A DNA stretch of 64,000 nt, taken from positions 4,278,001 through 4,342,000 of the forward strand of contig NZ_CP011125.1 of the NCBI RefSeq assembly GCF_000737325.1, given 5' to 3'. A program made the position numbers and the translations under genes. Each line of letters starts with the position of its first letter. Positions within the stretch are counted from its first letter, which is position 1. The notes under the pieces are model-generated. The model saw nothing but the letters and a program-made list of their open reading frames with translations, did no database searches and was not told the DNA's origin. Below, one piece after another: positions 1 through 64,000 of this stretch. Source of the stretch: Sandaracinus amylolyticus (lineage in GTDB: Bacteria; Myxococcota_A; Polyangia; Polyangiales; Sandaracinaceae).

Positions 1-534
1 GGGATCGTCGTCGCGCGCGACGCCGAGCCGGACCCGATGGCGGGCTTCGACGCGGGCGAGGCGTTCCCGATGGTGCGTCGCGCGCTGCAAGAAGGCTGGT
101 CGGGCTACGAGCTCGAGGAGTTCCCCGCGCTGATCCCCGATCAGCCTCCGTCGCAGACGGTGCTCTACGTCGCCCCGGCGCGAACGCGCGACGGTCGCAT
201 CGTGGGCGCGGTGCTCGCGGGCACGCCGCTGTGGCGCACCGCGCAGCGGGTCGGCCGCCAGCTCCAGGCGGACCAGGCGAGCGAGATCAGCGAGGGCCTG
301 ATCCTCTGGGTCTACCTCTACCGCGGCGACCAGCTGCACCACCACGGCACGCCCGCGGACCTCGACACGATCGTGCCCGACGCTGCCGCCCGAAACGCCG
401 GCTTCGCGCGCAGCCCGGGCGGCTTCACCGGCGAGGTCGCGCAGTTCGGCCGCTGGTACGCCTACGGCGTCGTGCCCCTCCCGCGCATCGCCGACGACGT
501 GGGCGCGGTCATCTTCCGCAGCGATCCTCCGTGA
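1..534 (+). CDS. Unknown protein, C-terminal part (5' truncated by window edge)
   Basis: The frame is open from the first base and ends at TGA 532-534, so at least the C-terminal 177 residues are present and the true start lies outside the window. The visible part is an alternating hydrophobic/polar globular domain with a run reading DGRIVGAVLAGTPL, then a basic helix and a C-terminal GAVIF strand. That pattern is reminiscent of periplasmic Cache/PDC-type sensor domains, but no signature motif is visible and the assignment is only a guess. It converges on the crotonase gene with 3 nt between the stop codons, leaving no room for a separate terminator. Confidence 0.6.
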   Translation, partial: GIVVARDAEPDPMAGFDAGEAFPMVRRALQEGWSGYELEEFPALIPDQPPSQTVLYVAPARTRDGRIVGAVLAGTPLWRTAQRVGRQLQADQASEISEGLILWVYLYRGDQLHHHGTPADLDTIVPDAAARNAGFARSPGGFTGEVAQFGRWYAYGVVPLPRIADDVGAVIFRSDPP

Positions 535-537
535 GCG

Positions 538-1302
538 CTACTCGAGCTTCCCGCCGCGACCCGCGCCGCCGACGAAGCGCATCACCGAGGCGATCATCTC
601 CGGGTCCGCGAGCGACCTCATCCCGTGCTGCAGCTCGTTCGCCAGCGCGGCGTCGATCGACATCCCGTCCTGCTCGTACGCGCTCAGCCGATCCTCGCGC
701 ATGCACGTCTGCGGGAAGCTCGCGATCAGCTTCGCGAGCGCGACCGCTTCTTCGCGCGCGCGCCCCTTCGGGACCACGCGGTTCGCGAGCCCCATCGCGA
801 GCGCTTCCTGCGCGTCCACCGCGCGACCCGTCAGGATGAGATCGAGCGCGCGCCCGAGCCCCACGATCCGCGGCAGGCGCACCGTGCCTCCGTCGATCAG
901 CGGCACGCCCCAGCGCCGGCAGAACACGCCCATCACCGCGTCCTCTTCGACGACGCGCAGATCGCACCAGAGCGCCAGCTCGAGCCCGCCCGCGACCGCG
1001 TGCCCCGCGATCGCCGCGACCACCGGCTTGCGCAGCAGCATGCGCGAAGGGCCCATCGGACCGTCGCCGTCGGGCGCGATCCGGTTCGGCGTCCCGCGCG
1101 AGAACGCCTTCAGATCCGCGCCCGCGCAGAACGTCCCGTGATCGCCCGCGAGCACCGCCACGCGCGCGGTCTCGTCGGCGTCGAACGCGCGGAACGCGTC
1201 GGCGAGCGCGTCCGCGGTCACGCGATCGACCGCGTTCTTCGCCTCGCGACGATCGATCACGACGATCGTGATCTCCCCGTCCTTCTCGACGCGCACGCTC
1301 AT
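538..1302 (-). CDS. Enoyl-CoA hydratase/isomerase (crotonase) family protein
   Basis: 254 aa, the normal length for a single-domain crotonase, expected to act on an acyl-CoA thioester in the cytoplasm. The oxyanion-hole region reads GTFCAGADLKAF (about residues 56-67) and the second signature HAVAGGLELALWCD (101-114). The first catalytic glutamate of true hydratases is present (E108). The position of the second, normally in a GQPE context, aligns by eye with C128 in VMGVFCRRWG, so straightforward enoyl-CoA hydration is doubtful and another crotonase reaction is possible. ATG 1302 is preceded by GAGGAGG with 5-nt spacing. The gene lies 18 nt downstream of the FHA gene on the same strand and is probably cotranscribed with it. 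Confidence 0.88.
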   Translation of the reverse strand: MSVRVEKDGEITIVVIDRREAKNAVDRVTADALADAFRAFDADETARVAVLAGDHGTFCAGADLKAFSRGTPNRIAPDGDGPMGPSRMLLRKPVVAAIAGHAVAGGLELALWCDLRVVEEDAVMGVFCRRWGVPLIDGGTVRLPRIVGLGRALDLILTGRAVDAQEALAMGLANRVVPKGRAREEAVALAKLIASFPQTCMREDRLSAYEQDGMSIDAALANELQHGMRSLADPEMIASVMRFVGGAGRGGKLE

Positions 1303-1320
1303 GGCTCCTCCTCGCGACCG

Positions 1321-2346
1321 CTAGCGACGAAGCGCGGTCCAGCGCAGCTCGACGCCGTCGCTGCCCGCGAGCTGCACCACCGGCGCGTCCACGTCGAGCT
1401 CGACCGCGCGCACCCGACGTCCCGCGAGCATCGTCCCGTTCGTCGACGCGCAGTCGTAGAGCATCACGCGCCCGTCGATCTCGATCACCACCGCGTGCAC
1501 CCGCGAGACGCGGATCGTGAGCAGCGCCTTGAGCCCGGCGTCGCACTTGTCGGCGCGCCCCACGAGCACGCCCGCGCGCAGCGCGCGACGTCCGACGGTG
1601 ATGCGCGCGCGCTCTCCGTCACGCGCCGCACCGAGCAGCCCGACCGCATCGGGCGTCGCGCTCCCGCTCGCGATCTCGGCGACCATCGTGATCGGCCGCG
1701 GCAGCGCGGTGATCACGGTGCGCGACCGACCGACCGCCGCCTCGCGATAGGGGCCGTGACCGTGCGAGGCGCTCGCCGGCGCCTCGCGCACCGGCGCGTC
1801 CTCCGCGCTCTCGTCCACGCGCTCCGAGCGCGGGAGATCGTGCGGCGGCGCCGGCTGTCCCGGCCCGATCGGGAACCCACCGATCACGTAGCGACCGAGC
1901 CGCACCGCGAACGGCCCCTGCGCGAGCAGCGAGCGCTGCGCCGAGTCGTCGTCGAGGTGCATCGGCATCGATCCCTGCAGATCGACGAGCCGCAGCCCCG
2001 CGCCGCCTTCGACGCGCGCCGGCACGATCAACAAGTGCCTCAGCGAGAGCTCGCCGTCGCTCGCGAGCACCACGTCGCACGCCGAGTGGCGCCCCACGAT
2101 CAGGTGCGCGTCGCGCGCGAGCGCGAAGTCGCGGAACCCGTTCTCGCCGCGCCCGGTCCAGAAGAGCCGATACGCCGCGCTCGCGTCGCGCGGCGCGATC
2201 AGCGAGAGCGCGGGCACGAGCGACGACCACGCGCTCGCGAGCGCGTGGCTCGGCAAGCGCGGCTCGTCGCGTCCCATGCGCATCTCGGTCCCGACGTTCG
2301 GCGCACCGCGCACCGCGTCGATCCGAGAGCCGCGCGAGTCGTCCAC
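1321..2346 (-). CDS. Protein with two FHA domains
   Basis: 341 aa from GTG 2346. An N-terminal FHA-like region contains LIVGRHSACDVVL followed by LSLRHLLIV. A clearer C-terminal FHA domain contains VLVGRADKCDAGL, SRVHAVV and the STNGTML loop. Between them is a linker rich in Ala, Pro and acidic residues. FHA domains bind phosphothreonine peptides, so this is probably an adaptor reading Ser/Thr kinase signals; two such kinases are encoded in the window. GTG 2346 was chosen because a TACCCT hexamer sits 7 nt upstream, matching other genes here. ATG 2283, with a weak GGGA, is an alternative giving 320 aa. It is divergent from the thioredoxin gene and upstream of the crotonase gene in a likely operon. 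Confidence 0.75.
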   Translation of the reverse strand: MDDSRGSRIDAVRGAPNVGTEMRMGRDEPRLPSHALASAWSSLVPALSLIAPRDASAAYRLFWTGRGENGFRDFALARDAHLIVGRHSACDVVLASDGELSLRHLLIVPARVEGGAGLRLVDLQGSMPMHLDDDSAQRSLLAQGPFAVRLGRYVIGGFPIGPGQPAPPHDLPRSERVDESAEDAPVREAPASASHGHGPYREAAVGRSRTVITALPRPITMVAEIASGSATPDAVGLLGAARDGERARITVGRRALRAGVLVGRADKCDAGLKALLTIRVSRVHAVVIEIDGRVMLYDCASTNGTMLAGRRVRAVELDVDAPVVQLAGSDGVELRWTALRR

Positions 2347-2353
2347 TGCGCAG

Positions 2354-2367
2354 AGGGTAGCTATACC
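2354..2367. promoter_or_regulatory. Back-to-back -10 elements of divergent promoters
   Basis: TACCCT on the minus strand (2359-2354) ends 7 nt before GTG 2346 of the FHA gene. TATACC on the plus strand (2362-2367) ends 7 nt before ATG 2375 of the thioredoxin gene. The two hexamers are 2 nt apart, so polymerases would compete, and both mRNAs would start at or near their start codons. Confidence 0.45.
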
Positions 2368-2374
2368 AGCGGGC

Positions 2375-2887
2375 ATGAGCGAGCCCACCGCCCCTGCGAA
2401 GCGCTGGCGTCGCTGGTTGCTCGAAGCGCTCGTGGTGATCGCGATCCTCGTCGCGGTGCGCGCATGGCAGACGCGCGATCTCCCGAGCGGCCCGGCGCCC
2501 GCGCTCGACGCGCGCGACCTCGCGGGCACGCCCGTCTCGCTCGAGGACCTCGAGCGCCCGGTGATCGTGCACTTCATGGCGAGCTGGTGCGGCGTCTGCC
2601 GCGCCGAGGAGCCGAACGTCGCAGCGGTCGCACGCGATCACGACGTGATCGCGATCGCCACGACGTCCGGCTCACCCGACGAGGTGCGCGCGTGGATCGA
2701 GTCCGAGACGGAGCTCGACGCGACGCGGATCGTCGCCGATCCACGCGGCACGCTCGCGCAGCGCTGGGGCGTGCGCGCGTTCCCGACGAGCTTCTACGTC
2801 GATCGCGAGGGCGACATCCGGCACGTCGAAGTGGGCTACACCACCGAGCTCGGAATGCGCGCCCGCGTCTGGCTCGCGGGGCTGTGA
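2375..2887 (+). CDS. Membrane-anchored TlpA-like thiol-disulfide oxidoreductase
   Basis: 170 aa. A basic N-terminus is followed by one hydrophobic helix (about residues 14-30) that should anchor the protein with the thioredoxin domain outside the cytoplasm. The active site is WCGVC (C72 and C75) in an HFMASWCGVCR context, and the cis-proline strand reads AFPTSFYVDREG. This matches the TlpA/ScsD-type redoxins that reduce or oxidise disulfides in exported proteins. The many Cys-rich lipoproteins in this window would be plausible clients, which is inference. An upstream in-frame extension to 2276 overlaps the divergent gene and lacks a start signal, so ATG 2375 is preferred. Confidence 0.88.
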   Translation: MSEPTAPAKRWRRWLLEALVVIAILVAVRAWQTRDLPSGPAPALDARDLAGTPVSLEDLERPVIVHFMASWCGVCRAEEPNVAAVARDHDVIAIATTSGSPDEVRAWIESETELDATRIVADPRGTLAQRWGVRAFPTSFYVDREGDIRHVEVGYTTELGMRARVWLAGL

Positions 2888-2923
2888 GTCAGCCGGCGCG
2901 CTCGCCGGCGGAGGGCCCGCGGC

Positions 2924-3172
2924 TCAGGCGTGCTGGTCGGTCGTCGTCGCGGGCGCCGTGCTCGCGGTCGCCTCGGCCGCGGCCTGCTGCTCGTCGAGCT
3001 GCTTCGCGAGGCTCCCGAGCAGCTCCGACGTCGTGCGCAGCGTCTCCGCGCTCGTGCGCAGCGCCGCGCGCCCGACCTCGAGCCCGTAGACCGCCCAGAG
3101 GCGGCCGATGCGCACCACGTTCCCCACGCACTGCTCGATCGTCGCTTCGCGATCCTGGCTCTCGCTCGTCAT
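2924..3172 (-). CDS. Small alpha-helical hypothetical protein
   Basis: 82 aa, predicted almost entirely helical with an Ala/Thr-rich C-terminal tail. The central region (about residues 20-55) has heptad-like spacing of Leu, Val and Ala and could form a coiled coil. No family is recognised. Its ATG (3172) overlaps the TGA of the upstream ribbon-helix-helix gene by 4 nt (ATGA), so the two are translationally coupled and probably act together. Confidence 0.65.
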   Translation of the reverse strand: MTSESQDREATIEQCVGNVVRIGRLWAVYGLEVGRAALRTSAETLRTTSELLGSLAKQLDEQQAAAEATASTAPATTTDQHA

Positions 3173-3732
3173 GTTCCGTCCTCCTCTGCGAGACCGCTCG
3201 GCAGCAGCTCGCACTCCGGCCCGAGGAGGACCCTCGGGCCCGGCTCTTCGCGCACCCCGCGGCACGCCTTGGTTCCCTTGCGCAGCGTGCGACCGCACGC
3301 GGTGCAGGTCGCATCGGCGACGAGGACCAACGACTGGAACCCGATCACGCCCTCGAGCGACACGCTCGCCGAAGGGCACGCCGGCTGCGACGGATCCGCC
3401 GGCGTGCGCGCCGGTCGCGCCACCGCGGTGCTGCGCAGCGCATCACGCTGGACGCGCAGCCGCTCCGCGATCCCGTGGAGCTCGCCCTCGGCGCGCTGAC
3501 CGACCGCGTCGACCGCGTCCAGCGCGTCCTCGAGGATCGCGCGCACCAGGTTCGACACCGGCATCTTCAGGTTCGTCGCGAGGCGCTTGAGCTCCTGCTC
3601 GAGCACGGCGGGCACGCGCGTGTGGAGCACGCGCTCCTTCTTCGCGCGCTCGGCGGGCTCGTCCGCCGCGTCGGCGGAGGGGGGCGGCGTCTCGTCGTCG
3701 CGCTCGGCGGTCACGAGCGGGTTCTGTGTCAC
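3169..3732 (-). CDS. Ribbon-helix-helix-like protein with C-terminal zinc-knuckle motif
   Basis: 187 aa from GTG 3732. After a disordered acidic N-terminus, residues about 35-70 read VLHTRVPAVLEQELKRLA then PVSNLVRAILEDAL. This is the beta-strand plus two-helix pattern of ribbon-helix-helix DNA-binding proteins (Arc/MetJ class). The C-terminal third contains CTACGRTLRKGTKAC, a CxxC plus distal Cys arrangement that could bind zinc. A related palindrome, GTCACG-C-CGTGAC (3728-3740), overlaps its own start codon, and three further related sites lie upstream, so autoregulation is likely. It is coupled to the 82-aa gene by a 4-nt overlap. The DNA-binding call is by motif shape only. Confidence 0.7.
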   Translation of the reverse strand: MTQNPLVTAERDDETPPPSADAADEPAERAKKERVLHTRVPAVLEQELKRLATNLKMPVSNLVRAILEDALDAVDAVGQRAEGELHGIAERLRVQRDALRSTAVARPARTPADPSQPACPSASVSLEGVIGFQSLVLVADATCTACGRTLRKGTKACRGVREEPGPRVLLGPECELLPSGLAEEDGT

Positions 3733-3857
3733 GCCGTGACTCGGGTCAAGAAAAAATCGTCACACGCCGTGTTACATGAGCAGGAAAGCTCGACGAAACG
3801 CGTGTGTCACGCGGCGATCAGCACTCGTCGGCAGCGCTCCGCGCCGGCGTGACACAC
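3728..3857. promoter_or_regulatory. Four related operator-like sites upstream of the RHH gene
   Basis: Within 130 bp there are two hyphenated palindromes centred on the same CACGCCGTG core: GTCACG-C-CGTGAC at 3728-3740 and GTCACACGCCGTGTTAC at 3759-3775 (one mismatch). There are also two half-site-like copies in opposite orientation, GTGTGTCACGC at 3802-3812 and GCGTGACACAC at 3847-3857, which are exact reverse complements. The clustering suggests a cooperative DNA-binding regulator, most simply the adjacent RHH protein. Confidence 0.55.
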
Positions 3858-4020
3858 GACGCGCGGCGCGCTGCGTCCGACCGTCCGGCCGGCGGCGCAC
3901 GACCCGCACGAACGGCCCGATCTCCGCGCGATGCGCGCGTTTCTTCGGTCTTTGCGACGGCCTCTCGCTCTGCTACACGACGAGCCGCTCGGCCGCTCCC
4001 TCCGGTCGGGCCGGAGCCAC
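3733..4020. other. Intergenic region between RHH operon and lipoprotein locus
   Basis: 288 bp without a convincing gene. It carries most of the operator-like cluster described above. A TACACG hexamer at about 3973-3978 could be the -10 of the lipoprotein-lspA-lgt transcript, leaving a leader of about 40 nt. No terminator hairpin with a T-run was seen. Confidence 0.4.
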
Positions 4021-4155
4021 ATGCGCGTCCTGTTCGTCCTGCTCGCGCTCGGCATGCTCACCATGCTGCCGGGGTGCCCCTTCTTCACGCGCGCCGATCG
4101 CGAGGCCTCGTCGCCGTCGCCGGCGGCCGCTCATCCCGAGCACCCGGGGCACTGA
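4021..4155 (+). CDS. Tiny lipoprotein (44 aa)
   Basis: 44 aa. The N-terminus MRVLFVLLALGMLTMLPGC is a textbook lipoprotein signal with lipobox L-P-G-C (Cys at residue 19), leaving a mature peptide of only about 26 residues ending in PEHPGH. The stop is 1 nt before the GTG of lspA. A lipoprotein substrate encoded directly ahead of the two enzymes that mature lipoproteins is a suggestive arrangement. Its function is unknown. A longer in-frame start at 3931 would add a basic segment in front of the signal and is less likely. Confidence 0.7.
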   Translation: MRVLFVLLALGMLTMLPGCPFFTRADREASSPSPAAAHPEHPGH

Positions 4156-4156
4156 C

Positions 4157-4813
4157 GTGGCGCCGACGACGACGCGCCGCTCGAACGCGCTGATCGCCGC
4201 GTGCATCGTGTCGACGATCGCGCTCGTCGCGCTCGACATCGGCACGAAGACGTGGGCCGAGGGTGCGCTCAGCACCGAGCGCACCGGCGAGCGCCCCGAG
4301 GTCTGCGCGGCCGACGACGACGGCTACATCCGCTACCAGCGCGCGCGCCGGCCCGGGCTCGTCGTCATCGAGGACGTGTTCGAGCTCGAGTACGCCGAGA
4401 ACTGCGGCGCCGCGTTCGGCCTCCTGCGCAACGCGCCGACCGGCGTGCGCACCACGATCTTCGGCGTCGCGGCGACCGCGGCCACGCTCGTGCTCCTCTG
4501 GCTGTTCATCCAGGGCCGCGGCGGGCCGTGGTTCGCGTGGAGCGTGCCGTTCGTCGTGTCGGGCGCGCTCGGGAACCTGATCGACCGCATCCGCTACGGG
4601 TACGTGGTCGACTTCATCCACTGGCACTGGCGCGACGCGTTCGACTACCCGACGTTCAACGTCGCCGACATCGCCATCACCGTCGGCGTCGTGCTCCTCC
4701 TGATCGACGGCTTCCGTCGCGAGGAGCCCGCGAAGGTCGACGAGAAGGCCGCGCCGAAGGCGAAGACCGCCGACGCCGGGGCTGGCGAGCAGCGCGAAGC
4801 AGCCGGAGAATGA
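4157..4813 (+). CDS. lspA: Lipoprotein signal peptidase (signal peptidase II)
   Basis: 218 aa from GTG 4157. This inner-membrane aspartyl protease removes the signal peptide from diacylglyceryl-modified prolipoproteins. The family motifs are all visible: ENCGAAFG (N82), GNLIDRIRYG with catalytic D143, and FNVADIAI with catalytic D171, with four hydrophobic segments around them. It is longer than the usual 160-170 aa because of an insert of about 25 residues after the first helix (residues 40-65) and a Lys/Ala/Glu-rich C-terminal tail after residue 186. It starts 1 nt after the tiny lipoprotein gene and is followed by lgt after 7 nt, so the three form one transcription unit. Confidence 0.95.
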   Translation: MAPTTTRRSNALIAACIVSTIALVALDIGTKTWAEGALSTERTGERPEVCAADDDGYIRYQRARRPGLVVIEDVFELEYAENCGAAFGLLRNAPTGVRTTIFGVAATAATLVLLWLFIQGRGGPWFAWSVPFVVSGALGNLIDRIRYGYVVDFIHWHWRDAFDYPTFNVADIAITVGVVLLLIDGFRREEPAKVDEKAAPKAKTADAGAGEQREAAGE

Positions 4814-4820
4814 CGGCCGC

Positions 4821-5879
4821 GTGATCCCCACGTTCGACGGGCGCCTGATCGCGGCGGTGTGTGCGGTGGTGCTCGTCGCCGCGCTCGCCGTCGGGCGCGC
4901 GCGGCGCGGCCTCGACGTGAAGCCGGTGCTGTGGGGCGCGCTGCTGGTGGGCGCCGGCGCGCTCGCGGCGGACGTCTTCGACGAGGCGATCCCCGCGTAC
5001 TTCGCGATGCTCATGGCGGCGTTCGCCGCGTGCACGTGGTTCGCGGTGCGCTGGGCCAAGCGGGAGAAGCGCGACTACGACGTGCTGATCGACCTCGCGC
5101 TGATCTCGCTGATCACCGGGGTCGCGGGATCGCGCCTCGCGCACGTGCTCTTCGACGGGTTCTTCATGGACTACGTGCACCTCTGCACGGACCCGTCGCA
5201 GGTCGAGTGGCACATCACGCGCGAGCAGTGCGACAGCGAGTGGGTGCAGGGCGCGTGGGACGCGGCCGCGAGCGTGTGCCGTCCGACCGAGGCCGACTGC
5301 TTCGCGTGGGCGAAGTTCTGGCAGGGCGGGCTCACCTGGTACGGCGGCATGGTGCTCGGCATCGGGTACGCGATGTACTTCCTCGGGAAGGAAGGCTTTC
5401 CGCGCATCAAGACGCTGGACCTCGCGGGGATGATCCTGCCGCTCGGGCTCTTCTTCGGGCGGCTCGGGTGCTGGTTCGGCGGGTGCTGCTTCGGGCAGCC
5501 GACCGACGCGTGGTTCGGCGTGTCGTTCCCCGCGTGGTCGCCCGCGAGCGAGGCGCAGTGGCGCGCGCACCTGCTCGAGCATCCGTCGCATGCGTCGCTG
5601 CCGGTGATCCCGACGCAGCTGCTCGAGGCGGGTGGGTCGCTGGTGATCGCGTTCGTGATCATCGGGTGGTTCGAGCCGCGGAAGCGCTTCGACGGACACG
5701 TCTTCTGCGTGTCGATGATCGCGTACGCGGTGCTGCGGTTCGTCCTGGAGTTCTTCCGGGCCGACGACCGTGGCGGGGTCGGGGTGCTGTCGACTTCGCA
5801 GTGGGTCGGGATCGTGATCGTGGTGGCTGCGGCTGCGTTGTGGCCGGTGCTGCAGCGGCGGTCTCTTCGCGCGGGGTGA
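4821..5879 (+). CDS. lgt: Prolipoprotein diacylglyceryl transferase
   Basis: 352 aa from GTG 4821. It transfers diacylglycerol from phosphatidylglycerol to the lipobox cysteine, the step before LspA. The Lgt signature is present as FGRLGCWFGGCCFG (residues 212-225), the LTWYGGMVLG segment lies at 171-180, and the protein is rich in transmembrane helices. Typical Lgt proteins are about 260-300 aa; this one has an extra loop at about 118-165 containing four Cys (C122, C137, C153, C160), probably periplasmic. Its placement after lspA gives a dedicated maturation locus. No other gene follows it for over 500 bp, so it ends the operon. Confidence 0.93.
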   Translation: MIPTFDGRLIAAVCAVVLVAALAVGRARRGLDVKPVLWGALLVGAGALAADVFDEAIPAYFAMLMAAFAACTWFAVRWAKREKRDYDVLIDLALISLITGVAGSRLAHVLFDGFFMDYVHLCTDPSQVEWHITREQCDSEWVQGAWDAAASVCRPTEADCFAWAKFWQGGLTWYGGMVLGIGYAMYFLGKEGFPRIKTLDLAGMILPLGLFFGRLGCWFGGCCFGQPTDAWFGVSFPAWSPASEAQWRAHLLEHPSHASLPVIPTQLLEAGGSLVIAFVIIGWFEPRKRFDGHVFCVSMIAYAVLRFVLEFFRADDRGGVGVLSTSQWVGIVIVVAAAALWPVLQRRSLRAG

Positions 5880-5890
5880 GGCTTCGGCGG

Positions 5891-6064
5891 GGGCGGGGGG
5901 CACGGGGGCCTCGCTAGTCCTCGCGGATCTCGGGCGATGAGCGCGCGGCGTCGGGTGGCGGGGGCGTCCGCGTCGCGCGCTGCGCGCGCGCTGCGGACCG
6001 GGCACGAACGTGGTCGGCGTCGGGAGGCCGCTGCGGGATCGCTCGGCCCCCGTGCCCCCCGCCC
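5891..6064. repeat. 174-bp segment bounded by perfect 20-bp inverted repeats
   Basis: GGGCGGGGGGCACGGGGGCC at 5891-5910 is the exact reverse complement of 6045-6064. The 134 bp between them has no gene. The arrangement resembles a miniature inverted-repeat element or a long hairpin, but no target-site duplication was seen at the flanks. Confidence 0.5.
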
Positions 6065-6176
6065 TGCGGGTGAGGTCTCGGCCGCGCGCGAGGAGGGAGG
6101 GCGCGGCTCTCTTCGTGGTGGAGGAGAGCGCGTGGTCGCTCGAGCCCGCTCCGCGTCCTCGCTCGACCCCGCGCAG

Positions 6177-6244
6177 ACCGACTCGCCTTCGGCTTCGTGA
6201 GCCGACTCGAACCGACTCGCCTTCGGCTTCGTGAGCCGATTCGA
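6177..6244. repeat. 34-bp tandem direct repeat (2 copies plus decayed third)
   Basis: Two 34-bp units beginning ACCGACTCGCCTTCGGCTTC lie at 6177-6210 and 6211-6244 and differ at one base (CGACTCGA versus CGATTCGA). A degraded partial copy follows. Each unit contains the short hairpin-like core GCCTTCGGC. Confidence 0.75.
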
Positions 6245-6429
6245 ACGGGCTCGCGCTTCGCGTCTCGCCCGAGGAGCCGTGGTGATGCGGAGCGACGGCG
6301 CGATAGCGACGGCGCGGAGCTCACGGGTGGTGCTGGCATCTCGCGCCGTGGGCCGCCGCGCTCGGGCGCTGGAGGCGCCGCAGCGCGCATCGATCGAACG
6401 CACTCCGGCGTGGAAGCTCGGCGCGCAGC

Positions 6430-6660
6430 TCAATCGGCCGCTGACAGGACACCGGCCGCGAACACCGCGGTCGCGATCAGGAAGCAGATCGACGCCGCGG
6501 ACCACAACCGGGCACGCCATCCGCCGCGCCAGAGCGTGAAGAGCGCGAGCCCGAACATCACGCTCCCGTTCACGGCGCCGAGCGCCAGAAAGACGGCGGG
6601 GTTCTCGCGATAGAGCGTGTACACGCCCACGAGACTCGCCGAGCTCGACCGAACGTGCAC
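6430..6660 (-). CDS. Small membrane protein, unknown function
   Basis: 76 aa from GTG 6660, with an in-frame stop just upstream (6672-6670). Two hydrophobic stretches are visible, VFLALGAVNGSVMFGLALF and a second one near LWSAASICFLIATAVFAAGV, separated by a short basic WRGGWRAR turn. This predicts a two-helix hairpin in the inner membrane. Third codon positions are strongly GC-rich as in neighbouring genes, which supports real coding. A second GTG 30 nt downstream (VGVYTLYREN) could be the true start. No family is recognised. Confidence 0.55.
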   Translation of the reverse strand: MHVRSSSASLVGVYTLYRENPAVFLALGAVNGSVMFGLALFTLWRGGWRARLWSAASICFLIATAVFAAGVLSAAD

Positions 6661-6796
6661 GCCGAAGCCTCACGGTGAGCACCCAGAACGTTCTCGAGAT
6701 CGCGCCACCGCGAGCGACGAGCGGTCACTCCATCGGCTGGGACGGCTCCTCCGGTGGCCTTCCGCGCGGGGGCTCGGGCGTGCGAGCGTCCCTCGC

Positions 6797-7486
6797 ATGC
6801 AGATGCCCACTCCCGATCTCTCCTCCTCGCGCCTCGACCCACTGGGGCGCTTCCACCTTGCCGCTCTCCGTCGTGCGGGCGCGGCCTTCGCGGATCTCGT
6901 CGCGTCGTTCGAGCCGGTGCACGCGGCGCTGGTGGCTGCCGCCGCGGTCCGCGCCTCGGCCGAGCTCGGGATGATCGAGCCGCGCGTCCTCGTGCGCTTC
7001 GCCGAGCGCGAGGTCGAGCTCGAGCTGCGCGCCCTCCGCAGCGCCGCCGAGGCGCTCGATCGCGGCCGCGGCGGTGAGATCGCGAGCGCGCTCTTCCCGT
7101 CGGGGCTCGCCGCCGAGGTGACGCCGCGCGCCGCCGCTCAGAGCGCGGCCGCCCGGCGCGTCCTCCAGCGCCTCACCGCCTTCGGCGCCGCCGAGCCGCT
7201 GCGCACCGAGCACCTGCCCCGACTCACCAACGCCCTGGCGAGCCTCGACGCCGCGCTCGCCGCCCGCGCGACCGCCGCAGAGGCCTTCGGACAGGCCTAC
7301 GCGAACGAGCTCGCGACCCGCGACGACTTCTGCCGCGCGTACGACGTGTCCGCGAGCGTCGTCCGCCAGCGCTTCCCGCGCGATCGCGAGCAGCAGGATC
7401 TCTTCTTCGATACCCTGCGCGCGCCCCGCCGCGGGCGCGACGAGGACGACGACGCGGGCGATCGCCCGCCGCCCGCCGCGGAGTGA
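6797..7486 (+). CDS. Helical hypothetical protein
   Basis: 229 aa from ATG 6797 (ATG 6803 is also possible). The sequence is dominated by Ala, Leu, Glu and Arg with no predicted strand, signal or membrane segment, suggesting a soluble helical bundle. The C-terminus is an Arg/Asp-rich disordered tail. There is no recognisable enzyme motif and no informative neighbour. It is followed immediately by the 42-bp tandem array. Confidence 0.65.
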   Translation: MQMPTPDLSSSRLDPLGRFHLAALRRAGAAFADLVASFEPVHAALVAAAAVRASAELGMIEPRVLVRFAEREVELELRALRSAAEALDRGRGGEIASALFPSGLAAEVTPRAAAQSAAARRVLQRLTAFGAAEPLRTEHLPRLTNALASLDAALAARATAAEAFGQAYANELATRDDFCRAYDVSASVVRQRFPRDREQQDLFFDTLRAPRRGRDEDDDAGDRPPPAAE

Positions 7487-7508
7487 TCCCCGGGTGGTCG
7501 ATCCGCGC

Positions 7509-7775
7509 GATCGACCACCCGCGCGCTTCCCGGCGAGTGTTTCCGTCCGCGATCACCCACCCGCGCGTTTCCCGGTGGGTGTTTCCGTCCGTGATCACTC
7601 ACCCGCGCGCTTCCCGGTGGGTGTTTTCGTCCGTGATCACCGACCCGGGCGCTTCCGGGTGGGTGTTTTCGTCCGTGATCACCCATCCGCGCGCTTCCCG
7701 GCGGGTGTTTCCGTCCGTGATCACCCACCCGCGCGCTTCCCGGCGGGTGTTCTCGTCCGCGATCACCCACCCGCA
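7509..7775. repeat. 42-bp tandem repeat array (six units plus a partial seventh)
   Basis: Units start with GATCACCCACCCGCGCG at 7509, 7551, 7593, 7635, 7677 and 7719, with a partial unit at 7761. Each contains the dyad CACCCACC...GGTGGGTG around a short core and ends TTTCCGTCCGT, so each could fold as a hairpin followed by a pyrimidine-rich stretch. Units differ by a few substitutions. The 42-bp period is a multiple of 3, so all frames stay open, but no start or ribosome site supports translation. The array fills the gap between the 229-aa gene and the next lipoprotein gene. Confidence 0.85.
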
Positions 7776-7852
7776 CGATCGCGGCGCGCGAGCTCGACTC
7801 GGTGCGCGAGACCACCGCGCACTGCGCCCGCGCGAGGTGACGTGCGTTGGTC

Positions 7853-7858
7853 TATCCT
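7853..7858 (+). promoter_or_regulatory. Putative -10 (TATCCT), leaderless start
   Basis: TATCCT ends 8 nt before ATG 7867 of the MopE-like lipoprotein. No Shine-Dalgarno is present. Confidence 0.4.
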
Positions 7859-7866
7859 CGCGCGCG

Positions 7867-10452
7867 ATGCGCGCTCGCTGGCTGTTGGTCCTCTCGCTCT
7901 CGGTGCTCGTCGCGTGTGGCGACGACGATACAGCGCCCTCCGACGCCGGCTTCGACGCGAGCGACGTCGGGCGCGCCTGCGACGACGACTCGGACTGCGA
8001 CGACGGGCTCTTCTGCACCGGCGTCGATCGCTGCGTCGATCAGGTCTGCACCACCGCGCCCGCGTGCCAGGCCGACGAGACGTGCAGCGAGGACGACGAC
8101 GAGTGCGCGCCCTCGTGCTCGCTCGATCCCGACGTCGACGGAGACGGCGCGCAGCGCACGGAGTGCGGCGGCGACGACTGCGACGACGAGGACCCGCGGC
8201 GCTTCCCGGGCGGCGTCGAGATCTGCGACGCGGACGGCGTCGACGAGGACTGCGACCCCGCGACCTACGGCGCGCGCGACGTCGATCGCGAGGGGCTCGA
8301 CGACATGCGCTGCCGCAACGAGATCGGCGGCGAGATCACGAGCCGCGGCGAGGACTGCGACGACGCGCGGCGCTCGGTGCAGCCGGGCTCGCCCGAGGTC
8401 TGCAACGGGCTCGACGACGACTGCGACGGCGCGATCGACGAGAACGTCTCGGTCGCGGGGTTCGCCGATCTCGACGTCGACGGCCACGGCGATCCCGCGG
8501 CGCCGATGCGCGCGTGCCCGGGCACCCGGCGCTTCGCGCTCGAGGGCGACGACTGCGACGACACGAACCGCATGCGCCACGCCGCGATGCCGGAGCTCTG
8601 CGACACCGTCGACAACGACTGCGATACCCGCGTGGACGAGGCGACCGTCGAGGTGCGCTGGTACCCCGACACCGACGGCGACGGATTCGGCGTGCCCGGG
8701 GGATCGACGCTGTCGTGCACGCCGGTCGCGGGCGCGTCGATCGTCCCGCTCGACTGCGCCGGCGACGACCCGACGCGCCACCCCGCGGCCGCCGAGGTCT
8801 GCAACGGCGTCGACGACGACTGCAACGGGCTCGCGGACTTCGCGCTCGGCACGAACGACTGGGAGGACGACGACGAGGACGGCTTCGCCGACGCCGCGTG
8901 CGGCGCGTCGATCGAGGAGCCCGACTGCGACGACGGCGATCCCCAGGTGAACCCGCGTGCGGGCGAGCGCTGCGGCAACGACGGCGACGACGACTGCGAC
9001 GGGATGGTCGACGACGGCTGCGCCGCGCTGCCCGACGGCGGCGTGCGGATGGACGGCGGGCCGCCCGACGCAGGCTGGTGCGGCGCGGACGTCGCGAGCG
9101 ACCCCGACAACTGCGGCGAGTGCGGGCTGCGCTGCCGGGCGCGCCCCTACGCCGACGTGACGTGCGAGGACGCGCGCTGCGGGATCACGTGCGACGCCGA
9201 TCGCGCGGACTGCAACCGCATCGAGACCGACGGCTGCGAGACGCCGATCGTCGACGATGCGCGCAACTGCGGCGGGTGCGGCGTGGCGTGCGCCGCGGAT
9301 CAGGCGTGCGTCGGGCGCGTGTGCGTGCGCGGGGCGTTCCGCAGCTCGGGCGAGGACGGCGCGTTCGATCCCGAGGCCGACGTGGTGCTCGATCCCGGCG
9401 TCTACGACTTCACGACGATCCGGGTGCGGCCCGGCGTGACGGTGCGGGTGCGCGGCACGGGCGTGCTCGATCTGCGCGCGACCGGCGACGTGATCGTCGA
9501 GGGCGCGATCGACGCGAGCGGCGGCGCGGGCGGGTTCGGGGCGAGCGGCAACGCGACGACCGCGACGAACGGCGGCGGCGGCGCGACGGGGCACGCGGTC
9601 GCTGCCGCGAGCGGGCGCTGCGCGCCGGGGGGAGGCGGCGGGATGGGGGCGGCGGGCGCCGACGCGTCGCCGACGAGCGAGTGCGGCCTCGGCGGCGCCG
9701 CGGGCGGCGGCGCGGGCGGCTACCAGGGCGTCAGCGGCGGCGGTGGCGGGGGGCCCGCGGGCGGCGGAGGAGGATCCGGCAGCGTCAGCACCAACGGCGG
9801 CGCCGGCGGCGGGCCGGGCGGCGGCGCGGCGGGGACCACCGCCGCGTGGCCGGGGCAGGGCGGCGGGCTCGCGCTGGGCGCGCCCTACGCCGGCGGGTCG
9901 GGCGGCACCGGCGGTGTGTGCGGCGGCGGCGGCGGCGGATCGATCGGGGCCGACGCGGCCGCGGACCTCGCGGTGGCGACGACGTTCCGGCCGGGATCGG
10001 GCGGCGGTGGCGGCGGGTGGGGATTCTTCTCGGGCTCGCTCCTCGCGGGCTCCGGCGGGGGCGGCGGAGGCGGCGGCGCGGTGCGGATCGCGTCGGCGAC
10101 GCGCATCGAGATCCGCGAAGGCGGCGCGGTGCGCGCCGACGGTGGGCGGGGCGGCAACCAGAACGCGTTCCAGTGCGGCGGCGGCGGCGGATCGGGCGGC
10201 GTGGTGTACCTCGCGTCGCCGGCGCTGGTGCTGCGCGGCACGGTGAGCGCGGGCGCCGGCCCCGCGGGCGCGGGCGGCGGCGGCAACCCGGCGGGCGCGC
10301 CGGGCGGCGCCGGAGGCCTCGGGCGGGTGCGCATCAGCGTGAACCCCGCGACCTGCGAGATCACCGGCACGGTGCGTCCGACCACGGCGATGCTCTGCGA
10401 GCCGAGCGGCGCGGTGCCGGGCCGCGCGTACGTCGCGCGTTATCCGGACTGA
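7867..10452 (+). CDS. MopE-like Asp/Cys-repeat lipoprotein with Gly-rich C-terminal domain
   Basis: 861 aa. The signal MRARWLLVLSLSVLVAC ends in lipobox L-V-A-C (C17), predicting an outer-membrane or surface lipoprotein. Residues about 30-440 contain repeated Asp/Cys blocks such as EVCNGLDDDCDGAIDE and LCDTVDNDCDTRVDE. This is the putative metal-binding repeat known from MopE-type secreted proteins. Cys-rich CGGCGVAC blocks follow. The last roughly 300 residues are extremely Gly-rich (GGGGG runs) interrupted by short beta-like stretches. It is probably a surface or metal-binding structural protein. It is a single gene with a -10-like TATCCT 8 nt upstream. The function of the Gly-rich domain is unknown. 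Confidence 0.85.
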   Translation: MRARWLLVLSLSVLVACGDDDTAPSDAGFDASDVGRACDDDSDCDDGLFCTGVDRCVDQVCTTAPACQADETCSEDDDECAPSCSLDPDVDGDGAQRTECGGDDCDDEDPRRFPGGVEICDADGVDEDCDPATYGARDVDREGLDDMRCRNEIGGEITSRGEDCDDARRSVQPGSPEVCNGLDDDCDGAIDENVSVAGFADLDVDGHGDPAAPMRACPGTRRFALEGDDCDDTNRMRHAAMPELCDTVDNDCDTRVDEATVEVRWYPDTDGDGFGVPGGSTLSCTPVAGASIVPLDCAGDDPTRHPAAAEVCNGVDDDCNGLADFALGTNDWEDDDEDGFADAACGASIEEPDCDDGDPQVNPRAGERCGNDGDDDCDGMVDDGCAALPDGGVRMDGGPPDAGWCGADVASDPDNCGECGLRCRARPYADVTCEDARCGITCDADRADCNRIETDGCETPIVDDARNCGGCGVACAADQACVGRVCVRGAFRSSGEDGAFDPEADVVLDPGVYDFTTIRVRPGVTVRVRGTGVLDLRATGDVIVEGAIDASGGAGGFGASGNATTATNGGGGATGHAVAAASGRCAPGGGGGMGAAGADASPTSECGLGGAAGGGAGGYQGVSGGGGGGPAGGGGGSGSVSTNGGAGGGPGGGAAGTTAAWPGQGGGLALGAPYAGGSGGTGGVCGGGGGGSIGADAAADLAVATTFRPGSGGGGGGWGFFSGSLLAGSGGGGGGGGAVRIASATRIEIREGGAVRADGGRGGNQNAFQCGGGGGSGGVVYLASPALVLRGTVSAGAGPAGAGGGGNPAGAPGGAGGLGRVRISVNPATCEITGTVRPTTAMLCEPSGAVPGRAYVARYPD

Positions 10453-10511
10453 GCGCGCCGCGGAGAAAAATCGTACGCAACGCGCGCCCGGGCCGGCCCG
10501 ATTGGGCGTGC

Positions 10512-11927
10512 ATGGGACACGCTGCTCACTTCCTCCGCCGCCTCGATCGCGTCTCCGATGCTCACGTCGAGCTCGCGCTCACGCTCTACCGCGACGCCGA
10601 CCTGCTCCGCGCAGTGCTCGACGCCGCGCGCATCCCCGAGGGCGCGTCGCGCGTCGCGCTCTCGCTCGAAGATCCGCACGACGGGCCCTTCGTCGTGGTG
10701 ACGCGCGAGGGTCGCTTCGTGACGTGCTTGGGCAAGGGCATGCGCCCGGGCGACCTGCCCGTGGTCTCGCGCGAGCGGCTCGACGTCGGCGCGTCGCGCG
10801 TGCAGCGGATGCGCGACGAGCTCGCGCACCTGCGCTGGCTGCGCGACAACGACGGGGAGGGCGAGGCCGCGCGCGTGCTCGTGCGCATGCAGCAGCGCGG
10901 GCCGCGGGTCGGGCGCGAGGACGCCGCGGTGCTCGCGCGCGTGCAGCCGATCATCGCGGGCGAGCTGCAGCGCATCTACCTCGAGCTCGCGAGGACGGCG
11001 CGCGAGGCGTTCGGGCGCGTCGCGATGCTGCGGCTCGATCGGCTGAGCGACGACGAGGGCGAGCTCGTGCTCGCGTACGGCGATCTCGTCTGGGGCGCGA
11101 CGCACCTGTCGCTCTTCGTCGACCCCGGCGACCTGCTCGAGGACGACGACCCGCTCACCGAGGCCGTGCAGCGGGGCGTGTTCGCGCAGGCGCAGCTGCA
11201 GTTCATGACCGGGACGCTCTGTCATGCGATGCGCGCGCTGTGGACGCTGAAGCGAAACCCGAGGGCGTCGCTCGCGCGCCTCAAGCGCATGAGCGGCCCG
11301 GTCGGGCGCGCCGCGCCCGTGTTCCGCGAGATGGGGCTCGGGATCGTCGCGTGCTCGTCGCAGAAGCTCCGCGCCGAGGCGACGAAGGCGCTCACGAAGC
11401 CGCTGCGCGATGCCGGAGGACACGTCCTCGAGGAGCAGGACCTCGCGCACGGGATGGGCGGCTTCGTCCGCGAGCTGGCGATCGACCGACCCGAGGCGTC
11501 CGACGCGGCGCTGATCGAGAACGGACGGCTCTTCGCGGCGCGCTGCTGGCACCGCACCCGCGACGTCAGCGACGAGCAGGTCGCGGCGGTGAGCGAGGAC
11601 GTGGCGCGCATCGCGTACGGCGCGGTCCCGCACACGTGGCTGGCGCAGGGGAACGGCGAGGCCATCATGCACGTCGCGATCGCGATCCCGTTCCTCGCGC
11701 GGGCGTCGGCCGAGGAGCTCTTCCTGCCGAACGAGTGGGCGGATCGCATGCTGCCGGCGCGCAGCATCGCCGAGGTCACGACGTGGCTGGCGCCGCACCT
11801 GCGCGAGTGCGGCGTGGTGCGGCGGACCGCGAAGCGCGCAGAGCCGAAGATCCGGCGCAACGAGCTCTGTCGCTGCGGCAGTGGGCGGAAGCACAAGCGC
11901 TGCTGCGCCCTCCGGGCCGCGGCGTGA
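10512..11927 (+). CDS. SEC-C motif protein of unknown function
   Basis: 471 aa. The C-terminus RRNELCRCGSGRKHKRCC is a clear SEC-C zinc-binding motif, the type found at the end of SecA and in many stand-alone proteins. The N-terminal 430 residues are soluble, mixed alpha/beta and not recognised, so the catalytic or binding role is unknown. The motif only indicates a zinc-binding protein- or RNA-interaction module. ileS begins 15 nt downstream but has its own -10-like hexamer overlapping this gene's stop codon. Confidence 0.8.
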   Translation: MGHAAHFLRRLDRVSDAHVELALTLYRDADLLRAVLDAARIPEGASRVALSLEDPHDGPFVVVTREGRFVTCLGKGMRPGDLPVVSRERLDVGASRVQRMRDELAHLRWLRDNDGEGEAARVLVRMQQRGPRVGREDAAVLARVQPIIAGELQRIYLELARTAREAFGRVAMLRLDRLSDDEGELVLAYGDLVWGATHLSLFVDPGDLLEDDDPLTEAVQRGVFAQAQLQFMTGTLCHAMRALWTLKRNPRASLARLKRMSGPVGRAAPVFREMGLGIVACSSQKLRAEATKALTKPLRDAGGHVLEEQDLAHGMGGFVRELAIDRPEASDAALIENGRLFAARCWHRTRDVSDEQVAAVSEDVARIAYGAVPHTWLAQGNGEAIMHVAIAIPFLARASAEELFLPNEWADRMLPARSIAEVTTWLAPHLRECGVVRRTAKRAEPKIRRNELCRCGSGRKHKRCCALRAAA

Positions 11928-11933
11928 TAGATC
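11928..11933 (+). promoter_or_regulatory. Putative -10 (TAGATC) for ileS
   Basis: TAGATC overlaps the end of the SEC-C gene and ends 9 nt before ATG 11943. Confidence 0.35.
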
Positions 11934-11942
11934 CACGCCCCC

Positions 11943-14900
11943 ATGCCTTTCGAGCCCGTTCCGCAGAAGGTCTCGTTCCCCGATCTCGAGCGCCGCTTCC
12001 TCGATCTCTGGCAGCGCGAGCGCATCTTCGAGCGCTCGGTCGAGTCGAGCGAGGGCAAGCCTCCCTTCGTCTTCTTCGAGGGCCCGCCGACCGCCAACGG
12101 GATGCCGCACCCCGGTCACGTGCTGACGCGCGTGATGAAGGACGTGTTCCTCCGCTACCGCAGCATGACGGGCTGGCACGTCCCGCGGCGCGGCGGCTGG
12201 GACACCCACGGTCTGCCGGTCGAGGTCGAGGTCGAGAAGGCGCTCGGGATCAGCGGGCGACAGGCGATCGAGGCGTACGGCGTCGAGGCGTTCACGCATC
12301 GCTGCATCGAGAGCGTGTTCCGCTACATCGACGAGTGGCGGAAGATGACCCAGCGCATCGCGTTCTGGGTCGACCTCGACGCGGCCTACGTCACGTTCCA
12401 CAAGCCGTACGTCGAGAGCGTGTGGTGGGCGCTCAAGACGCTCTTCGACAAGGGCCTGCTCTACCAGGACTACAAGATCGTCTGGTGGTGGCCGCAGGGC
12501 GGCACCGCGCTGTCGAGCGGCGAGGTCGGTCAGGGCTACAAAGAGGTCGACGACCCGTCGGTGTTCGTGCGGTTCCCGGTCCTCTCCGACAGCGGAGTCG
12601 GCGCGGAGAAGACGTCGTTCCTCGCGTGGACGACGACCCCGTGGACGCTGCCGAGCCACATCGCGCTCGCGGTGCACGAGGACTTCGACTACGCGGTCGT
12701 CGAGGTCGAGGGAGAGCGGCTGATCCTCGCGCAGGCGCTCATCGGCAAGGTGCTCGGCGACAAGGAGCATCGCGTCGTCGAGACGAAGAAGGGCAAGGAC
12801 CTGCTCGGGACCAAGTACGTCCCGCCGTTCTCGTACGCCGAGCCCGAAGGAGGCTCTGCTCCTGATGGGAAGCATGCGCACCACGTGATCGCGGCGGACT
12901 TCGTCACGCTCGAGAGCGGCGCCGGCATCGTGCACGTCGCGCCCGCGTTCGGCGAAGAGGACTTCAAGGTCTGCAAGCAGCAGGGGCTGGGCTTTCTCCA
13001 GCTCGTCCGCCCGAATGGCACCTTCGACGAGCGGGTGACCGACTTCGCGGGTCGCTTCTGCAAGGAGGCGGACCGCGACATCATCCGCAATCTCCGGCAG
13101 CGTGGATTGCTGTTCAAAGAGGAAGTCTATCGCCACCAATATCCCTTCTCGTGGCGGCGCGACACCGATCCTCTGATCCAGTACGCGCGGCGCAGCTGGT
13201 TCATCCGGACGACGCAGGAGATCTCCCGCGTCATCGAGAACAACCGCACGATCCACTGGGAGCCCGAGCACATCCAGGAAGGGCGCTTCGGCGAATTCCT
13301 GCGCAGCAACGTCGACTGGGCGCTCAGCCGCGAGCGCTTCTGGGGCACGCCGCTGCCGATCTGGATCAACGACCAGACCGGGCGCATGGAGTGCATCGAC
13401 TCCGTCGAGCAGATCCTCGCGAAGAACCCGCGCGCGTTCGATCACTGGCACCGTGCGAAGGAGGCCAATCCGTCGCTCAGCGATCACCTGATGGTCCACA
13501 AGCCGTGGGTCGACGAGGTGACGTGGGAGAACCCGGGCGAGCCCGGCGTCTATCGCCGCGTCCCCGAGGTGATCGACTGCTGGTTCGACTCGGGGTGCAT
13601 GCCCTTCGCGCAGCACGGCTATCCGCACCAGAACAAGGCGCAGTTCGAGCGCGAGTTCCCCGCGGACTTCATCACCGAGGCGGTCGATCAGACGCGCGGC
13701 TGGTTCTATTCGCTGCTCGTGATCAGCACGATGCTGTTCGAGAAGGAGGGCTATCCGCACCCCTTCAAGAACTGCGTGGTGCTCGGCCTGATCACCGACG
13801 AGAAGGGCCAGAAGCTCAGCAAGAGCAAGAAGAACTACAAGGACCCGGGAGAGATGTTCGATCTCTACGGGGCCGACGCGGTGCGCTGGGCGCTCTACGC
13901 GCAGAGCGTCCCGGGCCAGACCAACCGCTGGTTCGAGGGCGGCGCGGTCGAGGCGATCAAGGAGTTCCTGCTCAAGGTCTGGAACGTCTATTCGTTCTTC
14001 GTGACCTACGCGTCGATCGACGGATGGACTCCGTCGATGCCGCGGCCTCCGATCTCGGAGCGCAGCGACTTCGATCGCTGGATCCTCGCGGAGCTCGATC
14101 AGACGGTGCGCGACGTGCGCGGCAGCCTCGAGGCCTATCGCACGCACCCCGCGGCGCGCTCGCTCTCCGACTTCATCGAGTCGCTGTCGAACTGGTACGT
14201 GCGGCGCAGCCGCGCGCGCTTCTGGGCCAGCGGAGATTCGTCGGACAAGCGCGCGGCGTTCGCGACGCTCTACGAGGTGCTCGTCGATCTCGCGAAGCTG
14301 ATCGCGCCGTTCACGCCCTTCCTCGCGGAGTCGCTCTACCAGAACCTCGTGCGCACCGACGATCCCGAGGCGCCCGCGAGCGTGCACTTCACCGACTTCC
14401 CGAAGCCGCACGACGAGCGCCGCGACGACGCGCTGCGACGCGACATGGCCGCAGCGCGCGCCATCGTGGGGCTCGGCGCGCGGGTGCGCGCGCAGGGCAA
14501 GCTCAAGGTGCGTCAGGCGCTCGCGGAGGCGATCGTGGTCGTCACCGACGAGTCGGATCGCCGCACCGTCGAGCGCTTCCAGGACGCGATCGTCGACGAG
14601 CTCAACGTCGAGAAGCTGAGCTTCACGAGCGAGCCCGAGAAGATCGTGCAGTTCCAGCTGGTGCCGAACTTCCGCGCGCTCGGGCCGAAGCTCGGCAAGC
14701 ACGTGCCCGCGTGCAAGGCGGCGCTCGGCAAGGCGGACGGCAGCGCGCTCTATCGCGAGCTCGAGTCGAACGGGAAGATCGTGCTCGCGCTCCCCGAGAC
14801 GACGGTCGAGCTCGAGGCGAGCGAGGTCGAGATCCGGCTGAGCGCGAAGGAAGGCTTCGCGGCGGCGAGCGATCGCGGGCGCGTGGTGGTGCTCGACACG

Positions 14901-15173
14901 CACGTCGACGACGCGCTGCGCCGCAAGGGCATGGCGCGCGAGGCGGTGAGCAAGATCCAGGGTGCGCGCAAGACGATGGACCTCGCGTTCGACGCGCGCA
15001 TCGCGCTCGCGTGGGAGGCGGAGGGCGAGCTCGCGACCGCGCTCGGCGAGCACGGCGCGTACGTCGCGGGCGAGGTGCTCGCGACGCGCATGGATCGCGG
15101 CATCGGCGCGGGCACGAAGCACGAGACCGACGTCGACGGTGCGCGCTTCACCTTCTGGATCGAGGTGGCGTGA
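11943..15173 (+). CDS. ileS: Isoleucyl-tRNA synthetase
   Basis: 1076 aa. It charges tRNA-Ile with isoleucine in the cytoplasm. The class I signature is NGMPHPGH (a HIGH variant, about residues 52-59), [11 protein letters not shown] follows it, and the second signature is KLSKSKKNY. Length and the [19 protein letters not shown] region fit the type 2 (eukaryote-like) IleRS lineage rather than the shorter E. coli type with its C-terminal zinc finger; no such Cys cluster is seen here. Type 2 enzymes are often less sensitive to mupirocin, but that was not judged from residues. The stop codon overlaps the folD start by 1 nt (TGATG). Confidence 0.95.
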
Positions 15174-16030
15174 TGGCGGCGAAGATCATCGACGGCAAGG
15201 CGATCGCGGCGGAGGTGAAGGCCGAGGTCGCGCAGCGCGTGACGGCGTTCGTCGAGAAGCACGGGCGCGCGCCCGGGCTCGACGTGGTGCTCGTGGGCGA
15301 CGACCCGGCGAGCCAGGTCTACGTCGGCAGCAAGGAGAAGCAGGCGGGCACCGTGGGCATCCGCGGCGCGGTGCACCGCATGCCGAGCGACACGACGCAG
15401 GACGCGCTCGAGGCGAAGGTGCGCGAGCTGAACGCGGCGCGCGACGTCGACGGGATCCTCGTGCAGCTGCCGCTGCCGAAGCACCTCGACTCGCAGCGCG
15501 TGATCGACGTGCTCGAGCCGGGCAAGGACGTCGACGGGCTCACGCCGATCAGCACCGGCTTGTTGTGGAGCGACCGTCCGGGTCTGCGTCCGTGCACGCC
15601 GTGGGGCTGCATGCGCCTGCTGCAGCACACCGGCGTCGCGCTCGAGGGCGCGCGCGCGGTCGTGATCGGTCGGAGCGCGCTGGTCGGCAAGCCGATCGCG
15701 GCGATGCTGGTCGCGAAGAACGCGACGGTCACGCTCGCGCACTCGCGCACGAAGGACCTCGCGGCGCGGGTGCGCGAGGCCGACATCGTGATCGCGGCGG
15801 TGGGCAAGGCCGAGCTGGTGCGCGGCGACTGGATCAAGGACGGCGCTGTGGTGATCGACGTCGGCATCAACCGCAGCGCGAGCGGGAAGCTCATCGGAGA
15901 CGTGGAATACGCGGGCGCGGCGGAGCGCGCGTCGTGGATCACGCCGGTGCCGGGCGGCGTCGGGCCGATGACGATCGCGATGTTGCTCTCGAACACGGTC
16001 GACGCCGCGGAGCGCCGCGCGTCGTGGTGA
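15173..16030 (+). CDS. folD: Methylene-THF dehydrogenase / methenyl-THF cyclohydrolase
   Basis: 285 aa, the normal length. This bifunctional NADP-dependent enzyme interconverts 5,10-methylene-, 5,10-methenyl- and 10-formyl-tetrahydrofolate. Visible signatures are [10 protein letters not shown] with the catalytic Lys, [20 protein letters not shown], the nucleotide-binding [12 protein letters not shown], and the C-terminal [14 protein letters not shown] 15173 overlaps the ileS stop by 1 nt, so the two are translationally coupled. 10-formyl-THF supports formylation of initiator tRNA, a loose functional link to translation genes nearby. Confidence 0.95.
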
Positions 16031-16034
16031 ACGG

Positions 16035-16065
16035 GTCTGGACCTATCGATCGATAGGCTCCAGAC
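16035..16065. promoter_or_regulatory. 31-bp near-perfect palindrome upstream of hydroxylase gene
   Basis: GTCTGGA at 16035-16041 pairs with TCCAGAC at 16059-16065, and between them CCTATCGATCGATAGG (16042-16057) is a perfect 16-bp palindrome. Only C16058 is unpaired. It begins 5 nt after the folD stop and ends 9 nt before ATG 16075. The lack of a loop or T-run argues for a protein-binding operator rather than a terminator. Confidence 0.6.
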
Positions 16066-16074
16066 TCGCGGTCC

Positions 16075-16881
16075 ATGAACGCTGTGTCGCTGAACGACCT
16101 GATCGCGGCGAGGTCGTACGGGGAGCTCCTCATCGCGTGCTTCGCGCTCTGCGCGTCGCTGACCGTGATCGGTCTGGTCAGCGGGTACGCCGCGGAGCGC
16201 GCGGCGTGGAAGCGCGGCCGCAAGGTCTTCGACGTGCCCCTCAAGCGCGGTCAGCTGCGGCACGAGATGATCGGCACCGCGCTGTTCCACTTGCTCTTCG
16301 TGCCGGTGCTCGCGGGCGTGCTCGCGAGCGGCGCGATGCAGTTCTCGAGCGGCTGGATCGCGGAGATCGCGGGCTTCTTCGTGCCTTGGTACACGTTCCA
16401 GCTCGGCTACTACGCGATGCATCGCGCCATGCACAGCAAGGCGCTCTTCTGGATGCACCGCTGGCACCACGAGTCGCTCGTGACGACGCCGATGACGGGC
16501 CTCTCGATGCATCCCGCGGAGGCGATCGGGTGGATCGTGATGATGCTCGTGCCGCCGGTGGTGCTCTCGCACTTCGGGGTGCTCGGCGCGGGCGGATGGC
16601 TCGTGTTCCTCGCGGTGCACTGGTCGGGGAACATCGCGGGCCACGCGAACGCGGAGATCATGCCCGCGCGCAGCACGCGCGCGACGACGCTGCTCTGGTC
16701 GAACCCGATCTCGTACCACTCGCTCCACCACGCGCGCTTCGACGGGCACTACGGGTTCGTCGCGGCGACGATGGACTTCCTCTTCGGGACCGAGTTCCCC
16801 GACTGGCTCGCGGTGCACACGCGCGTGTTCGGCGGCACGCCGATGAAGGCGCTCAAGGAGAAGCTCGCGCCGAAGGAGTGA
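16075..16881 (+). CDS. Sterol desaturase / fatty acid hydroxylase family membrane protein
   Basis: 268 aa, the usual size. Di-iron histidine boxes are present as HRAMH (about residues 120-124), HRWHH (about 134-138) and HSLHH near residue 220, set among four to five hydrophobic segments. Family members insert oxygen or a double bond into lipids or sterols in the membrane. The substrate here cannot be told; sterol- or hydroxy-lipid-modifying roles are both plausible in myxobacteria. The palindrome just upstream suggests this gene is controlled by a dedicated regulator independently of folD. Confidence 0.88.
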   Translation: MNAVSLNDLIAARSYGELLIACFALCASLTVIGLVSGYAAERAAWKRGRKVFDVPLKRGQLRHEMIGTALFHLLFVPVLAGVLASGAMQFSSGWIAEIAGFFVPWYTFQLGYYAMHRAMHSKALFWMHRWHHESLVTTPMTGLSMHPAEAIGWIVMMLVPPVVLSHFGVLGAGGWLVFLAVHWSGNIAGHANAEIMPARSTRATTLLWSNPISYHSLHHARFDGHYGFVAATMDFLFGTEFPDWLAVHTRVFGGTPMKALKEKLAPKE

Positions 16882-16902
16882 CGCGAGCACTCCGGCAACG
16901 AG

Positions 16903-18261
16903 TCAGCGGATGTCGATCCAGCCGCCGGGCACGTAGATGCGCACGCCGCTGCGCTCGCGGACGGTCGGTGCGATGGGACGCGCGCCCGCGCTCGGCGGGA
17001 GCTGCCACGCACCGGGCACCCAGACCCACGCGCGACCTTCGAGGCGCCACGCGCCCGCGACCCACACCACGCCGGGCACACGCGGCGGCACGGGGATGAC
17101 CTCGGCGCGCGGCGGAGGAGGCGGCGGGATCGCGACGTCGATCTCGCGCGTCGCGGTCGGCTCCGGCGGCGGAGGCGGCGGCATCGGAGGCGGCGGCGGC
17201 TCGGGCGCGCGCACCACCACCTCGGGCGCGGGCTGCGGCGGCGCGGGGCGCAACACGAACGTGCCGGGCACCCAGACGTAGTCGAGCAGCGTCTGATCGA
17301 AGCGCCAGAACCCGGGCACCCAGTCGACGTCCGCCGACGGCGTGGGCGGCTGCAGCTCGACGAGCGGCGGCGGGGGCGGCTGGCCGGGGTGCTGGACGCG
17401 CCGCGCGACGCAGCGCGCTTCCTCGGGCTCGCGCTGGCAGCGCGCGACCTCGCGCTCTTCTTCGGCGCGCACGGTCGCGTGGTGCTCCGCGACCCGCACG
17501 CGCTCGCTCTCGACGCGCGCCGCGAAGCGCGCGGCGTACTCCTCGGGCGAGCCGTCGGGCACGAGATCCTGATCGCGGAACCGGAAGACGATGCCGTCGA
17601 GATCGCCCGGCGCTGAGAGCCAGATGCGCACCACGATCTCGGCGGCCGCGTCGCGCGGCGTGTCGTCGTACTGGTACGTGTGGATCCCGTCGGCGTAGCG
17701 CGTCGGGACGCCGCGCGTGAAGTACGCGTATCCCTGGCTCAGCGCGACCACGTACCCGTCGGGCTCGCCGGCGTGAGGGACGAGCTCGGGCATCGCGGAG
17801 AGCGCGAGCTCGGGCGCCGCGGGATCGCCGGGCCGCGTGACCGCGTCGGACGCGCGGAGGATCTCGCCGCCCGATGCGCTCGACGCGCTCGGCGCCGCGA
17901 TGGTCGTGGTCACGTCACCGCGGCACCTCGCGTGCGCCTCGGGGCCGACGTCGTCCCACGAGCCGCTGAGCTCGCTGCGGATCGAGTCGCCGTCGCGACG
18001 CACGATCGAGTAGTGCAGCGGGATTCGCCGCGGGCCGTACGCCTCGATCGTCAGCCGCCGCGCCCACGTGATCTCGCGCGCGGGGAAGCGCACCTCGAAG
18101 GGTCCGGTCGCGCAGCGCGCAGGCGCGACGAAGCGGAGGTCCTGCACCGACTCCCAGTGATCGCCGTCCGGTGTGGCGGCCGTCGGTCGCACGCTCTCGC
18201 CACCGCCGCCGCACGCGGTGGTGACGATCGCGAGCGCCAGGACGAGCAGTCGCTCTCGCAT
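16903..18261 (-). CDS. Lipoprotein with Pro-rich linker and WVPGxW repeats
   Basis: 452 aa. The signal MRERLLVLALAIVTTAC gives a lipobox T-T-A-C (C17). Residues about 30-240 form an unrecognised beta-rich domain. After a charged helix with VARCQREPEEARC, the C-terminal third alternates Pro-rich runs with aromatic repeats VDWVPGFWRF, YVWVPGTFVL, VVWVAGAWRL, VWVPGAWQLP and YVPGGWID. This is the YXWVPGxW-type repeat seen in exported proteins. It is probably an outer-membrane or periplasmic structural lipoprotein. It converges on the hydroxylase gene with a gap of about 20 bp and is upstream of, and in the same direction as, no obvious partner. Confidence 0.8.
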   Translation of the reverse strand: MRERLLVLALAIVTTACGGGGESVRPTAATPDGDHWESVQDLRFVAPARCATGPFEVRFPAREITWARRLTIEAYGPRRIPLHYSIVRRDGDSIRSELSGSWDDVGPEAHARCRGDVTTTIAAPSASSASGGEILRASDAVTRPGDPAAPELALSAMPELVPHAGEPDGYVVALSQGYAYFTRGVPTRYADGIHTYQYDDTPRDAAAEIVVRIWLSAPGDLDGIVFRFRDQDLVPDGSPEEYAARFAARVESERVRVAEHHATVRAEEEREVARCQREPEEARCVARRVQHPGQPPPPPLVELQPPTPSADVDWVPGFWRFDQTLLDYVWVPGTFVLRPAPPQPAPEVVVRAPEPPPPPMPPPPPPEPTATREIDVAIPPPPPPRAEVIPVPPRVPGVVWVAGAWRLEGRAWVWVPGAWQLPPSAGARPIAPTVRERSGVRIYVPGGWIDIR

Positions 18262-18350
18262 GGGACCTCGACGGCGCGCGCTCGCGCGCGATTCAGCGAT
18301 CAGAGGTGACCAGGAGCCGTCGTGCAGGGCGAGGCGTCTCCCGGGGACGC

Positions 18351-19274
18351 TCAGAGCAGCTTCGCGAGCAACCGATCGAGCTCGTCGTAGCTCGAGTAGT
18401 TGATCTCGATGTGCCCCTTGCCCTTGCGGTCGGAGAGCGTGACGCGCGCGCCGAGGCTCTTGCTCAGGCGGTTCTCGAGGTCGCGCACGTTCGCGCTGCT
18501 CGTCTTGGCCGTCTCTTCGCCTTCCTTCGCGGGCTCGCTCGCGCGCGCGGCCGCGCGCACCTGACGCTCGGTCTCGCGGACGCTCCAGCCCTTCTCGACG
18601 GCGAGCTTCGCGAGCTTCGACATCTGCGCCGCGCTCGGCGCGCCGAGCAGCGCGCGCCCGTGGCCTTCACTGAGCTCGCCGTTCTCGAGCCGCTCGAGCA
18701 CGTTCTGCGGGAGCTTCAGGAGGCGCAGCGAGTTCGCGATCGTCGTGCGGTCCTTGCCGACCTTCTGGGCGATCGTCTCCTGCGTGTGCCCGTGCTCGTC
18801 GATCAGGCGCTGCAGCGCGCGCGCGGTCTCGACCGCGTTGAGATCCTCGCGCTGCAGGTTCTCGACGATCGCCGCCTCGAACGCGGTCTGCGTCGAGAGC
18901 TCGCGCACGACGATCGGCACCTCGCGCAGCCCCGCGCGCTGCGCCGCGCGCCAGCGACGCTCGCCCGCGATGATCTCGAACCCGCCCGCGGGCTCGCCCG
19001 CGACCTGCGGCCGCTTGCGCACGAGGATCGGCTCGAGCACGCCGAGCTCGCGGATCGACTGCGCGAGCTCGTCGAGCTTCGCCTCGTCGAAGCGCGTGCG
19101 CGGCTGCGCGCGGTTCGGGTGTACGTCCTCGATCGCCGCGCTCACCGGGTCACGCGGCGCGGGCGGCGCGGCCTTGGTGGTGCCGGGCGACGACGACGTC
19201 GCGGTCGCAGGGCCGAGCAGGCCGTCGAGACCGCGGCCGAGCCGCTTGCCCTGCTTCGGATCCGCCGGGCTCAT
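18351..19274 (-). CDS. parB: Chromosome partitioning protein ParB
   Basis: 307 aa. This CTP-dependent DNA clamp loads at parS and spreads. Conserved features are the N-terminal arginine box region with IIAGERRWRAAQRAG, the helix-turn-helix ETIAQKVGKDRTTIANSLRLL split around residue 180, SEGHGRALL, and a C-terminal dimerisation segment ending in a Leu-rich helix. The N-terminal 45 residues are a disordered linker starting KRLGRGLDGLLG, the ParA-contact motif. ATG 19274 overlaps the parA stop by 4 nt. No consensus parS palindrome was seen in the flanking DNA. Confidence 0.95.
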   Translation of the reverse strand: MSPADPKQGKRLGRGLDGLLGPATATSSSPGTTKAAPPAPRDPVSAAIEDVHPNRAQPRTRFDEAKLDELAQSIRELGVLEPILVRKRPQVAGEPAGGFEIIAGERRWRAAQRAGLREVPIVVRELSTQTAFEAAIVENLQREDLNAVETARALQRLIDEHGHTQETIAQKVGKDRTTIANSLRLLKLPQNVLERLENGELSEGHGRALLGAPSAAQMSKLAKLAVEKGWSVRETERQVRAAARASEPAKEGEETAKTSSANVRDLENRLSKSLGARVTLSDRKGKGHIEINYSSYDELDRLLAKLL

Positions 19275-20041
19275 GCCGCCTCGGACGATGCGCCGAGCAG
19301 CTCGCGCGCGAGGCTCAGATAGCCGTGCGAGCCGCGCGATCCGGCGTCGTAGAGGATGACGGGCTTGCCGTGCGACGGCGCCTCCGCGAGCCGCACGTTG
19401 CGCGGGATCACCGTCTCGAACACGCGGAAGTGCTTGCGCACCTCGTCGGCGACCTCGCGCGCGAGGTTCGAGCGCGGGTCGTACATCGTGAGGAGCACGC
19501 CGTTCACGTGGAGGCGCTCGTTGAGCACGCTCTTCACGCGCTCGATCGTGCCGCTCAGGCGCGAGAGCCCTTCGAGCGCGTAGTACTCGCACTGCATCGG
19601 CACGAGCACCGCGTCCGCCGCGACGAGCGCGTTGAGCGTGAGCAGGCCGAGCGAAGGCGGGCAGTCGACGAGGATGAAGTCGAAGTCGTCGCGCACCGTC
19701 GCGAGCGCCTCGCGAAGGCGCGTCACGCGATCCTCGACATCGGCGAGCTCGGTCTCGATCGCAGCGAGATCCGGCGTGGTCGGCGCGACCTTGAGCGTCG
19801 GGAGCTCGGCGGTCTCGAGCAGCACGTCGCGCAGCGCGGCCTCGCCGATCAGCACCTCGTACGTGCCGCGCTCGATCGACGACGGCGCGTGACCGAGGCC
19901 GCTCGTCGCGTTGGCCTGCGCGTCCATGTCGACGAGCAGCACGCGCTGCTCGGCGACGGCGAGGCTCGCGGCGAGGTTGACGGCGGTGGTCGTCTTACCG
20001 ACGCCGCCTTTCTGGTTCGCGATCGCGAGCACCTCGGCCAT
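19271..20041 (-). CDS. parA: Chromosome partitioning ATPase ParA (Soj)
   Basis: 256 aa from ATG 20041. The deviant Walker A motif QKGGVGKTT (residues 10-18) at the very N-terminus, DMDAQ, and DFILVDCPPSLG mark a small ParA/Soj-type ATPase without an N-terminal DNA-binding domain, as expected for a chromosomal system. It pairs with ParB to move origins. A longer frame to 20137 would add a basic N-terminus but would override a good promoter. ATG 20041 also puts the Walker motif at its standard position. Confidence 0.95.
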   Translation of the reverse strand: MAEVLAIANQKGGVGKTTTAVNLAASLAVAEQRVLLVDMDAQANATSGLGHAPSSIERGTYEVLIGEAALRDVLLETAELPTLKVAPTTPDLAAIETELADVEDRVTRLREALATVRDDFDFILVDCPPSLGLLTLNALVAADAVLVPMQCEYYALEGLSRLSGTIERVKSVLNERLHVNGVLLTMYDPRSNLAREVADEVRKHFRVFETVIPRNVRLAEAPSHGKPVILYDAGSRGSHGYLSLARELLGASSEAA

Positions 20042-20051
20042 AGGGGCGACC

Positions 20052-20080
20052 GGTTTATCAGGGCGTGAGATCCGCTTCAA
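20052..20080 (-). promoter_or_regulatory. Promoter of parAB
   Basis: On the minus strand TTGAAG (20080-20075), a 17-bp spacer and TAAACC (20057-20052) form a good sigma70-like promoter ending 10 nt before ATG 20041, giving a very short leader. Confidence 0.55.
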
Positions 20081-20102
20081 CCGCTTCGCGTTGCACCTTT
20101 TT

Positions 20103-20130
20103 TTGTCCTCGCGATCGTCAGTGGTAGACA
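20103..20130 (+). promoter_or_regulatory. Possible promoter of the 54-aa gene
   Basis: TTGTCC, a 16-bp spacer and TAGACA face the small gene at 20221, predicting a leader of about 85 nt. It is divergent from the parAB promoter. Confidence 0.35.
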
Positions 20131-20220
20131 AGCGCACATGTAGGACAACGTGGTCGCGCAGCGCAGATGACAGCGCTGGAGTCGCGACCGCTGCGCCGCC
20201 GAGCAGGGGAGTCGATCACG

Positions 20221-20385
20221 ATGCGTGGACCGAAGCGTTACCACTCGATCGAGGAGTTCGAGCGCGAAGAGATCCGGACCGACATCAAGCTCGGCTGGTC
20301 GCTCGACGATCTCTACGCCGACGCGAACCTCGAGCGCCGCGTCGAAGAAGCCGAGAAGGATCCAGCCGAGCTCGACTTCGACTGA
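20221..20385 (+). CDS. Small acidic hypothetical protein (54 aa)
   Basis: 54 aa starting MRGPKRYHSIEEFEREEIR, rich in Glu, Asp, Arg and Leu, with no Cys and no hydrophobic segment. A plausible Shine-Dalgarno (AGGGGAG) lies about 11 nt before ATG 20221. An in-frame ATG at 20167 is less likely because it lacks a ribosome site. Codon use matches neighbouring genes. The product is probably a short helical protein that binds a partner. Its position divergent from parAB is the only contextual clue. Confidence 0.6.
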   Translation: MRGPKRYHSIEEFEREEIRTDIKLGWSLDDLYADANLERRVEEAEKDPAELDFD

Positions 20386-20394
20386 GCATCGATC

Positions 20395-20608
20395 GCGAGC
20401 GCGTCCCATCTGCCTCCGGGACGTGCTCGCTCCGCTCGGTACGCGTCGCCCCGCGCGCCGAGCCGGGCCTCGGAGGTCGCCCCCTCCGAGGCCCACCGTT
20501 CTCATGCGCGAGCGCGTCCCATCTGCCTCCGGGACACGCTCGTACCGCTCGATGCGCGTTCGCCCCGCGTGTCGAGCCGGGCCTCGAAGGTCGCCCCCTT
20601 CGAGGCCC
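20395..20608. repeat. 113-bp direct repeat, two copies, each ending in a strong hairpin
   Basis: Unit A starts at 20395 and unit B at 20508, both beginning GCGAGCGCGTCCCATCTGCC. They are about 85 percent identical by eye. Each ends in a 12-bp stem-loop with the same TCGCCC loop. Compensatory changes keep the stem intact in both (CGGAGG/CCTCCG versus CGAAGG/CCTTCG), so the secondary structure is being conserved. Confidence 0.7.
20465..20494. terminator. Hairpin of repeat unit A
   Basis: GGGCCTCGGAGG (20465-20476), loop TCGCCC, then CCTCCGAGGCCC (20483-20494): a 12-bp perfect stem without a T-run, downstream of the 54-aa gene. Confidence 0.5.
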
Positions 20609-20614
20609 ATTTTC
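20579..20614 (+). terminator. Intrinsic terminator in repeat unit B
   Basis: GGGCCTCGAAGG (20579-20590), loop TCGCCC, CCTTCGAGGCCC (20597-20608), followed by ATTTTCTTTT. It sits between the convergent 54-aa gene and the kinase gene. Confidence 0.65.
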
Positions 20615-20622
20615 TTTTCCGT

Positions 20623-22212
20623 CTACTGATATGCCATCGCGCTGAGGAGGCCCTGACAGCCGCGCGCTTGCGGCGATCCCGCGAAGCGCTGATCGAGCGC
20701 GGCGCATGCGCGCTCGAGCTCCGCGCGATCGCGCGCTTGGAACGAGCAGCTCGCGCGATCCCAGAGCACCTCGCGCGTCGGCGGTGCGCCGCGCAGCGCG
20801 CGCACGCAGCCCGCCCAGTCGCCGCTCGAGATGAACGGGCGCGCGGCGACGCGCTCTGCCGCGCCCGGCGCGCTCGTGTCGAGCCCGGGCGGAACGGGGT
20901 TGCCGCTCGATGCAGGCTCGTCGTGGGTGGGCTCGGGCGCTGCGCGGCGCGTGCTGCGAGCGCGGGTGCGGGTCGTCGTCGCGACCTCGATCGGCGCGCC
21001 GGCATCGGGCTCGTCGGCGGTCGCGATCACGCCCGCGTCGTGGTCTGCGATCGTGCCGGCATCGATCACCGGGGCCGGAGCGGGCGCGCTCGCGAGCGGC
21101 TCGCTCGCCCGTGTCTCGCTCGCGCGCATCGACGTCGCGATCAGGGCGACCGCGATCGTCGCTCCCGTGCCGATCACGCCGAGGGTCACGAGCGCAGCGA
21201 GCGCGACCCACCACGCGCGCGAGGTCGGCGCACTGCTCGGCTCGCGCCCGGTGCCCGTCGTCGCGAACGCGTTGCCCATCGGCGTGATGCCCTGGGGCGT
21301 CGCGCGCGTGGCAGGCGTCGCGGCGAGAGTCGGCGGCACCAGCACGTGCGCGCCGCTGCCGACCGCGTGGAGCGCGCGGCGGAAGCTCGTCGCATCGGGG
21401 AAGCGCTCGCTCGGGCTCTTCGCGAGCGCTCGCTGGAGCAGCGACTCGAGCGCGTCGCCCACGACGACGCCACGCGCGCGCAGCGAGGGCGTGGGGTGCG
21501 TGAGGATCTGCACGAACAGCGACGCCATCGTCGCGCCCTCGAAAGGCGGGCGACCGCTCAGCATCTCGTGGAGGATGACGCCGAGCGACCAGAGATCGGT
21601 GCGGGCGTCGAGCGCGGCGCCCTGCGCCTGCTCGGGCGACATGTAGTGGGGCGTTCCCATCACGACGCCGGTCGACGTGATGGCGCCCACGGGATCCTCG
21701 GCGAGGCTCTTCGCGAGCCCGAAATCGAGCAGCACCGCGCGCTCGCCCACGCCGGCAACGCGCGCGAGGAACACGTTCGCGGGCTTCAGATCGCGATGGA
21801 CGAGCCCGATCCCGTGCGCGGCCTCGAGCCCCGACGCGATCTGATCCGCGATCGAGAGCGCGACGTCGTGCGCCAGCGGACCGCGCCGCAGGCGCGCCGC
21901 GAGATCCTCGCCCTCGAGCCGATCCATCACGAGGAACGCGATGCCCTCGGGCGTCTGATCGAAGTCGTGGATCGCGACGATGTGCGCGTGTCCGAGCGCG
22001 GCGAGCGCGTGCGCCTCGCGACGGAAGCGATCGAGCGCGCTGGTGCGCGCCGCGAGCTCCGGGAGCAAGACCTTGACCGCGTAGGCCTTGCCGGTGCGGA
22101 CGTGACGCGCGGCGTACACCGCGCCCATCCCGCCCGCACCGAGGCGCGCCTCGACGCGGTACGTCCCCGAGAGCACGCGCCCCACGATCGGATCGCCGGC
22201 GCCCACGCTCAC
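20623..22212 (-). CDS. Hanks-type Ser/Thr protein kinase, single-pass membrane receptor
   Basis: 529 aa from GTG 22212. The kinase domain (about residues 10-280) has the Gly-rich loop LGAGGMGAVY (24-33), catalytic Lys in YAVKVLL (K47), HRDLKPANV (D141), DFGLAK (163-168) and GTPHYMSPEQ, so it should be active. A juxtamembrane linker leads to one transmembrane helix around WWVALAALVTLGVIGTG. An exported Thr/Ala-rich stalk and a C-terminal Cys-containing domain follow (CVRALRG, ASCSFQARD, ACAALD, ARGCQGLL) that may sense ligands. The upstream in-frame ATG at 22272 would add a Cys-containing leader and is less likely. It is divergent from map. Confidence 0.92.
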   Translation of the reverse strand: MSVGAGDPIVGRVLSGTYRVEARLGAGGMGAVYAARHVRTGKAYAVKVLLPELAARTSALDRFRREAHALAALGHAHIVAIHDFDQTPEGIAFLVMDRLEGEDLAARLRRGPLAHDVALSIADQIASGLEAAHGIGLVHRDLKPANVFLARVAGVGERAVLLDFGLAKSLAEDPVGAITSTGVVMGTPHYMSPEQAQGAALDARTDLWSLGVILHEMLSGRPPFEGATMASLFVQILTHPTPSLRARGVVVGDALESLLQRALAKSPSERFPDATSFRRALHAVGSGAHVLVPPTLAATPATRATPQGITPMGNAFATTGTGREPSSAPTSRAWWVALAALVTLGVIGTGATIAVALIATSMRASETRASEPLASAPAPAPVIDAGTIADHDAGVIATADEPDAGAPIEVATTTRTRARSTRRAAPEPTHDEPASSGNPVPPGLDTSAPGAAERVAARPFISSGDWAGCVRALRGAPPTREVLWDRASCSFQARDRAELERACAALDQRFAGSPQARGCQGLLSAMAYQ

Positions 22213-22327
22213 GGGACGAGCCTTCCACGAGCGCGCGTGCGTGCACAAGCACGAGAGAAGCGCGCGCCCCACTGGTCACGCGAGAACCGTTGCGCTAGAT
22301 GCAATCGCTGCGGAGGCAGAAGAAGAC

Positions 22328-23200
22328 GTGGGATCGGTCGAGCTGATGACGCCCTCGATGCTGGAGCGGATGCGCGCGTCGTGTCAGCTCGCGTCGGACT
22401 GTCTGTTGATGGTCGGCGAGAAGCTGCGCGCGGGCATGACGACCGACGAGGTCAACACGCTCGTGCACGAGTTCATCGTCTCGCACGACGCCATCCCGTC
22501 GCCGCTCAACTACAAGCCCGGGGGCGCGCCGCGTCCGTTCCCGAAGAGCGTGTGCACGAGCGTCAACGAGGTCGTCTGCCACGGCATCCCGGGCAAGCGT
22601 CGCCTCGAGAACGGCGACATCGTGAACGTCGACGTCACGACGTACTTCCGCGGGTTCCACGGCGACACCAGCGCGACCTTCTACATCGGCGAGCCGAGCG
22701 CGGAAGCGAAGCTCGTGACGGAGACCGCGCGCCACTGCCTCGAGCTCGGCATCGCGCAGGTGAAGGACGGCGCGCGCATCGGCGACATCGGCGCGGCGAT
22801 CCAGGAGTACGCGGAGGGCCGCGGCTGCTCGGTGGTGCGCGAGTACGTCGGGCACGGCGTCGGCCGCGAGTTCCACATGCCGCCGCAGGTGCCGCACTAC
22901 GGAAAGCGCGGCGCGGGGCAGCGGATTCGCGCGGGGATGGTCTTCACCATCGAGCCGATGATCAACGTCGGGCACTTCGAGACCGAGATGCTCGACGACC
23001 AGTGGACGGTCGTGACGCGCGATCGCTCGCTGTCCGCGCAGTTCGAGCACACGGTGCTGGTCACGCGCACCGGCTGCGAGGTCCTCACGCATCGGCGCGG
23101 CGTGCTGCGCTCGAGCGAGGACAAGCCGTGGACATCGGTGGGCCCGCTCTCGACGCGCGCTGCGTTCGAGGCGCGCCATCCGTCGCCCGCGGGCACCTGA
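22328..23200 (+). CDS. map: Methionine aminopeptidase, type I
   Basis: 290 aa from GTG 22328, preceded by GGAGG at 11-nt spacing; ATG 22346 is an alternative. It removes the initiator Met from new proteins using two metal ions. Metal-ligand motifs are visible: VDVTTYFRGFHGDTSAT (two Asp), GHGVGREFH (His), FTIEPM (Glu) and the final Glu in SAQFEHTVLVT. An extension of about 40 residues follows the catalytic core at the C-terminus (PWTSVGPLSTRAAF), beyond the usual 250-265 aa. A CTAGAT hexamer about 28 nt upstream may be the -10. Confidence 0.93.
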   Translation: MGSVELMTPSMLERMRASCQLASDCLLMVGEKLRAGMTTDEVNTLVHEFIVSHDAIPSPLNYKPGGAPRPFPKSVCTSVNEVVCHGIPGKRRLENGDIVNVDVTTYFRGFHGDTSATFYIGEPSAEAKLVTETARHCLELGIAQVKDGARIGDIGAAIQEYAEGRGCSVVREYVGHGVGREFHMPPQVPHYGKRGAGQRIRAGMVFTIEPMINVGHFETEMLDDQWTVVTRDRSLSAQFEHTVLVTRTGCEVLTHRRGVLRSSEDKPWTSVGPLSTRAAFEARHPSPAGT

Positions 23201-23206
23201 AGCGCG

Positions 23207-24121
23207 TCAGCGGCTGACGCGGTTCTTCCCGGACTGCTTCGCGCGGTACATCGCCTCGTCGGCGTGCTGGAAGAGCCGCTGCGTGTCGGCTGCCTCGTCG
23301 GGGAACACGGCGAGCCCGATGCTGACGCCGACGCGCAGCTCGACGTCGTCCTTCGGATAGGCCTCGTCGGCGATCACGCTGCGCAGCTGCTCCGCGAGCG
23401 CGCGCGCGCCCTCGGTGTCGAGCCGGGGCGCCGCGACGAGGTACTCGTCGCCGCCGAACCGGCACGCGATCGCGCCGACCTGACCGGCGAGCGCGCGCGC
23501 GATCCGCCGTCCTGCTTCGCCGATCACGTGCGCCCCGAAGAGGTGCCCGTGGGTGTCGTTGATGCGCTTGATGCCGTCGAGATCCATCACGAGCAGCGCG
23601 ACGCGCTCGCTCGCCTGACGCCCCGCGGTGATCATCTGCGCGAGCTCGCGATCGAAGCGGCGCCGCACGAAGAGCCCCGAGAGATCGTCGATGCTGATCA
23701 GGCGCTGCAGCATCTCGTCGTAGGCCTGGTCGTCCTCGTCCTGCACCTCGAAGCGCAGCACCGTCGTCCCGACCTGGATCTTCGTCGCAGGACGCAGCAC
23801 CGCCTCGCGACAAGGCAGGTCGTCGACGCGCATTCCGTTCGTGCTGCCGAGGTCGACCACGGCCCACGCATCGCCGCGATCCTCGATGCGCGCGTGCATG
23901 TACGAGACGCTGGTGTCGGCGAGGGAGAGCCCCGCGTCGGGCGCGCGGCCGATCGTCAGCGTGCGATCGAGGCGGCGCGACGTGCCGAGGTCGGGCCCCG
24001 CGATGACGACGAGCACCGGCGCCAGTCGCGTCTTGATCGCGCGCGCGACCTCCGCGCGAAAATCGGTCGGATCTTCGAGACGAACGGTCCCGCCCGGGCC
24101 CGACGCGGCACGACTGCTCAT
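23207..24121 (-). CDS. FHA-GGDEF protein, putative diguanylate cyclase
   Basis: 304 aa. An N-terminal FHA domain (about residues 35-125; LTIGRAPDAGLSLAD, VSYMHARI, GSTNGMRVDD) is followed by a GGDEF domain with LLVMDLDGIKRINDTHGH and the active-site RFGGDEY (residues 223-227 GGDEY). It should make cyclic di-GMP in response to binding a phosphothreonine partner, linking Ser/Thr kinase signalling to a second messenger. The RxxD inhibitory site expected five residues before GGDEF is absent, so product feedback is unlikely. It follows the Rieske gene by 18 nt in the same operon and converges on map 6 nt away. Confidence 0.92.
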   Translation of the reverse strand: MSSRAASGPGGTVRLEDPTDFRAEVARAIKTRLAPVLVVIAGPDLGTSRRLDRTLTIGRAPDAGLSLADTSVSYMHARIEDRGDAWAVVDLGSTNGMRVDDLPCREAVLRPATKIQVGTTVLRFEVQDEDDQAYDEMLQRLISIDDLSGLFVRRRFDRELAQMITAGRQASERVALLVMDLDGIKRINDTHGHLFGAHVIGEAGRRIARALAGQVGAIACRFGGDEYLVAAPRLDTEGARALAEQLRSVIADEAYPKDDVELRVGVSIGLAVFPDEAADTQRLFQHADEAMYRAKQSGKNRVSR

Positions 24122-24139
24122 GCGGGGACGAATCGTAGC

Positions 24140-24502
24140 TCAACCGAGCGCCCAGATCGTCCCGCTCTCGTCGACCTCGATCTCCACGCGATCGAGCGAG
24201 CGCCCGCGGCACGGGCCCTCGATGCAGTAACCGTCCGCGCGTCGGAAGAGCGCGCCGTGCGTGCCGCACATCAGGTGTCGCCCCTCGTCGTCGAAGAACC
24301 GACGCGAGCCCCCGTCGATCGGGATGGGCAGGTGCTTGCAGCGGTTCACGTACGCGCGCAGCGCGCCGGAGTCGTCGAGCACCACGATCACCTCGCGCGG
24401 GGTGCCGTCGTGATCGTTCGAGATGCGCGCGGTGAGCGCGCGCTCGGGGGCCAGGCTCGATCGAGGTCCGACGCGGACGCGCAGAGGATCGCTCACGCTC
24501 AC
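24140..24502 (-). CDS. Rieske [2Fe-2S] domain protein
   Basis: 120 aa from GTG 24502, which overlaps the upstream phosphatase stop by 4 nt (GTGA). The cluster ligands are CxH at C55/H57 (RCKHLP) and CxxH at C79/H82 (MCGTHG), with an unusually acidic insert FFDDEGRH between them. It is a stand-alone ferredoxin-like Rieske protein, probably a cytoplasmic electron carrier or the small component of an oxygenase whose partner is not in the window. Two extra Cys (C93, C98) follow the second ligand pair. Confidence 0.9.
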   Translation of the reverse strand: MSVSDPLRVRVGPRSSLAPERALTARISNDHDGTPREVIVVLDDSGALRAYVNRCKHLPIPIDGGSRRFFDDEGRHLMCGTHGALFRRADGYCIEGPCRGRSLDRVEIEVDESGTIWALG

Positions 24503-25206
24503 TTCTTCTTGGGCTTCTGGCTCTCGCTCGCGTGGCGCGCCGCGATCGCCTTGCCCGGCTCCGCGTACACGCGCTTCGCCTTCACCGACACGAGCTCGCG
24601 CGCGGGCAGCACGCACGCGGTGAGACGACCGCCGTACACGCAGCCGGTGTCGAGGCCCGTCGCGAACGGATGCTGCTGCAGGCCCGTGACGGCGTCGTGT
24701 CCGAAGTACACGTGCGGCGGCCCGACCCAGAGCCGCGCCCACGGCGTGCCTTCCTCGAGTCGCTTGCTCGCGGTGCCGTCCTCGCGGATCGCGCGCATCG
24801 TGAGCATGTCCTCGGGCTTCTGCCGCGCGAGGGAGACGCCCGGGACGAGCCCGGCGTGCACCACCAGCGCGCGATGATCCGGCAGCGCGATGGTGTAGGG
24901 CAGGGCCTCGAGCCACGCCCAGTCCGCCTCGTCGAGCTTGCGCGCGGTCTTCTTCAGCGCGTCGTTCACGTCGGCGCTCGGGTCGCGCCGGAGGCGGAGC
25001 AGGCTCGCGTCGTGGTTGCCCAGCACCGACTGCGCGCCCACCTCGCGGAGAAGCCGCACCACGCCAAGGGACTCCGGTCCCTTCGCGACGAGGTCACCGA
25101 CCATCACCAGCCGATCGTCGCGCGTCAGGCCGAGCTGCGCGAGCAGTCGTTCGAGCTCGTCGAGGCAGCCGTGGACGTCGCCGACGATGACGGTGCGTGC
25201 GGACAT
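24499..25206 (-). CDS. Calcineurin-like phosphoesterase (ApaH/PrpE/PP1-like)
   Basis: 235 aa from ATG 25206. Metallophosphoesterase motifs are in order: VIVGDVHGCLDEL, VMVGDLVAKGPES, SVLGNHD, VVHAGLVPG and, near the C-terminus, GHDAVTGLQ. This is the layout of symmetric diadenosine-tetraphosphate hydrolases and of bacterial PP1-like Ser/Thr phosphatases. Which activity applies cannot be decided from the sequence. It is first in a three-gene operon with the Rieske and FHA-GGDEF genes. A protein phosphatase next to an FHA protein would make sense as a signalling pair (inference). Confidence 0.88.
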   Translation of the reverse strand: MSARTVIVGDVHGCLDELERLLAQLGLTRDDRLVMVGDLVAKGPESLGVVRLLREVGAQSVLGNHDASLLRLRRDPSADVNDALKKTARKLDEADWAWLEALPYTIALPDHRALVVHAGLVPGVSLARQKPEDMLTMRAIREDGTASKRLEEGTPWARLWVGPPHVYFGHDAVTGLQQHPFATGLDTGCVYGGRLTACVLPARELVSVKAKRVYAEPGKAIAARHASESQKPKKK

Positions 25207-25270
25207 CGATCGCCGCGAGCTTGGGCCCGCGCGCCGCAACTGCAAACCCGAAACGTGCTCCCGCGAGACG

Positions 25271-25306
25271 CGAAGAGGCGACGATCCGGAGATCGTCGCC
25301 TCTTCG
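25271..25306. terminator. 16-bp perfect stem-loop downstream of a lipoprotein gene
   Basis: CGAAGAGGCGACGATC (25271-25286), loop CGGA, GATCGTCGCCTCTTCG (25291-25306). It lies between the Cys-rich lipoprotein (ending 25350) and the phosphatase start, so it would terminate minus-strand transcription. There is no T-run. Confidence 0.55.
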
Positions 25307-25349
25307 TCTGCGATCGTTCTCTGCGATCGCGCCGACTATCGAGCGCGGC

Positions 25350-25997
25350 TCACTGGAGCAGCGCGCCGCACTGCGCGCGCGCCGACTCGAGCAGCCCGGG
25401 GAAGTACGGGAAGCTGCGCGCGTCGAAGCTCGGCGCGAAGCCCGCCGCCGCCATGAAGCAGAGGTCGGTGGTGCCGCAGCGACCGGCGCTCGCCGCCGTG
25501 TTCGCGCACGACACGAACATGTTCCAGCGGCCCTCGCACGCGCCGCCGGCGTCGAGCGCCGCGGTGATGCACGCGTTCTGATCCGCCGCGCTCGCGCACT
25601 CCTCCTGGAGGCAGCAGCCGATCTCGCCGAACTCGTTGTCGCAGATGCCCGTCGCCGAGCAGGTCGCGATGAGCTCGCTGCTGATGCAGCCCGCACAGTC
25701 GTCGCCGGCCGGATCGCCGTCGATGCAGGCCTCGTACGCCGCCTGCGTCATCGCGTTCTCGATGCAGGTCGCGGTCGCCGCCGCGCAGACGTTGCCGGTG
25801 GGCGCGCGGCCCGTGCCGGGCGGGCAGGTGTCGGGCGTGCCCGAGTCGGTGCGGCCCGCGTCGCTGCCACCGCCGCCGCCCGCGTCCGTGCCGCCGCCGT
25901 CGGGGAATGTGATCATCGGCGAGTCGTCGTCGCCGCACGCGACCAGGCCCACCAGCGCGACGCACACGATCGCAAGTCGAAGTGCCATCCGATCCAT
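25350..25997 (-). CDS. Cys-rich lipoprotein
   Basis: 215 aa from ATG 25997, preceded by GAGGAGG at 8-nt spacing. The signal MDRMALRLAIVCVALVGLVAC ends in lipobox L-V-A-C. A short Gly/Asp/Thr linker (GGGTDAGGGGGSDAGRTDSG) leads to a domain with about 16 Cys (for example DDCAGCISS, GCCLQEECASA), probably disulfide-bonded outside the cytoplasm. No family is recognised. A comparable signal-linker-Cys-rich layout occurs in other lipoproteins of the window. Confidence 0.82.
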   Translation of the reverse strand: MDRMALRLAIVCVALVGLVACGDDDSPMITFPDGGGTDAGGGGGSDAGRTDSGTPDTCPPGTGRAPTGNVCAAATATCIENAMTQAAYEACIDGDPAGDDCAGCISSELIATCSATGICDNEFGEIGCCLQEECASAADQNACITAALDAGGACEGRWNMFVSCANTAASAGRCGTTDLCFMAAAGFAPSFDARSFPYFPGLLESARAQCGALLQ

Positions 25998-26163
25998 CCG
26001 AACATCCTCCTCAGCGGGGCTCCGCCCCCGAATCACGGCCAGCTGCTCGCCGCCCCGAACGAGCGGGCGCAATACGACAGTGCCGAAACCTGGTCAACGG
26101 GCGGGGCCGTGCGCCCCCGGCGTTCGTGAGCTTGCTCATTCGCACGCGAGCCGAGCGCGCCAC

Positions 26164-26169
26164 TAGACT
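26164..26169 (+). promoter_or_regulatory. Putative -10 (TAGACT), leaderless start of bcp
   Basis: TAGACT ends 7 nt before ATG 26177, with no Shine-Dalgarno in between. Confidence 0.4.
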
Positions 26170-26176
26170 CGCGCGC

Positions 26177-26713
26177 ATGGCCACGGCGAAGAAGACACCC
26201 GCGAAGAAAGCCCCTGCGAAGAAGGCGACGAGCGCCGCAGCGAACGTCGACGCGAAGCTGCGCGAAGGCGTGCTCGCGCCCGACTTCACGCTTCCCTCGA
26301 GCGACGGCGACGACGTCTCGCTCTCCGCGCTGCGCGGCAAGAACGTCGTCGTCTACTTCTATCCGAAGGACGACACCCCGGGCTGCACGCTCGAGGCGCA
26401 CCAGTTCCGCGATGCGCGCGACGAGCTCCGCAAGCGCAACGCGATCGTGCTCGGCGTCAGCAAGGACAGCATCGAGTCGCACTGCCGCTTCCGCGACAAG
26501 CACTCGCTCGACTTCCCGCTGCTCAGCGATCGCGAAGGACGCGTGATCGAGGCCTACGGCGCGTGGGGCGAGAAGAACATGTACGGCAAGAAGTCGATGG
26601 GGATCATCCGCAGCACGGTCGTGATCGCCCCGGACGGCACGGTGAAGAAGGTGTTCCCGAAGGTGAAGGTCGACGGGCACGTCGACGCCGTCCTCGCCGC
26701 GATCGACGCCTGA
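26177..26713 (+). CDS. bcp: Bcp/PrxQ-type thiol peroxidase with Lys/Ala-rich N-terminal tail
   Basis: 178 aa. The peroxiredoxin fold is clear: APDFTLP, VVYFYPKDDTPGCTLEA with peroxidatic C70, and a conserved Arg later in the domain. It reduces hydroperoxides at the expense of thioredoxin. Position 75, where two-Cys Bcp enzymes carry the resolving Cys, is His (LEAHQF), and no other Cys is placed to substitute except C107 in SHCRF. The first 20 residues are ATAKKTPAKKAPAKKATS, a histone-H1-like basic tail not normal for Bcp that could bind nucleic acid. It is a single gene with a TAGACT hexamer 7 nt upstream. Confidence 0.92.
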   Translation: MATAKKTPAKKAPAKKATSAAANVDAKLREGVLAPDFTLPSSDGDDVSLSALRGKNVVVYFYPKDDTPGCTLEAHQFRDARDELRKRNAIVLGVSKDSIESHCRFRDKHSLDFPLLSDREGRVIEAYGAWGEKNMYGKKSMGIIRSTVVIAPDGTVKKVFPKVKVDGHVDAVLAAIDA

Positions 26714-26874
26714 TCGGACGCGCGCTGGCCGGTCCGGACACGCATCTCCGTGCGACGGCTCATCGTGCAGTGAGATCGCTCAAGAACACCTCCGAGGGCG
26801 TCTTTCCGCCGCTGTGCGCGATTGCGTACGCTGCCCGAGCTCGCGTGAGCCTCGCAGCCGTGGAGATGTACGAG

Positions 26875-27972
26875 ATGAACGTCGCTTGGATGCAACGGAC
26901 TGGCTTTCTCGCAGGCTTCTTCGCGCTCGCCGCGGGGATCGCCGGCTGTTCGAACGGTGGGGGGGATCCACAGTGCGATCCCGCGTGCCCGACGTTCTAC
27001 ATGTGCTGTAGCGCGAGCGATGGAATCGCTTGTCGCGACATCGTGAACGACCCGAACAACTGCGGCGGATGCGGCGTGCAGTGTCCGTCGGGCATCTGCC
27101 GTGAGGCGGCGTGCGTGCCCGGCGTGCAGGGCGACGGCGGCCTGCCGAGCGACGGCGGCTCCGGCGGTGATTGCCGTCCGGCGTGCGGCTCGACCGAGCG
27201 CTGCTGCGGGACGACCTGCGTGTCGCGCGTGGGCTACGCGCTCGGCGGCGACGGGCGCAGCGATCCGTCGTTCGACTCGTGCAACGGCTGCGGCATCGCG
27301 TGTGACGAGGAGCGCGCGAGCGCGTGCTCGATCCCGGGTGGCGCCGCGATGGGTGCGCCGCGCTGCATGTGCGGTGCGATCCAGGATCAGTGCCGCGAGG
27401 GCGAGCTCTGTGTCAGCCAGGCGGGTAGCTTCACGTGCGTCAGCACGTCGAACGATCCGCGCAACTGCGGCGCGCCGGGCAATGCCTGCGCGATGAACGA
27501 GTCGTGCATCGGCGGCGCGTGCCAGTGCGCGTCGGCGGGCGTGGCGTGCACCGGCGGCACTGCGTGCTGCTCGACGGGCTGCGTCGACACGATGACGGAC
27601 GCGGCGAACTGCGGCAGCTGCGGCAACGTGTGCGGCGCGGGCGAGACCTGCGTCGCCGGGCAGTGCCTCTGCGGCGGCACCGAGGCGTGCGACCGCCCGA
27701 CGTCGGGCACGTTCGGCGCGTCCTGCGGTGAGATCTGCTGCGACGGCGCGTGCGTGACCGTGGACGAGGCGAACTGCGGCGGGTGCGGCACCACGTGCAC
27801 GGGCGAAGAGGACATCTGCGGCGTGCCGCTCGCCATCATCCCGGGCACGCCCGCCGAGCCGCCGAGCTGCGGCCCCGAGCTGGGCGGCGGATTCCCGCCG
27901 ACGTTCCGCACCGCGTGCGGCGGGGGTGGTGGCTTCCCCGGTCTCGGTGACGGCGGGCTTCCGTTCCCCTGA
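26875..27972 (+). CDS. Cys-rich lipoprotein with CGGCG-type repeats
   Basis: 365 aa from ATG 26875 with GGAG 9 nt upstream; ATG 26866 is in frame but lacks a ribosome site. The signal MNVAWMQRTGFLAGFF continues to a lipobox I-A-G-C. The mature protein has at least eight Cys-rich blocks of the type NNCGGCGVQCPSGIC, ANCGSCGNVCGAGETCV and ANCGGCGTTC. These are EGF-like or keratin-like small disulfide modules common in myxobacterial secreted proteins. The C-terminus is Gly/Pro-rich. The role is probably structural or adhesive at the cell surface (inference). Confidence 0.8.
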   Translation: MNVAWMQRTGFLAGFFALAAGIAGCSNGGGDPQCDPACPTFYMCCSASDGIACRDIVNDPNNCGGCGVQCPSGICREAACVPGVQGDGGLPSDGGSGGDCRPACGSTERCCGTTCVSRVGYALGGDGRSDPSFDSCNGCGIACDEERASACSIPGGAAMGAPRCMCGAIQDQCREGELCVSQAGSFTCVSTSNDPRNCGAPGNACAMNESCIGGACQCASAGVACTGGTACCSTGCVDTMTDAANCGSCGNVCGAGETCVAGQCLCGGTEACDRPTSGTFGASCGEICCDGACVTVDEANCGGCGTTCTGEEDICGVPLAIIPGTPAEPPSCGPELGGGFPPTFRTACGGGGGFPGLGDGGLPFP

Positions 27973-27994
27973 CGCCGATCACGAGTGACCGATC

Positions 27995-28034
27995 ACGAGC
28001 CCGCGAGGAGAGCGCTCCTCGCGGGCTCGTTCGT
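27995..28034. terminator. Bidirectional terminator between convergent genes
   Basis: ACGAGCCCGCGAGGAG (27995-28010), loop AGCG, CTCCTCGCGGGCTCGT (28015-28030): a 16-bp perfect stem. It lies between the Cys-rich lipoprotein (+, ends 27972) and the hypothetical gene (-, ends 28038), with TCGTTTCT on the plus side. Confidence 0.65.
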
Positions 28035-28037
28035 TTC

Positions 28038-28670
28038 TCAGTGCGCGAGCGCGACGAACGCGACGTCGTCGTCCCCGAGCCGCATCACCACGAACAGCAT
28101 CGGACCGACCTCGGTCTCGACCGCGACGACGCTCGGCGCGCGCACGATCACGAGACCACCGCGGTGCGCGATCACCAGGCCGCGCGCCTCGTCGCCCATC
28201 CGCATGCGCAGCGCGAGCCCGTGCGCGACGCGATCCTCGGGGAGCTCGCCGTCGTGCGTCCACAGCACGAGCGCGCCGTCGTCGCGGTCGCGCACACGCG
28301 CGTCCACGGTGCAGCGACCCGCGTGGAGGCGCTCTTCGAGCTCGAGCGAGACGTCGTGGCCTGCGAGCGCGCGCAGCTCGAGCGCCGCGGGCAGCAGGTG
28401 TCGCACGCGCGCCGGGAACCCCGCGTGCTCCACGGTGAAGCCTTGCGGCCCCACGTCGCCGACGCGTCCCGCGAGGCGCGTCTGGAGCGCGATTGCGCCG
28501 TCCGCGGAGCGGCGCGTGCGCGACGCCCCCGGAGGTGCGTGCTCGACGCCCACGTACGCGACCGTCGAGTCGACCGCGTCGCGAGCGAAGGAACCGCGGT
28601 CGAAGGGGAGCACGAGACGCTCCCGGGCGCGCTCCACAGGGGTCATGCCCGAGGAATCAGCATTCGTCAT
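28038..28670 (-). CDS. Hypothetical protein, beta-rich
   Basis: 210 aa from ATG 28670; ATG 28646 is equally possible and neither has a clear ribosome site. The sequence alternates short hydrophobic strands and charged turns and has no signal, membrane segment or Cys cluster. The middle (VEHAGFPARVRHLLPAALE) and the C-terminal GPMLFVVMRLGDDDVAFVAL are the most conserved-looking parts. A PilZ-like beta-barrel was considered, but the RxxxR and D/NxSxxG motifs are not found. No function is assigned. Confidence 0.65.
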   Translation of the reverse strand: MTNADSSGMTPVERARERLVLPFDRGSFARDAVDSTVAYVGVEHAPPGASRTRRSADGAIALQTRLAGRVGDVGPQGFTVEHAGFPARVRHLLPAALELRALAGHDVSLELEERLHAGRCTVDARVRDRDDGALVLWTHDGELPEDRVAHGLALRMRMGDEARGLVIAHRGGLVIVRAPSVVAVETEVGPMLFVVMRLGDDDVAFVALAH

Positions 28671-28781
28671 GCCACGAGGGACCCTCGCGCAAACGGCGCG
28701 TGTCACCCCGATGACCGGGACGCGCGTGTCATGGCGGCTGCAGTGGGTGGAGGGGCGAACACGCGCACCCACGTGCGCCCT

Positions 28782-28810
28782 TTGACTCCGGGGAACGGGA
28801 AGGGTACACG
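28782..28810 (+). promoter_or_regulatory. Promoter of scpA-scpB
   Basis: TTGACT (28782-28787), 17-bp spacer, TACACG (28805-28810). It gives a leader of about 35 nt before ATG 28852 and is the best sigma70-like promoter in this part of the window. Confidence 0.6.
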
Positions 28811-28851
28811 GACCCGCTCGTCGTCGCGCGATCGCGTGCACGAGCCCCGCG

Positions 28852-30750
28852 ATGTCGTCGTCCTCGTCGTCCACGCCCGAGCCGCTGGATCCGAACTTCC
28901 AGCTCAAGCTGCCGAGCTTCGAGGGGCCGCTCGATCTGCTTCTGCACCTCTGCCAGAAGCACGAGCTCGACATCGTGAACCTGCCGGTCGCGTTCGTGAC
29001 CGAGCGCTACCTCGAGTACATCCGCGTGATGGAGAGGCTCGACCTCGACATCGCGAGCGAGTACCTCGTGATGGCGGCGACCCTCGCGCACATCAAGAGC
29101 AAGTCGCTGCTGCCGCCGGATCCCGCGGCCGAAGCGGAAGAGAGCGCGGACGAAGAAGAGATCGACCCGCGCCAGGAGCTCATCCGGCGGCTGCTCGAGT
29201 ACCAGAAGTACAAGGCGGCTGCGGAGGACCTCGGCGCGCGCGGCGTGCAGGGCCGCGACGTGTTCTTGCGCGGGATGGAGGCGCCGGAGGCGACGGGGCC
29301 GGCGGCGCTCGCGGGCGTCGGGCTGTTCAAGCTGCTCGACGCGTTCCAGGCGGTGCTGAAGCGCGCGAAGCAGGACCTCGCGTTCCAGATCACCGCCGAG
29401 GGCGTGAGCATCCAGGACCGCATGTCGCAGCTCGCGGAGCGACTGCGGACGAAGCGGCGCTGCACGTTCGACGAGCTCTTCGACGACGTGAAGTCGATGT
29501 ACGACGTCGTCGTGACGTTCCTCGCGATCCTCGAGATGGCGAAGCGACGTCTGGCGCGCGTGTATCAGAGCGAGCCGATTGCGCCGATTCACCTCGAGTA
29601 TCGCGTGCTCGACGCGGACGGGAACGAGGAGAGCGCGAGCGCCGAGGAGACGAGCGCGTCGGATCCCGGGAGCGAGCGCGCGCCGGATGCCGACGAGGCT
29701 GTCGCGAGTGTCGCGGCGGCCGAGTCGGTGATCGAGAACGTTGCGGAGGCGGTCGAAGAACCCTCGGCAGTCGACGAAGCCTCGGCAGTCGAAGAAGCCT
29801 CGGCAGTCGAAGAAGCCTCGGCAGTCGACGAAGCCTCGGCAGTCGAAGAAGCCTCGGCAGTCGAAGAGGCCTCGGCGGTCGAAGAGGCCTCGGCGGTCGA
29901 AGAGGCCTCGGCGGTCGAAGAGGCCTCGGCGGTCGAAGAGGCCTCGGCGGTCGAAGAGGCCTCGGCGGTCGAAGAGGCCTCGGCGGTCGAAGAGGCCTCG
30001 GCGGTCGAACGCGCCTCGGCAGTCGACGAAGCCTCGGCGGTCGAAGAAGCCTCGGCAGTCGAAGAAGCCTCGGCAGTCGAACGCGCCTCGGCAGTCGACG
30101 AAGCCTCGGCAGTCGACGAAGCCTCGGCAGTCGAACGCGCCTCGGCAGTCGAACGCGCCTCGGCAGTCGAAGAAGCCTCGGCAGTCGAAGAAGCCTCGGC
30201 AGTCGAACGCGCCTCGGCAGTCGAACGCGCCTCGGCCGTCGAAGAAGCCTCGGCCGTCGAAGAAGCCTCGGCCGTCGAAGAAGCCTCGGCCGTCGAAGAA
30301 GCCTCGGCCGTCGAAGAAGCCTCGGCCGTCGAAGAAGCCTCGGCGGTCGAAGAAGCCTCGGCCGTCGAAGAAGCCTCGGCCGTCGAAGAAGCCTCGGCAG
30401 TCGAAGAAGCCTCGGCACTCGAAGAAGCCTCGGCCGTCGAAGAAGCCTCGGCGGTCGAAGAAGCCTCGGCGGTCGAAGAAGCCTCGGCGGTCGAAGAAGC
30501 CTCGGCGGTCGAAGAAGCCTCGGCGGTCGAAGAAGCCTCGGCCTTCGAAGAAGCCTCGGCAGTCGAGAGCCCGACGGACCTCTCGATCGGCGAGACCGGC
30601 TCGGATGCGGTGAGCGCGTCCGATGACCACACCGCGCACGCGCTCGAGCCCGAGCTCGACGCGCCCGACGACGAGCTCGCGCTCCTTGATTCCGACCGCG
30701 ACGTTGCGCACGATCCGCGCCCCGCCGAGCCCGAGACCCCCGAATCATGA
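28852..30750 (+). CDS. scpA: Condensin subunit ScpA with a 264-residue SAVEEA repeat tail
   Basis: 632 aa against about 250-280 for typical ScpA. Residues about 15-260 are a normal kleisin: [19 protein letters not shown] and [18 protein letters not shown] at the N-terminus (binds the SMC neck) and a C-terminal winged-helix region with TFDELFDD and [14 protein letters not shown]. After an acidic linker, residues 305-568 are 44 tandem copies of SAV(E/D)(E/R)A, followed by a 60-residue acidic end. ScpA bridges SMC heads with ScpB. The tail is strongly acidic and probably disordered. ATG 28852 is preceded by a promoter; the stop overlaps scpB by 4 nt. Confidence 0.9.
29764..30555 (+). repeat. 18-bp in-frame tandem repeat, 44 units, inside scpA
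   Basis: Exactly 44 units of 18 bp (TCGGCAGTCGAAGAAGCC and variants). The Ala codon is GCA, GCG or GCC in contiguous blocks (GCG mainly about 29876-30010, GCC mainly about 30234-30390), and GAAGAA is replaced by GACGAA or GAACGC in clusters. This points to repeated block duplication. Because 18 is a multiple of 3, copy-number change keeps the frame. No stop occurs in any of the six frames, which creates long false frames on both strands. Confidence 0.97.
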
Positions 30751-32267
30751 GCCGCCCGCGCAAGCGAAAGCCCCGCTCCGGGCAAGACGACGTGAGCACC
30801 GACGAGGGCGTCGACACGAGCGCTGCCGAAGAGACCCCGCTCTCGCCGGACGACCAGGACGTCGTGAACGCGGTCGACGAGGTCGCGGACGCGATCGTCG
30901 CGCGCGTGCTCGCGGAGGCGAGCGCAGTCGAAGACTCCGAGGGCGACGAGCTCGTGCCGGACGCGGACGCGTCGAGCCCCGACGCCGAGCCGCTCGAGAC
31001 CACTTCGGACGAGGAGAGCGCGCCGGCGAGCCACGTCGAGACCGACGCGCCGACGGACACCGACGCGGATCTCGCGCCGGTCGACCCCGCGCTCGCGCGC
31101 GCGCTGGGCCTCGACGAAGCGAGCGGCGACGAGAGCGCCACGCTCCCCGGCGAAGACACCGAGGATCGACCGGGCCTCGAGAAGGCCCCGCCGCTCTCGG
31201 TGGGCGCGGATCACCTGAAGGGCGTGATCGAGAGTCTGCTCTTCGTGAGCGACAAGCCGCTTGCTGCGAACCGCATCGCGAAGATCGCGGGCTCGACGAC
31301 GAAGGAAGTGCAGCGTCTGCTCGATCTGCTCATCGAGGACTATCGCGGTCGCGGCATCGAGCTGATCGAGGTCGCGGGTGGGTTCCAGTTCCGCTCCGCC
31401 GCCGCGAATGCGCCGTTCGTGCGCGAGCTCGTCGCGCGCAAGCCGGTCCGCCTCACGCGCGCACAGGTCGAGACGCTCGCGATGATCGCGTATCGGCAGC
31501 CGATCACGCGTCCCGAGGTCGACGAGATCCGCGGTGTCGACTCCGGCTCTGCGATGAAGGTCCTGCTCGAGAAGAACCTCGTGAAGATCATCGGACGCAA
31601 GGACGAGCCCGGACGGCCGCTGCTCTACGGCACGACGCCGTATTTCCTCGAGTTCTTCGGGCTCGCGTCGCTCTCGGATCTCCCGACGCTGAAGGAGTAC
31701 TCGGAGCTCAACGAGGAGAGCCGCGCGCTCTTCCAGCGCCGCACGGGCGAGGCGATCGAGGGCATCGCCGACATCGCGGTGGAGAAGCGCGAGTACTCGG
31801 ACGAAGAGCTCGAAGAGGCCGCGAAGGAGCTCGACGGAGAGGTCGCGGAGCGAGCGCGCGCGGAGCAGCTGGAGCTCGGGACCGACCGCGCCGCCGAGGA
31901 CGAGCCCGCGGCGGAGCGCGAGGAAGAGCTCGCGTCGCGCGCGGACGCCGAGTCGGACGACGAAGAAGACGACGACTCGGACGAAGACGACGACTCGGAC
32001 GAAGACGACGACTCGGACGAAGACGACGACTCGGACGAAGACGACGACTCGGACGAAGACGACGACTCGGACGAAGACGACGACTCGGACGAAGACGACG
32101 ACGACGACTCGGACGAAGACGACGACTCGGACGAAGACGACGATTCGGACGAAGACGACGATTCGGACGAAGACGACGATTCGGACGACGACGACGATTC
32201 GGACGACGACGACGATTCGGACGACGACGACTCGGACGACGACGACGACGACGACGACGACGACTGA
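30747..32267 (+). CDS. scpB: Condensin subunit ScpB with long acidic N-terminus and Asp/Ser/Glu tail
   Basis: 506 aa against about 180-260 for typical ScpB. Residues 1-150 are an acidic, low-complexity extension. Residues about 150-345 are the tandem winged-helix ScpB core ([71 protein letters not shown]). Residues 408-506 consist only of Asp, Ser and Glu, mostly DDDSDE hexads. ScpB binds ScpA and regulates SMC ATPase heads. ATG 30747 overlaps the scpA stop (ATGA), so the two are coupled and made in fixed ratio. Confidence 0.92.
31968..32264 (+). repeat. 18-bp in-frame Asp/Ser/Glu repeat at the 3' end of scpB
   Basis: About 15 units based on GACGACGACTCGGACGAA encode a 99-residue tail of D, S and E only. 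One unit is enlarged by two Asp codons, and the last units drift to DDDSDD, then pure Asp. The period equals that of the scpA array although the sequence is unrelated. Confidence 0.95.
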
Positions 32268-32317
32268 TCGCTCGTCAGCCTCTGCTCGGCATTTCTCTTC
32301 TGCACTCCACGGACACC

Positions 32318-33247
32318 ATGAAGACCTTCCAGGAGCTGATCCTCGCACTCCAGCGGTTCTGGGCGGACCGCGGCTGCCTCATCGTGCAGCCCTACAACTC
32401 CGAGGTCGGCGCCGGTACGTTCAATCCCGCGACCTTCCTGCGCGCGATCGGCCCCGAGCCGTGGAACGTCGCGTACGTCGAGCCCTCGCGCCGTCCGACC
32501 GATGGTCGCTACGGCGAGAACCCGAATCGACTGCAGCAGTTCCACCAGTTCCAGGTGATCCTCAAGCCGTCGCCGCTCGACATCCAGGAGCTCTACGTCG
32601 AGTCGCTCCGCGCGATCGGCACCGACCCGAGCAAGCACGACATCCGCTTCATCGAGGACGACTGGGAGTCTCCGACGCTCGGCGCGTGGGGCCTCGGATG
32701 GCAGGTCTGGCTCGACGGCCTCGAGATCTCGCAGTTCACGTACTTCCAGCAGGTCGGCGGCATCGACTGCAAGCCGATCAGCGGTGAGCTCACCTACGGG
32801 CTCGAGCGCATCGCGATGTACCTGCAGGACAAGGACGACATCTACTCGGTCGAGTGGGGCGGCGGCATCAAGTACGGAGAGATCGCCAAGCGCCAAGAGT
32901 GGGAGTGGTCCACCTACAACTTCGAGCGCGCCGACGTGCCGCTGCACTTCGAGCTCTTCGATCGCTTCGAGGACCAGTGCCACCAGCTCCTCGGCCTCGC
33001 GAAGAAGAAGGAGAAGGGCAATCAGCTCGTCTTCGAGATCGAGGACCCGCTGCAGCGACTCGTGCTCCCCGCCTACGACTGCGTCGTGAAGTGCAGCCAC
33101 TACTTCAACGTGCTCGACGCGCGCGGCGCGATCAGCGTGACCGAGCGACAGCGCTACATCGGTCGCGTGCGACACATCGCGCGCGCAGTGTGCGAGTCGT
33201 ATTACGCGCAGCGCGAGAAGCTCGGCTTCCCGCTGATCGCCAAGTGA
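32318..33247 (+). CDS. glyQ: Glycyl-tRNA synthetase alpha subunit
   Basis: 309 aa, standard for the alpha chain of the bacterial heterotetrameric GlyRS. It contains the class II catalytic core: [49 protein letters not shown], and motif 3 in [15 protein letters not shown]. It binds glycine and ATP; the beta chain recognises tRNA. It starts 50 nt after scpB, without a strong terminator between them, and is followed by glyS 16 nt later. Confidence 0.96.
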
Positions 33248-33263
33248 TCGGAGCAGACGAGTC

Positions 33264-35330
33264 ATGACTGCGCATCTCCTGCTCGAGATCGGCACCGAAG
33301 AGCTCCCCGCCTCGTTCGTCGCGAAGGCGCTGAAGGAGCTACCGGGCATCCTCACGCAGCTGCTCGATCACGCGCGCATCGGGCACGGCTCCGCGTCGTC
33401 GTACGGCACGCCGCGACGGCTCGCGGTGCTGGTGAACGACGTCGCGGATCGTCAGACCGACCTCGAAGAAGAAGTGCTCGGCCCGCCGAAGGCCGCGGCC
33501 TTCGAGGCGGACGGTCGACCGAAGAAGGCGGCCGAGGGCTTCGCGAAGAAGAACGGCATCGCGGTCGATCAGATCCGCGTCGTCACGACCGACAAGGGCG
33601 AGTACGCGGCGGTCACGCGTCGCGAGACCGGCCGTGCCGCGAGCGAGGTGCTGCCCGCGATCCTCGCCGATGCGATCGCGAAGATCCCGTTCCCGAAGTC
33701 GATGCGCTGGGGGCAGGGCGACGTCGCGTTCGGACGCCCGGTGCACTGGCTCGTCGCGCTGCACGGCAAGCACGCGATCGCGACGCAGTTCGCGGGCATC
33801 GCGTCGGGCACGCGCACCCGCGGCCATCGCTTCCTCGCCGCGCGCGAGATCGAGATCCCCGAGGCCGGCGCGTACCTCGCGATCCTGCGTGATGCGCACG
33901 TGCTCGCCGACGAGCGCGAGCGTCGTCGCGTGATGATCGAGCGCCTCGAAGCGAAGGCGCGCGAGATCGGCGGCGATCTCGTGCCCGACGAGTTCCTCGT
34001 CGAGGAGAACGCATCGCTCGTCGAGGAGCCGCACGTCATCGCGGGCTCGTTCGAAGAGGCGTATCTCTCGCTGCCCGACGAGGTGATCGTCGCGGTGATG
34101 CGCGGTCACCAGCGCTACTTCGCGGTGAAGGCGAAGGGCGCGGATCGTTTGATGCCGCGCTACCTCGCGGTCGTGAACACCGCGCTCGATCCCGCGACCG
34201 TCACGAACGGCAACGATCGCGCGCTGCGCCCGCGGCTCGCGGACGCTCGCTTCTTCGTCGAGACCGATCGCCAGACGCCGCTCGCGGCTCGCGTCCCGAA
34301 GCTCGACGGCATCGTGTTCCAGGCGAAGCTCGGGAGCGTGGGCGAGAAGACGGTGCGCGTCGGCGAGCTCGCCGCCCGTCTGTCGAACGACGGTCGCGCG
34401 GTGAAGGCCGCACCGCTCGCGAAGGCGGATCTCGTCACGCTGATCGTCGGCGAGTTCCCGGAGCTGCAGGGCCTGATGGGCCGCTGGTACGCGCAGCAGC
34501 AGGGCGTCGAGCCCGACGTCGCCGACGCGATCCGCGATCACTACCTGCCGAAGTCCGCGAGCGATGCGGTGCCCTCCGCGCCGCTCTCCGCGGCGCTCTC
34601 GATCGCGGATCGCGCGGACACGCTCGTCGGCTGCTTCGGCATCGGCATCGTGCCCACCGGCGGCGCCGATCCGTTCGCGCTGCGTCGTGCCGCGCTCGCG
34701 ATCGCGCGCACCGCGCTCGAGGGCCCGATCGACGTCGATCTGCGCGACGTGCTCGCCGCGGCGTGGAGGGCGTACGACGCGCAGGGCAAGAAGCTGAGCG
34801 CGAAGGACGAGGTGCTCGCGAAGCTCGACGAGTTCTTCCGCACGCGCCTGCGCGGTCTGCTCTCGGAGCAGCAGGGCCACCCGGTCGATCTCGTCGACGC
34901 GTGCCTCGGCGCGTGGGAAGGGCGCTCGATCCGCGACCTCGCCGCGCGCGTCCGCGCGCTCGCCGAGCTGCGCAAGATGCCCGCGTACGAGTCGCTCGCG
35001 GTCGCGTTCAAGCGCGCTTACAACATCGCGAAGGACGCGCCGAGCGGCGATCCCGATCCCGCGCTCTTCGATCACGAGGCGGAGCGCGCGCTCGCCGCGC
35101 GCTTCTCGGAGATTCGATCGCGCGTCGAGAGCGCGACGCAGTCGGGCGACTACGTCGCGGCGCTCACGCTCGTCGCGAAGGAGCTGCGCGAGCCGATCGA
35201 TCGCTTCTTCGACCAGGTGTTCGTGATGGTCGACGACACGAAGGTGCGCGACAACCGACTGCGCCTGCTCGGCGCGATCGCGCGCACGATGACGCGCATC
35301 GCGCACTTCCATCTGCTCGGCGGGGCGTGA
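33264..35330 (+). CDS. glyS: Glycyl-tRNA synthetase beta subunit
   Basis: 688 aa, full length. The N-terminus LLLEIGTEELPASF is the family signature. RWGQGDVAFGRPVHWLV and EGVRRHQRYF-like VMRGHQRYFAVK are also seen, followed by the HD-like region (SIADRADTLVGCFGIG) and a C-terminal anticodon-binding domain ending DNRLRLLGAIARTMTRIAHF. Its stop is 1 nt before the next gene, giving a tight glyQ-glyS-PPDK-like operon. Confidence 0.96.
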   Translation: MTAHLLLEIGTEELPASFVAKALKELPGILTQLLDHARIGHGSASSYGTPRRLAVLVNDVADRQTDLEEEVLGPPKAAAFEADGRPKKAAEGFAKKNGIAVDQIRVVTTDKGEYAAVTRRETGRAASEVLPAILADAIAKIPFPKSMRWGQGDVAFGRPVHWLVALHGKHAIATQFAGIASGTRTRGHRFLAAREIEIPEAGAYLAILRDAHVLADERERRRVMIERLEAKAREIGGDLVPDEFLVEENASLVEEPHVIAGSFEEAYLSLPDEVIVAVMRGHQRYFAVKAKGADRLMPRYLAVVNTALDPATVTNGNDRALRPRLADARFFVETDRQTPLAARVPKLDGIVFQAKLGSVGEKTVRVGELAARLSNDGRAVKAAPLAKADLVTLIVGEFPELQGLMGRWYAQQQGVEPDVADAIRDHYLPKSASDAVPSAPLSAALSIADRADTLVGCFGIGIVPTGGADPFALRRAALAIARTALEGPIDVDLRDVLAAAWRAYDAQGKKLSAKDEVLAKLDEFFRTRLRGLLSEQQGHPVDLVDACLGAWEGRSIRDLAARVRALAELRKMPAYESLAVAFKRAYNIAKDAPSGDPDPALFDHEAERALAARFSEIRSRVESATQSGDYVAALTLVAKELREPIDRFFDQVFVMVDDTKVRDNRLRLLGAIARTMTRIAHFHLLGGA

Positions 35331-35331
35331 C

Positions 35332-36993
35332 GTGCAGTTCCTCGTCGTGCCCGGCGCTGGTGCTCCGGCCGACGTCGCGCGCGTCGGCGCGAAGGCCGCG
35401 GGGCTGATCGACGCGTCGAACGAAGGGCTGCCCGTGCCGCCCTTCTTCGTGCTCTCGATCGATCTCTTCCGCGCCTGGCGCGCGACCGGCGCGCTCCCGG
35501 CCGAGCTCGACGCGGAGCTCGATGCGGGCCTGGAGCACCTCGCGCGCGCGACCGGGAAGCGCCTCGGAGACGCGAGCGCGCCGCTGATCGTCAGCGTGCG
35601 ATCGGGCGCGCCGGTCTCGATGCCCGGCATGCTGGACACGCTGCTCGACGTGGGCGCGACGAGCGCGAGCGTCGACGGCCTCGCGGCGCAGCTCGGCGAT
35701 CGGGCGGTCGCGCTCGACGTGCGCCGTCGCTTCCTCGAGTCGTGGGGCGCGGTCGTCGGTCGCCTCTCGCGCACGCGCTTCGATCCGCGCGCCGGCGTTC
35801 GTGTCGCGGCACGCGCGACCACGCCTCCGCCGCCGATCACGCCTGCCGATCTCGAGGCGAAGATCGCGCGCCACGAGCAGACGCTGCGCGAGGCCGGCGT
35901 GCTCCCGCCCGACGACGCGCGCGCGCAGCTGCGCATGGCGATCGAGGCGATCCTCGCGTCGTGGGATCGCGATCGCGCGCGCGACTTCCGCGCGACGCAG
36001 CGCATCGACGACGCGCTCGGCACGGCGGTCGTCGTGCAAGCGATGGTGTTCGGCAACGCGAGCGGCGCGTCGGGCAGCGGCGTCGCGTTCACGCGGCACC
36101 CGGTCACCGGCGAGAAGCACCTCTTCGGCGAGTACCTGCCGCGCGTGCAGGGCGACGAGGTCGTCGGCGGTCGCGCGTCGCCGGCGGGGCTCTCGGCCGC
36201 AGCGTCGGGACGTCGCGCCGCGGAGAGCCTCGAGCGGCAGAGCCCGACGGCGTTCGCCGACCTCGAGCGCATCGCGATGGCGCTCGAGGCGCGCTACGGC
36301 GACGCACAGGATCTCGAGATCACGGTCGAGCACGGCACGCTGTGGCTGCTGCAGGTGCGCACCGCGAAGCGCTCGCCGCGCGCCGCGATCCGTGTCGCGG
36401 TCGATCTCGTTCGCGAGGGGCGCATCGATCGCGAGACCGCGCTCGCGCGTCTCGATCCGCGCGCGATCGACGCGCTCGTGTCGCGCGCGCTGCCGCCCGA
36501 CGATCAGCTGCCCGAGCCTCCGCTGACGATCGGCGTGCCCGCGAGCCCGGGCGCGGTCTCCGGACGTGCCGTCTACGATCCCACCGCCGCGGTCGAGCTC
36601 GCGGCGCGGGGCGAAGCTGCGATCTTGATCCGTCCCGAGTGCAGCCCCGAGGACGCGCCCGGGATCCGCGCCGCGGCGGGCGTCCTCACGTCGTCGGGTG
36701 GGCTCACCTCGCACGCGGCGGTGATCGCGCGCGCGCTCGGCCGCCCGTGCATCGTCTCGGCGAGCGAGGTGCGTGTCGACGTCGATCACGCGTACGCCGA
36801 GGTGCGCCGGCCTGCGGGCGTGGTGGTGCCGGTGCCCGAGACGATCACCCTCGACGGCGCGACGGGCCGCGTGTTCGCGGGCGCGCTCCCCCTCGCGACG
36901 ACGTTCGCGCTGCCCGAAGCGCGTGAGGTGCTCGAGTGGGCGCGCGACCTCGCCACGCCGGGCTGGGAAGACGCGATCGCCCGCCTGCTGTAA
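35332..36993 (+). CDS. Two-domain PPDK relative lacking the C-terminal PEP/pyruvate domain
   Basis: 553 aa from GTG 35332; full pyruvate, phosphate dikinase is about 880 aa. The N-terminal nucleotide-binding domain is present (VRSGAPVSMPGMLDTLLDVG from residue 89, FTRHPVTGE, LQVRTAKRSP), and so is the swivelling phosphohistidine domain with GGLTSHAAVIARALG (H461). The TIM-barrel PEP/pyruvate-binding domain is missing and no remnant follows in 275 bp. It could phosphorylate its own histidine from ATP and pass the phosphate to another protein, or be a degraded PPDK. I recall ppdK next to glyQS in some other Deltaproteobacteria. It is coupled to glyS (1 nt gap). Confidence 0.85.
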   Translation: MQFLVVPGAGAPADVARVGAKAAGLIDASNEGLPVPPFFVLSIDLFRAWRATGALPAELDAELDAGLEHLARATGKRLGDASAPLIVSVRSGAPVSMPGMLDTLLDVGATSASVDGLAAQLGDRAVALDVRRRFLESWGAVVGRLSRTRFDPRAGVRVAARATTPPPPITPADLEAKIARHEQTLREAGVLPPDDARAQLRMAIEAILASWDRDRARDFRATQRIDDALGTAVVVQAMVFGNASGASGSGVAFTRHPVTGEKHLFGEYLPRVQGDEVVGGRASPAGLSAAASGRRAAESLERQSPTAFADLERIAMALEARYGDAQDLEITVEHGTLWLLQVRTAKRSPRAAIRVAVDLVREGRIDRETALARLDPRAIDALVSRALPPDDQLPEPPLTIGVPASPGAVSGRAVYDPTAAVELAARGEAAILIRPECSPEDAPGIRAAAGVLTSSGGLTSHAAVIARALGRPCIVSASEVRVDVDHAYAEVRRPAGVVVPVPETITLDGATGRVFAGALPLATTFALPEAREVLEWARDLATPGWEDAIARLL

Positions 36994-37268
36994 CGGCCCA
37001 AAGCTCGCGGCCATCCAGAGGTCGGATGCGCGGCGCCATTCGGCCGTTCCGGCGTCGCTGCAATCAGGAACCCACGCTTGACGCACCAAGCACCGTCTGG
37101 AACGCTCGTCTCGGCCGTTCGAGTCGCGTGCGCGTCGCGTGAATCGAGAATGGGGCTCGGCCGTACATCCGTCGTGTCGAGTCCCGCGTAGAGATCTCGC
37201 GCGTCGCACGCGTACATCGTTCGGGGCGCGCTTCTCCTTCGAACGCTTCATCGACACCGGGTGGCGGA
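36994..37268. other. Intergenic region before the PEGA kinase
   Basis: 275 bp with no gene, tandem repeat or strong hairpin. A TTGACG at about 37079-37084 could be a -35, but no convincing -10 follows at 16-18 bp. The kinase start at 37269 also lacks a strong ribosome site. Confidence 0.4.
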
Positions 37269-38969
<1,701 letters not shown>

Positions 38970-38983
38970 GTCGGTGTTCGCAG

Positions 38984-38989
38984 TAGGGT
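38984..38989 (+). promoter_or_regulatory. Putative -10 (TAGGGT) for lipoprotein pair
   Basis: TAGGGT ends 9 nt before ATG 38999, between the kinase stop (38969) and the lipoprotein start. Confidence 0.3.
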
Positions 38990-38998
38990 CCGCGCCTC

Positions 38999-40396
38999 AT
39001 GCGGGCGGAGCGCTGCGGCATCGGAAACGCCGCGACCATCACAGTCTTCGCGATCGCGATCGCCGGGTGTGACCTCGACAACCCCGGGGTGCCGCTGCCC
39101 GCGGCGACGTTGAACTTCCCGATCGCGCTCGCGGTGGTCGACGGCGCGCCCGAGACGAACGACGACGACTACCTGCTCGTCGTCAGCTCGAACTTCGACG
39201 TGCGCTACGCGTCGGGCTCGGTGCAGTCGTGGCGCCTCGCCGAGCTCCAGACCGCGATCGACGACGCGGTGGCGGGCGTCGACGACCTCGGCGTCGACTG
39301 CGGCGAGGACGGTCGCCCCGCGTGCGAGATCCAGATCGAGGAGCGCCCCGAGGTCTTCCTCCAGGACGAAGTGCGCATCCCGTCGCACGCCGACGGGATC
39401 GCGGTCGGGCCTTCGGAGGATCGCATCTACCTCCCGGTGCGCAGCGGGCGCGGCGGGCTCACGTGGATCGATCTCGCGGACGGCCTCTTCGGCTGCGGCG
39501 AGGGCGATGCGTGCGACGACCTCCACAACACCGTCGCGGTCGCGCCGGTGTCGCGCGAGCTCTCGCTCCCGACCGATCCCGTCGCGCTCGCGGTGGTCCC
39601 GCGCGACCTCGTGGGAGGCGGCGACGCGGACGCGATCGTGATCGCGCACCGCAACGGCTCGGGCAGCCTGCTGCTCGACGACCTGCGCGGTCAGCCGACG
39701 CTGTTCGACGTGATCGACGGGCTGCCGACCGACGTGGTCAGCGCCGAGATGGATCCCGAGAGCGGCGCAGTGTGGCTGACGAGCGCGCCGCCGAGCTCGC
39801 GCCCGACGCGCGATCTCGTCGCGGTCGCACCGATCGTGTCGGACGTCGACACGCGCCTCGCGGTGGTGAACCGCATCACGCTCGCGGGGCTGGACGACGG
39901 AGGCACGGGATCGGATACGCGAGACATCGCGTTCGACGTCGGCGTCGATCGCGCGTGGGTGCTCGCGCGTCGGCCCGAGGCCGTGATCACCGTCGACTTC
40001 CGCGTGCCGCCGGTCGCGCCGAACCTCGCGCCGCTCGGTGAGATCTTCGCGGTCGCGTCCGGGCCCTCGCGGCTCGAGCGCGTCGTGGTGCCGTTCGATC
40101 CCGATGGCGACGAAGGGCCGATCCCCGCGCGCGAGCGCACGTATCTCCTCGCGAGCTGCTACGACGCGAACAACGTCTCGGTCATCGATCCCGAGCTCGG
40201 GCTGATCGCCACGGTCGCGGGGCTCGCGGGCCCGTTCGAGATGGCGTACGACGCAACGCGGGAGCTGCTGTTCGTCATCAACTTCCGCAACAACACGATC
40301 GGGGTCGTCGACCTCTCGCCGCTCCGCACCGGCGCGTCTCCGCGGCTGATCGCGTACCTCGGTGATCCCGACGCGCCCAGCCCGTTCTCTGGATGA
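38999..40396 (+). CDS. Lipoprotein with YVTN-like beta-propeller features
   Basis: 465 aa. The signal ends ATITVFAIAIAGC with lipobox I-A-G-C at about residue 24. The mature protein has repeated strand-turn patterns typical of beta-propellers: HADGIAVGPSEDRIYLPV, DPVALAVVPRD, DANNVSVIDPELGLIATV and PFEMAYDATRELLFVINF. The last resembles YVTN repeats (VIDxxxxxVxxTIxxG). It probably binds a ligand at the cell surface. Its stop overlaps the start of the next lipoprotein by 4 nt, so the two are made together and may form a complex. Confidence 0.8.
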   Translation: MRAERCGIGNAATITVFAIAIAGCDLDNPGVPLPAATLNFPIALAVVDGAPETNDDDYLLVVSSNFDVRYASGSVQSWRLAELQTAIDDAVAGVDDLGVDCGEDGRPACEIQIEERPEVFLQDEVRIPSHADGIAVGPSEDRIYLPVRSGRGGLTWIDLADGLFGCGEGDACDDLHNTVAVAPVSRELSLPTDPVALAVVPRDLVGGGDADAIVIAHRNGSGSLLLDDLRGQPTLFDVIDGLPTDVVSAEMDPESGAVWLTSAPPSSRPTRDLVAVAPIVSDVDTRLAVVNRITLAGLDDGGTGSDTRDIAFDVGVDRAWVLARRPEAVITVDFRVPPVAPNLAPLGEIFAVASGPSRLERVVVPFDPDGDEGPIPARERTYLLASCYDANNVSVIDPELGLIATVAGLAGPFEMAYDATRELLFVINFRNNTIGVVDLSPLRTGASPRLIAYLGDPDAPSPFSG

Positions 40397-42876
40397 AGCG
40401 AGCTTCCGCCGTGCGCCTCAAGGTCGTTCCCGCGCTCCTCCTCGCGCTCTGCGGCGCTTGCACGCAGGCCGTCAACGTCGCGCCGCCGCGCGCGTTCAAC
40501 CGCCCGGCGCGCATCGAGCTCGTGTGCTTCGACGGCGATCGTCCGGTCGCGCAGAGCGAGTGCGCGAGCGGCAGCGGCGCCGGCGAGCGGACGCTGCTCG
40601 CGCTCGTGACGCAGCAGACGCGCGGCGAGGTCGCGGCGGTCGATCTCAGCGCCGATCCGCCAGTGGTGATCGACAGCGATCGCCGCGTGCCCGGCTTCAC
40701 GTTCGTCGAGGTCGGCGAGGTGCCGGTCGGGCTCGCGGTGTCGCGTCGCAATCCGCTGTGCACGTGGGTCGCGAACCGTGGATCGAGCAGCCTCTCGGCC
40801 GTGGAGACGGCGCGCTTCCGCGAGGAGTCGCTCGGCACCGGGATGGCCACCGAGGAGCTCTCGCTCGCGGGCGAGGGGCGCACCGGTCGGCCGAACGCGC
40901 TGGTGATCCACGACGACGGCGCGACGAGCGAGCTCTACGTGACGCTCCCGGACGACGGCGTGATCGGGCGCGTGCCGGTGACGTCGGACGACACCGGTTG
41001 CCACTTCGGCGCGCTCGAGATCATCCCGCTGCCCGACGCGCTCCCGGTCGCGCCCACGGAGCCGTCGTCGGATCCGACGCTCGGCGAGACGACCGATCCC
41101 CCGCAGGACGCGGCCACGCTCGCGCTGTGCGCCGCGACGGGCCTGACGCTCCCCGAGCTCGCCACGCCGCCCCCGACGGTGGTCGTCGAGACCGATCCCG
41201 ATCCGCTGCCCGCGCCGCAGCCGCTCGAGATCGAGGTCGCGCGCGACGACGACGGCGACGCGATCGCGCTGCTGATCGGCGACGCCGCGCGCTCCGTCAT
41301 CTATCGCTACGACCTCGCGACGCGCGCGTTCGCCGACGGGATCCGCACCGACGGTCCGATCCTCGATCTGACGCTCACGCCGCCGGTGCCGGACCGGCTC
41401 GACACGCCGTCGGCCACGCGCCGGTACGTGTACGCGATCGACGCGCGCGACGGCTCGGTGATGGTGATCGACGAGGCGGCGCGACAGCTCGTGCCCGTCG
41501 CGGCGGAGTCGACCGGGCGCGTGCTGCGCGTGCCGTTCCGCGCGCCGGCGCGCGCGATCGCGACGATCGATCGCCGCGGCGCGGGCGGGATCTGCGACTA
41601 CGACGACGCGACGATCGATCCGTCCGCGAACAACCTGCGCGGCGTGTTCGTGTCGGTTGCGCTCTCCGACGGCTCGTTGCGGTACATCGACGTTCTCGAC
41701 GAGGACGCGACGTGCCGCAGCGGGACCGACTGCCAGAACTCGTTCCAGGGCGGGCAGGAGTACTCGTTCATCCGCCGTCATCGCCCGCGCATCGCGACGC
41801 GCGTGGCCGACCCGGTGTCGCTCACCGAGTCGCCGGTCGCGTCGGTCTCGGGCTCGACGCTGCGCTTCTCGGCCTCGGGCTCGGTGCCCGACGAGGATGC
41901 GGTCCCGAGCTTTCTGTCGAACCCCTGCGCCGACCCCGACGGCATCGCGCCGGTGTTCGGCGCGCCGAACCCGTTGATCTGCACGTCGACCGATCCCTGG
42001 ACCGCGGCCGCCGAGTCGTGGGCGCTGACGTGGCAGGGCGTGATCCCGAGCACCGCGAGCATCGCGGGCAATTTCCGCACGCTCGACGACGGTCGGATCG
42101 CGCTCGAGACGCGCATCCCGTTGTGCGAGCGCGGCGTGCTCGGCCCCGAGGGCGCCGCAGGCCTGACCGAGGCCGATCCCGAGTTCATGTACCCCGGTGA
42201 TCTCGTCGCGATCACCGCGGAGCTGCCCGACGCGACCGCCGACGATCCCGAGTGCCGCGCGCTCGCGGGCGTCGACGAGGGCGAGACGCCCGAGGCGCTC
42301 CTGGTGCGGATCGCCGAGGTGCGCGCCGGCGAGGCGGGCGGCGTGCGCTCGCCGTACGCCTCGGCGATCGTGCTCGAGCCCGACGCGGAGGTGCTCGATC
42401 GCGCGGGCGCGAACGTCGAGCTGCTGCTGCGTTGCTACCAGGACCAGCTCGTCTCGTTCGACGTGCGGGTGTTCGATCGGTACGCGGTCGTCGGCTCGCG
42501 CACCGGGTTCGCGCACCGCGTGGTCGTGAGCGACGCGGGCAACTGCGTGGTGGAGACGACGCAGGACCCCACGCTCAGCGCGCGCGCCGAGCTCGGCGTG
42601 CCGTACGAGGGGCCGAGCCTGCGCTTCACGCTCGACTTCACGCGCGCGCGTCCCGCGGTGATCGTCGATCAGGCGATCACGTTCGACGTGGGCGACGTGC
42701 CGTCGCAGCTCGCGACGGATCTCGGCGCACTGCCGCAGGGCGGTCGCACGCTCACGCTCCCGACCGAGGTGTCGTTCAGCGCGCTGACGGACCGTCTCTA
42801 CGCGCTCGACGAGCTGCGCCGTGGGCTCGTGGTGATCGAGCTCGAGCCGGTGAGGCCCGAGTTCTTCATCGAGTAG
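40393..42876 (+). CDS. Large lipoprotein, beta-propeller-like, partner of the upstream lipoprotein
   Basis: 827 aa from ATG 40393, overlapping the previous stop (ATGA). The signal MKRASAVRLKVVPALLLALC runs into a lipobox C-G-A-C near residue 23. The early region resembles its neighbour (PVGLAVSRRNPLCTWVANRG, RPNALVIHDDGATSELYVTLP, RYVYAIDARDGSVMVID), again a propeller pattern. The C-terminal half is unrecognised, with scattered Cys (C-rich TCRSGTDCQN). Coupling and similarity suggest duplication followed by divergence and a shared surface complex. Mutual specificity is inference. Confidence 0.78.
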   Translation: MKRASAVRLKVVPALLLALCGACTQAVNVAPPRAFNRPARIELVCFDGDRPVAQSECASGSGAGERTLLALVTQQTRGEVAAVDLSADPPVVIDSDRRVPGFTFVEVGEVPVGLAVSRRNPLCTWVANRGSSSLSAVETARFREESLGTGMATEELSLAGEGRTGRPNALVIHDDGATSELYVTLPDDGVIGRVPVTSDDTGCHFGALEIIPLPDALPVAPTEPSSDPTLGETTDPPQDAATLALCAATGLTLPELATPPPTVVVETDPDPLPAPQPLEIEVARDDDGDAIALLIGDAARSVIYRYDLATRAFADGIRTDGPILDLTLTPPVPDRLDTPSATRRYVYAIDARDGSVMVIDEAARQLVPVAAESTGRVLRVPFRAPARAIATIDRRGAGGICDYDDATIDPSANNLRGVFVSVALSDGSLRYIDVLDEDATCRSGTDCQNSFQGGQEYSFIRRHRPRIATRVADPVSLTESPVASVSGSTLRFSASGSVPDEDAVPSFLSNPCADPDGIAPVFGAPNPLICTSTDPWTAAAESWALTWQGVIPSTASIAGNFRTLDDGRIALETRIPLCERGVLGPEGAAGLTEADPEFMYPGDLVAITAELPDATADDPECRALAGVDEGETPEALLVRIAEVRAGEAGGVRSPYASAIVLEPDAEVLDRAGANVELLLRCYQDQLVSFDVRVFDRYAVVGSRTGFAHRVVVSDAGNCVVETTQDPTLSARAELGVPYEGPSLRFTLDFTRARPAVIVDQAITFDVGDVPSQLATDLGALPQGGRTLTLPTEVSFSALTDRLYALDELRRGLVVIELEPVRPEFFIE

Positions 42877-42901
42877 CATCGCGCCCGCCGAGGAGGTCGA
42901 C

Positions 42902-45544
42902 GTGGCGAAGGCGAAAGAGGGCGCCCACTCGCCCGCGATGCAGCAGTTCTTCCGTGCGAAGGAGCAGCACCCGGATGCGTTGCTCTTCTTCCGCATGGGG
43001 GACTTCTACGAGATGTTCTTCGACGACGCGGTGATCGCGTCGAAGGCGCTCGACCTCACGCTCACCGCGCGCAGCAAGGGCATCGACGGACGCGAGGTCC
43101 CGATGGCCGGCGTGCCGCACCACGCGGCGGCGTCGTACCTCGCGCGACTGCTCGAGAAGGGCTTCAAGGTCGCGATCTGCGAGCAGATGGCCGATCCCGC
43201 GACGGTGAAGGGCATCGTCCCGCGCGAGGTCGTCCGCGTCGTCACGCCGGGGCTGGCGCTCGATCCCGATGCGCTCGATGCGCGCACCGACAACGCGCTC
43301 GTCGCGGTCGCGTGCGAGGGTGAGACGTTCGGGATCGCGGCGCTCGAGCTCACTCGCGCCGAGCTGCGCGCGTGCACCGTGAGCGGCGGCGCGGCGATGC
43401 TCGCCGAGGTTCTGCGCCTCGACCCGCGCGAGGTGCTCGTCGTGCGCGGCGGCGAGACCCACGCCGCGCTCGCGCGCGCGCTCCCGAAGGCGCGCGTCGC
43501 CGAGCACGCGACGCCCGCGGATCGACGCGCCGCGCTCGCGATCGCGCTCGACGACGCCGCGATCGGAGATGCGTCGTCGCGGCTGTCGGGCGCCGCCCTC
43601 GAGGCGTGCGCCGTCGCGCTCGAGTACGCGCGCGTGTCGACCGGAGGTCGCGCGGCGATCGGCGTGCGCGCGATCGAGCCGTACGATCCGCGCGCGCAGC
43701 TCGCGCTCGACGACACCGCGGTGCGCAACCTCGAGCTCGTGCGCACGCTCTCGGGGGATCGTGCGGGCTCGCTGCTCGCGCTGCTCGACGAGACCTCGAC
43801 GCCGATGGGCGCGCGCCTCCTGCGTCGCCGGCTGCTCGCGCCGCTCGCCGACGTCGCGGCGATCCGTCGCCGTCACGACTCGGTCGAGGCGTTCGTGCTC
43901 GATCCCGAGCGCCGTCGCGCGCTGCGCCGCGCGCTCTCGGAGATCGGTGATCTCGAGCGCCTCGCGACGCGTGCCGAGCTCGGCGTCGCCAGCCCGCGCG
44001 ACCTCGGCGCGATCCGCGCGGGCCTTCGTAGCGCGATCGGCGTGGTCGACGCGCTCGGCGCGCAGCACGACGAGGTGCTCGCCGCGCTCGTGCCGCGCGA
44101 CGTGTGCGAGGACGTCGAGTCGCTCCTCTCGACCGCGCTCGTCGAGGACCTCCCGCTCGTGCCCAGCGCGGGCCCGGTGATCAAGGACGGCATCGACGCG
44201 CGCGTCGACGAGCTGCGCACGCTCTCGACGTCGAGCAAGGACGTCCTGCTCGCGCTCGAGGCGCGCGAGCGCGAAACATCGGGCATCGCCTCGCTGAAGA
44301 TTCGTTTCACGAAGGTCTTCGGCTACTACGTCGAGATCACGCGCTCGAACCTGCACCTCGTGCCGTCGCACTTCCGGCGCAAGCAGACCGTCGCGAACGG
44401 CGAGCGGTACACCACCGACGAGCTCGAGGAGCTGCAGTCGAAGATCCTGAACGCCGAGGATCGCCTCAAGGCGCTCGAGACCGAGATCTTCGAGGACGTG
44501 CGCCGCCGCGCGGGCGCCGAAGCACATCGCCTGCGCGCGCTCGCGTTCCGTCTCGCGGAGATCGACGTGCACGCGGGGCTCGCCGAGGTCGCGCACCGCC
44601 GCGGCTACGTGCGCCCCGAGGTCGACGAGTCGCTCTCGCTCGAGCTCGTCGAGTGCCGCCATCCGATCGTCGAGACGCTCGCCGCCGCGGGCTCTTTCGT
44701 GCCCAACGACGTCGCGATCGACGCGGAGGCGCAGCGCCTGCTCGTCATCACCGGGCCGAACATGGCGGGCAAGTCGACGACGATGCGCGAGGTCGCGCTC
44801 GCCGCGATCATGGCGCAGCTCGGATCGTTCGTGGCCGCGACGCGCGCGCGCATCGGCCTCGTCGATCGCGTGTTCACGCGCGTCGGCGCGAGCGACGATC
44901 TCGGGCGCGGCCAGAGCACGTTCATGGTCGAGATGCGCGAGACCGCGACGATCCTCCGGGAGGCGACGCGTCGCTCGCTCGTGATCCTCGACGAGATCGG
45001 CCGCGGCACGAGCACCTACGACGGGCTCGCGATCGCGTGGGCCGTCGCCGAGCACCTCCACGACGTGATCGGGTGCCGCACGCTGTTCGCGACGCACTAC
45101 CACGAGCTCTGCGAGCTCGAGCGGACGCGCCCCGGCGTGCGCAACTTCAACGTCGCGGCGCGCGAGCACCAGGGCGACGTCGTGTTCCTCCACCGGCTCG
45201 TCCCGGGCGCGAGCAACAAGAGCTACGGCGTCGCGGTCGCGCGCCTCGCGGGCACGCCCGAGCGCGTGCTCGAGCGCGCGAAGACGCTGCTGCGCGGGCT
45301 CGAGAGCGGCGCGACGGATGCGGCCGCGGGCGCGAAGGCGAGCCTGCGCGAGCGGGTGCGCGCCGAGGTCCCGCAGCTCGATCTCTTCGGCGTCGCGCAG
45401 CCCGCTACGGAATCCGTAGCGCCGCCTCCGCCCGAGCCTTCCGAGGTCGAGCGCGCGCTGCGCGAGCTCGACCCCGATCGGATGACGCCGATCGAGGCGC
45501 TCGTCGCGCTCTCGAAGCTGCGATCGCTGCTCGCGAAGCGCTGA
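42902..45544 (+). CDS. mutS: DNA mismatch repair protein MutS
   Basis: 880 aa from GTG 42902, with GAGGAGG 5-6 nt upstream. It recognises mismatches and small loops and recruits MutL. The mismatch-binding FYEMF (in FFRMGDFYEMFFDD, about residues 31-44), connector, clamp (FGYYVEITRSNLHLVP) and ATPase domains are all present. Walker A is GPNMAGKST, and STFMVEM, LVILDEIGRGTSTYDG and ATHYHEL complete the site. The C-terminal region after residue 800 is short and ends with a helical segment (PIEALVALSKLRSLL). No mutL is nearby. Confidence 0.97.
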   Translation: MAKAKEGAHSPAMQQFFRAKEQHPDALLFFRMGDFYEMFFDDAVIASKALDLTLTARSKGIDGREVPMAGVPHHAAASYLARLLEKGFKVAICEQMADPATVKGIVPREVVRVVTPGLALDPDALDARTDNALVAVACEGETFGIAALELTRAELRACTVSGGAAMLAEVLRLDPREVLVVRGGETHAALARALPKARVAEHATPADRRAALAIALDDAAIGDASSRLSGAALEACAVALEYARVSTGGRAAIGVRAIEPYDPRAQLALDDTAVRNLELVRTLSGDRAGSLLALLDETSTPMGARLLRRRLLAPLADVAAIRRRHDSVEAFVLDPERRRALRRALSEIGDLERLATRAELGVASPRDLGAIRAGLRSAIGVVDALGAQHDEVLAALVPRDVCEDVESLLSTALVEDLPLVPSAGPVIKDGIDARVDELRTLSTSSKDVLLALEARERETSGIASLKIRFTKVFGYYVEITRSNLHLVPSHFRRKQTVANGERYTTDELEELQSKILNAEDRLKALETEIFEDVRRRAGAEAHRLRALAFRLAEIDVHAGLAEVAHRRGYVRPEVDESLSLELVECRHPIVETLAAAGSFVPNDVAIDAEAQRLLVITGPNMAGKSTTMREVALAAIMAQLGSFVAATRARIGLVDRVFTRVGASDDLGRGQSTFMVEMRETATILREATRRSLVILDEIGRGTSTYDGLAIAWAVAEHLHDVIGCRTLFATHYHELCELERTRPGVRNFNVAAREHQGDVVFLHRLVPGASNKSYGVAVARLAGTPERVLERAKTLLRGLESGATDAAAGAKASLRERVRAEVPQLDLFGVAQPATESVAPPPPEPSEVERALRELDPDRMTPIEALVALSKLRSLLAKR

Positions 45545-45554
45545 TCCAGCGCAG

Positions 45555-45575
45555 CCTTTCGTTTGGCCCGAAAGG
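45555..45575. terminator. Short hairpin after mutS
   Basis: CCTTTCG (45555-45561), loop TTTGGCC, CGAAAGG (45569-45575). It is 10 nt after the mutS stop and has no T-run, so it is only a weak terminator candidate. Confidence 0.3.
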
Positions 45576-45585
45576 GCCCGGGCGC

Positions 45586-45591
45586 TACGAT
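45586..45591 (+). promoter_or_regulatory. Putative -10 (TACGAT), leaderless start of pheA
   Basis: TACGAT ends 8 nt before ATG 45600. Confidence 0.35.
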
Positions 45592-45599
45592 GCCCGACG

Positions 45600-46748
45600 A
45601 TGGCTGACTCGCGGGACGAGATGGCGCAGATCCGCGCCGCGCTGGAGCAGGCCGACGCCGATCTCGTGGCTGCGCTCGATGCGAGAGCGCGAGCGGTTCG
45701 TGGATACGTCGCGCTGCGCGAGCGCGACCCCGAGGGCTACCACGTGCTCCCCAACGCGGCCGAGGTGCTCACGCGCGTGCGCGAGCTCCGGCGCGAGTTC
45801 CCCGAGAACGGTCTCGAGCCCGTGGTGCGCGAGGTGCTCGGCGTCTGCGCCGCGATGATCGCGCCGGTGCAGGTCGCGGTGCTCGGCCCCGAGGCGGGCC
45901 TCACGCACCTCGCCGCGCGTCGCTGGTTCGGCTCGCAGGCCGAGGTGCGCGCGATGGCGAACGTCACCGACGTGTTCGCGGAGATCGATCGCGGCCGCGC
46001 CGCGCACGCCGTCGTGCCGTTCGAGACCTCGACCGACGGCGCGCTCTCCGCGACGCTCTCGTGCCTCGTCGAGACGCACGCGAAGGTCATCGGCGAGGTC
46101 AGCGCGGTCAACGCGTGGCACCTCTGGTCGCGCACCGGCAACGCGGGCGACGTGGAGAAGATCTACGGCGCGGCGACGACCATCGCGGCGTGCGAGCGCA
46201 CGCTGAAAGCGGAGTTCCCGCGCGCGACCCTGCTCGACGTGCGGAGCGGCGTCGTCGCGGCGCAGCTCGCGCTCGAGGATCACGGCGCGGCCGCGCTGGG
46301 CAGCGAGCTGCTCGGAGAGCTCGGCACGACGCTGCGGATCGGCTCGGAGCGACCCGCCCCGATGCGCACCGAGCGCGGCTCGGAGCGTCCGGTGGCGGAC
46401 ACGCTTCGTCTGGTGCGCAAGCACGTCGAGGACGATCCCGGCGCGACCACGCGCTTCGTCGTGCTCGGCCAGCAGCAGCCGCGCCGCACCGGCGCCGATC
46501 GCACGATGATCGTGCTCGCGCTCAGCGAGGATCCCGGCTCGCTCTACGCGGCGCTCCAGCCCTTCGCGGAGCGCGGGATCAACCTCACGCGCCTCGAGTC
46601 CCGCCCCGCGCGATCGAGCGCGTGGCGCCTCGTCTTCTTCGTCGAGCTCGACGGGCACGGCAGCGATCGCGCGGTGCTCACCGCGATCGACGAGGTGAAG
46701 GCGCGCGCGCGCCACCTCAAGGTCCTCGGCTCGTATCCGCGTCCTTGA
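45600..46748 (+). CDS. pheA: Bifunctional chorismate mutase / prephenate dehydratase
   Basis: 382 aa, P-protein length. It converts chorismate to prephenate and then phenylpyruvate for phenylalanine synthesis. Residues 1-95 are an AroQ-like helical domain (IRAALEQADADLVAALDAR), 100-290 the dehydratase domain with the catalytic TTRFVVLG, and 300-382 an ACT regulatory domain (DPGSLYAALQPFAERGINLTRLESRP) that binds phenylalanine for feedback. The usual VPIENS motif reads VPFETSTDG here, and a 25-residue insert with two GSERP copies separates motifs. It lies upstream of aroA in the same pathway. Confidence 0.9.
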   Translation: MADSRDEMAQIRAALEQADADLVAALDARARAVRGYVALRERDPEGYHVLPNAAEVLTRVRELRREFPENGLEPVVREVLGVCAAMIAPVQVAVLGPEAGLTHLAARRWFGSQAEVRAMANVTDVFAEIDRGRAAHAVVPFETSTDGALSATLSCLVETHAKVIGEVSAVNAWHLWSRTGNAGDVEKIYGAATTIAACERTLKAEFPRATLLDVRSGVVAAQLALEDHGAAALGSELLGELGTTLRIGSERPAPMRTERGSERPVADTLRLVRKHVEDDPGATTRFVVLGQQQPRRTGADRTMIVLALSEDPGSLYAALQPFAERGINLTRLESRPARSSAWRLVFFVELDGHGSDRAVLTAIDEVKARARHLKVLGSYPRP

Positions 46749-46879
46749 TCGCCTCGTCGATCCGGTAGGCCGCGTCCCCGCGACGCGTGCGACCACGGGA
46801 GCGCGCGCGCGTGATTTCTGTCACCCTCGTGCCCGCCGCGGCCTCGCCGCGACGCTCACCCCGAGACCGCGAAGAAGAC

Positions 46880-48262
46880 ATGGCGAGCACCGGTTCCGAG
46901 ACGAAGCGATGGCGTGTCCGCGCGAGCGGTCCGCTGCGAGGTCAGGTCCGCGTCCCCGGCGACAAGTCGATCGGCCATCGCGCGCTGCTCTTCGGTGCGC
47001 TCGCGGAGGGAACCTCGACGGTGCGCGGTCTCTCGGGCGGTCTCGACAACGCGGCGACCGCCGAGGCCATGCGGCAGATGGGCGCGCGCATCGAGTTCTC
47101 GGGCGAGCCCGCGACGGGCGTGACCGCGAAGATCGCCGGCGTCGGTCTCGATGGTCTGAAGATGCCGAGCGGCGTGCTCGACTGCGGCAACTCGGGCACC
47201 ACGATGCGCATGCTCGCGGGCGTGCTCGTCGCGCAGAAGTTCGGCACGCGCCTCATCGGCGACGCGAGCCTCACGCGCCGCCCGATGAGGCGCATCGTCG
47301 ATCCGCTGCGCGCGCGCGGCGGTCACATCGCGGGCGTGAAGGGCGCGAAGGAAGGCGAGCACTATCCGCCGCTCTCGGTCGCGCCGCTGCTCCCCGACGA
47401 GAAGCTCACGGGCATCGAGTACCAGTCTCCGATCGCCAGCGCGCAGGTGAAGAGCGCGCTGCTGCTCTCCGGCCTCTGGGCCGACGGTCCGACCGCGGTC
47501 GCCGAGCCCACGCTCTCGCGCGATCACACGGAGCGCATGATGCTCGCGCTCGGCGTCCCGCTGCAGACGATGGGCCCGATGGTCGTGCTCGATCCCGAGG
47601 AGTGGGATCGCCGCTGGGACGGCTTCGAGTGGGACGTGCCGGGCGACATCAGCGGCGCGGCGTTCATCATGGCGGCGGGCCTGCTCGTGCCGGGCAGCGA
47701 GATCGTGATCGACAACGTCGGCACGAACCCGACGCGCACCGGCATCCTCGACGCGCTGCGCGCGATGCGCGCGCCGATCTTCATCACGCCGCGCGGTGAC
47801 GCCGCGGGCATGGAGCCGATCGCGCAGGTCGTGGTCCGCCACGCGCCGTACAGCCCGACGCGCCTCGGCGGCGAGCTCGTCACCCGCATGATCGACGAGG
47901 TGCCGATCTTCGCCGCGATCTGCACGCGCGCCGGTGGCGCGAGCGAGATCCGCGACGCCGAGGAGCTGCGCGTGAAGGAGAGCGATCGCCTCTCGATCAC
48001 CGCAAACATGCTGCGCGACGCGGGCGTCGACTGCGTCGAGCTCCGCGACGGCATGACGATCCACGGCGGCACCGGTGCGCTTCGCGCGACGCGCGTGACG
48101 AGCCACGGCGATCACCGCATCGCGATGACCGCGGCGGTGCTCGGCCTCGCGTCCGAGGGCGAGACGATCGTCCAGGACGTCGGCTGCGTCGACACGAGCT
48201 TCCCCGGGTTCGCCGACCTGCTGCGCTCGCTCGGCGCCGACATCGTCGAGGAGACGGCGTGA
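46880..48262 (+). CDS. aroA: 3-phosphoshikimate 1-carboxyvinyltransferase (EPSP synthase)
   Basis: 460 aa from ATG 46880; the longer in-frame start at 46787 has no ribosome site. It joins PEP and shikimate-3-phosphate. Motifs are VPGDKSIGHRALLFGALAEG (catalytic K29), DCGNSGTTMRMLAGVL, PIASAQVKSALLLSGL, the GGELVTRMIDEVP loop and ELRVKESDRL. The GNSGTT form resembles Gram-positive-type enzymes more than the E. coli GNAGTA form; glyphosate response was not judged. Its stop overlaps the cmk start (GTGA), giving translational coupling in the conserved aroA-cmk-rpsA order. Confidence 0.95.
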   Translation: MASTGSETKRWRVRASGPLRGQVRVPGDKSIGHRALLFGALAEGTSTVRGLSGGLDNAATAEAMRQMGARIEFSGEPATGVTAKIAGVGLDGLKMPSGVLDCGNSGTTMRMLAGVLVAQKFGTRLIGDASLTRRPMRRIVDPLRARGGHIAGVKGAKEGEHYPPLSVAPLLPDEKLTGIEYQSPIASAQVKSALLLSGLWADGPTAVAEPTLSRDHTERMMLALGVPLQTMGPMVVLDPEEWDRRWDGFEWDVPGDISGAAFIMAAGLLVPGSEIVIDNVGTNPTRTGILDALRAMRAPIFITPRGDAAGMEPIAQVVVRHAPYSPTRLGGELVTRMIDEVPIFAAICTRAGGASEIRDAEELRVKESDRLSITANMLRDAGVDCVELRDGMTIHGGTGALRATRVTSHGDHRIAMTAAVLGLASEGETIVQDVGCVDTSFPGFADLLRSLGADIVEETA

Positions 48263-48954
48263 CGCCGCGCGCGCGCGGACTGGTCGTCGCGATCGACGGC
48301 CCCGCGGGCGCGGGCAAGAGCACGGTCTCGCGCCGTCTCGCGGCACGCCTCGGGTACACGCTCGTCGACACCGGCGCGCTCTATCGCGCGATCGCGCTCG
48401 CCGCGCGCGAGATAGGGATCTCGTGGGACGACGGGCCCGGGCTGGGATCACTCGCGCGACGTCTCCCGCTCGCGCTCGAGCCGAGCGAGGAGGGATCACG
48501 CGTGATCGTCGACGGCGAGGATCGCTCGAGCGACATCCGCACGCCCGAGATCTCCCAGGGCGCGAGCATCGTCTCGCAGCACCCCGACGTGCGCGTGGCG
48601 CTGCTCGATCTGCAGCGTCGTCTCGGCGCCGAGGGTGGGGTGGTGCTCGAAGGGCGCGACATCGGCACGGTCGTGTTCCCCGACGCCGAGGTGAAGGTCT
48701 TCCTCACCGCGTCGGACGAGGAACGCGCGCGCCGTCGCACCGCCGAGCTCCAGGCACGTGGCGCCGCCCAGCCGATCGATCAGGTGCTCGCCGAGATCCG
48801 AGAGCGGGATCGCCGCGACTCCACGCGCCCGATCGCGCCGCTCAAGCCGGCGCGCGACGCGATCACGGTGGACACGACCGCGCTCGATCTCGACGCGGTC
48901 GTCGAGACGCTCGTGGGGATCGTACGTGGTGCGAGCAGCACCCGCAGCGATTGA
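48259..48954 (+). CDS. cmk: Cytidylate kinase
   Basis: 231 aa from GTG 48259 overlapping the aroA stop. It phosphorylates CMP and dCMP. The P-loop VAIDGPAGAGKSTVSRRLA, LVDTGALYRAIAL, GRDIGTVVFPDAEVKVFLTAS and the C-terminal RDSTRPIAPLKPA lid/CMP-binding segment are intact. The rpsA promoter TTGACA starts 3 nt before the end of this gene (48951), so rpsA can be expressed independently. Confidence 0.96.
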   Translation: MTPRARGLVVAIDGPAGAGKSTVSRRLAARLGYTLVDTGALYRAIALAAREIGISWDDGPGLGSLARRLPLALEPSEEGSRVIVDGEDRSSDIRTPEISQGASIVSQHPDVRVALLDLQRRLGAEGGVVLEGRDIGTVVFPDAEVKVFLTASDEERARRRTAELQARGAAQPIDQVLAEIRERDRRDSTRPIAPLKPARDAITVDTTALDLDAVVETLVGIVRGASSTRSD

Positions 48955-48979
48955 CACCCTAGGAGCGCCGCGCTACCCC
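48951..48979 (+). promoter_or_regulatory. Promoter of rpsA
   Basis: TTGACA (48951-48956), 17-bp spacer, TACCCC (48974-48979): consensus -35 and good -10. It overlaps the cmk stop codon and predicts a start near 48986. Confidence 0.65.
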
Positions 48980-48985
48980 TCCGGT

Positions 48986-49221
48986 CCCCGTGTTCGCGTC
49001 TCGTACGCGCGCGCGGGCTCCACCGCGCGAGTAGGTCGCCCCGAGGGTACGCCCCCGGGGCGAAGCGTTGTTCCGGGCCAGCAGCACTCGAGCCCGCGAA
49101 CGACGCGCCGACCCCCGGGTCTTCGATTCAGGCCCGTACCGGCGTCCTCGCTCGCGTATCCCCGGTAGGCTCCCAGCACGACCCTCACCGTACCGAATCA
49201 GAAAGGTCCCCGACCCAACCA
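48986..49221 (+). promoter_or_regulatory. Long structured leader of rpsA
   Basis: About 235 nt of untranslated leader. It contains a hairpin at 49036-49063 (TCGCCCCG...CGGGGCGA with inner GGG/CCC pairs) and a wider CGGGCC/GGCCCG pairing at about 49074/49131. No open frame with a ribosome site is convincing. S1 is known in other bacteria to repress its own mRNA through a structured leader, so the same role is plausible here. Confidence 0.45.
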
Positions 49222-50984
<1,763 letters not shown>

Positions 50985-50991
<7 letters not shown>

Positions 50992-51113
50992 GCGAGCAGC
51001 TCGGCAGTGAGCTGAGCGAGCAGCTCGGCAGTGAGCTGAGCGAGCAGCTCGGCAGTGAGCTGAGCGAGCAGCTCGGCAGTGAGCTGAGCGAGCAGCTCGG
51101 CAGTGAGCTGAGC
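50985..51113. repeat. 24-bp tandem repeat across the rpsA stop codon (five units plus partial)
   Basis: Five identical units starting GAGCTGAGCGAGCAGCTCGG begin at 50985, 51009, 51033, 51057 and 51081, and a partial unit follows at 51105. Each contains the dyad GAGCTG/CAGCTC. The first unit supplies the rpsA TGA (50989-50991). Perfect identity suggests recent expansion. Confidence 0.95.
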
Positions 51114-51143
51114 CTCTGAAGAGAGGCTCGCTCCTAGCGAAGG

Positions 51144-51185
51144 CGAGGGCCGGATGCGCGAGAGCGCTCCGGCCCTCGACGTTTT
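51144..51185 (+). terminator. Intrinsic terminator of rpsA
   Basis: CGAGGGCCGGA (51144-51154), 13-nt loop, TCCGGCCCTCG (51168-51178), then ACGTTTTT. A second small stem GAGCCTCT/AGAGGCTC (51110-51117/51122-51129) precedes it. It also ends transcription before the convergent permease gene. Confidence 0.8.
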
Positions 51186-52457
51186 TCAGGCCTCGCGCTC
51201 GATGGGCGCCGTCGGCACGAGGTGCACGAGCAACACCGCCGGCAGCGCCGCGACGAAGCAGAGCGCGAAGAACGCGACCAGCGCGTCGGCGCGCGCGCTC
51301 GCGGCGTCGGCTGCGCCTGCCGCGAACGCCGCCGTGAGCGCCTCGACGACGTGCCCCGAGAGCCCGCCCGCGACGGTCGCGGTGAGCGCCGTGATCGCCG
51401 AGAAGAACGCGTAGTGCGACGCGGAGAACGCGCGCTTGCATCGCCGCATCAGGAAGACCGGCAGCGCCGTCCCCGCGAGCGCGCCCGCGAGCTGCTCGAG
51501 CGTGTACACCACGACGATCCACTCGAACGACGGACGCAGCCACGCGACGAGCAGATAGAACGGGATCGCCATCGCGTACGTGAACGGCACGAGCCAGCGC
51601 TCGAGCCCACCGCGCGCGAGCAGTCCTCCGGCGAGGAGCGATCCTCCGATGCTCGCGGTCAGCCCGATGCTGCGCAGCACGCCGCGCGCTTCGGTGCCGA
51701 TCCCGAGGTCGCGCAGCAGCACCGGCGCCATCGCGAACGTGAGCACGTCGCAGAGCCGGTACGTCAGCACGAACACGATCACGCGCACGGCCTCGGGCTG
51801 CGCGAGGAACGTGCGGTACGCCGCGCCGAACCCCGACGCGCTCGGCTGCACGTGCTCGGGCCCGTCGCGATCCTCGACGCGCGGCACGAGCCACGCATTG
51901 ATCGCTGCAGTCAGCGCCATCAGCGCGCCCGCCGTGGTGAACGCCGCGGTCCATCCCGCGCGCCCCGCGAGCACCACGAGCGCGCCCGAGCCCACGTACA
52001 TCGCGATGCGATACGCCGCGATGCGCGTGCCCGAGTAGAGCGCCTGCTCGCGCCGATCGAGCGCGACCATGAAGAGCCCGTCGCACGCGATGTCGTGCGT
52101 CGCGTGCACGGCCGCGAGCACCGCGAGCGCGCCCCAGAAGAGCCACGGCGTCTCGAGCGCACCGCCGCCGCCCGCGACCATCGCGCCCATCAGGACCATC
52201 CCGACCGCGAGCACGAGCTGCAGCGCGATCATCCACCCGCGGCGCGTCCCGAAGAGGTCGATCAGCGGGCTCCACAGCGGCTTCGCGGTGACCGACAGGT
52301 GGAACCACGACGTGTAGCCGACGACGGATGGTGGCGCGCCGATCGCGGTGAGGTACTCGGTGACGAGCTGGTGCAGGAAGCTGAAGGGCAGCCCCTCGCC
52401 GAAATAGGCGGAGCTGGTCCAGGCGAGAGCCTTTCCGCGCTTCGTCTCGTCGCTCAC
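51186..52457 (-). CDS. AmpG-like major facilitator permease
   Basis: 423 aa from GTG 52457, with about 12 hydrophobic segments. The N-terminal stretch ALAWTSSAYFGEGLPFSFL and HATHDIACDGLFMVAL resemble AmpG-type muropeptide and related MFS carriers (FxxAxQDIxxDGYxL). It would bring cell-wall fragments or a similar solute into the cytoplasm; the substrate is not provable from sequence. Between start and promoter, a TACACC hexamer lies 13 nt before the GTG. It converges on rpsA and is divergent from the PerM-family gene. Confidence 0.8.
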   Translation of the reverse strand: MSDETKRGKALAWTSSAYFGEGLPFSFLHQLVTEYLTAIGAPPSVVGYTSWFHLSVTAKPLWSPLIDLFGTRRGWMIALQLVLAVGMVLMGAMVAGGGGALETPWLFWGALAVLAAVHATHDIACDGLFMVALDRREQALYSGTRIAAYRIAMYVGSGALVVLAGRAGWTAAFTTAGALMALTAAINAWLVPRVEDRDGPEHVQPSASGFGAAYRTFLAQPEAVRVIVFVLTYRLCDVLTFAMAPVLLRDLGIGTEARGVLRSIGLTASIGGSLLAGGLLARGGLERWLVPFTYAMAIPFYLLVAWLRPSFEWIVVVYTLEQLAGALAGTALPVFLMRRCKRAFSASHYAFFSAITALTATVAGGLSGHVVEALTAAFAAGAADAASARADALVAFFALCFVAALPAVLLVHLVPTAPIEREA

Positions 52458-52536
52458 TGCGGGCGAACGAGGTGTACTCGTCGTTCCGTTCCCGCGAGAA
52501 GAAAAAGCGGTCGTGGACGATTCCAGACGAACAGCG

Positions 52537-52542
52537 TATAGG
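52537..52542 (+). promoter_or_regulatory. Putative -10 (TATAGG), leaderless start
   Basis: TATAGG ends 8 nt before GTG 52551, supporting that start over the TTG codon just ahead of it. Confidence 0.4.
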
Positions 52543-52550
52543 CGGGATTG

Positions 52551-53981
52551 GTGGAGAGACCTGACCCGCCGTCGCTCCTGACGGGCCAGAGCGGGCCCGG
52601 CTCGCGCAGCCGGCGCATCGCATTCTTCGCGGTGACGGGTGCCCTCGTCGTGGGGATCCTCTGGGTCTTCCGCGAGGTGCTCGCGCCGTTCGCGATCGCG
52701 CTGATCGTGGCGTACGTCTTCGCGCCGCTCGTGGAGCGCATGCAGCGCGTGCGCATCGGTGGGCGGAAGACGCCGCGCTGGGCCGCGGTGCTCGTGCTCT
52801 ATCTCTCGCTGCTCGGTGCGATGGCGACGACCGTGGTGATCGGCGCGCCGCTCGTGGTCTCCGAGATCCAGAAGCTCTCGCGCGAGATGCCGCGCACCGT
52901 GCGCACGCTGCGCGACGAGTGGCTGCCTCAGCTCGACCGCACGCTGCGCTCGGCGACGAGCTCGTTCGGCGCCGTCGAAGAAGAAGCACCTCCGAGCCCC
53001 GACGAGCCCGACGCGGTCAGCGCCCCCGAGCCCAACGTGCCCGAGCCGGTGCGCAGCATCCGCGTCGTGCCGCGCGACGAGGGCGGCTACGAGATCGTGC
53101 TGCCCGACACCGGCGTCGAGATCCGCCAAGAGGGCGAGGGGCACTACGTGGTCGGGCCTGCGGCCGCGACGGGCGAGGCCGCGCGCCGCGACCTCTCGGT
53201 GCAGCTCACCGAGGCGCTCCGCGGCGAGCTCGCGCACGGCGAGCAGAGCGTCGCGTCGGCGCTGCGCACCGCGCAGTCGTTCATCGCGGCGGTGGTCGGC
53301 GGCATCTTCCGCTTCTTCATCATGCTGATGCTCTCGGCGTACCTGCTGATCAGCGCCGACAGCATCCTCGCGTTCTTCCGCCAGCTGGTGCGCCCCGATC
53401 GCCGCTCGATGTTCGACGTGCTGCTGAGCCGCATCGATCGCGGGCTCGCGGGCGTGGTGCGCGGGCAGCTCGTCATCTGCCTCGTCAACGGCGTGCTCTC
53501 GGGCATCGGCTTCTACATCGCGGGCCTCGACTACTGGCCGCTGCTCACGCTGATCGCGACGGTGCTCTCGATCATCCCGATCTTCGGCGCGATCATCAGC
53601 TCGATCCCCGCGGTCGTGGTCGGGCTGCAGGACGGGTTCGGCGTCGCGCTCTTCGTGCTGGCGTGGATCATCGGCATCCACCAGGTCGAGGCGAACCTCC
53701 TCAACCCGAAGATCCTCGGCGACGCCGCGAAGGTGCACCCGGTGCTCGTCGTGTTCGCGCTGCTCGCGGGTGAGCACTTCTTCGGCATCACGGGCGCGCT
53801 GCTCGCCGTCCCGGTGCTCTCGATCGGGCAGAGCCTGTTCCTCCACTTCCGCGAGGTCGCGCTCGGTGTGCCCGCGAGCGAGAGCCGGCCCGGCATCGAT
53901 CGCCCGCCGGCGAGCGCCGCGGACGCGACGGTGATCGCTCCGCCGCCGGAGACGTCCTCTCCGGGCGCGCGCACGCGCTGA
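52551..53981 (+). CDS. AI-2E/PerM-family membrane transporter
   Basis: 476 aa from GTG 52551. The PerM/AI-2E family layout is seen: N-terminal hydrophobic pair (IAFFAVTGALVVGILWVF, PFAIALIVAYVFAPL), a large extracytoplasmic segment, then FIMLMLSAYLLIS, GQLVICLVNGVLSGIGFYIAGL, LLTLIATVLSIIPIFGAII and HQVEANLLNPKILG. Between residues about 140 and 230 is an unusual insert rich in Pro, Glu and Asp, including IRVVPRDEGGYEIVLPD. Substrates of this family are diverse (signals, ions, other solutes), so none is assigned. It ends in a disordered Pro/Ala tail. Confidence 0.85.
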   Translation: MERPDPPSLLTGQSGPGSRSRRIAFFAVTGALVVGILWVFREVLAPFAIALIVAYVFAPLVERMQRVRIGGRKTPRWAAVLVLYLSLLGAMATTVVIGAPLVVSEIQKLSREMPRTVRTLRDEWLPQLDRTLRSATSSFGAVEEEAPPSPDEPDAVSAPEPNVPEPVRSIRVVPRDEGGYEIVLPDTGVEIRQEGEGHYVVGPAAATGEAARRDLSVQLTEALRGELAHGEQSVASALRTAQSFIAAVVGGIFRFFIMLMLSAYLLISADSILAFFRQLVRPDRRSMFDVLLSRIDRGLAGVVRGQLVICLVNGVLSGIGFYIAGLDYWPLLTLIATVLSIIPIFGAIISSIPAVVVGLQDGFGVALFVLAWIIGIHQVEANLLNPKILGDAAKVHPVLVVFALLAGEHFFGITGALLAVPVLSIGQSLFLHFREVALGVPASESRPGIDRPPASAADATVIAPPPETSSPGARTR

Positions 53982-54024
53982 GCGGCCTGCGAGCGACGCC
54001 CGGAGGGCGTACGCCGGGTCCAGC

Positions 54025-54327
54025 ATGGAGGACTCCCTCTCCACCCGCTGGCGCGCCGGGGAGCAAGCGCGCCTCCGTCTCGCGCAGCTCCGCGTCGACG
54101 ACGAAGGGAGCGCCCTCGCGCGCGCCGGGCAGATCACCCAGCGCGCGCTCGGCGTCGACCGCGTGAGCGTCTGGCTCGTCGAGGGCGAAGGGCTCATCCG
54201 CTGCGCGCACGTCGTCGATCGCGCAGCGCTCGCGGTCGACGCCGCGCCCGTGATCGCGAGCCTCGGCGCGTACGAGGCCGCGATGCGCGAGCGTCGCGTC
54301 GTCGCCGACGTCCGACGTGACGTGTGA
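54025..54327 (+). CDS. Truncated GAF-domain protein (N-terminal half only)
   Basis: 100 aa. Residues about 28-75 (ARAGQITQRALGVDRVSVWLVEGEGLIRCAHVVDRA) match the first half of a GAF domain, and LGAYEAAMRERRVVADVRRDV looks like the following strand/helix, after which the frame stops at TGA 54325-54327. A GAF domain needs about 150 residues, so this is either a remnant of a larger sensor or an unusually short stand-alone protein. The next gene ends on the opposite strand directly after its stop, so the missing part is not nearby. A weak TACGCC lies 9 nt before ATG 54025. Confidence 0.55.
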   Translation: MEDSLSTRWRAGEQARLRLAQLRVDDEGSALARAGQITQRALGVDRVSVWLVEGEGLIRCAHVVDRAALAVDAAPVIASLGAYEAAMRERRVVADVRRDV

Positions 54328-56052
54328 TCAGATCAGGATCGGCTCCGAGCCCGCGGGCACGATGATCACCACGTCGCGCTCGTCGAGCTCCGCCACGCCG
54401 TTGCCGAGCACGACGATGCGCGCCTCGAAGAGCTGCGTCGTCGCGCGCGGCGCGACGAAGTCGTTGCGGAACGTGACGCGGAACTCGACGACGTCGCCCG
54501 GCGCGACGCCGTAGAAGACCCAGTCGTCGCACCGCTCGGCCATCGGGCACGTCACCGTCGGCACGCCGTCCTCCAGCAGGCGCACGGGCGTGATCGCCTT
54601 GATGAAGTCGGTCGCGTCGATCGGCGGATCCTGCGCCGGGAGATCCTCGCCGTCGTACGGAACGGCGCTGATGTTCTGGGGCGTCTCCTCGGCGAGCACG
54701 CGGATCGCTTCGACGATCGACGTGTCGAGGCCCGCGCCGCTGCCCGAGATGTTGAACACGATCGGGCGCCCGTCGGCGTACACCGTGCCGGTCTCGCGCG
54801 CCCACGTCTCGAACTGCGCCTGCGGGGTCGGATTGCTGACCTCGGTGCCGCTCAGCACGCCGATCACGCGCGCGCCGATCATGCGCAGCGACGCGAGCGT
54901 CTGATCGTACGTGTGCGGCGGCGGGCCCATCGTGAAGTTCGACGGCGTGTAGGTGCCGCCCGAGACGCCCGCTGTGAGCGGCCCGTTGCGCGACGACGTG
55001 TCGGTGAGCACGACCATGATCGGCAGCGAGCCCGGGCGGAAGCACGGGTACCCGTAGCGACGACCTTCTTCGTCGGGCACCGCCGTGCAGCGCTGCATCG
55101 GCACCCACGGCGCGATGCCCTCGCCGGTCGCGGCCTGATAGAGCGCCTCGTTGCTCGAGGCCCACGTCGCGCCGCCCTGATCGGCCTCCATCATCGCGAG
55201 GTCGCTGCGCATGCGCGTCAGGTCGGTCGTGATCACGCCGTAGAGGTTGAACGGCACGTCGCCGTTGTCGCCTTCGCCGCATACCTCGCCGACGACCGGC
55301 AGCGTCATGCACGGACCGCCCGCGCGACCGCCGAACCCCGCGAACCCGCCGAACCCGACGCCGATGTCGTCGATCGTCGCGGTCATCTGCGCGACGACCG
55401 TGTCGAGCGAGCTCTTGAGCCGATCGACCTCGTCACCCATCGAGCCGGTGCGGTCCATCATGAAGAACACGTCGGCCTGACGGACCGTCGTGCCGAAGCG
55501 CAGCTCGCGCTCCTGGGGATCGCCGCGGTACGGCAGCACGACGTAGAAGTCGTCTTCGGGGATGCCGTCGTTGCGATCGTTCGGGTCGTGGCCGGTCGCG
55601 ACCTCCGCGACGTCGATGTAGCCGTCGCCGTCGCTGTCGGGGTTCAGCGGATCGGTCTCGTAGCGCTCGGTCTCCTCGCGATCCGAGAGCCCGTCGTTGT
55701 CGGAGTCGTTGTCGAGGTAGTCGGCGATCGCGTCGTCGTCGCTGTTGCGCGCGCGGCACCCTCCGAGCCCGCCGGACTCCGCGGAGTCGAGCAGACCGTC
55801 GCCGTCGGAGTCGGTGTCGAGGTGGTTCGCGGTGCCGTCACCGTCCCAGTCGGACGTGCCCTCCATCGCGTCGTAGAGGCCGTCTCCGTCGCTGTCGGTG
55901 GTGCTCGAGCAGATGCCCTCGATGATCGGGCCCGGGCCGGTGCCGCCGTCGTCGACGCGCCCGGGTGGACGGTTCGTGCCCTCGGTGCATCCGGCGAGCG
56001 CGAGCAGGGTGGAGAGGAACGCGAGTCGAAGCGAGCGGGGCGGCGTCATCAC
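54328..56052 (-). CDS. Lipoprotein with thrombospondin-3-like Ca repeats and a VWA domain
   Basis: 574 aa from ATG 56052 with CGGAGG upstream. The signal MMTPPRSLRLAFLSTLLALAGC has a clear L-A-G-C lipobox. Residues about 50-145 are TSP3-like Ca-binding repeats (DSDGDGLYDAMEG, DTDSDGDGLLDSAE, NDSDNDGLSD, PDSDGDGYIDVAE). From about 190 a VWA domain follows with DVFFMMDRTGSM in place of the standard MIDAS DxSxS, then a Cys-containing region (GGPCMTLPVVGEVCGEG). It is a surface adhesion or protein-binding candidate. The 16-bp palindrome CGTTTGAGCTCAAACG sits just ahead of the gene. Confidence 0.85.
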   Translation of the reverse strand: MMTPPRSLRLAFLSTLLALAGCTEGTNRPPGRVDDGGTGPGPIIEGICSSTTDSDGDGLYDAMEGTSDWDGDGTANHLDTDSDGDGLLDSAESGGLGGCRARNSDDDAIADYLDNDSDNDGLSDREETERYETDPLNPDSDGDGYIDVAEVATGHDPNDRNDGIPEDDFYVVLPYRGDPQERELRFGTTVRQADVFFMMDRTGSMGDEVDRLKSSLDTVVAQMTATIDDIGVGFGGFAGFGGRAGGPCMTLPVVGEVCGEGDNGDVPFNLYGVITTDLTRMRSDLAMMEADQGGATWASSNEALYQAATGEGIAPWVPMQRCTAVPDEEGRRYGYPCFRPGSLPIMVVLTDTSSRNGPLTAGVSGGTYTPSNFTMGPPPHTYDQTLASLRMIGARVIGVLSGTEVSNPTPQAQFETWARETGTVYADGRPIVFNISGSGAGLDTSIVEAIRVLAEETPQNISAVPYDGEDLPAQDPPIDATDFIKAITPVRLLEDGVPTVTCPMAERCDDWVFYGVAPGDVVEFRVTFRNDFVAPRATTQLFEARIVVLGNGVAELDERDVVIIVPAGSEPILI

Positions 56053-56068
56053 CGAGCCTCCGGGAGAT

Positions 56069-56100
56069 CGTTTGAGCTCAAACGAGCTCGCGCGAGAGTA
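56069..56100 (-). promoter_or_regulatory. -10 and operator-like palindrome of the VWA lipoprotein
   Basis: On the minus strand TACTCT (56100-56095) could be a -10. CGTTTGAGCTCAAACG (56069-56084), a perfect 16-bp palindrome, would lie at about +4 to +19 of the transcript, just upstream of the ribosome site. It may be an operator or an mRNA hairpin. Confidence 0.5.
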
Positions 56101-56186
56101 TCGAGCGCACCGCTCGCTCCCCGAATGCGCGTATGAGCGCGCTCACTCGCGGATTTCCCGGTCTCCGCGCTGGCCGCTCGGGCCAG

Positions 56187-56942
56187 TCAGAGGATCTCGA
56201 TCACGAGCGCGGTGATGTTGTCGCGGCCGCCGCGCTTGTTCGCGAGCTCGATGAAGTGCCGCGTCGCGACCGCGGGACCGAGGTCGACGATCGCCGGGAT
56301 CTCGTGGTCCTCGAGGTAGCCGTGCAGCCCGTCGGAGCAGAGCAGGAACGAGTCGCCCGGCTGGATGTCGACGACGTGCGTGTCGACCTGCACGTAGTCG
56401 CGGCTTCCCACCGCGCGCGTGATCACGTTCTTGTGCGGCGAGCGCTCGGCCTCGGCCGCCGAGATGATCCCCTGCTTCACCTGCCACGCGACGAGCGTGT
56501 GATCCTCGGTGAGGCGCGTGACCTGGCCGTGGCGCACCTGGTAGACGCGGCTGTCGCCGACCTGCCCGGTGATGCCGACGTCGCCGATCACCAGCAGGCT
56601 CGAGAGCGTCGTGCCCATGCCGCGCTGCTCGGGCTCGTTCTCCGCGATCGCGAAGACCATGTACGTCGCGGCCTGGATCGCGCTCTCCATGACGCGGAGC
56701 ACGCGGCGCATCGTCTCGGGGCTGCGATCGCCCTGCTGCACGGCGGTGAGCACGTCGCGCTGCCGGCGCACCATCGCCATGACGTTGTCGACGGCCTCAC
56801 GGCTCGCGATCTCGCCCGCGGCGTGACCACCCATCCCGTCGGCGACGACGTAGAGGCCGAGCTCGTCGTCGAGGCCGAAGGCGTCTTCGTTCGAGACACG
56901 CCTACGACCGACGTCGGTGAGGCCGGAGCTGACCCTTCGCAC
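56187..56942 (-). CDS. PP2C-family Ser/Thr protein phosphatase
   Basis: 251 aa from GTG 56942, with AGGA about 9 nt upstream. It carries the metal-binding PP2C motifs in order: NEDAFGLDDELGLYVVADGMGGHAAGE, MGTTLSSLLV, GQVGDSRVYQVRHG, LTEDHT, FLLCSDGLHGYLEDHE and RGGRDNITALVIEI. The size is right for a soluble catalytic unit such as PrpC/PstP. It would reverse the Ser/Thr phosphorylation made by the kinases elsewhere in the window. It is divergent from the ceramidase-like gene. Confidence 0.94.
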   Translation of the reverse strand: MRRVSSGLTDVGRRRVSNEDAFGLDDELGLYVVADGMGGHAAGEIASREAVDNVMAMVRRQRDVLTAVQQGDRSPETMRRVLRVMESAIQAATYMVFAIAENEPEQRGMGTTLSSLLVIGDVGITGQVGDSRVYQVRHGQVTRLTEDHTLVAWQVKQGIISAAEAERSPHKNVITRAVGSRDYVQVDTHVVDIQPGDSFLLCSDGLHGYLEDHEIPAIVDLGPAVATRHFIELANKRGGRDNITALVIEIL

Positions 56943-57110
56943 GCGTAGTTTCCTGGGGAGCAGCGTATGGGAGGCGAGGTCTGCGGAGCAAGAGACATAC
57001 GCGTCGCTCGACTCCGGGCCGGAAGTGCCAATTGAAGCGTGGTTGTGCGTCCTCCTAGGATGGCCATCGCCCCGTCCTTCCTTCACGACGGGCCGCCGAG
57101 GGGAGTCGCC

Positions 57111-59741
57111 GTGCCGCATAGGTCGATCGCACGCTGGGCCCTGTGTCTCGCCTTCGTCTCGACGCTCGCGCTCGGGTGCGGCGATGACGACGACGTCGTC
57201 GCTCCCGACGCGGGGCCCGTCGACGGCGGTCCACCCGCGCCGCCCCCGTCGACCGATCACTGCACGTACGTGGAGATGCCCGCGACGGCGCGCGCCGGCG
57301 GAACCGTGAGCGCGGGGACGCTCAGCGCGGGCGCGGCGGAGCGCCCCATCTCGATCCCGCTCGGCGTGACGCTCGGCGCGTACACCTCGCGCTCGGCGAA
57401 CTTCGGCTCGGACGGCTACGTCGACGATCGCGAGGCGGAGCTCGCGGGCTCGTTCGCGCCCTCGGTCGGCATCGAGACCTGGCCGCACGTGCGCGTCGTC
57501 GCGATCACGAGCGGCACGTACGACGAGGCGAGCCCCGCGGGCGACGAGACGATCCTGATCGTGAAGGCCGAGCTCGGCGTCGCGTACCAGGGCCTCACCC
57601 ACGAGCTCGAGGCGCGCCTCGGCCCCGCGTTCAGCGGCAAGGTGCTCTTCGCGGTCAGCCACTCGCACAGCGCGTTCGCGAACTACACCGGGCACTCGGC
57701 GATGCAGGTCGGCTTCGGCGCGTTCCGCCGCACCGCCTACGACGCGATCCTCGCCGACATGGAGGCCGCGGCGCGCGAAGCGCTCGCGAACCGCCGTCCG
57801 GCACGCGTCGGGATCGCGCACCAGGGCGGGTTCGATCCCGAGGATCGCGTCAACCGCGATCGTCGCGGCGAGAACGACGATCTCGCGGGCGGTCGCCACG
57901 ACGACGACGACCTCTTCGTGATCCGCGTCGACGAGACCGACGGCACGCCGATCGCGGTCATCCCGGTGTTCGGCATCCACGGCACGGTGCTCGACGCCGA
58001 CAACCCGATGATCAGCGGTGACGCGCCGGGCGCGATCGAGCGCGTGCTCGAGGGCGCGTTCGAGGATCGCGTCGTCGTGATCCACCTGCAGGGCGCGGCG
58101 GGCGACGTGTCGCCGGTCGGGCTCGAGGGCGCGACGCAGTGCGATCTCGGCGCGACGTGCACGAGCGACGAGCAGTGCGAGGGCCTCGAGACCTGCCAGG
58201 ACGGGCACTGCCGCGGCCCGCTGTGCCGCGACTACGCGCGTGTCGAGAGCGTCGGATGGAACGCGCGCGCCGCGATCGTCGCCGCGTGGACGAGCGCCGG
58301 TGAGTCGATGCGCGAGAGCGCGGAGCTCGAGATGGTCTCGCGCTCGGTGCCGCGCGGCCCCGGCCACGAGCGCTTCACGGTGCGCGACGGCGCGCTCTCG
58401 TACGCGGAGTTCGATCTGCGCCGCGAGGCGGACGGGCGCATCTGGGAGGATCCCGAGACGCGCACGCGCGTGATCTCGCCGATCGACGAGTTCAACGCGC
58501 CCTACGGCGCCGCGCTCTGCAGCGGCGACCTCGTGCTCTCGCTCGCGCAGATGCCGGGCGTCGCGGACCTCGACGACACGCCGTACCCGAGCTGCCTGAT
58601 GCTCCAGGAGGTCGACACGATCTTCGAGAGCACGCTCGACGTGACGCTCGACGAGCCGCCGATCTGCGACACCACGCGCACCACGGTGAGCGCGGCGCGC
58701 ATCGGCGACTTCGTGCTCGTCACGTTGCCCGGCGAGCCGGTGACGCTGCTCGTCGATCGCCTGCGGGAGCTCTCGAGCGTCGACGCGGATCACACGATCG
58801 TCGTCGGCTACGCGCAGGATCACGGCGGCTACATGATGACCGCCGAGGACTGGCTGCGCGGCGGCTACGAGCCGACGATCACGTTCTGGGGCCCGCTCGA
58901 GGGCGAGGCGATCATGGAGGAGGCCGCGCGCCTCATCCCGCTCGCGATGTCGACCGAGCGCGAGGACGCGACCGAGGGCGGCACCACGCGCGTGCAGGTG
59001 CCGGTGATGGACGACGCGCTCGAGCCCGACGCCGCGCCGCTCGCGGGCACGGTGCCGAGCTCGGTGCCGCCGACGCTGCTCACGCGCCGCGGTCGTCCGG
59101 TCGCGGCGCAGCCGCTCGAGGTCGCGCGGCTCGAGTCCGCGTACTTCGTGTGGATCGGGGCCGACCCGCTCGCGGGATCACCCGTGGTCACGATCGAGCG
59201 CGAGACCGCGACGGACACCTGGGAGACGGTGGCGCGCCCCAGCGGCCGCGCGGTGGGCGAGGGCGACGTGCTGCTGACGTGGACTCCGGATCCGCTCTCG
59301 GGCGACGGCGCGCGCACGCACTACTGGGCCGCAGAGTGGCAGGCGGTGGGCTGGCTCGACGACGCCGCGGGCACGTACCCGCTCGCGCCTCGTCGCGGCG
59401 CGCCGGTGGGGGCGTATCGCTTCCGCGTGGTCGGGCCGGGCTACGAGATCACGAGCGAGCCGTTCCGCGTCTCGCCGGCGACGCTGGGCGTCGTCGTGAG
59501 CGACACGTCGATCGAGGTGAGCGCGAGCGCGCCGTTCGGGTATCGACTGCTCGACCTCGAGAGCGGCGCGACGCGCCCCGCGCCGCTCCGCGGCGAGACG
59601 ATCGAGGTCGCGTTCGACGGCGGCGCGCCGACCGAGATCACGCTCGATGCGTCGGGCCGCGGCACGCTCTCGCCGCCTGCGAGCTGGACCTCGCTGACCG
59701 TGACCGACACCCACGGGAACAGCGGCACCGCGACGCGCTGA
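57111..59741 (+). CDS. Neutral/alkaline ceramidase-like lipoprotein
   Basis: 876 aa from GTG 57111, preceded by AGGGGAG at about 7 nt; an upstream in-frame ATG at 57060 is less likely. The signal SIARWALCLAFVSTLALGC has an L-G-C lipobox (residue 23), then an Asp-rich linker. Zinc-hydrolase features resemble the neutral ceramidase family: FAVSHSHSAFANYTGH, IHGTVLDADNPMISGDAPG, LQGAAGDVSPV and DHGGYMMTAEDWLRGGYEP. A Cys-rich insert (TCTSDEQCEGLETCQDGHC) interrupts it and C-terminal beta-sandwich-like segments follow. Its substrate may be sphingolipids or other amides, which is inference. Confidence 0.8.
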   Translation: MPHRSIARWALCLAFVSTLALGCGDDDDVVAPDAGPVDGGPPAPPPSTDHCTYVEMPATARAGGTVSAGTLSAGAAERPISIPLGVTLGAYTSRSANFGSDGYVDDREAELAGSFAPSVGIETWPHVRVVAITSGTYDEASPAGDETILIVKAELGVAYQGLTHELEARLGPAFSGKVLFAVSHSHSAFANYTGHSAMQVGFGAFRRTAYDAILADMEAAAREALANRRPARVGIAHQGGFDPEDRVNRDRRGENDDLAGGRHDDDDLFVIRVDETDGTPIAVIPVFGIHGTVLDADNPMISGDAPGAIERVLEGAFEDRVVVIHLQGAAGDVSPVGLEGATQCDLGATCTSDEQCEGLETCQDGHCRGPLCRDYARVESVGWNARAAIVAAWTSAGESMRESAELEMVSRSVPRGPGHERFTVRDGALSYAEFDLRREADGRIWEDPETRTRVISPIDEFNAPYGAALCSGDLVLSLAQMPGVADLDDTPYPSCLMLQEVDTIFESTLDVTLDEPPICDTTRTTVSAARIGDFVLVTLPGEPVTLLVDRLRELSSVDADHTIVVGYAQDHGGYMMTAEDWLRGGYEPTITFWGPLEGEAIMEEAARLIPLAMSTEREDATEGGTTRVQVPVMDDALEPDAAPLAGTVPSSVPPTLLTRRGRPVAAQPLEVARLESAYFVWIGADPLAGSPVVTIERETATDTWETVARPSGRAVGEGDVLLTWTPDPLSGDGARTHYWAAEWQAVGWLDDAAGTYPLAPRRGAPVGAYRFRVVGPGYEITSEPFRVSPATLGVVVSDTSIEVSASAPFGYRLLDLESGATRPAPLRGETIEVAFDGGAPTEITLDASGRGTLSPPASWTSLTVTDTHGNSGTATR

Positions 59742-59750
59742 TTGGCTCCC

Positions 59751-59784
59751 CGCGACGTGTCGGGCGCGCCCTTGACACGTCGCG
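59751..59784. promoter_or_regulatory. 34-bp hyphenated palindrome upstream of serA
   Basis: CGCGACGTGTC (59751-59761) is the exact reverse complement of GACACGTCGCG (59774-59784). Between them GGGCGCGCCC (59762-59771) is a palindrome itself, with TT unpaired. The right arm contains TTGACA (59772-59777), a possible -35. It lies 10 nt after the ceramidase-like stop and 30 nt before serA. Confidence 0.6.
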
Positions 59785-59814
59785 TCAACACGCGCACATG
59801 CACGCGCGAACGCC

Positions 59815-61035
59815 ATGACCGACGCCGGACGGATCCTGCTCCTCGAGAACATCCACCCCGACGCGCGCGCGAACCTCGAGGCCGAGGGCTTCGAGGTCGA
59901 GCTCCTCAAGAAGGCGCTGCCCGAGGACGAGCTCTGCGAGCGCATCAAGGGCGTCGTCGCGGTCGGCCTGCGCAGCAAGACGACGATCACGCCGAAGGTG
60001 CTCGCGGCCGCCGACAGGCTGCGCGCGATCGGCGCGTTCTGCATCGGCACGAACCAGATCGCGCTCGACGAGGCGAACCGTCGCGGCATCCCGGCGTTCA
60101 ACGCGCCGTTCTCGAACACGCGCAGCGTCGCCGAGATGATGATGTGCGAGATCGTGATGCTCGCGCGTCGCTTCGGCGATCGGAACAACGAGATGCACCG
60201 CGGCGTGTGGACGAAGAGCGCCGAGGGCTCGCGCGAGATCCGCGGCAAGACGCTCGGCATCGTCGGCTACGGGCACATCGGTCGTCAGGTCGGCGTGCTC
60301 GCCGAGGCGTTCGGCATGAACGTGCTCTTCTTCGACGTGTCGGCGCGCCTGCCGATGGGCAACAACCGCGCGGCGCAGAGCCTCGAGGAGCTGCTCGAGA
60401 AGTCCGATTTCGTGACGCTGCACGTCCCCGAGACGCCGTCGACGAAGGACATGATCGGGCAGAAGCAGATCGCGCTGATGAAGAAGGGCGCGTACCTGAT
60501 CAACGCGAGCCGCGGCACCGTCGTCGACATCCCGGCGCTCGCGGAGGGGATCAAGACCGGTCACCTCGGCGGCGCGGCGATCGACGTGTTCCCGGTCGAG
60601 CCCGAGGGCAACGACGGTCGCTTCGTGAGCGAGCTGCAGAGCCTGCCCAACGTCGTGCTCACGCCGCACATCGGTGGCTCGACGGCGGAGGCGCAGGTCG
60701 CGATCGGTCACGAGGTCTCGAACACGCTGATCCGCTTCCTCAAGTACGGCGCGACGAACGGCGCGGTGAACTTCCCGAACGCCGAGCTGCCGAAGCGCGA
60801 CGGCGTGCACCGCTTCACGCACGTGCACCGCAACGTGCCGGGCGTGCTGCGCGACGTGAACCGCATCGTGTCGGAGGCGAGCGCGAACGTGGTCGGTCAG
60901 GTGCTCGCGACCGACGCGAACATCGGCTACCTCGTGATGGACGTGTCGGAGGAGACGGCGCGTCGCGTGGGCGAGGAGCTCTGCCAGCGCATGGCGGAGC
61001 TGCCGACGACGATCAGCGCGACGCTCCTGTACTGA
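59815..61035 (+). CDS. serA: D-3-phosphoglycerate dehydrogenase
   Basis: 406 aa, the E. coli-type length with a C-terminal ACT domain. It oxidises 3-phosphoglycerate with NAD, the first step of serine synthesis. The Rossmann motif is LGIVGYGHIGRQVG, followed by NASRGTVVDIPALAEGI (catalytic Arg), NVVLTPHIGGST (catalytic His) and, at about 335-406, an ACT domain (HRNVPGVLRDVNRIVSEASANVVGQVL) for serine feedback. No serB or serC is nearby. The palindrome just upstream suggests regulated expression. Confidence 0.96.
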   Translation: MTDAGRILLLENIHPDARANLEAEGFEVELLKKALPEDELCERIKGVVAVGLRSKTTITPKVLAAADRLRAIGAFCIGTNQIALDEANRRGIPAFNAPFSNTRSVAEMMMCEIVMLARRFGDRNNEMHRGVWTKSAEGSREIRGKTLGIVGYGHIGRQVGVLAEAFGMNVLFFDVSARLPMGNNRAAQSLEELLEKSDFVTLHVPETPSTKDMIGQKQIALMKKGAYLINASRGTVVDIPALAEGIKTGHLGGAAIDVFPVEPEGNDGRFVSELQSLPNVVLTPHIGGSTAEAQVAIGHEVSNTLIRFLKYGATNGAVNFPNAELPKRDGVHRFTHVHRNVPGVLRDVNRIVSEASANVVGQVLATDANIGYLVMDVSEETARRVGEELCQRMAELPTTISATLLY

Positions 61036-61041
61036 GCTGCC

Positions 61042-61065
61042 GGAGGGGTCTTGGAAGACCCCTCC
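61042..61065 (+). terminator. Hairpin immediately after serA
   Basis: GGAGGGGTCTT (61042-61052), GG, AAGACCCCTCC (61055-61065), an 11-bp stem starting 7 nt after the stop. A second stem, CCCCGACCGGC...GCCGGATCGGGG, follows at about 61066-61092. There is no T-run. Confidence 0.5.
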
Positions 61066-61190
61066 CCCCGACCGGCGAAGCCGGATCGGGGCCCCCCTCC
61101 CCAAACGCTGCGCGCGGGGCCCCAGCCCCGCTTGCTCTCTTGCGGCGGCCGGATCCGATCGATTGGGCCCTCCCGGCGCACACGAGCTCG

Positions 61191-61475
61191 TCTGGCGGCG
61201 GTCGTCGACGATGCCGTTTTGACGAAATCGTCTGGCGGCGGGTGTCGACGCTGCCTTTTTGACGAAATCGTCTGGCGGGGGGTGTCGACGCTGCCGTTTT
61301 TGACGAAATCGTCTGGCGGCGGGTGTCGACGCTGCCGTTTTTGACGAAATGGTCTGGCGGCGGGTGTCGACGCTGCCGTTTTTGACGAAATGGTCTGGCG
61401 GCGGGTGTCGACGCTGCCGTTTTTGACGAAATGGTCTGGCGGCGGCCGTCGGCGACCACGTTTCTGACGCGCTCG
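61191..61475. repeat. 41-bp tandem repeat array (seven units)
   Basis: Units beginning TCTGGCGGCGGGTGTCGACG start at 61191, 61231, 61271, 61312, 61353, 61394 and 61435; the first two are 40 bp, the rest 41. The inner ones are nearly identical and the last is degraded. Each carries a T-run followed by GACGAAAT(C/G)G. It lies between convergent genes with no promoter or ribosome site inside. Together with the hairpins after serA it fills the 462-bp gap 61036-61497. Confidence 0.9.
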
Positions 61476-61497
61476 TCCGGCGCGCTTCGATGTGTGC

Positions 61498-62055
61498 TTA
61501 TCGAAGCACGAGCTCGAGGCGGGGGCGCCGACGGGGCTCGAGGTGTCGCGGCGTCGCGACCGTGAGCGCGTGATCGGCGCGCACGACGAGCTCGATCGTG
61601 CGCTGTGCCTCGATGGGGATCGTGATCGTGATCGGGCGTGCCGCGCCCGTCGTGACGCGCGCCCGCGCGAGCTCGTGACCATCGGGGCGCGTGATCGTGA
61701 TCGTGCCCTCGCGCGCGCGACGCGTCGCGGGATCGGGCGCGTGCAGCACGAGCACCGCGCGCTCCGGCGCGTCGAGCAAGGGATCGAATCGCAGCCACAG
61801 CGCGCCGTGGCGCGCGCCGCCGATCGTGATCGCGTCGTCGCCGCGCTCGAGCGCGCGAGGCGCGCCGTCCTCGGTGATCGCCCAGCTCTCGGGCGCACGA
61901 TGCGCCGCGTGCCCGGCGCTCGGCGGCAGGCCGCCACACGCCCCGTCGAGGCCGCACACGCGCCCCTCGCCGCACGCGAGCGACGACGCGCACGGCACGC
62001 TCGACGCGCCGCATCCGAGCGCGGTCAGGAGCGTCGCGGCGAGCAGCCATCGCAT
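61498..62055 (-). CDS. Lipoprotein, unknown function
   Basis: 185 aa from ATG 62055; a longer frame to 62247 lies across the divergent gene and is rejected. The signal MRWLLAATLLTALGC has an L-G-C lipobox at residue 15. Four Cys in the first 35 mature residues (PCASSLACGEGRVCGLDGACG) are followed by a beta-rich region with several TITI-type strands (GTITITRPDG, PITITIPIEA), suggesting a beta-sandwich. It is divergent from the DsbD-like lipoprotein across 64 bp. Confidence 0.75.
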   Translation of the reverse strand: MRWLLAATLLTALGCGASSVPCASSLACGEGRVCGLDGACGGLPPSAGHAAHRAPESWAITEDGAPRALERGDDAITIGGARHGALWLRFDPLLDAPERAVLVLHAPDPATRRAREGTITITRPDGHELARARVTTGAARPITITIPIEAQRTIELVVRADHALTVATPRHLEPRRRPRLELVLR

Positions 62056-62119
62056 GGGTGTCACGGTACCGGTGTCGCGGCCCGGTGTGCTACGTAGCGA
62101 ACAGATGGTGGAGGTCAGG

Positions 62120-62695
62120 ATGCGCGGAGTCGTTCGTGCCGTGGGCGCTCTCTTCTGCGCGCTCGCGATGGTGGCGTGCGGTGGCGAAGAGCGCGCGGCG
62201 GAGCCCGCCCCGGCGCCCGAGGGCGCAGGCAGCGGCGCGCCGACCACCGCGCAGGCGCCCGCGCCCGGGGGAGGCTGTGGTGATCCCGCGGCGGCGCGCG
62301 AGGTCGCGGAGGATCCGTCGTTCGAGCTTCGCGCGACCGCGAGCGGGCCCTATGCACCGGGTGAGGAGGGCCGCTTCGACATCGCGCTCACGCCGCGCGG
62401 CAACTACCACGTGAACACGCAGTACCCGATGGCGATCCGCCTCCAGGGCCCCGGCGACGTCGCGTTCCAGCGCGCCGAGCTCGGGCCCGACGACGCGGCC
62501 GAGATGGTCGAGCCGCGCGCACGCTTCCAGGTGCCCTTCACCGCGCGCGCGGCGGGCGAGCACCGCGTCGTCGCGGAGGTCGACTTCGCGGTGTGCACGC
62601 CGGAGTCGTGCATGCCCGACTGCCGCACGCTCGCGCTCGTCCTGCCGGTCGGCGGCGCCGCCGCGCCCGCCGAGGGCGCGACCGCGACGCAGTGA
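62120..62695 (+). CDS. Lipoprotein with DsbD N-terminal-like domain
   Basis: 191 aa from ATG 62120, with GGAGG 7 nt upstream (ATG 62105 lacks one). The signal MRGVVRAVGALFCALAMVAC ends in lipobox M-V-A-C. After an Ala/Pro/Gly-rich linker, the mature domain reads GNYHVNTQYPMAIRL and later FAVCTPESCMPDCRTL. This is reminiscent of the immunoglobulin-like alpha domain of DsbD, which presents a Cys pair for thiol exchange in the periplasm. If so it could pass electrons to exported Cys-rich proteins. The match is by pattern only and moderate. Confidence 0.7.
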   Translation: MRGVVRAVGALFCALAMVACGGEERAAEPAPAPEGAGSGAPTTAQAPAPGGGCGDPAAAREVAEDPSFELRATASGPYAPGEEGRFDIALTPRGNYHVNTQYPMAIRLQGPGDVAFQRAELGPDDAAEMVEPRARFQVPFTARAAGEHRVVAEVDFAVCTPESCMPDCRTLALVLPVGGAAAPAEGATATQ

Positions 62696-62783
62696 TCGCC
62701 GCGCCGTGATCGCGATCGCCTCGATGCGTCGAGGCGGCGCTCTCGGTCCCCAAAACCTTCCGACACGGAGCTCGCCGAACCGC

Positions 62784-64000
62784 ATGGAGAACGGCCCCAA
62801 GCTGGACAGCTCGGAAGTCCTGGAGCGCATCGGCGCCTCGATTCGCGATCGCTTCGCGTCGCAGAAGCGCGTGCTCTCCTTCGAGGAGTACCTCGCGCTC
62901 TTCCGCCAGCACCCCTGGCGTCACAGCCGCGACGCGGCGCGTTACCTGCGCGACTGCTTCGATCACTTCGGCAAGGAGACGCTATCGAAGCCCGGTGGCC
63001 CGCAGACGCGGTTCAAGCTGTTCGATCTCGCGTTCCTGAAGGAGACCGACGGGCGCCGCCGCCACGACTACCTCGTCGGCCACGAGGACATCCAGCAGGC
63101 GTTCTATCGCGTGCTCGGCAACTTCGTGCGCGAGGGCCGCATCAACAAGCTCGTGATGCTGCACGGCCCGAACGGCAGCGCGAAGACGACCTTCGTGCAC
63201 TGCATGATGAAGGGCCTCGAGGCGTACTCCGAGACCGACGACGGCGCGCTCTACGTCTTCTCGTGGATCTTCCCGCGCGGCCGCGACGGTCGCACCGTGG
63301 GCTTCGGCTCGAACGACGACTCGATGATGCGCGACGGATCGTTCGCGCACCTGCCCGACGCGCAGATCGATCTGCGCATGGTGAGCGAGCTGCGCGAGAG
63401 CCCGCTGCTGCTCCTGCCGCGCCCCGAGCGCCGTCGCCTGGTGCGCGACGCGTACGAAGCCGCGAACATCCAGGAGGTGCCGACCGCGCTCGTCATGGAG
63501 GGCCAGCTCGGCGCGAAGAACAAGCAGATCTTCGAGGCGCTCCTGACGGCGTATCGCGGTGACCTGCGCCGCGTGCTCGCGCACGTGCGCGTCGAGCGCT
63601 TCTACGTGTCGGAGCGCTATCGCCAGGCTGCCGTGACGGTCGGCCCGCAGATGGCCGTCGACGCGCAGGAGCGACAGATCACGATGGATCGCTCGCTCGC
63701 GGCGCTGCCCGCGTCGCTCGCGTCGCTCTCGCTGTACGAGACGCACGGCGAGCTCGTCGACGCGAGCGGTGGCCTGCTCGAGTTCAGCGATCTCCTGAAG
63801 CGTCCGCTCGACGCGTGGCGCTATTTGCTGCTCGCGGTGGAGGAGGGCGAGATCGCGCTCGCGCAGAGCGTGCTCCCGCTGAACGCGGTGTTCGTCTCGA
63901 CGTCGAACGACATCCACCTCAAGGCGTTCCGCGAGCACCACGAGTACCGCTCGTTCCGCGGCCGGCTCTCGCTGGTGCGCGTCCCGTACCTCCTCGACTA
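62784..64000 (+). CDS. prkA: PrkA-family AAA/Ser kinase protein, N-terminal part (3' truncated by window edge)
   Basis: At least 405 aa, running off the right end of the window. The N-terminus (VLSFEEYLALFRQHPWRHSRDAARYLRD) and the AAA-type Walker A in MLHGPNGSAKTTFVHCM (about residue 130), then LRESPLLLLP and FEALLTAYRGDLRRVL, are characteristic of PrkA/YeaG proteins. Those are reported as Ser kinases or AAA proteases involved in stress and sporulation-type responses. In many bacteria prkA is followed by a DUF444 gene and a SpoVR-like gene, which may lie just outside. ATG 62784 follows ACCG without a strong ribosome site. Confidence 0.88.
   Translation, partial: MENGPKLDSSEVLERIGASIRDRFASQKRVLSFEEYLALFRQHPWRHSRDAARYLRDCFDHFGKETLSKPGGPQTRFKLFDLAFLKETDGRRRHDYLVGHEDIQQAFYRVLGNFVREGRINKLVMLHGPNGSAKTTFVHCMMKGLEAYSETDDGALYVFSWIFPRGRDGRTVGFGSNDDSMMRDGSFAHLPDAQIDLRMVSELRESPLLLLPRPERRRLVRDAYEAANIQEVPTALVMEGQLGAKNKQIFEALLTAYRGDLRRVLAHVRVERFYVSERYRQAAVTVGPQMAVDAQERQITMDRSLAALPASLASLSLYETHGELVDASGGLLEFSDLLKRPLDAWRYLLLAVEEGEIALAQSVLPLNAVFVSTSNDIHLKAFREHHEYRSFRGRLSLVRVPYLLD

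Follow-up and report, generated by a model that had tools for sequence, protein, structure and literature searches.

VadK (Mtb Rv1127c) is a kinase of mycobacteria and related genera derived from pyruvate, phosphate dikinase (PPDK), and was described in 2025-2026 (PMC13400623). VadK is reported to autophosphorylate His422 when supplied with ATP and Mg and to act on the methylcitrate cycle, by a mechanism presented as a working model built largely on structure prediction; the authors report no separate gene for the pyruvate/PEP domain (PMC13400623). A second set of related systems comprises HpeHI, CreHI, PpsAB, and rifampin phosphotransferase (RPH), in which ATP-grasp and swiveling histidine modules serve acceptors other than pyruvate, and PMC12167813 describes dikinases with these same two modules and phenolic acceptors.

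Here we analyze a gene within 64,000 nucleotides of Sandaracinus amylolyticus (NZ_CP011125.1, positions 4,278,001 to 4,342,000), referred to below as the window, from a genome that consists of a single 10,327,335-base contig. An earlier note on this DNA had described the gene as a PPDK relative that lacks its PEP/pyruvate domain and is coupled to glyQS, and had proposed that it might be a phosphotransfer device rather than a metabolic dikinase. A search of one literature collection for truncated PPDK, for ppdK with glyS, and for PPDK in myxobacteria returned nothing on this locus. The gene encodes a genuine two-domain derivative of PPDK that is conserved and belongs to a type already known through VadK; the loss of its barrel is old, probably occurred in place, and extends across the host family.

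A Conserved Two-Domain PPDK Derivative

Pfam identifies PPDK_N and the PEP-utilizers mobile domain in the 553-residue protein and gives no PEP-utilizers_C match (Table 1). Comparisons with full-length PPDK likewise end before the barrel, as the earlier note had read from the sequence. The TIGR01828 match covers positions 18-525 of 865 (463.7 bits, below the cut-off of 843.45), and residues 24-533 of maize PPDK (1vbg) align with residues 18-539 of the query (E 1.6e-102). An AlphaFold2 model, built from 36 sequences comprising the window protein and relatives from the similarity search, has a mean pLDDT of 92 and a pTM of 0.91. Residues 2-553 of C. symbiosum PPDK (1kbl) superpose on this model (Z 45.1, rmsd 2.1 Å, 519 residues aligned), indicating that the protein keeps two of the three domains of PPDK, and the PPDK phosphoryl carrier domain (2fm4) aligns with model residues 388-520. 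The protein also matches NF004531 (PRK05878), a 534-position NCBIfam model named pyruvate, phosphate dikinase, nearly end to end (13-541 to 21-483), with a score slightly below the curated cut-off (433.3 versus 456 bits).

The two remaining domains are intact, in agreement with the earlier description. H461, within the motif GGLTSHAAV, and K21, R90, E329, Q341, and R343 are all invariant in the 36-row alignment. We take the latter five to be the equivalents of K22, R92, E323, Q335, and R337 in C. symbiosum numbering. Residues R561, R617, E745, N768, and C831, which belong to the PEP/pyruvate barrel of PPDK, have no counterpart in the alignment of the short protein. No barrel was detected at E 1e-4 within 1.5 kb on either side of the gene, and no remnant was found past the stop codon; a barrel continuing 3' of the stop codon in another frame was likewise sought, not found, and rejected. 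The annotation "pyruvate, phosphate dikinase" should not be taken here to mean conversion between pyruvate and PEP.

Table 1. Coordinates of the features discussed in the text (positions in the window unless a locus is given)
Feature	Position	Strand	Evidence and remarks
scpA	28852..30750	+	SMC_ScpA, E 7.1e-36; member of conserved gene order
scpB	30747..32267	+	Pfam; member of conserved gene order
glyQ, glycyl-tRNA synthetase alpha subunit	32318..33247	+	Pfam
glyS, glycyl-tRNA synthetase beta subunit	33264..35330	+	Pfam; stop codon one base before short PPDK start
Short PPDK-family gene	35332..36993	+	553 aa; GTG start; stop codon 36991-36993
ATP-grasp (nucleotide-binding) domain	35332..36381	+	Residues 1-350; K21, R90, SMPGM loop, E329, Q341, R343 kept
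Swiveling phosphohistidine domain	36505..36891	+	Residues about 392-520; Pfam, AlphaFold2 model, structural match
Predicted phosphohistidine H461 codon (GGLTSH)	36712..36714	+	Motif and alignment
Last 33 residues and stop codon	36892..36993	+	Ends where the PEP/pyruvate barrel of full-length relatives begins
Serine/threonine protein kinase gene	37269..38969	+	Pfam; downstream neighbor of short, eroded, and full-length ppdK
~650-aa protein upstream of short PPDKs of the second group	L101:3007-4947, L102:2941-4896, L112:2999-4939, L068:2105-4036, L081:2977-4920, L062:3069-4982, and nine more loci		

Between the host and genome G002, which carries a short copy in the same gene order, dN/dS is 0.144 over the whole gene (49.5 nonsynonymous and 112.5 synonymous differences, 550 codons), so the protein is kept. 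The phosphohistidine domain has the lowest ratio of four parts (0.091), with 0.138 for the ATP-grasp domain and 0.391 for the last 33 residues. The glyS genes of the same pair give a dN/dS of 0.168 over 499 codons, and the short PPDK diverges faster than glyS (dN 0.043 versus 0.026; dS 0.297 versus 0.155). It also changes faster than the full-length PPDK of these two genomes, for which pN is 0.0127 and pS 0.120.

Genomic Neighborhood

The short gene follows scpA, scpB, glyQ, and glyS and precedes a protein kinase gene and two further frames, at 38999 and 40393, that have no Pfam match. No prpC or prpD methylcitrate genes occur among these neighbors, and no Rfam family was found within positions 28000-42000. 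The 275-base spacer that separates the short PPDK gene from the kinase gene (36994-37268) matches its G002 counterpart at 260 of 274 bases, and the pS of the gene is 0.245; this stretch, more alike than the synonymous sites of the gene, is possibly a conserved promoter region. The frames of scpA and scpB both end in long low-complexity stretches, with EEASAV units in the former (29700-30750) and DDDSDE units in the latter (31900-32267).

Adjacency to glyS was noted from the start and stands, although it does not carry the functional meaning the word coupling might imply. A census drawn from up to 30 best matches per search found ppdK beside glyS on the same strand at 49 whole-genome loci, with 37 full-length, four short, and six intermediate copies and two cut by contig ends. 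One of the six (L136) was rejected as an intermediate, having only a masked stretch, which leaves five, all in the host family. Eleven more glyS-linked loci in the similarity-search set (best 80 of 106) are all full-length and come from Alphaproteobacteria (ten) and Chloroflexi (one). The glyQS coupling is ancestral, and because it is mostly seen with full-length genes (37 of 49 among best matches) it was rejected as a clue to function.

Inferred Loss of the Barrel at a Fixed Locus

The gene order scpA-scpB-glyQ-glyS-ppdK-protein kinase-two genes recurs, whole or as far as covered, among the 17 neighborhoods compared. Within this order, the ppdK copy is short in G001, G002, and G010 and eroded in G003, G005, G006, G007, and G009. 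Full-length ppdK occupies the same position with the kinase side present in G012 and G053, and with the upstream side only found in G043, G016, and G011. In G004 the contig ends within the neighborhood, and G014, G190, and G234 showed no glyS close to ppdK. Within the host family, a glyS-linked copy is present in nine of ten genomes, and in the tenth (G008) fragments alone matched. Eight of these copies can be read to the end: three are short, all from the host genus, five are eroded, and none is full-length. The open frame is intact in all three genomes of the host genus, where the more distant copy L005 keeps the nucleotide-site residues and the histidine at 56-57% identity to the window protein.

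Measured from where the window protein ends, the eroded copies continue for another 141-158 residues (L126 for 79), versus about 330 for full-length PPDK. Their tails keep an FGADGIAV-like start and, in L006, L007, L010, and L019, a PLDVPVGRL-like end, a last barrel motif that was matched by eye and with MAFFT rather than hhalign, while the catalytic middle is gone. Pfam scans of L006, L010, and L019 returned PPDK_N and the mobile domain, with PEP-utilizers_C unmatched even at E up to 10. A profile of four eroded tails matches intact barrels with an hhalign probability of 94.9, versus at most 1.31 for 20 column-shuffled controls; part of this signal stems from the linker before the barrel. Two glyS-linked copies from two sister genera depart further: L126 lacks the SMPGM loop and the equivalents of R337 and D321, yet keeps GGLTSHAAV, and L129 also lacks the SMPGM loop and is cut by a contig end before the histidine motif. 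An eroded barrel is also seen in L071, from a different lineage of Myxococcales, where it reaches 143 residues past the query end with ATP and histidine sites kept; the closely related L072 runs off its contig.

A short copy at the glyS locus also occurs outside the host family, in a genome from another family of the same order (G010; L029, L184) that is 3.3 Mb in size and 98% complete. Of the eight genomes searched, it alone failed to match PEP-utilizers_C up to an E of 1, and it apparently encodes no PtsI, PPDK, or PEP synthase. Two others, G007 and G001, have, besides the eroded or short PPDK, two other barrel proteins only.

Together, synteny, tree, and intermediates suggest that the gene would descend from a full-length ppdK that followed glyQ-glyS in the host order of Myxococcota, and that barrel erosion would have started in the ancestor of the host family, with the barrel gone in the host genus. 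Synteny and the intermediate forms carry more of the argument for loss in place than the tree does, since an approximately unbiased (AU) test does not reject a single clade of short forms (see below). A full-length gene at this locus in close relatives had been named as a sign of recent degradation; in other families full-length orthologs do occupy this position, yet throughout the host family the barrel is lost or eroded, and the loss is not recent. The fixed genomic address makes full-length, half-eroded, and barrel-free versions directly comparable, along with the short copy of G010, a genome in which no PEP domain was detected.

Phylogeny and Origins of Short Forms

Homologs of the same length are widespread, as the earlier note had asked to be checked: 33 of 79 non-duplicate loci carry short forms among the best 80 of 106 in the similarity search, a set chosen by similarity to the query and thus not a fair sample of nature. 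In a quick tree of 93 rows, the host family falls within a set of 19 rows, 18 of them glyS-linked (SH-aLRT 100), and apart from three other groups of short PPDKs. The first group (14 rows) is mostly actinobacterial, the second (15 rows) spans Proteobacteria, Planctomycetes, Actinomycetota, and Anaeromyxobacter, and the third (three rows) is of the Mycobacterium type. A careful tree of 45 rows, which leaves out L129 and L126, the latter having a very long branch in the quick tree, groups the host family's short rows with its eroded ones (95/88) and places the two actinobacterial groups as sisters (87/89), so the separate origins may be fewer than in the quick tree.

Placing all 18 short rows in one clade gives an AU test p of 0.101 (0.095 without L029), and grouping the host genus with L029 gives 0.197. 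Neither the trees nor synteny favor one origin for every short form, but the AU test does not reject it (p-AU 0.10). We give about an even chance to the view that PPDK has been cut back repeatedly and independently to a two-domain core, which would make this a recurring route from enzyme to phosphotransfer protein, with the myxobacterial family showing the route in progress at one locus, from a full barrel through an eroded one that lacks the active site to none.

Short PPDKs of other groups have neighborhoods of their own. Directly upstream of the second group, on the same strand, lies a conserved protein of ~650 residues (Table 1), present in 14 rows of the 15-row clade and in L103, which is not in the tree; it is partial at a contig end in L090, and L110 has no upstream sequence. 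Its C-terminus resembles PhoU/DUF47, above the Pfam cut-off in two of four proteins scanned and with a TM score of 0.84 to 3l39 by target length, and no Pfam family reaches its cut-off elsewhere in the protein. This PhoU-like protein is a likely partner or acceptor of the 15-row clade. A homolog is absent from seven genomes of the host order, the host included, in a search whose positive control, Anaeromyxobacter oryzae, was found. Among the neighbors scanned for the mycobacterial short PPDKs L105 (five) and L207 (four), none is a methylcitrate gene. Near the Mycobacterium short PPDK, on the opposite strand and one frame away, is a 540-residue frame that ends in a mobile domain (L207:3495-5114), and adjoining the Nocardia short PPDK, on the same strand, is a 609-residue frame that also ends in one (L208:4374-6200); both recall HpeH of the two-component dikinases.

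Barrel and Mobile-Domain Proteins of the Host

The window gene is not the only PPDK of the host, a point on which the earlier picture fails: a full-length PPDK (913 residues, 40% identical over the shared part) is encoded elsewhere in the genome. Three frames of the host, 628, 913, and 904 residues long, match PEP-utilizers_C above its cut-off, and in none does the domain stand alone. The 628-residue frame, which also has a mobile domain, is read as PtsI, and the 904-residue frame is a PEP-synthase-like protein. The check for a stand-alone PEP/pyruvate domain that had been proposed for this genome gave none above the cut-off of 22.8; a 325-residue frame has a weaker match (15 bits; 15.5 on the frame scan).

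Five mobile-domain matches exceed the cut-off, namely PPDK, the PEP-synthase-like protein, the PtsI-like protein, a 938-residue frame with PPDK_N, and the short PPDK itself, so no lone mobile-domain partner appears above cut-off in the genome. Two weaker matches are a 65-residue frame and a 574-residue GAF protein (L213:1848-3569; G000:C1:6468847-6470568), in which the second half of the domain scores 17.6 bits versus a cut-off of 23.1 and the GG-TSH histidine motif was not found in the partial match.

Proposed Function

The remaining protein would be an ATP-grasp kinase joined to a swiveling phosphohistidine domain. As in the first half-reactions of PPDK, ATP-Mg would phosphorylate H461, and the phosphohistidine domain would then swing to an acceptor supplied in trans, which may be a protein or a small molecule and would not be pyruvate. 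The precedents of VadK and the HpeHI type make such autophosphorylation and transfer in trans plausible (PMC13400623, PMC12167813). On balance, we consider the product probably an ATP-dependent histidine autokinase with a non-pyruvate acceptor and a regulatory role, and hold this with modest confidence. Domain content, the kept active-site residues, purifying selection, full-length orthologs at the locus, and the lack of any stand-alone PEP domain scoring above cut-off in the host all support this reading, and G010 adds a natural case, its copy at the locus being short and its genome giving no match to PEP-utilizers_C. The proposal of a phosphotransfer device that does not act on pyruvate, made from the sequence alone, thus persists as the best-supported reading, with the VadK precedent in its favor and phosphotransfer itself deduced. 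No candidate acceptor emerged, as the host has neither a lone mobile domain scoring above cut-off nor a PhoU-like homolog. The copies without ATP-site motifs, L126 and L129, count against the autokinase, as may the statement that PPDK is active only as a dimer (PMC5556012).

The loss of ATP-site motifs in L126 and L129 also implies that the host family may not need kinase activity everywhere, and part of the family may keep the short protein for another reason. Extended to the window gene, this becomes the idea of a remnant, either non-catalytic or moonlighting, that persists because it binds or scaffolds (e.g., beside GlyRS or the downstream kinase) while its enzyme features disappear. The family-wide erosion, with the barrel eroded in five and absent in three of eight readable copies, and the faster divergence from G002 than that of glyS (in both dN and dS) fit this idea, but the host genus keeps every listed nucleotide-site residue and the histidine, even in the distant L005, and among the four parts compared dN/dS is lowest in the phosphohistidine domain. 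We regard a remnant as unlikely, while granting it serious weight. Full-length orthologs at the same locus in other families could instead suggest a pseudogene or a recently broken gene. The whole-gene dN/dS of 0.144, the open frame throughout the host genus, the family-wide extent of the loss, and the sequence after the stop codon, where no barrel remnant was found, make this hardly credible, and a recent pseudogene was rejected.

Other readings would leave the protein a dikinase by recruiting a second protein. It might be a small-molecule dikinase of the HpeHI/PpsAB kind with its acceptor-binding part encoded separately, since the known two-component dikinases split the ATP-grasp domain from the swivel and acceptor site (PMC12167813). 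HpeI (9goj) matches the model, with a Z of 15.2 and an rmsd of 5.4 Å over 248 residues, and the frames with C-terminal mobile domains near the Mycobacterium and Nocardia short PPDKs point the same way. However, the short PPDK carries its own swivel domain, unlike HpeI, none of the five above-cut-off mobile-domain matches in the host is a lone domain, and the GAF protein lacks GG-TSH in its partial match; we consider this arrangement quite improbable. A split PPDK, passing its phosphate to the barrel of PtsI, PEP synthase, or the second PPDK and still making PEP, would have three barrel-bearing proteins to choose from in the host, a genome that already has a complete PPDK. The glyS-linked short copy of G010 sits in a genome with no PEP-utilizers_C match, and G007 keeps its eroded copy and shows no second PPDK, with only two other barrel proteins there and in G001. 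A trans-acting split PPDK is consequently very improbable as a general role.

Comparison with Known Systems

Full-length PPDK (TIGR01828; 1kbl, 1vbg) shares with the short PPDK its first ~530 residues, the fold, the nucleotide-site residues, and the phosphohistidine motif, and differs in having the PEP/pyruvate barrel. The two-domain length is that of NF004531 / PRK05878, just under whose threshold the short PPDK falls. HpeHI, CreHI, PpsAB, and RPH have an ATP-grasp and a swiveling histidine domain as the short PPDK does, but use another acceptor domain, which in RPH and HpeH is of the rifampin-binding type. HpeHI also places its swivel in the other chain, whereas the short PPDK carries its own.

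VadK and the short PPDK are alike in that both proteins have ATP-binding and phosphohistidine domains without the pyruvate/PEP domain. The two differ in setting, VadK lying by methylcitrate-cycle genes and the window gene within scpAB-glyQS, and the window gene groups with the full-length and eroded ppdK genes of its own order (Rv1127c itself is not in the data and not among the tree rows). Because it lacks the neighborhood of VadK and groups with the eroded copies of its own family, the window gene is best called a VadK analog, with a single origin of the short forms not rejected (p-AU 0.10). The locus makes the question of how a metabolic dikinase becomes a phosphotransfer protein testable with a few purified orthologs, and it reaches a VadK-like two-domain form at a different locus, with visible intermediates.
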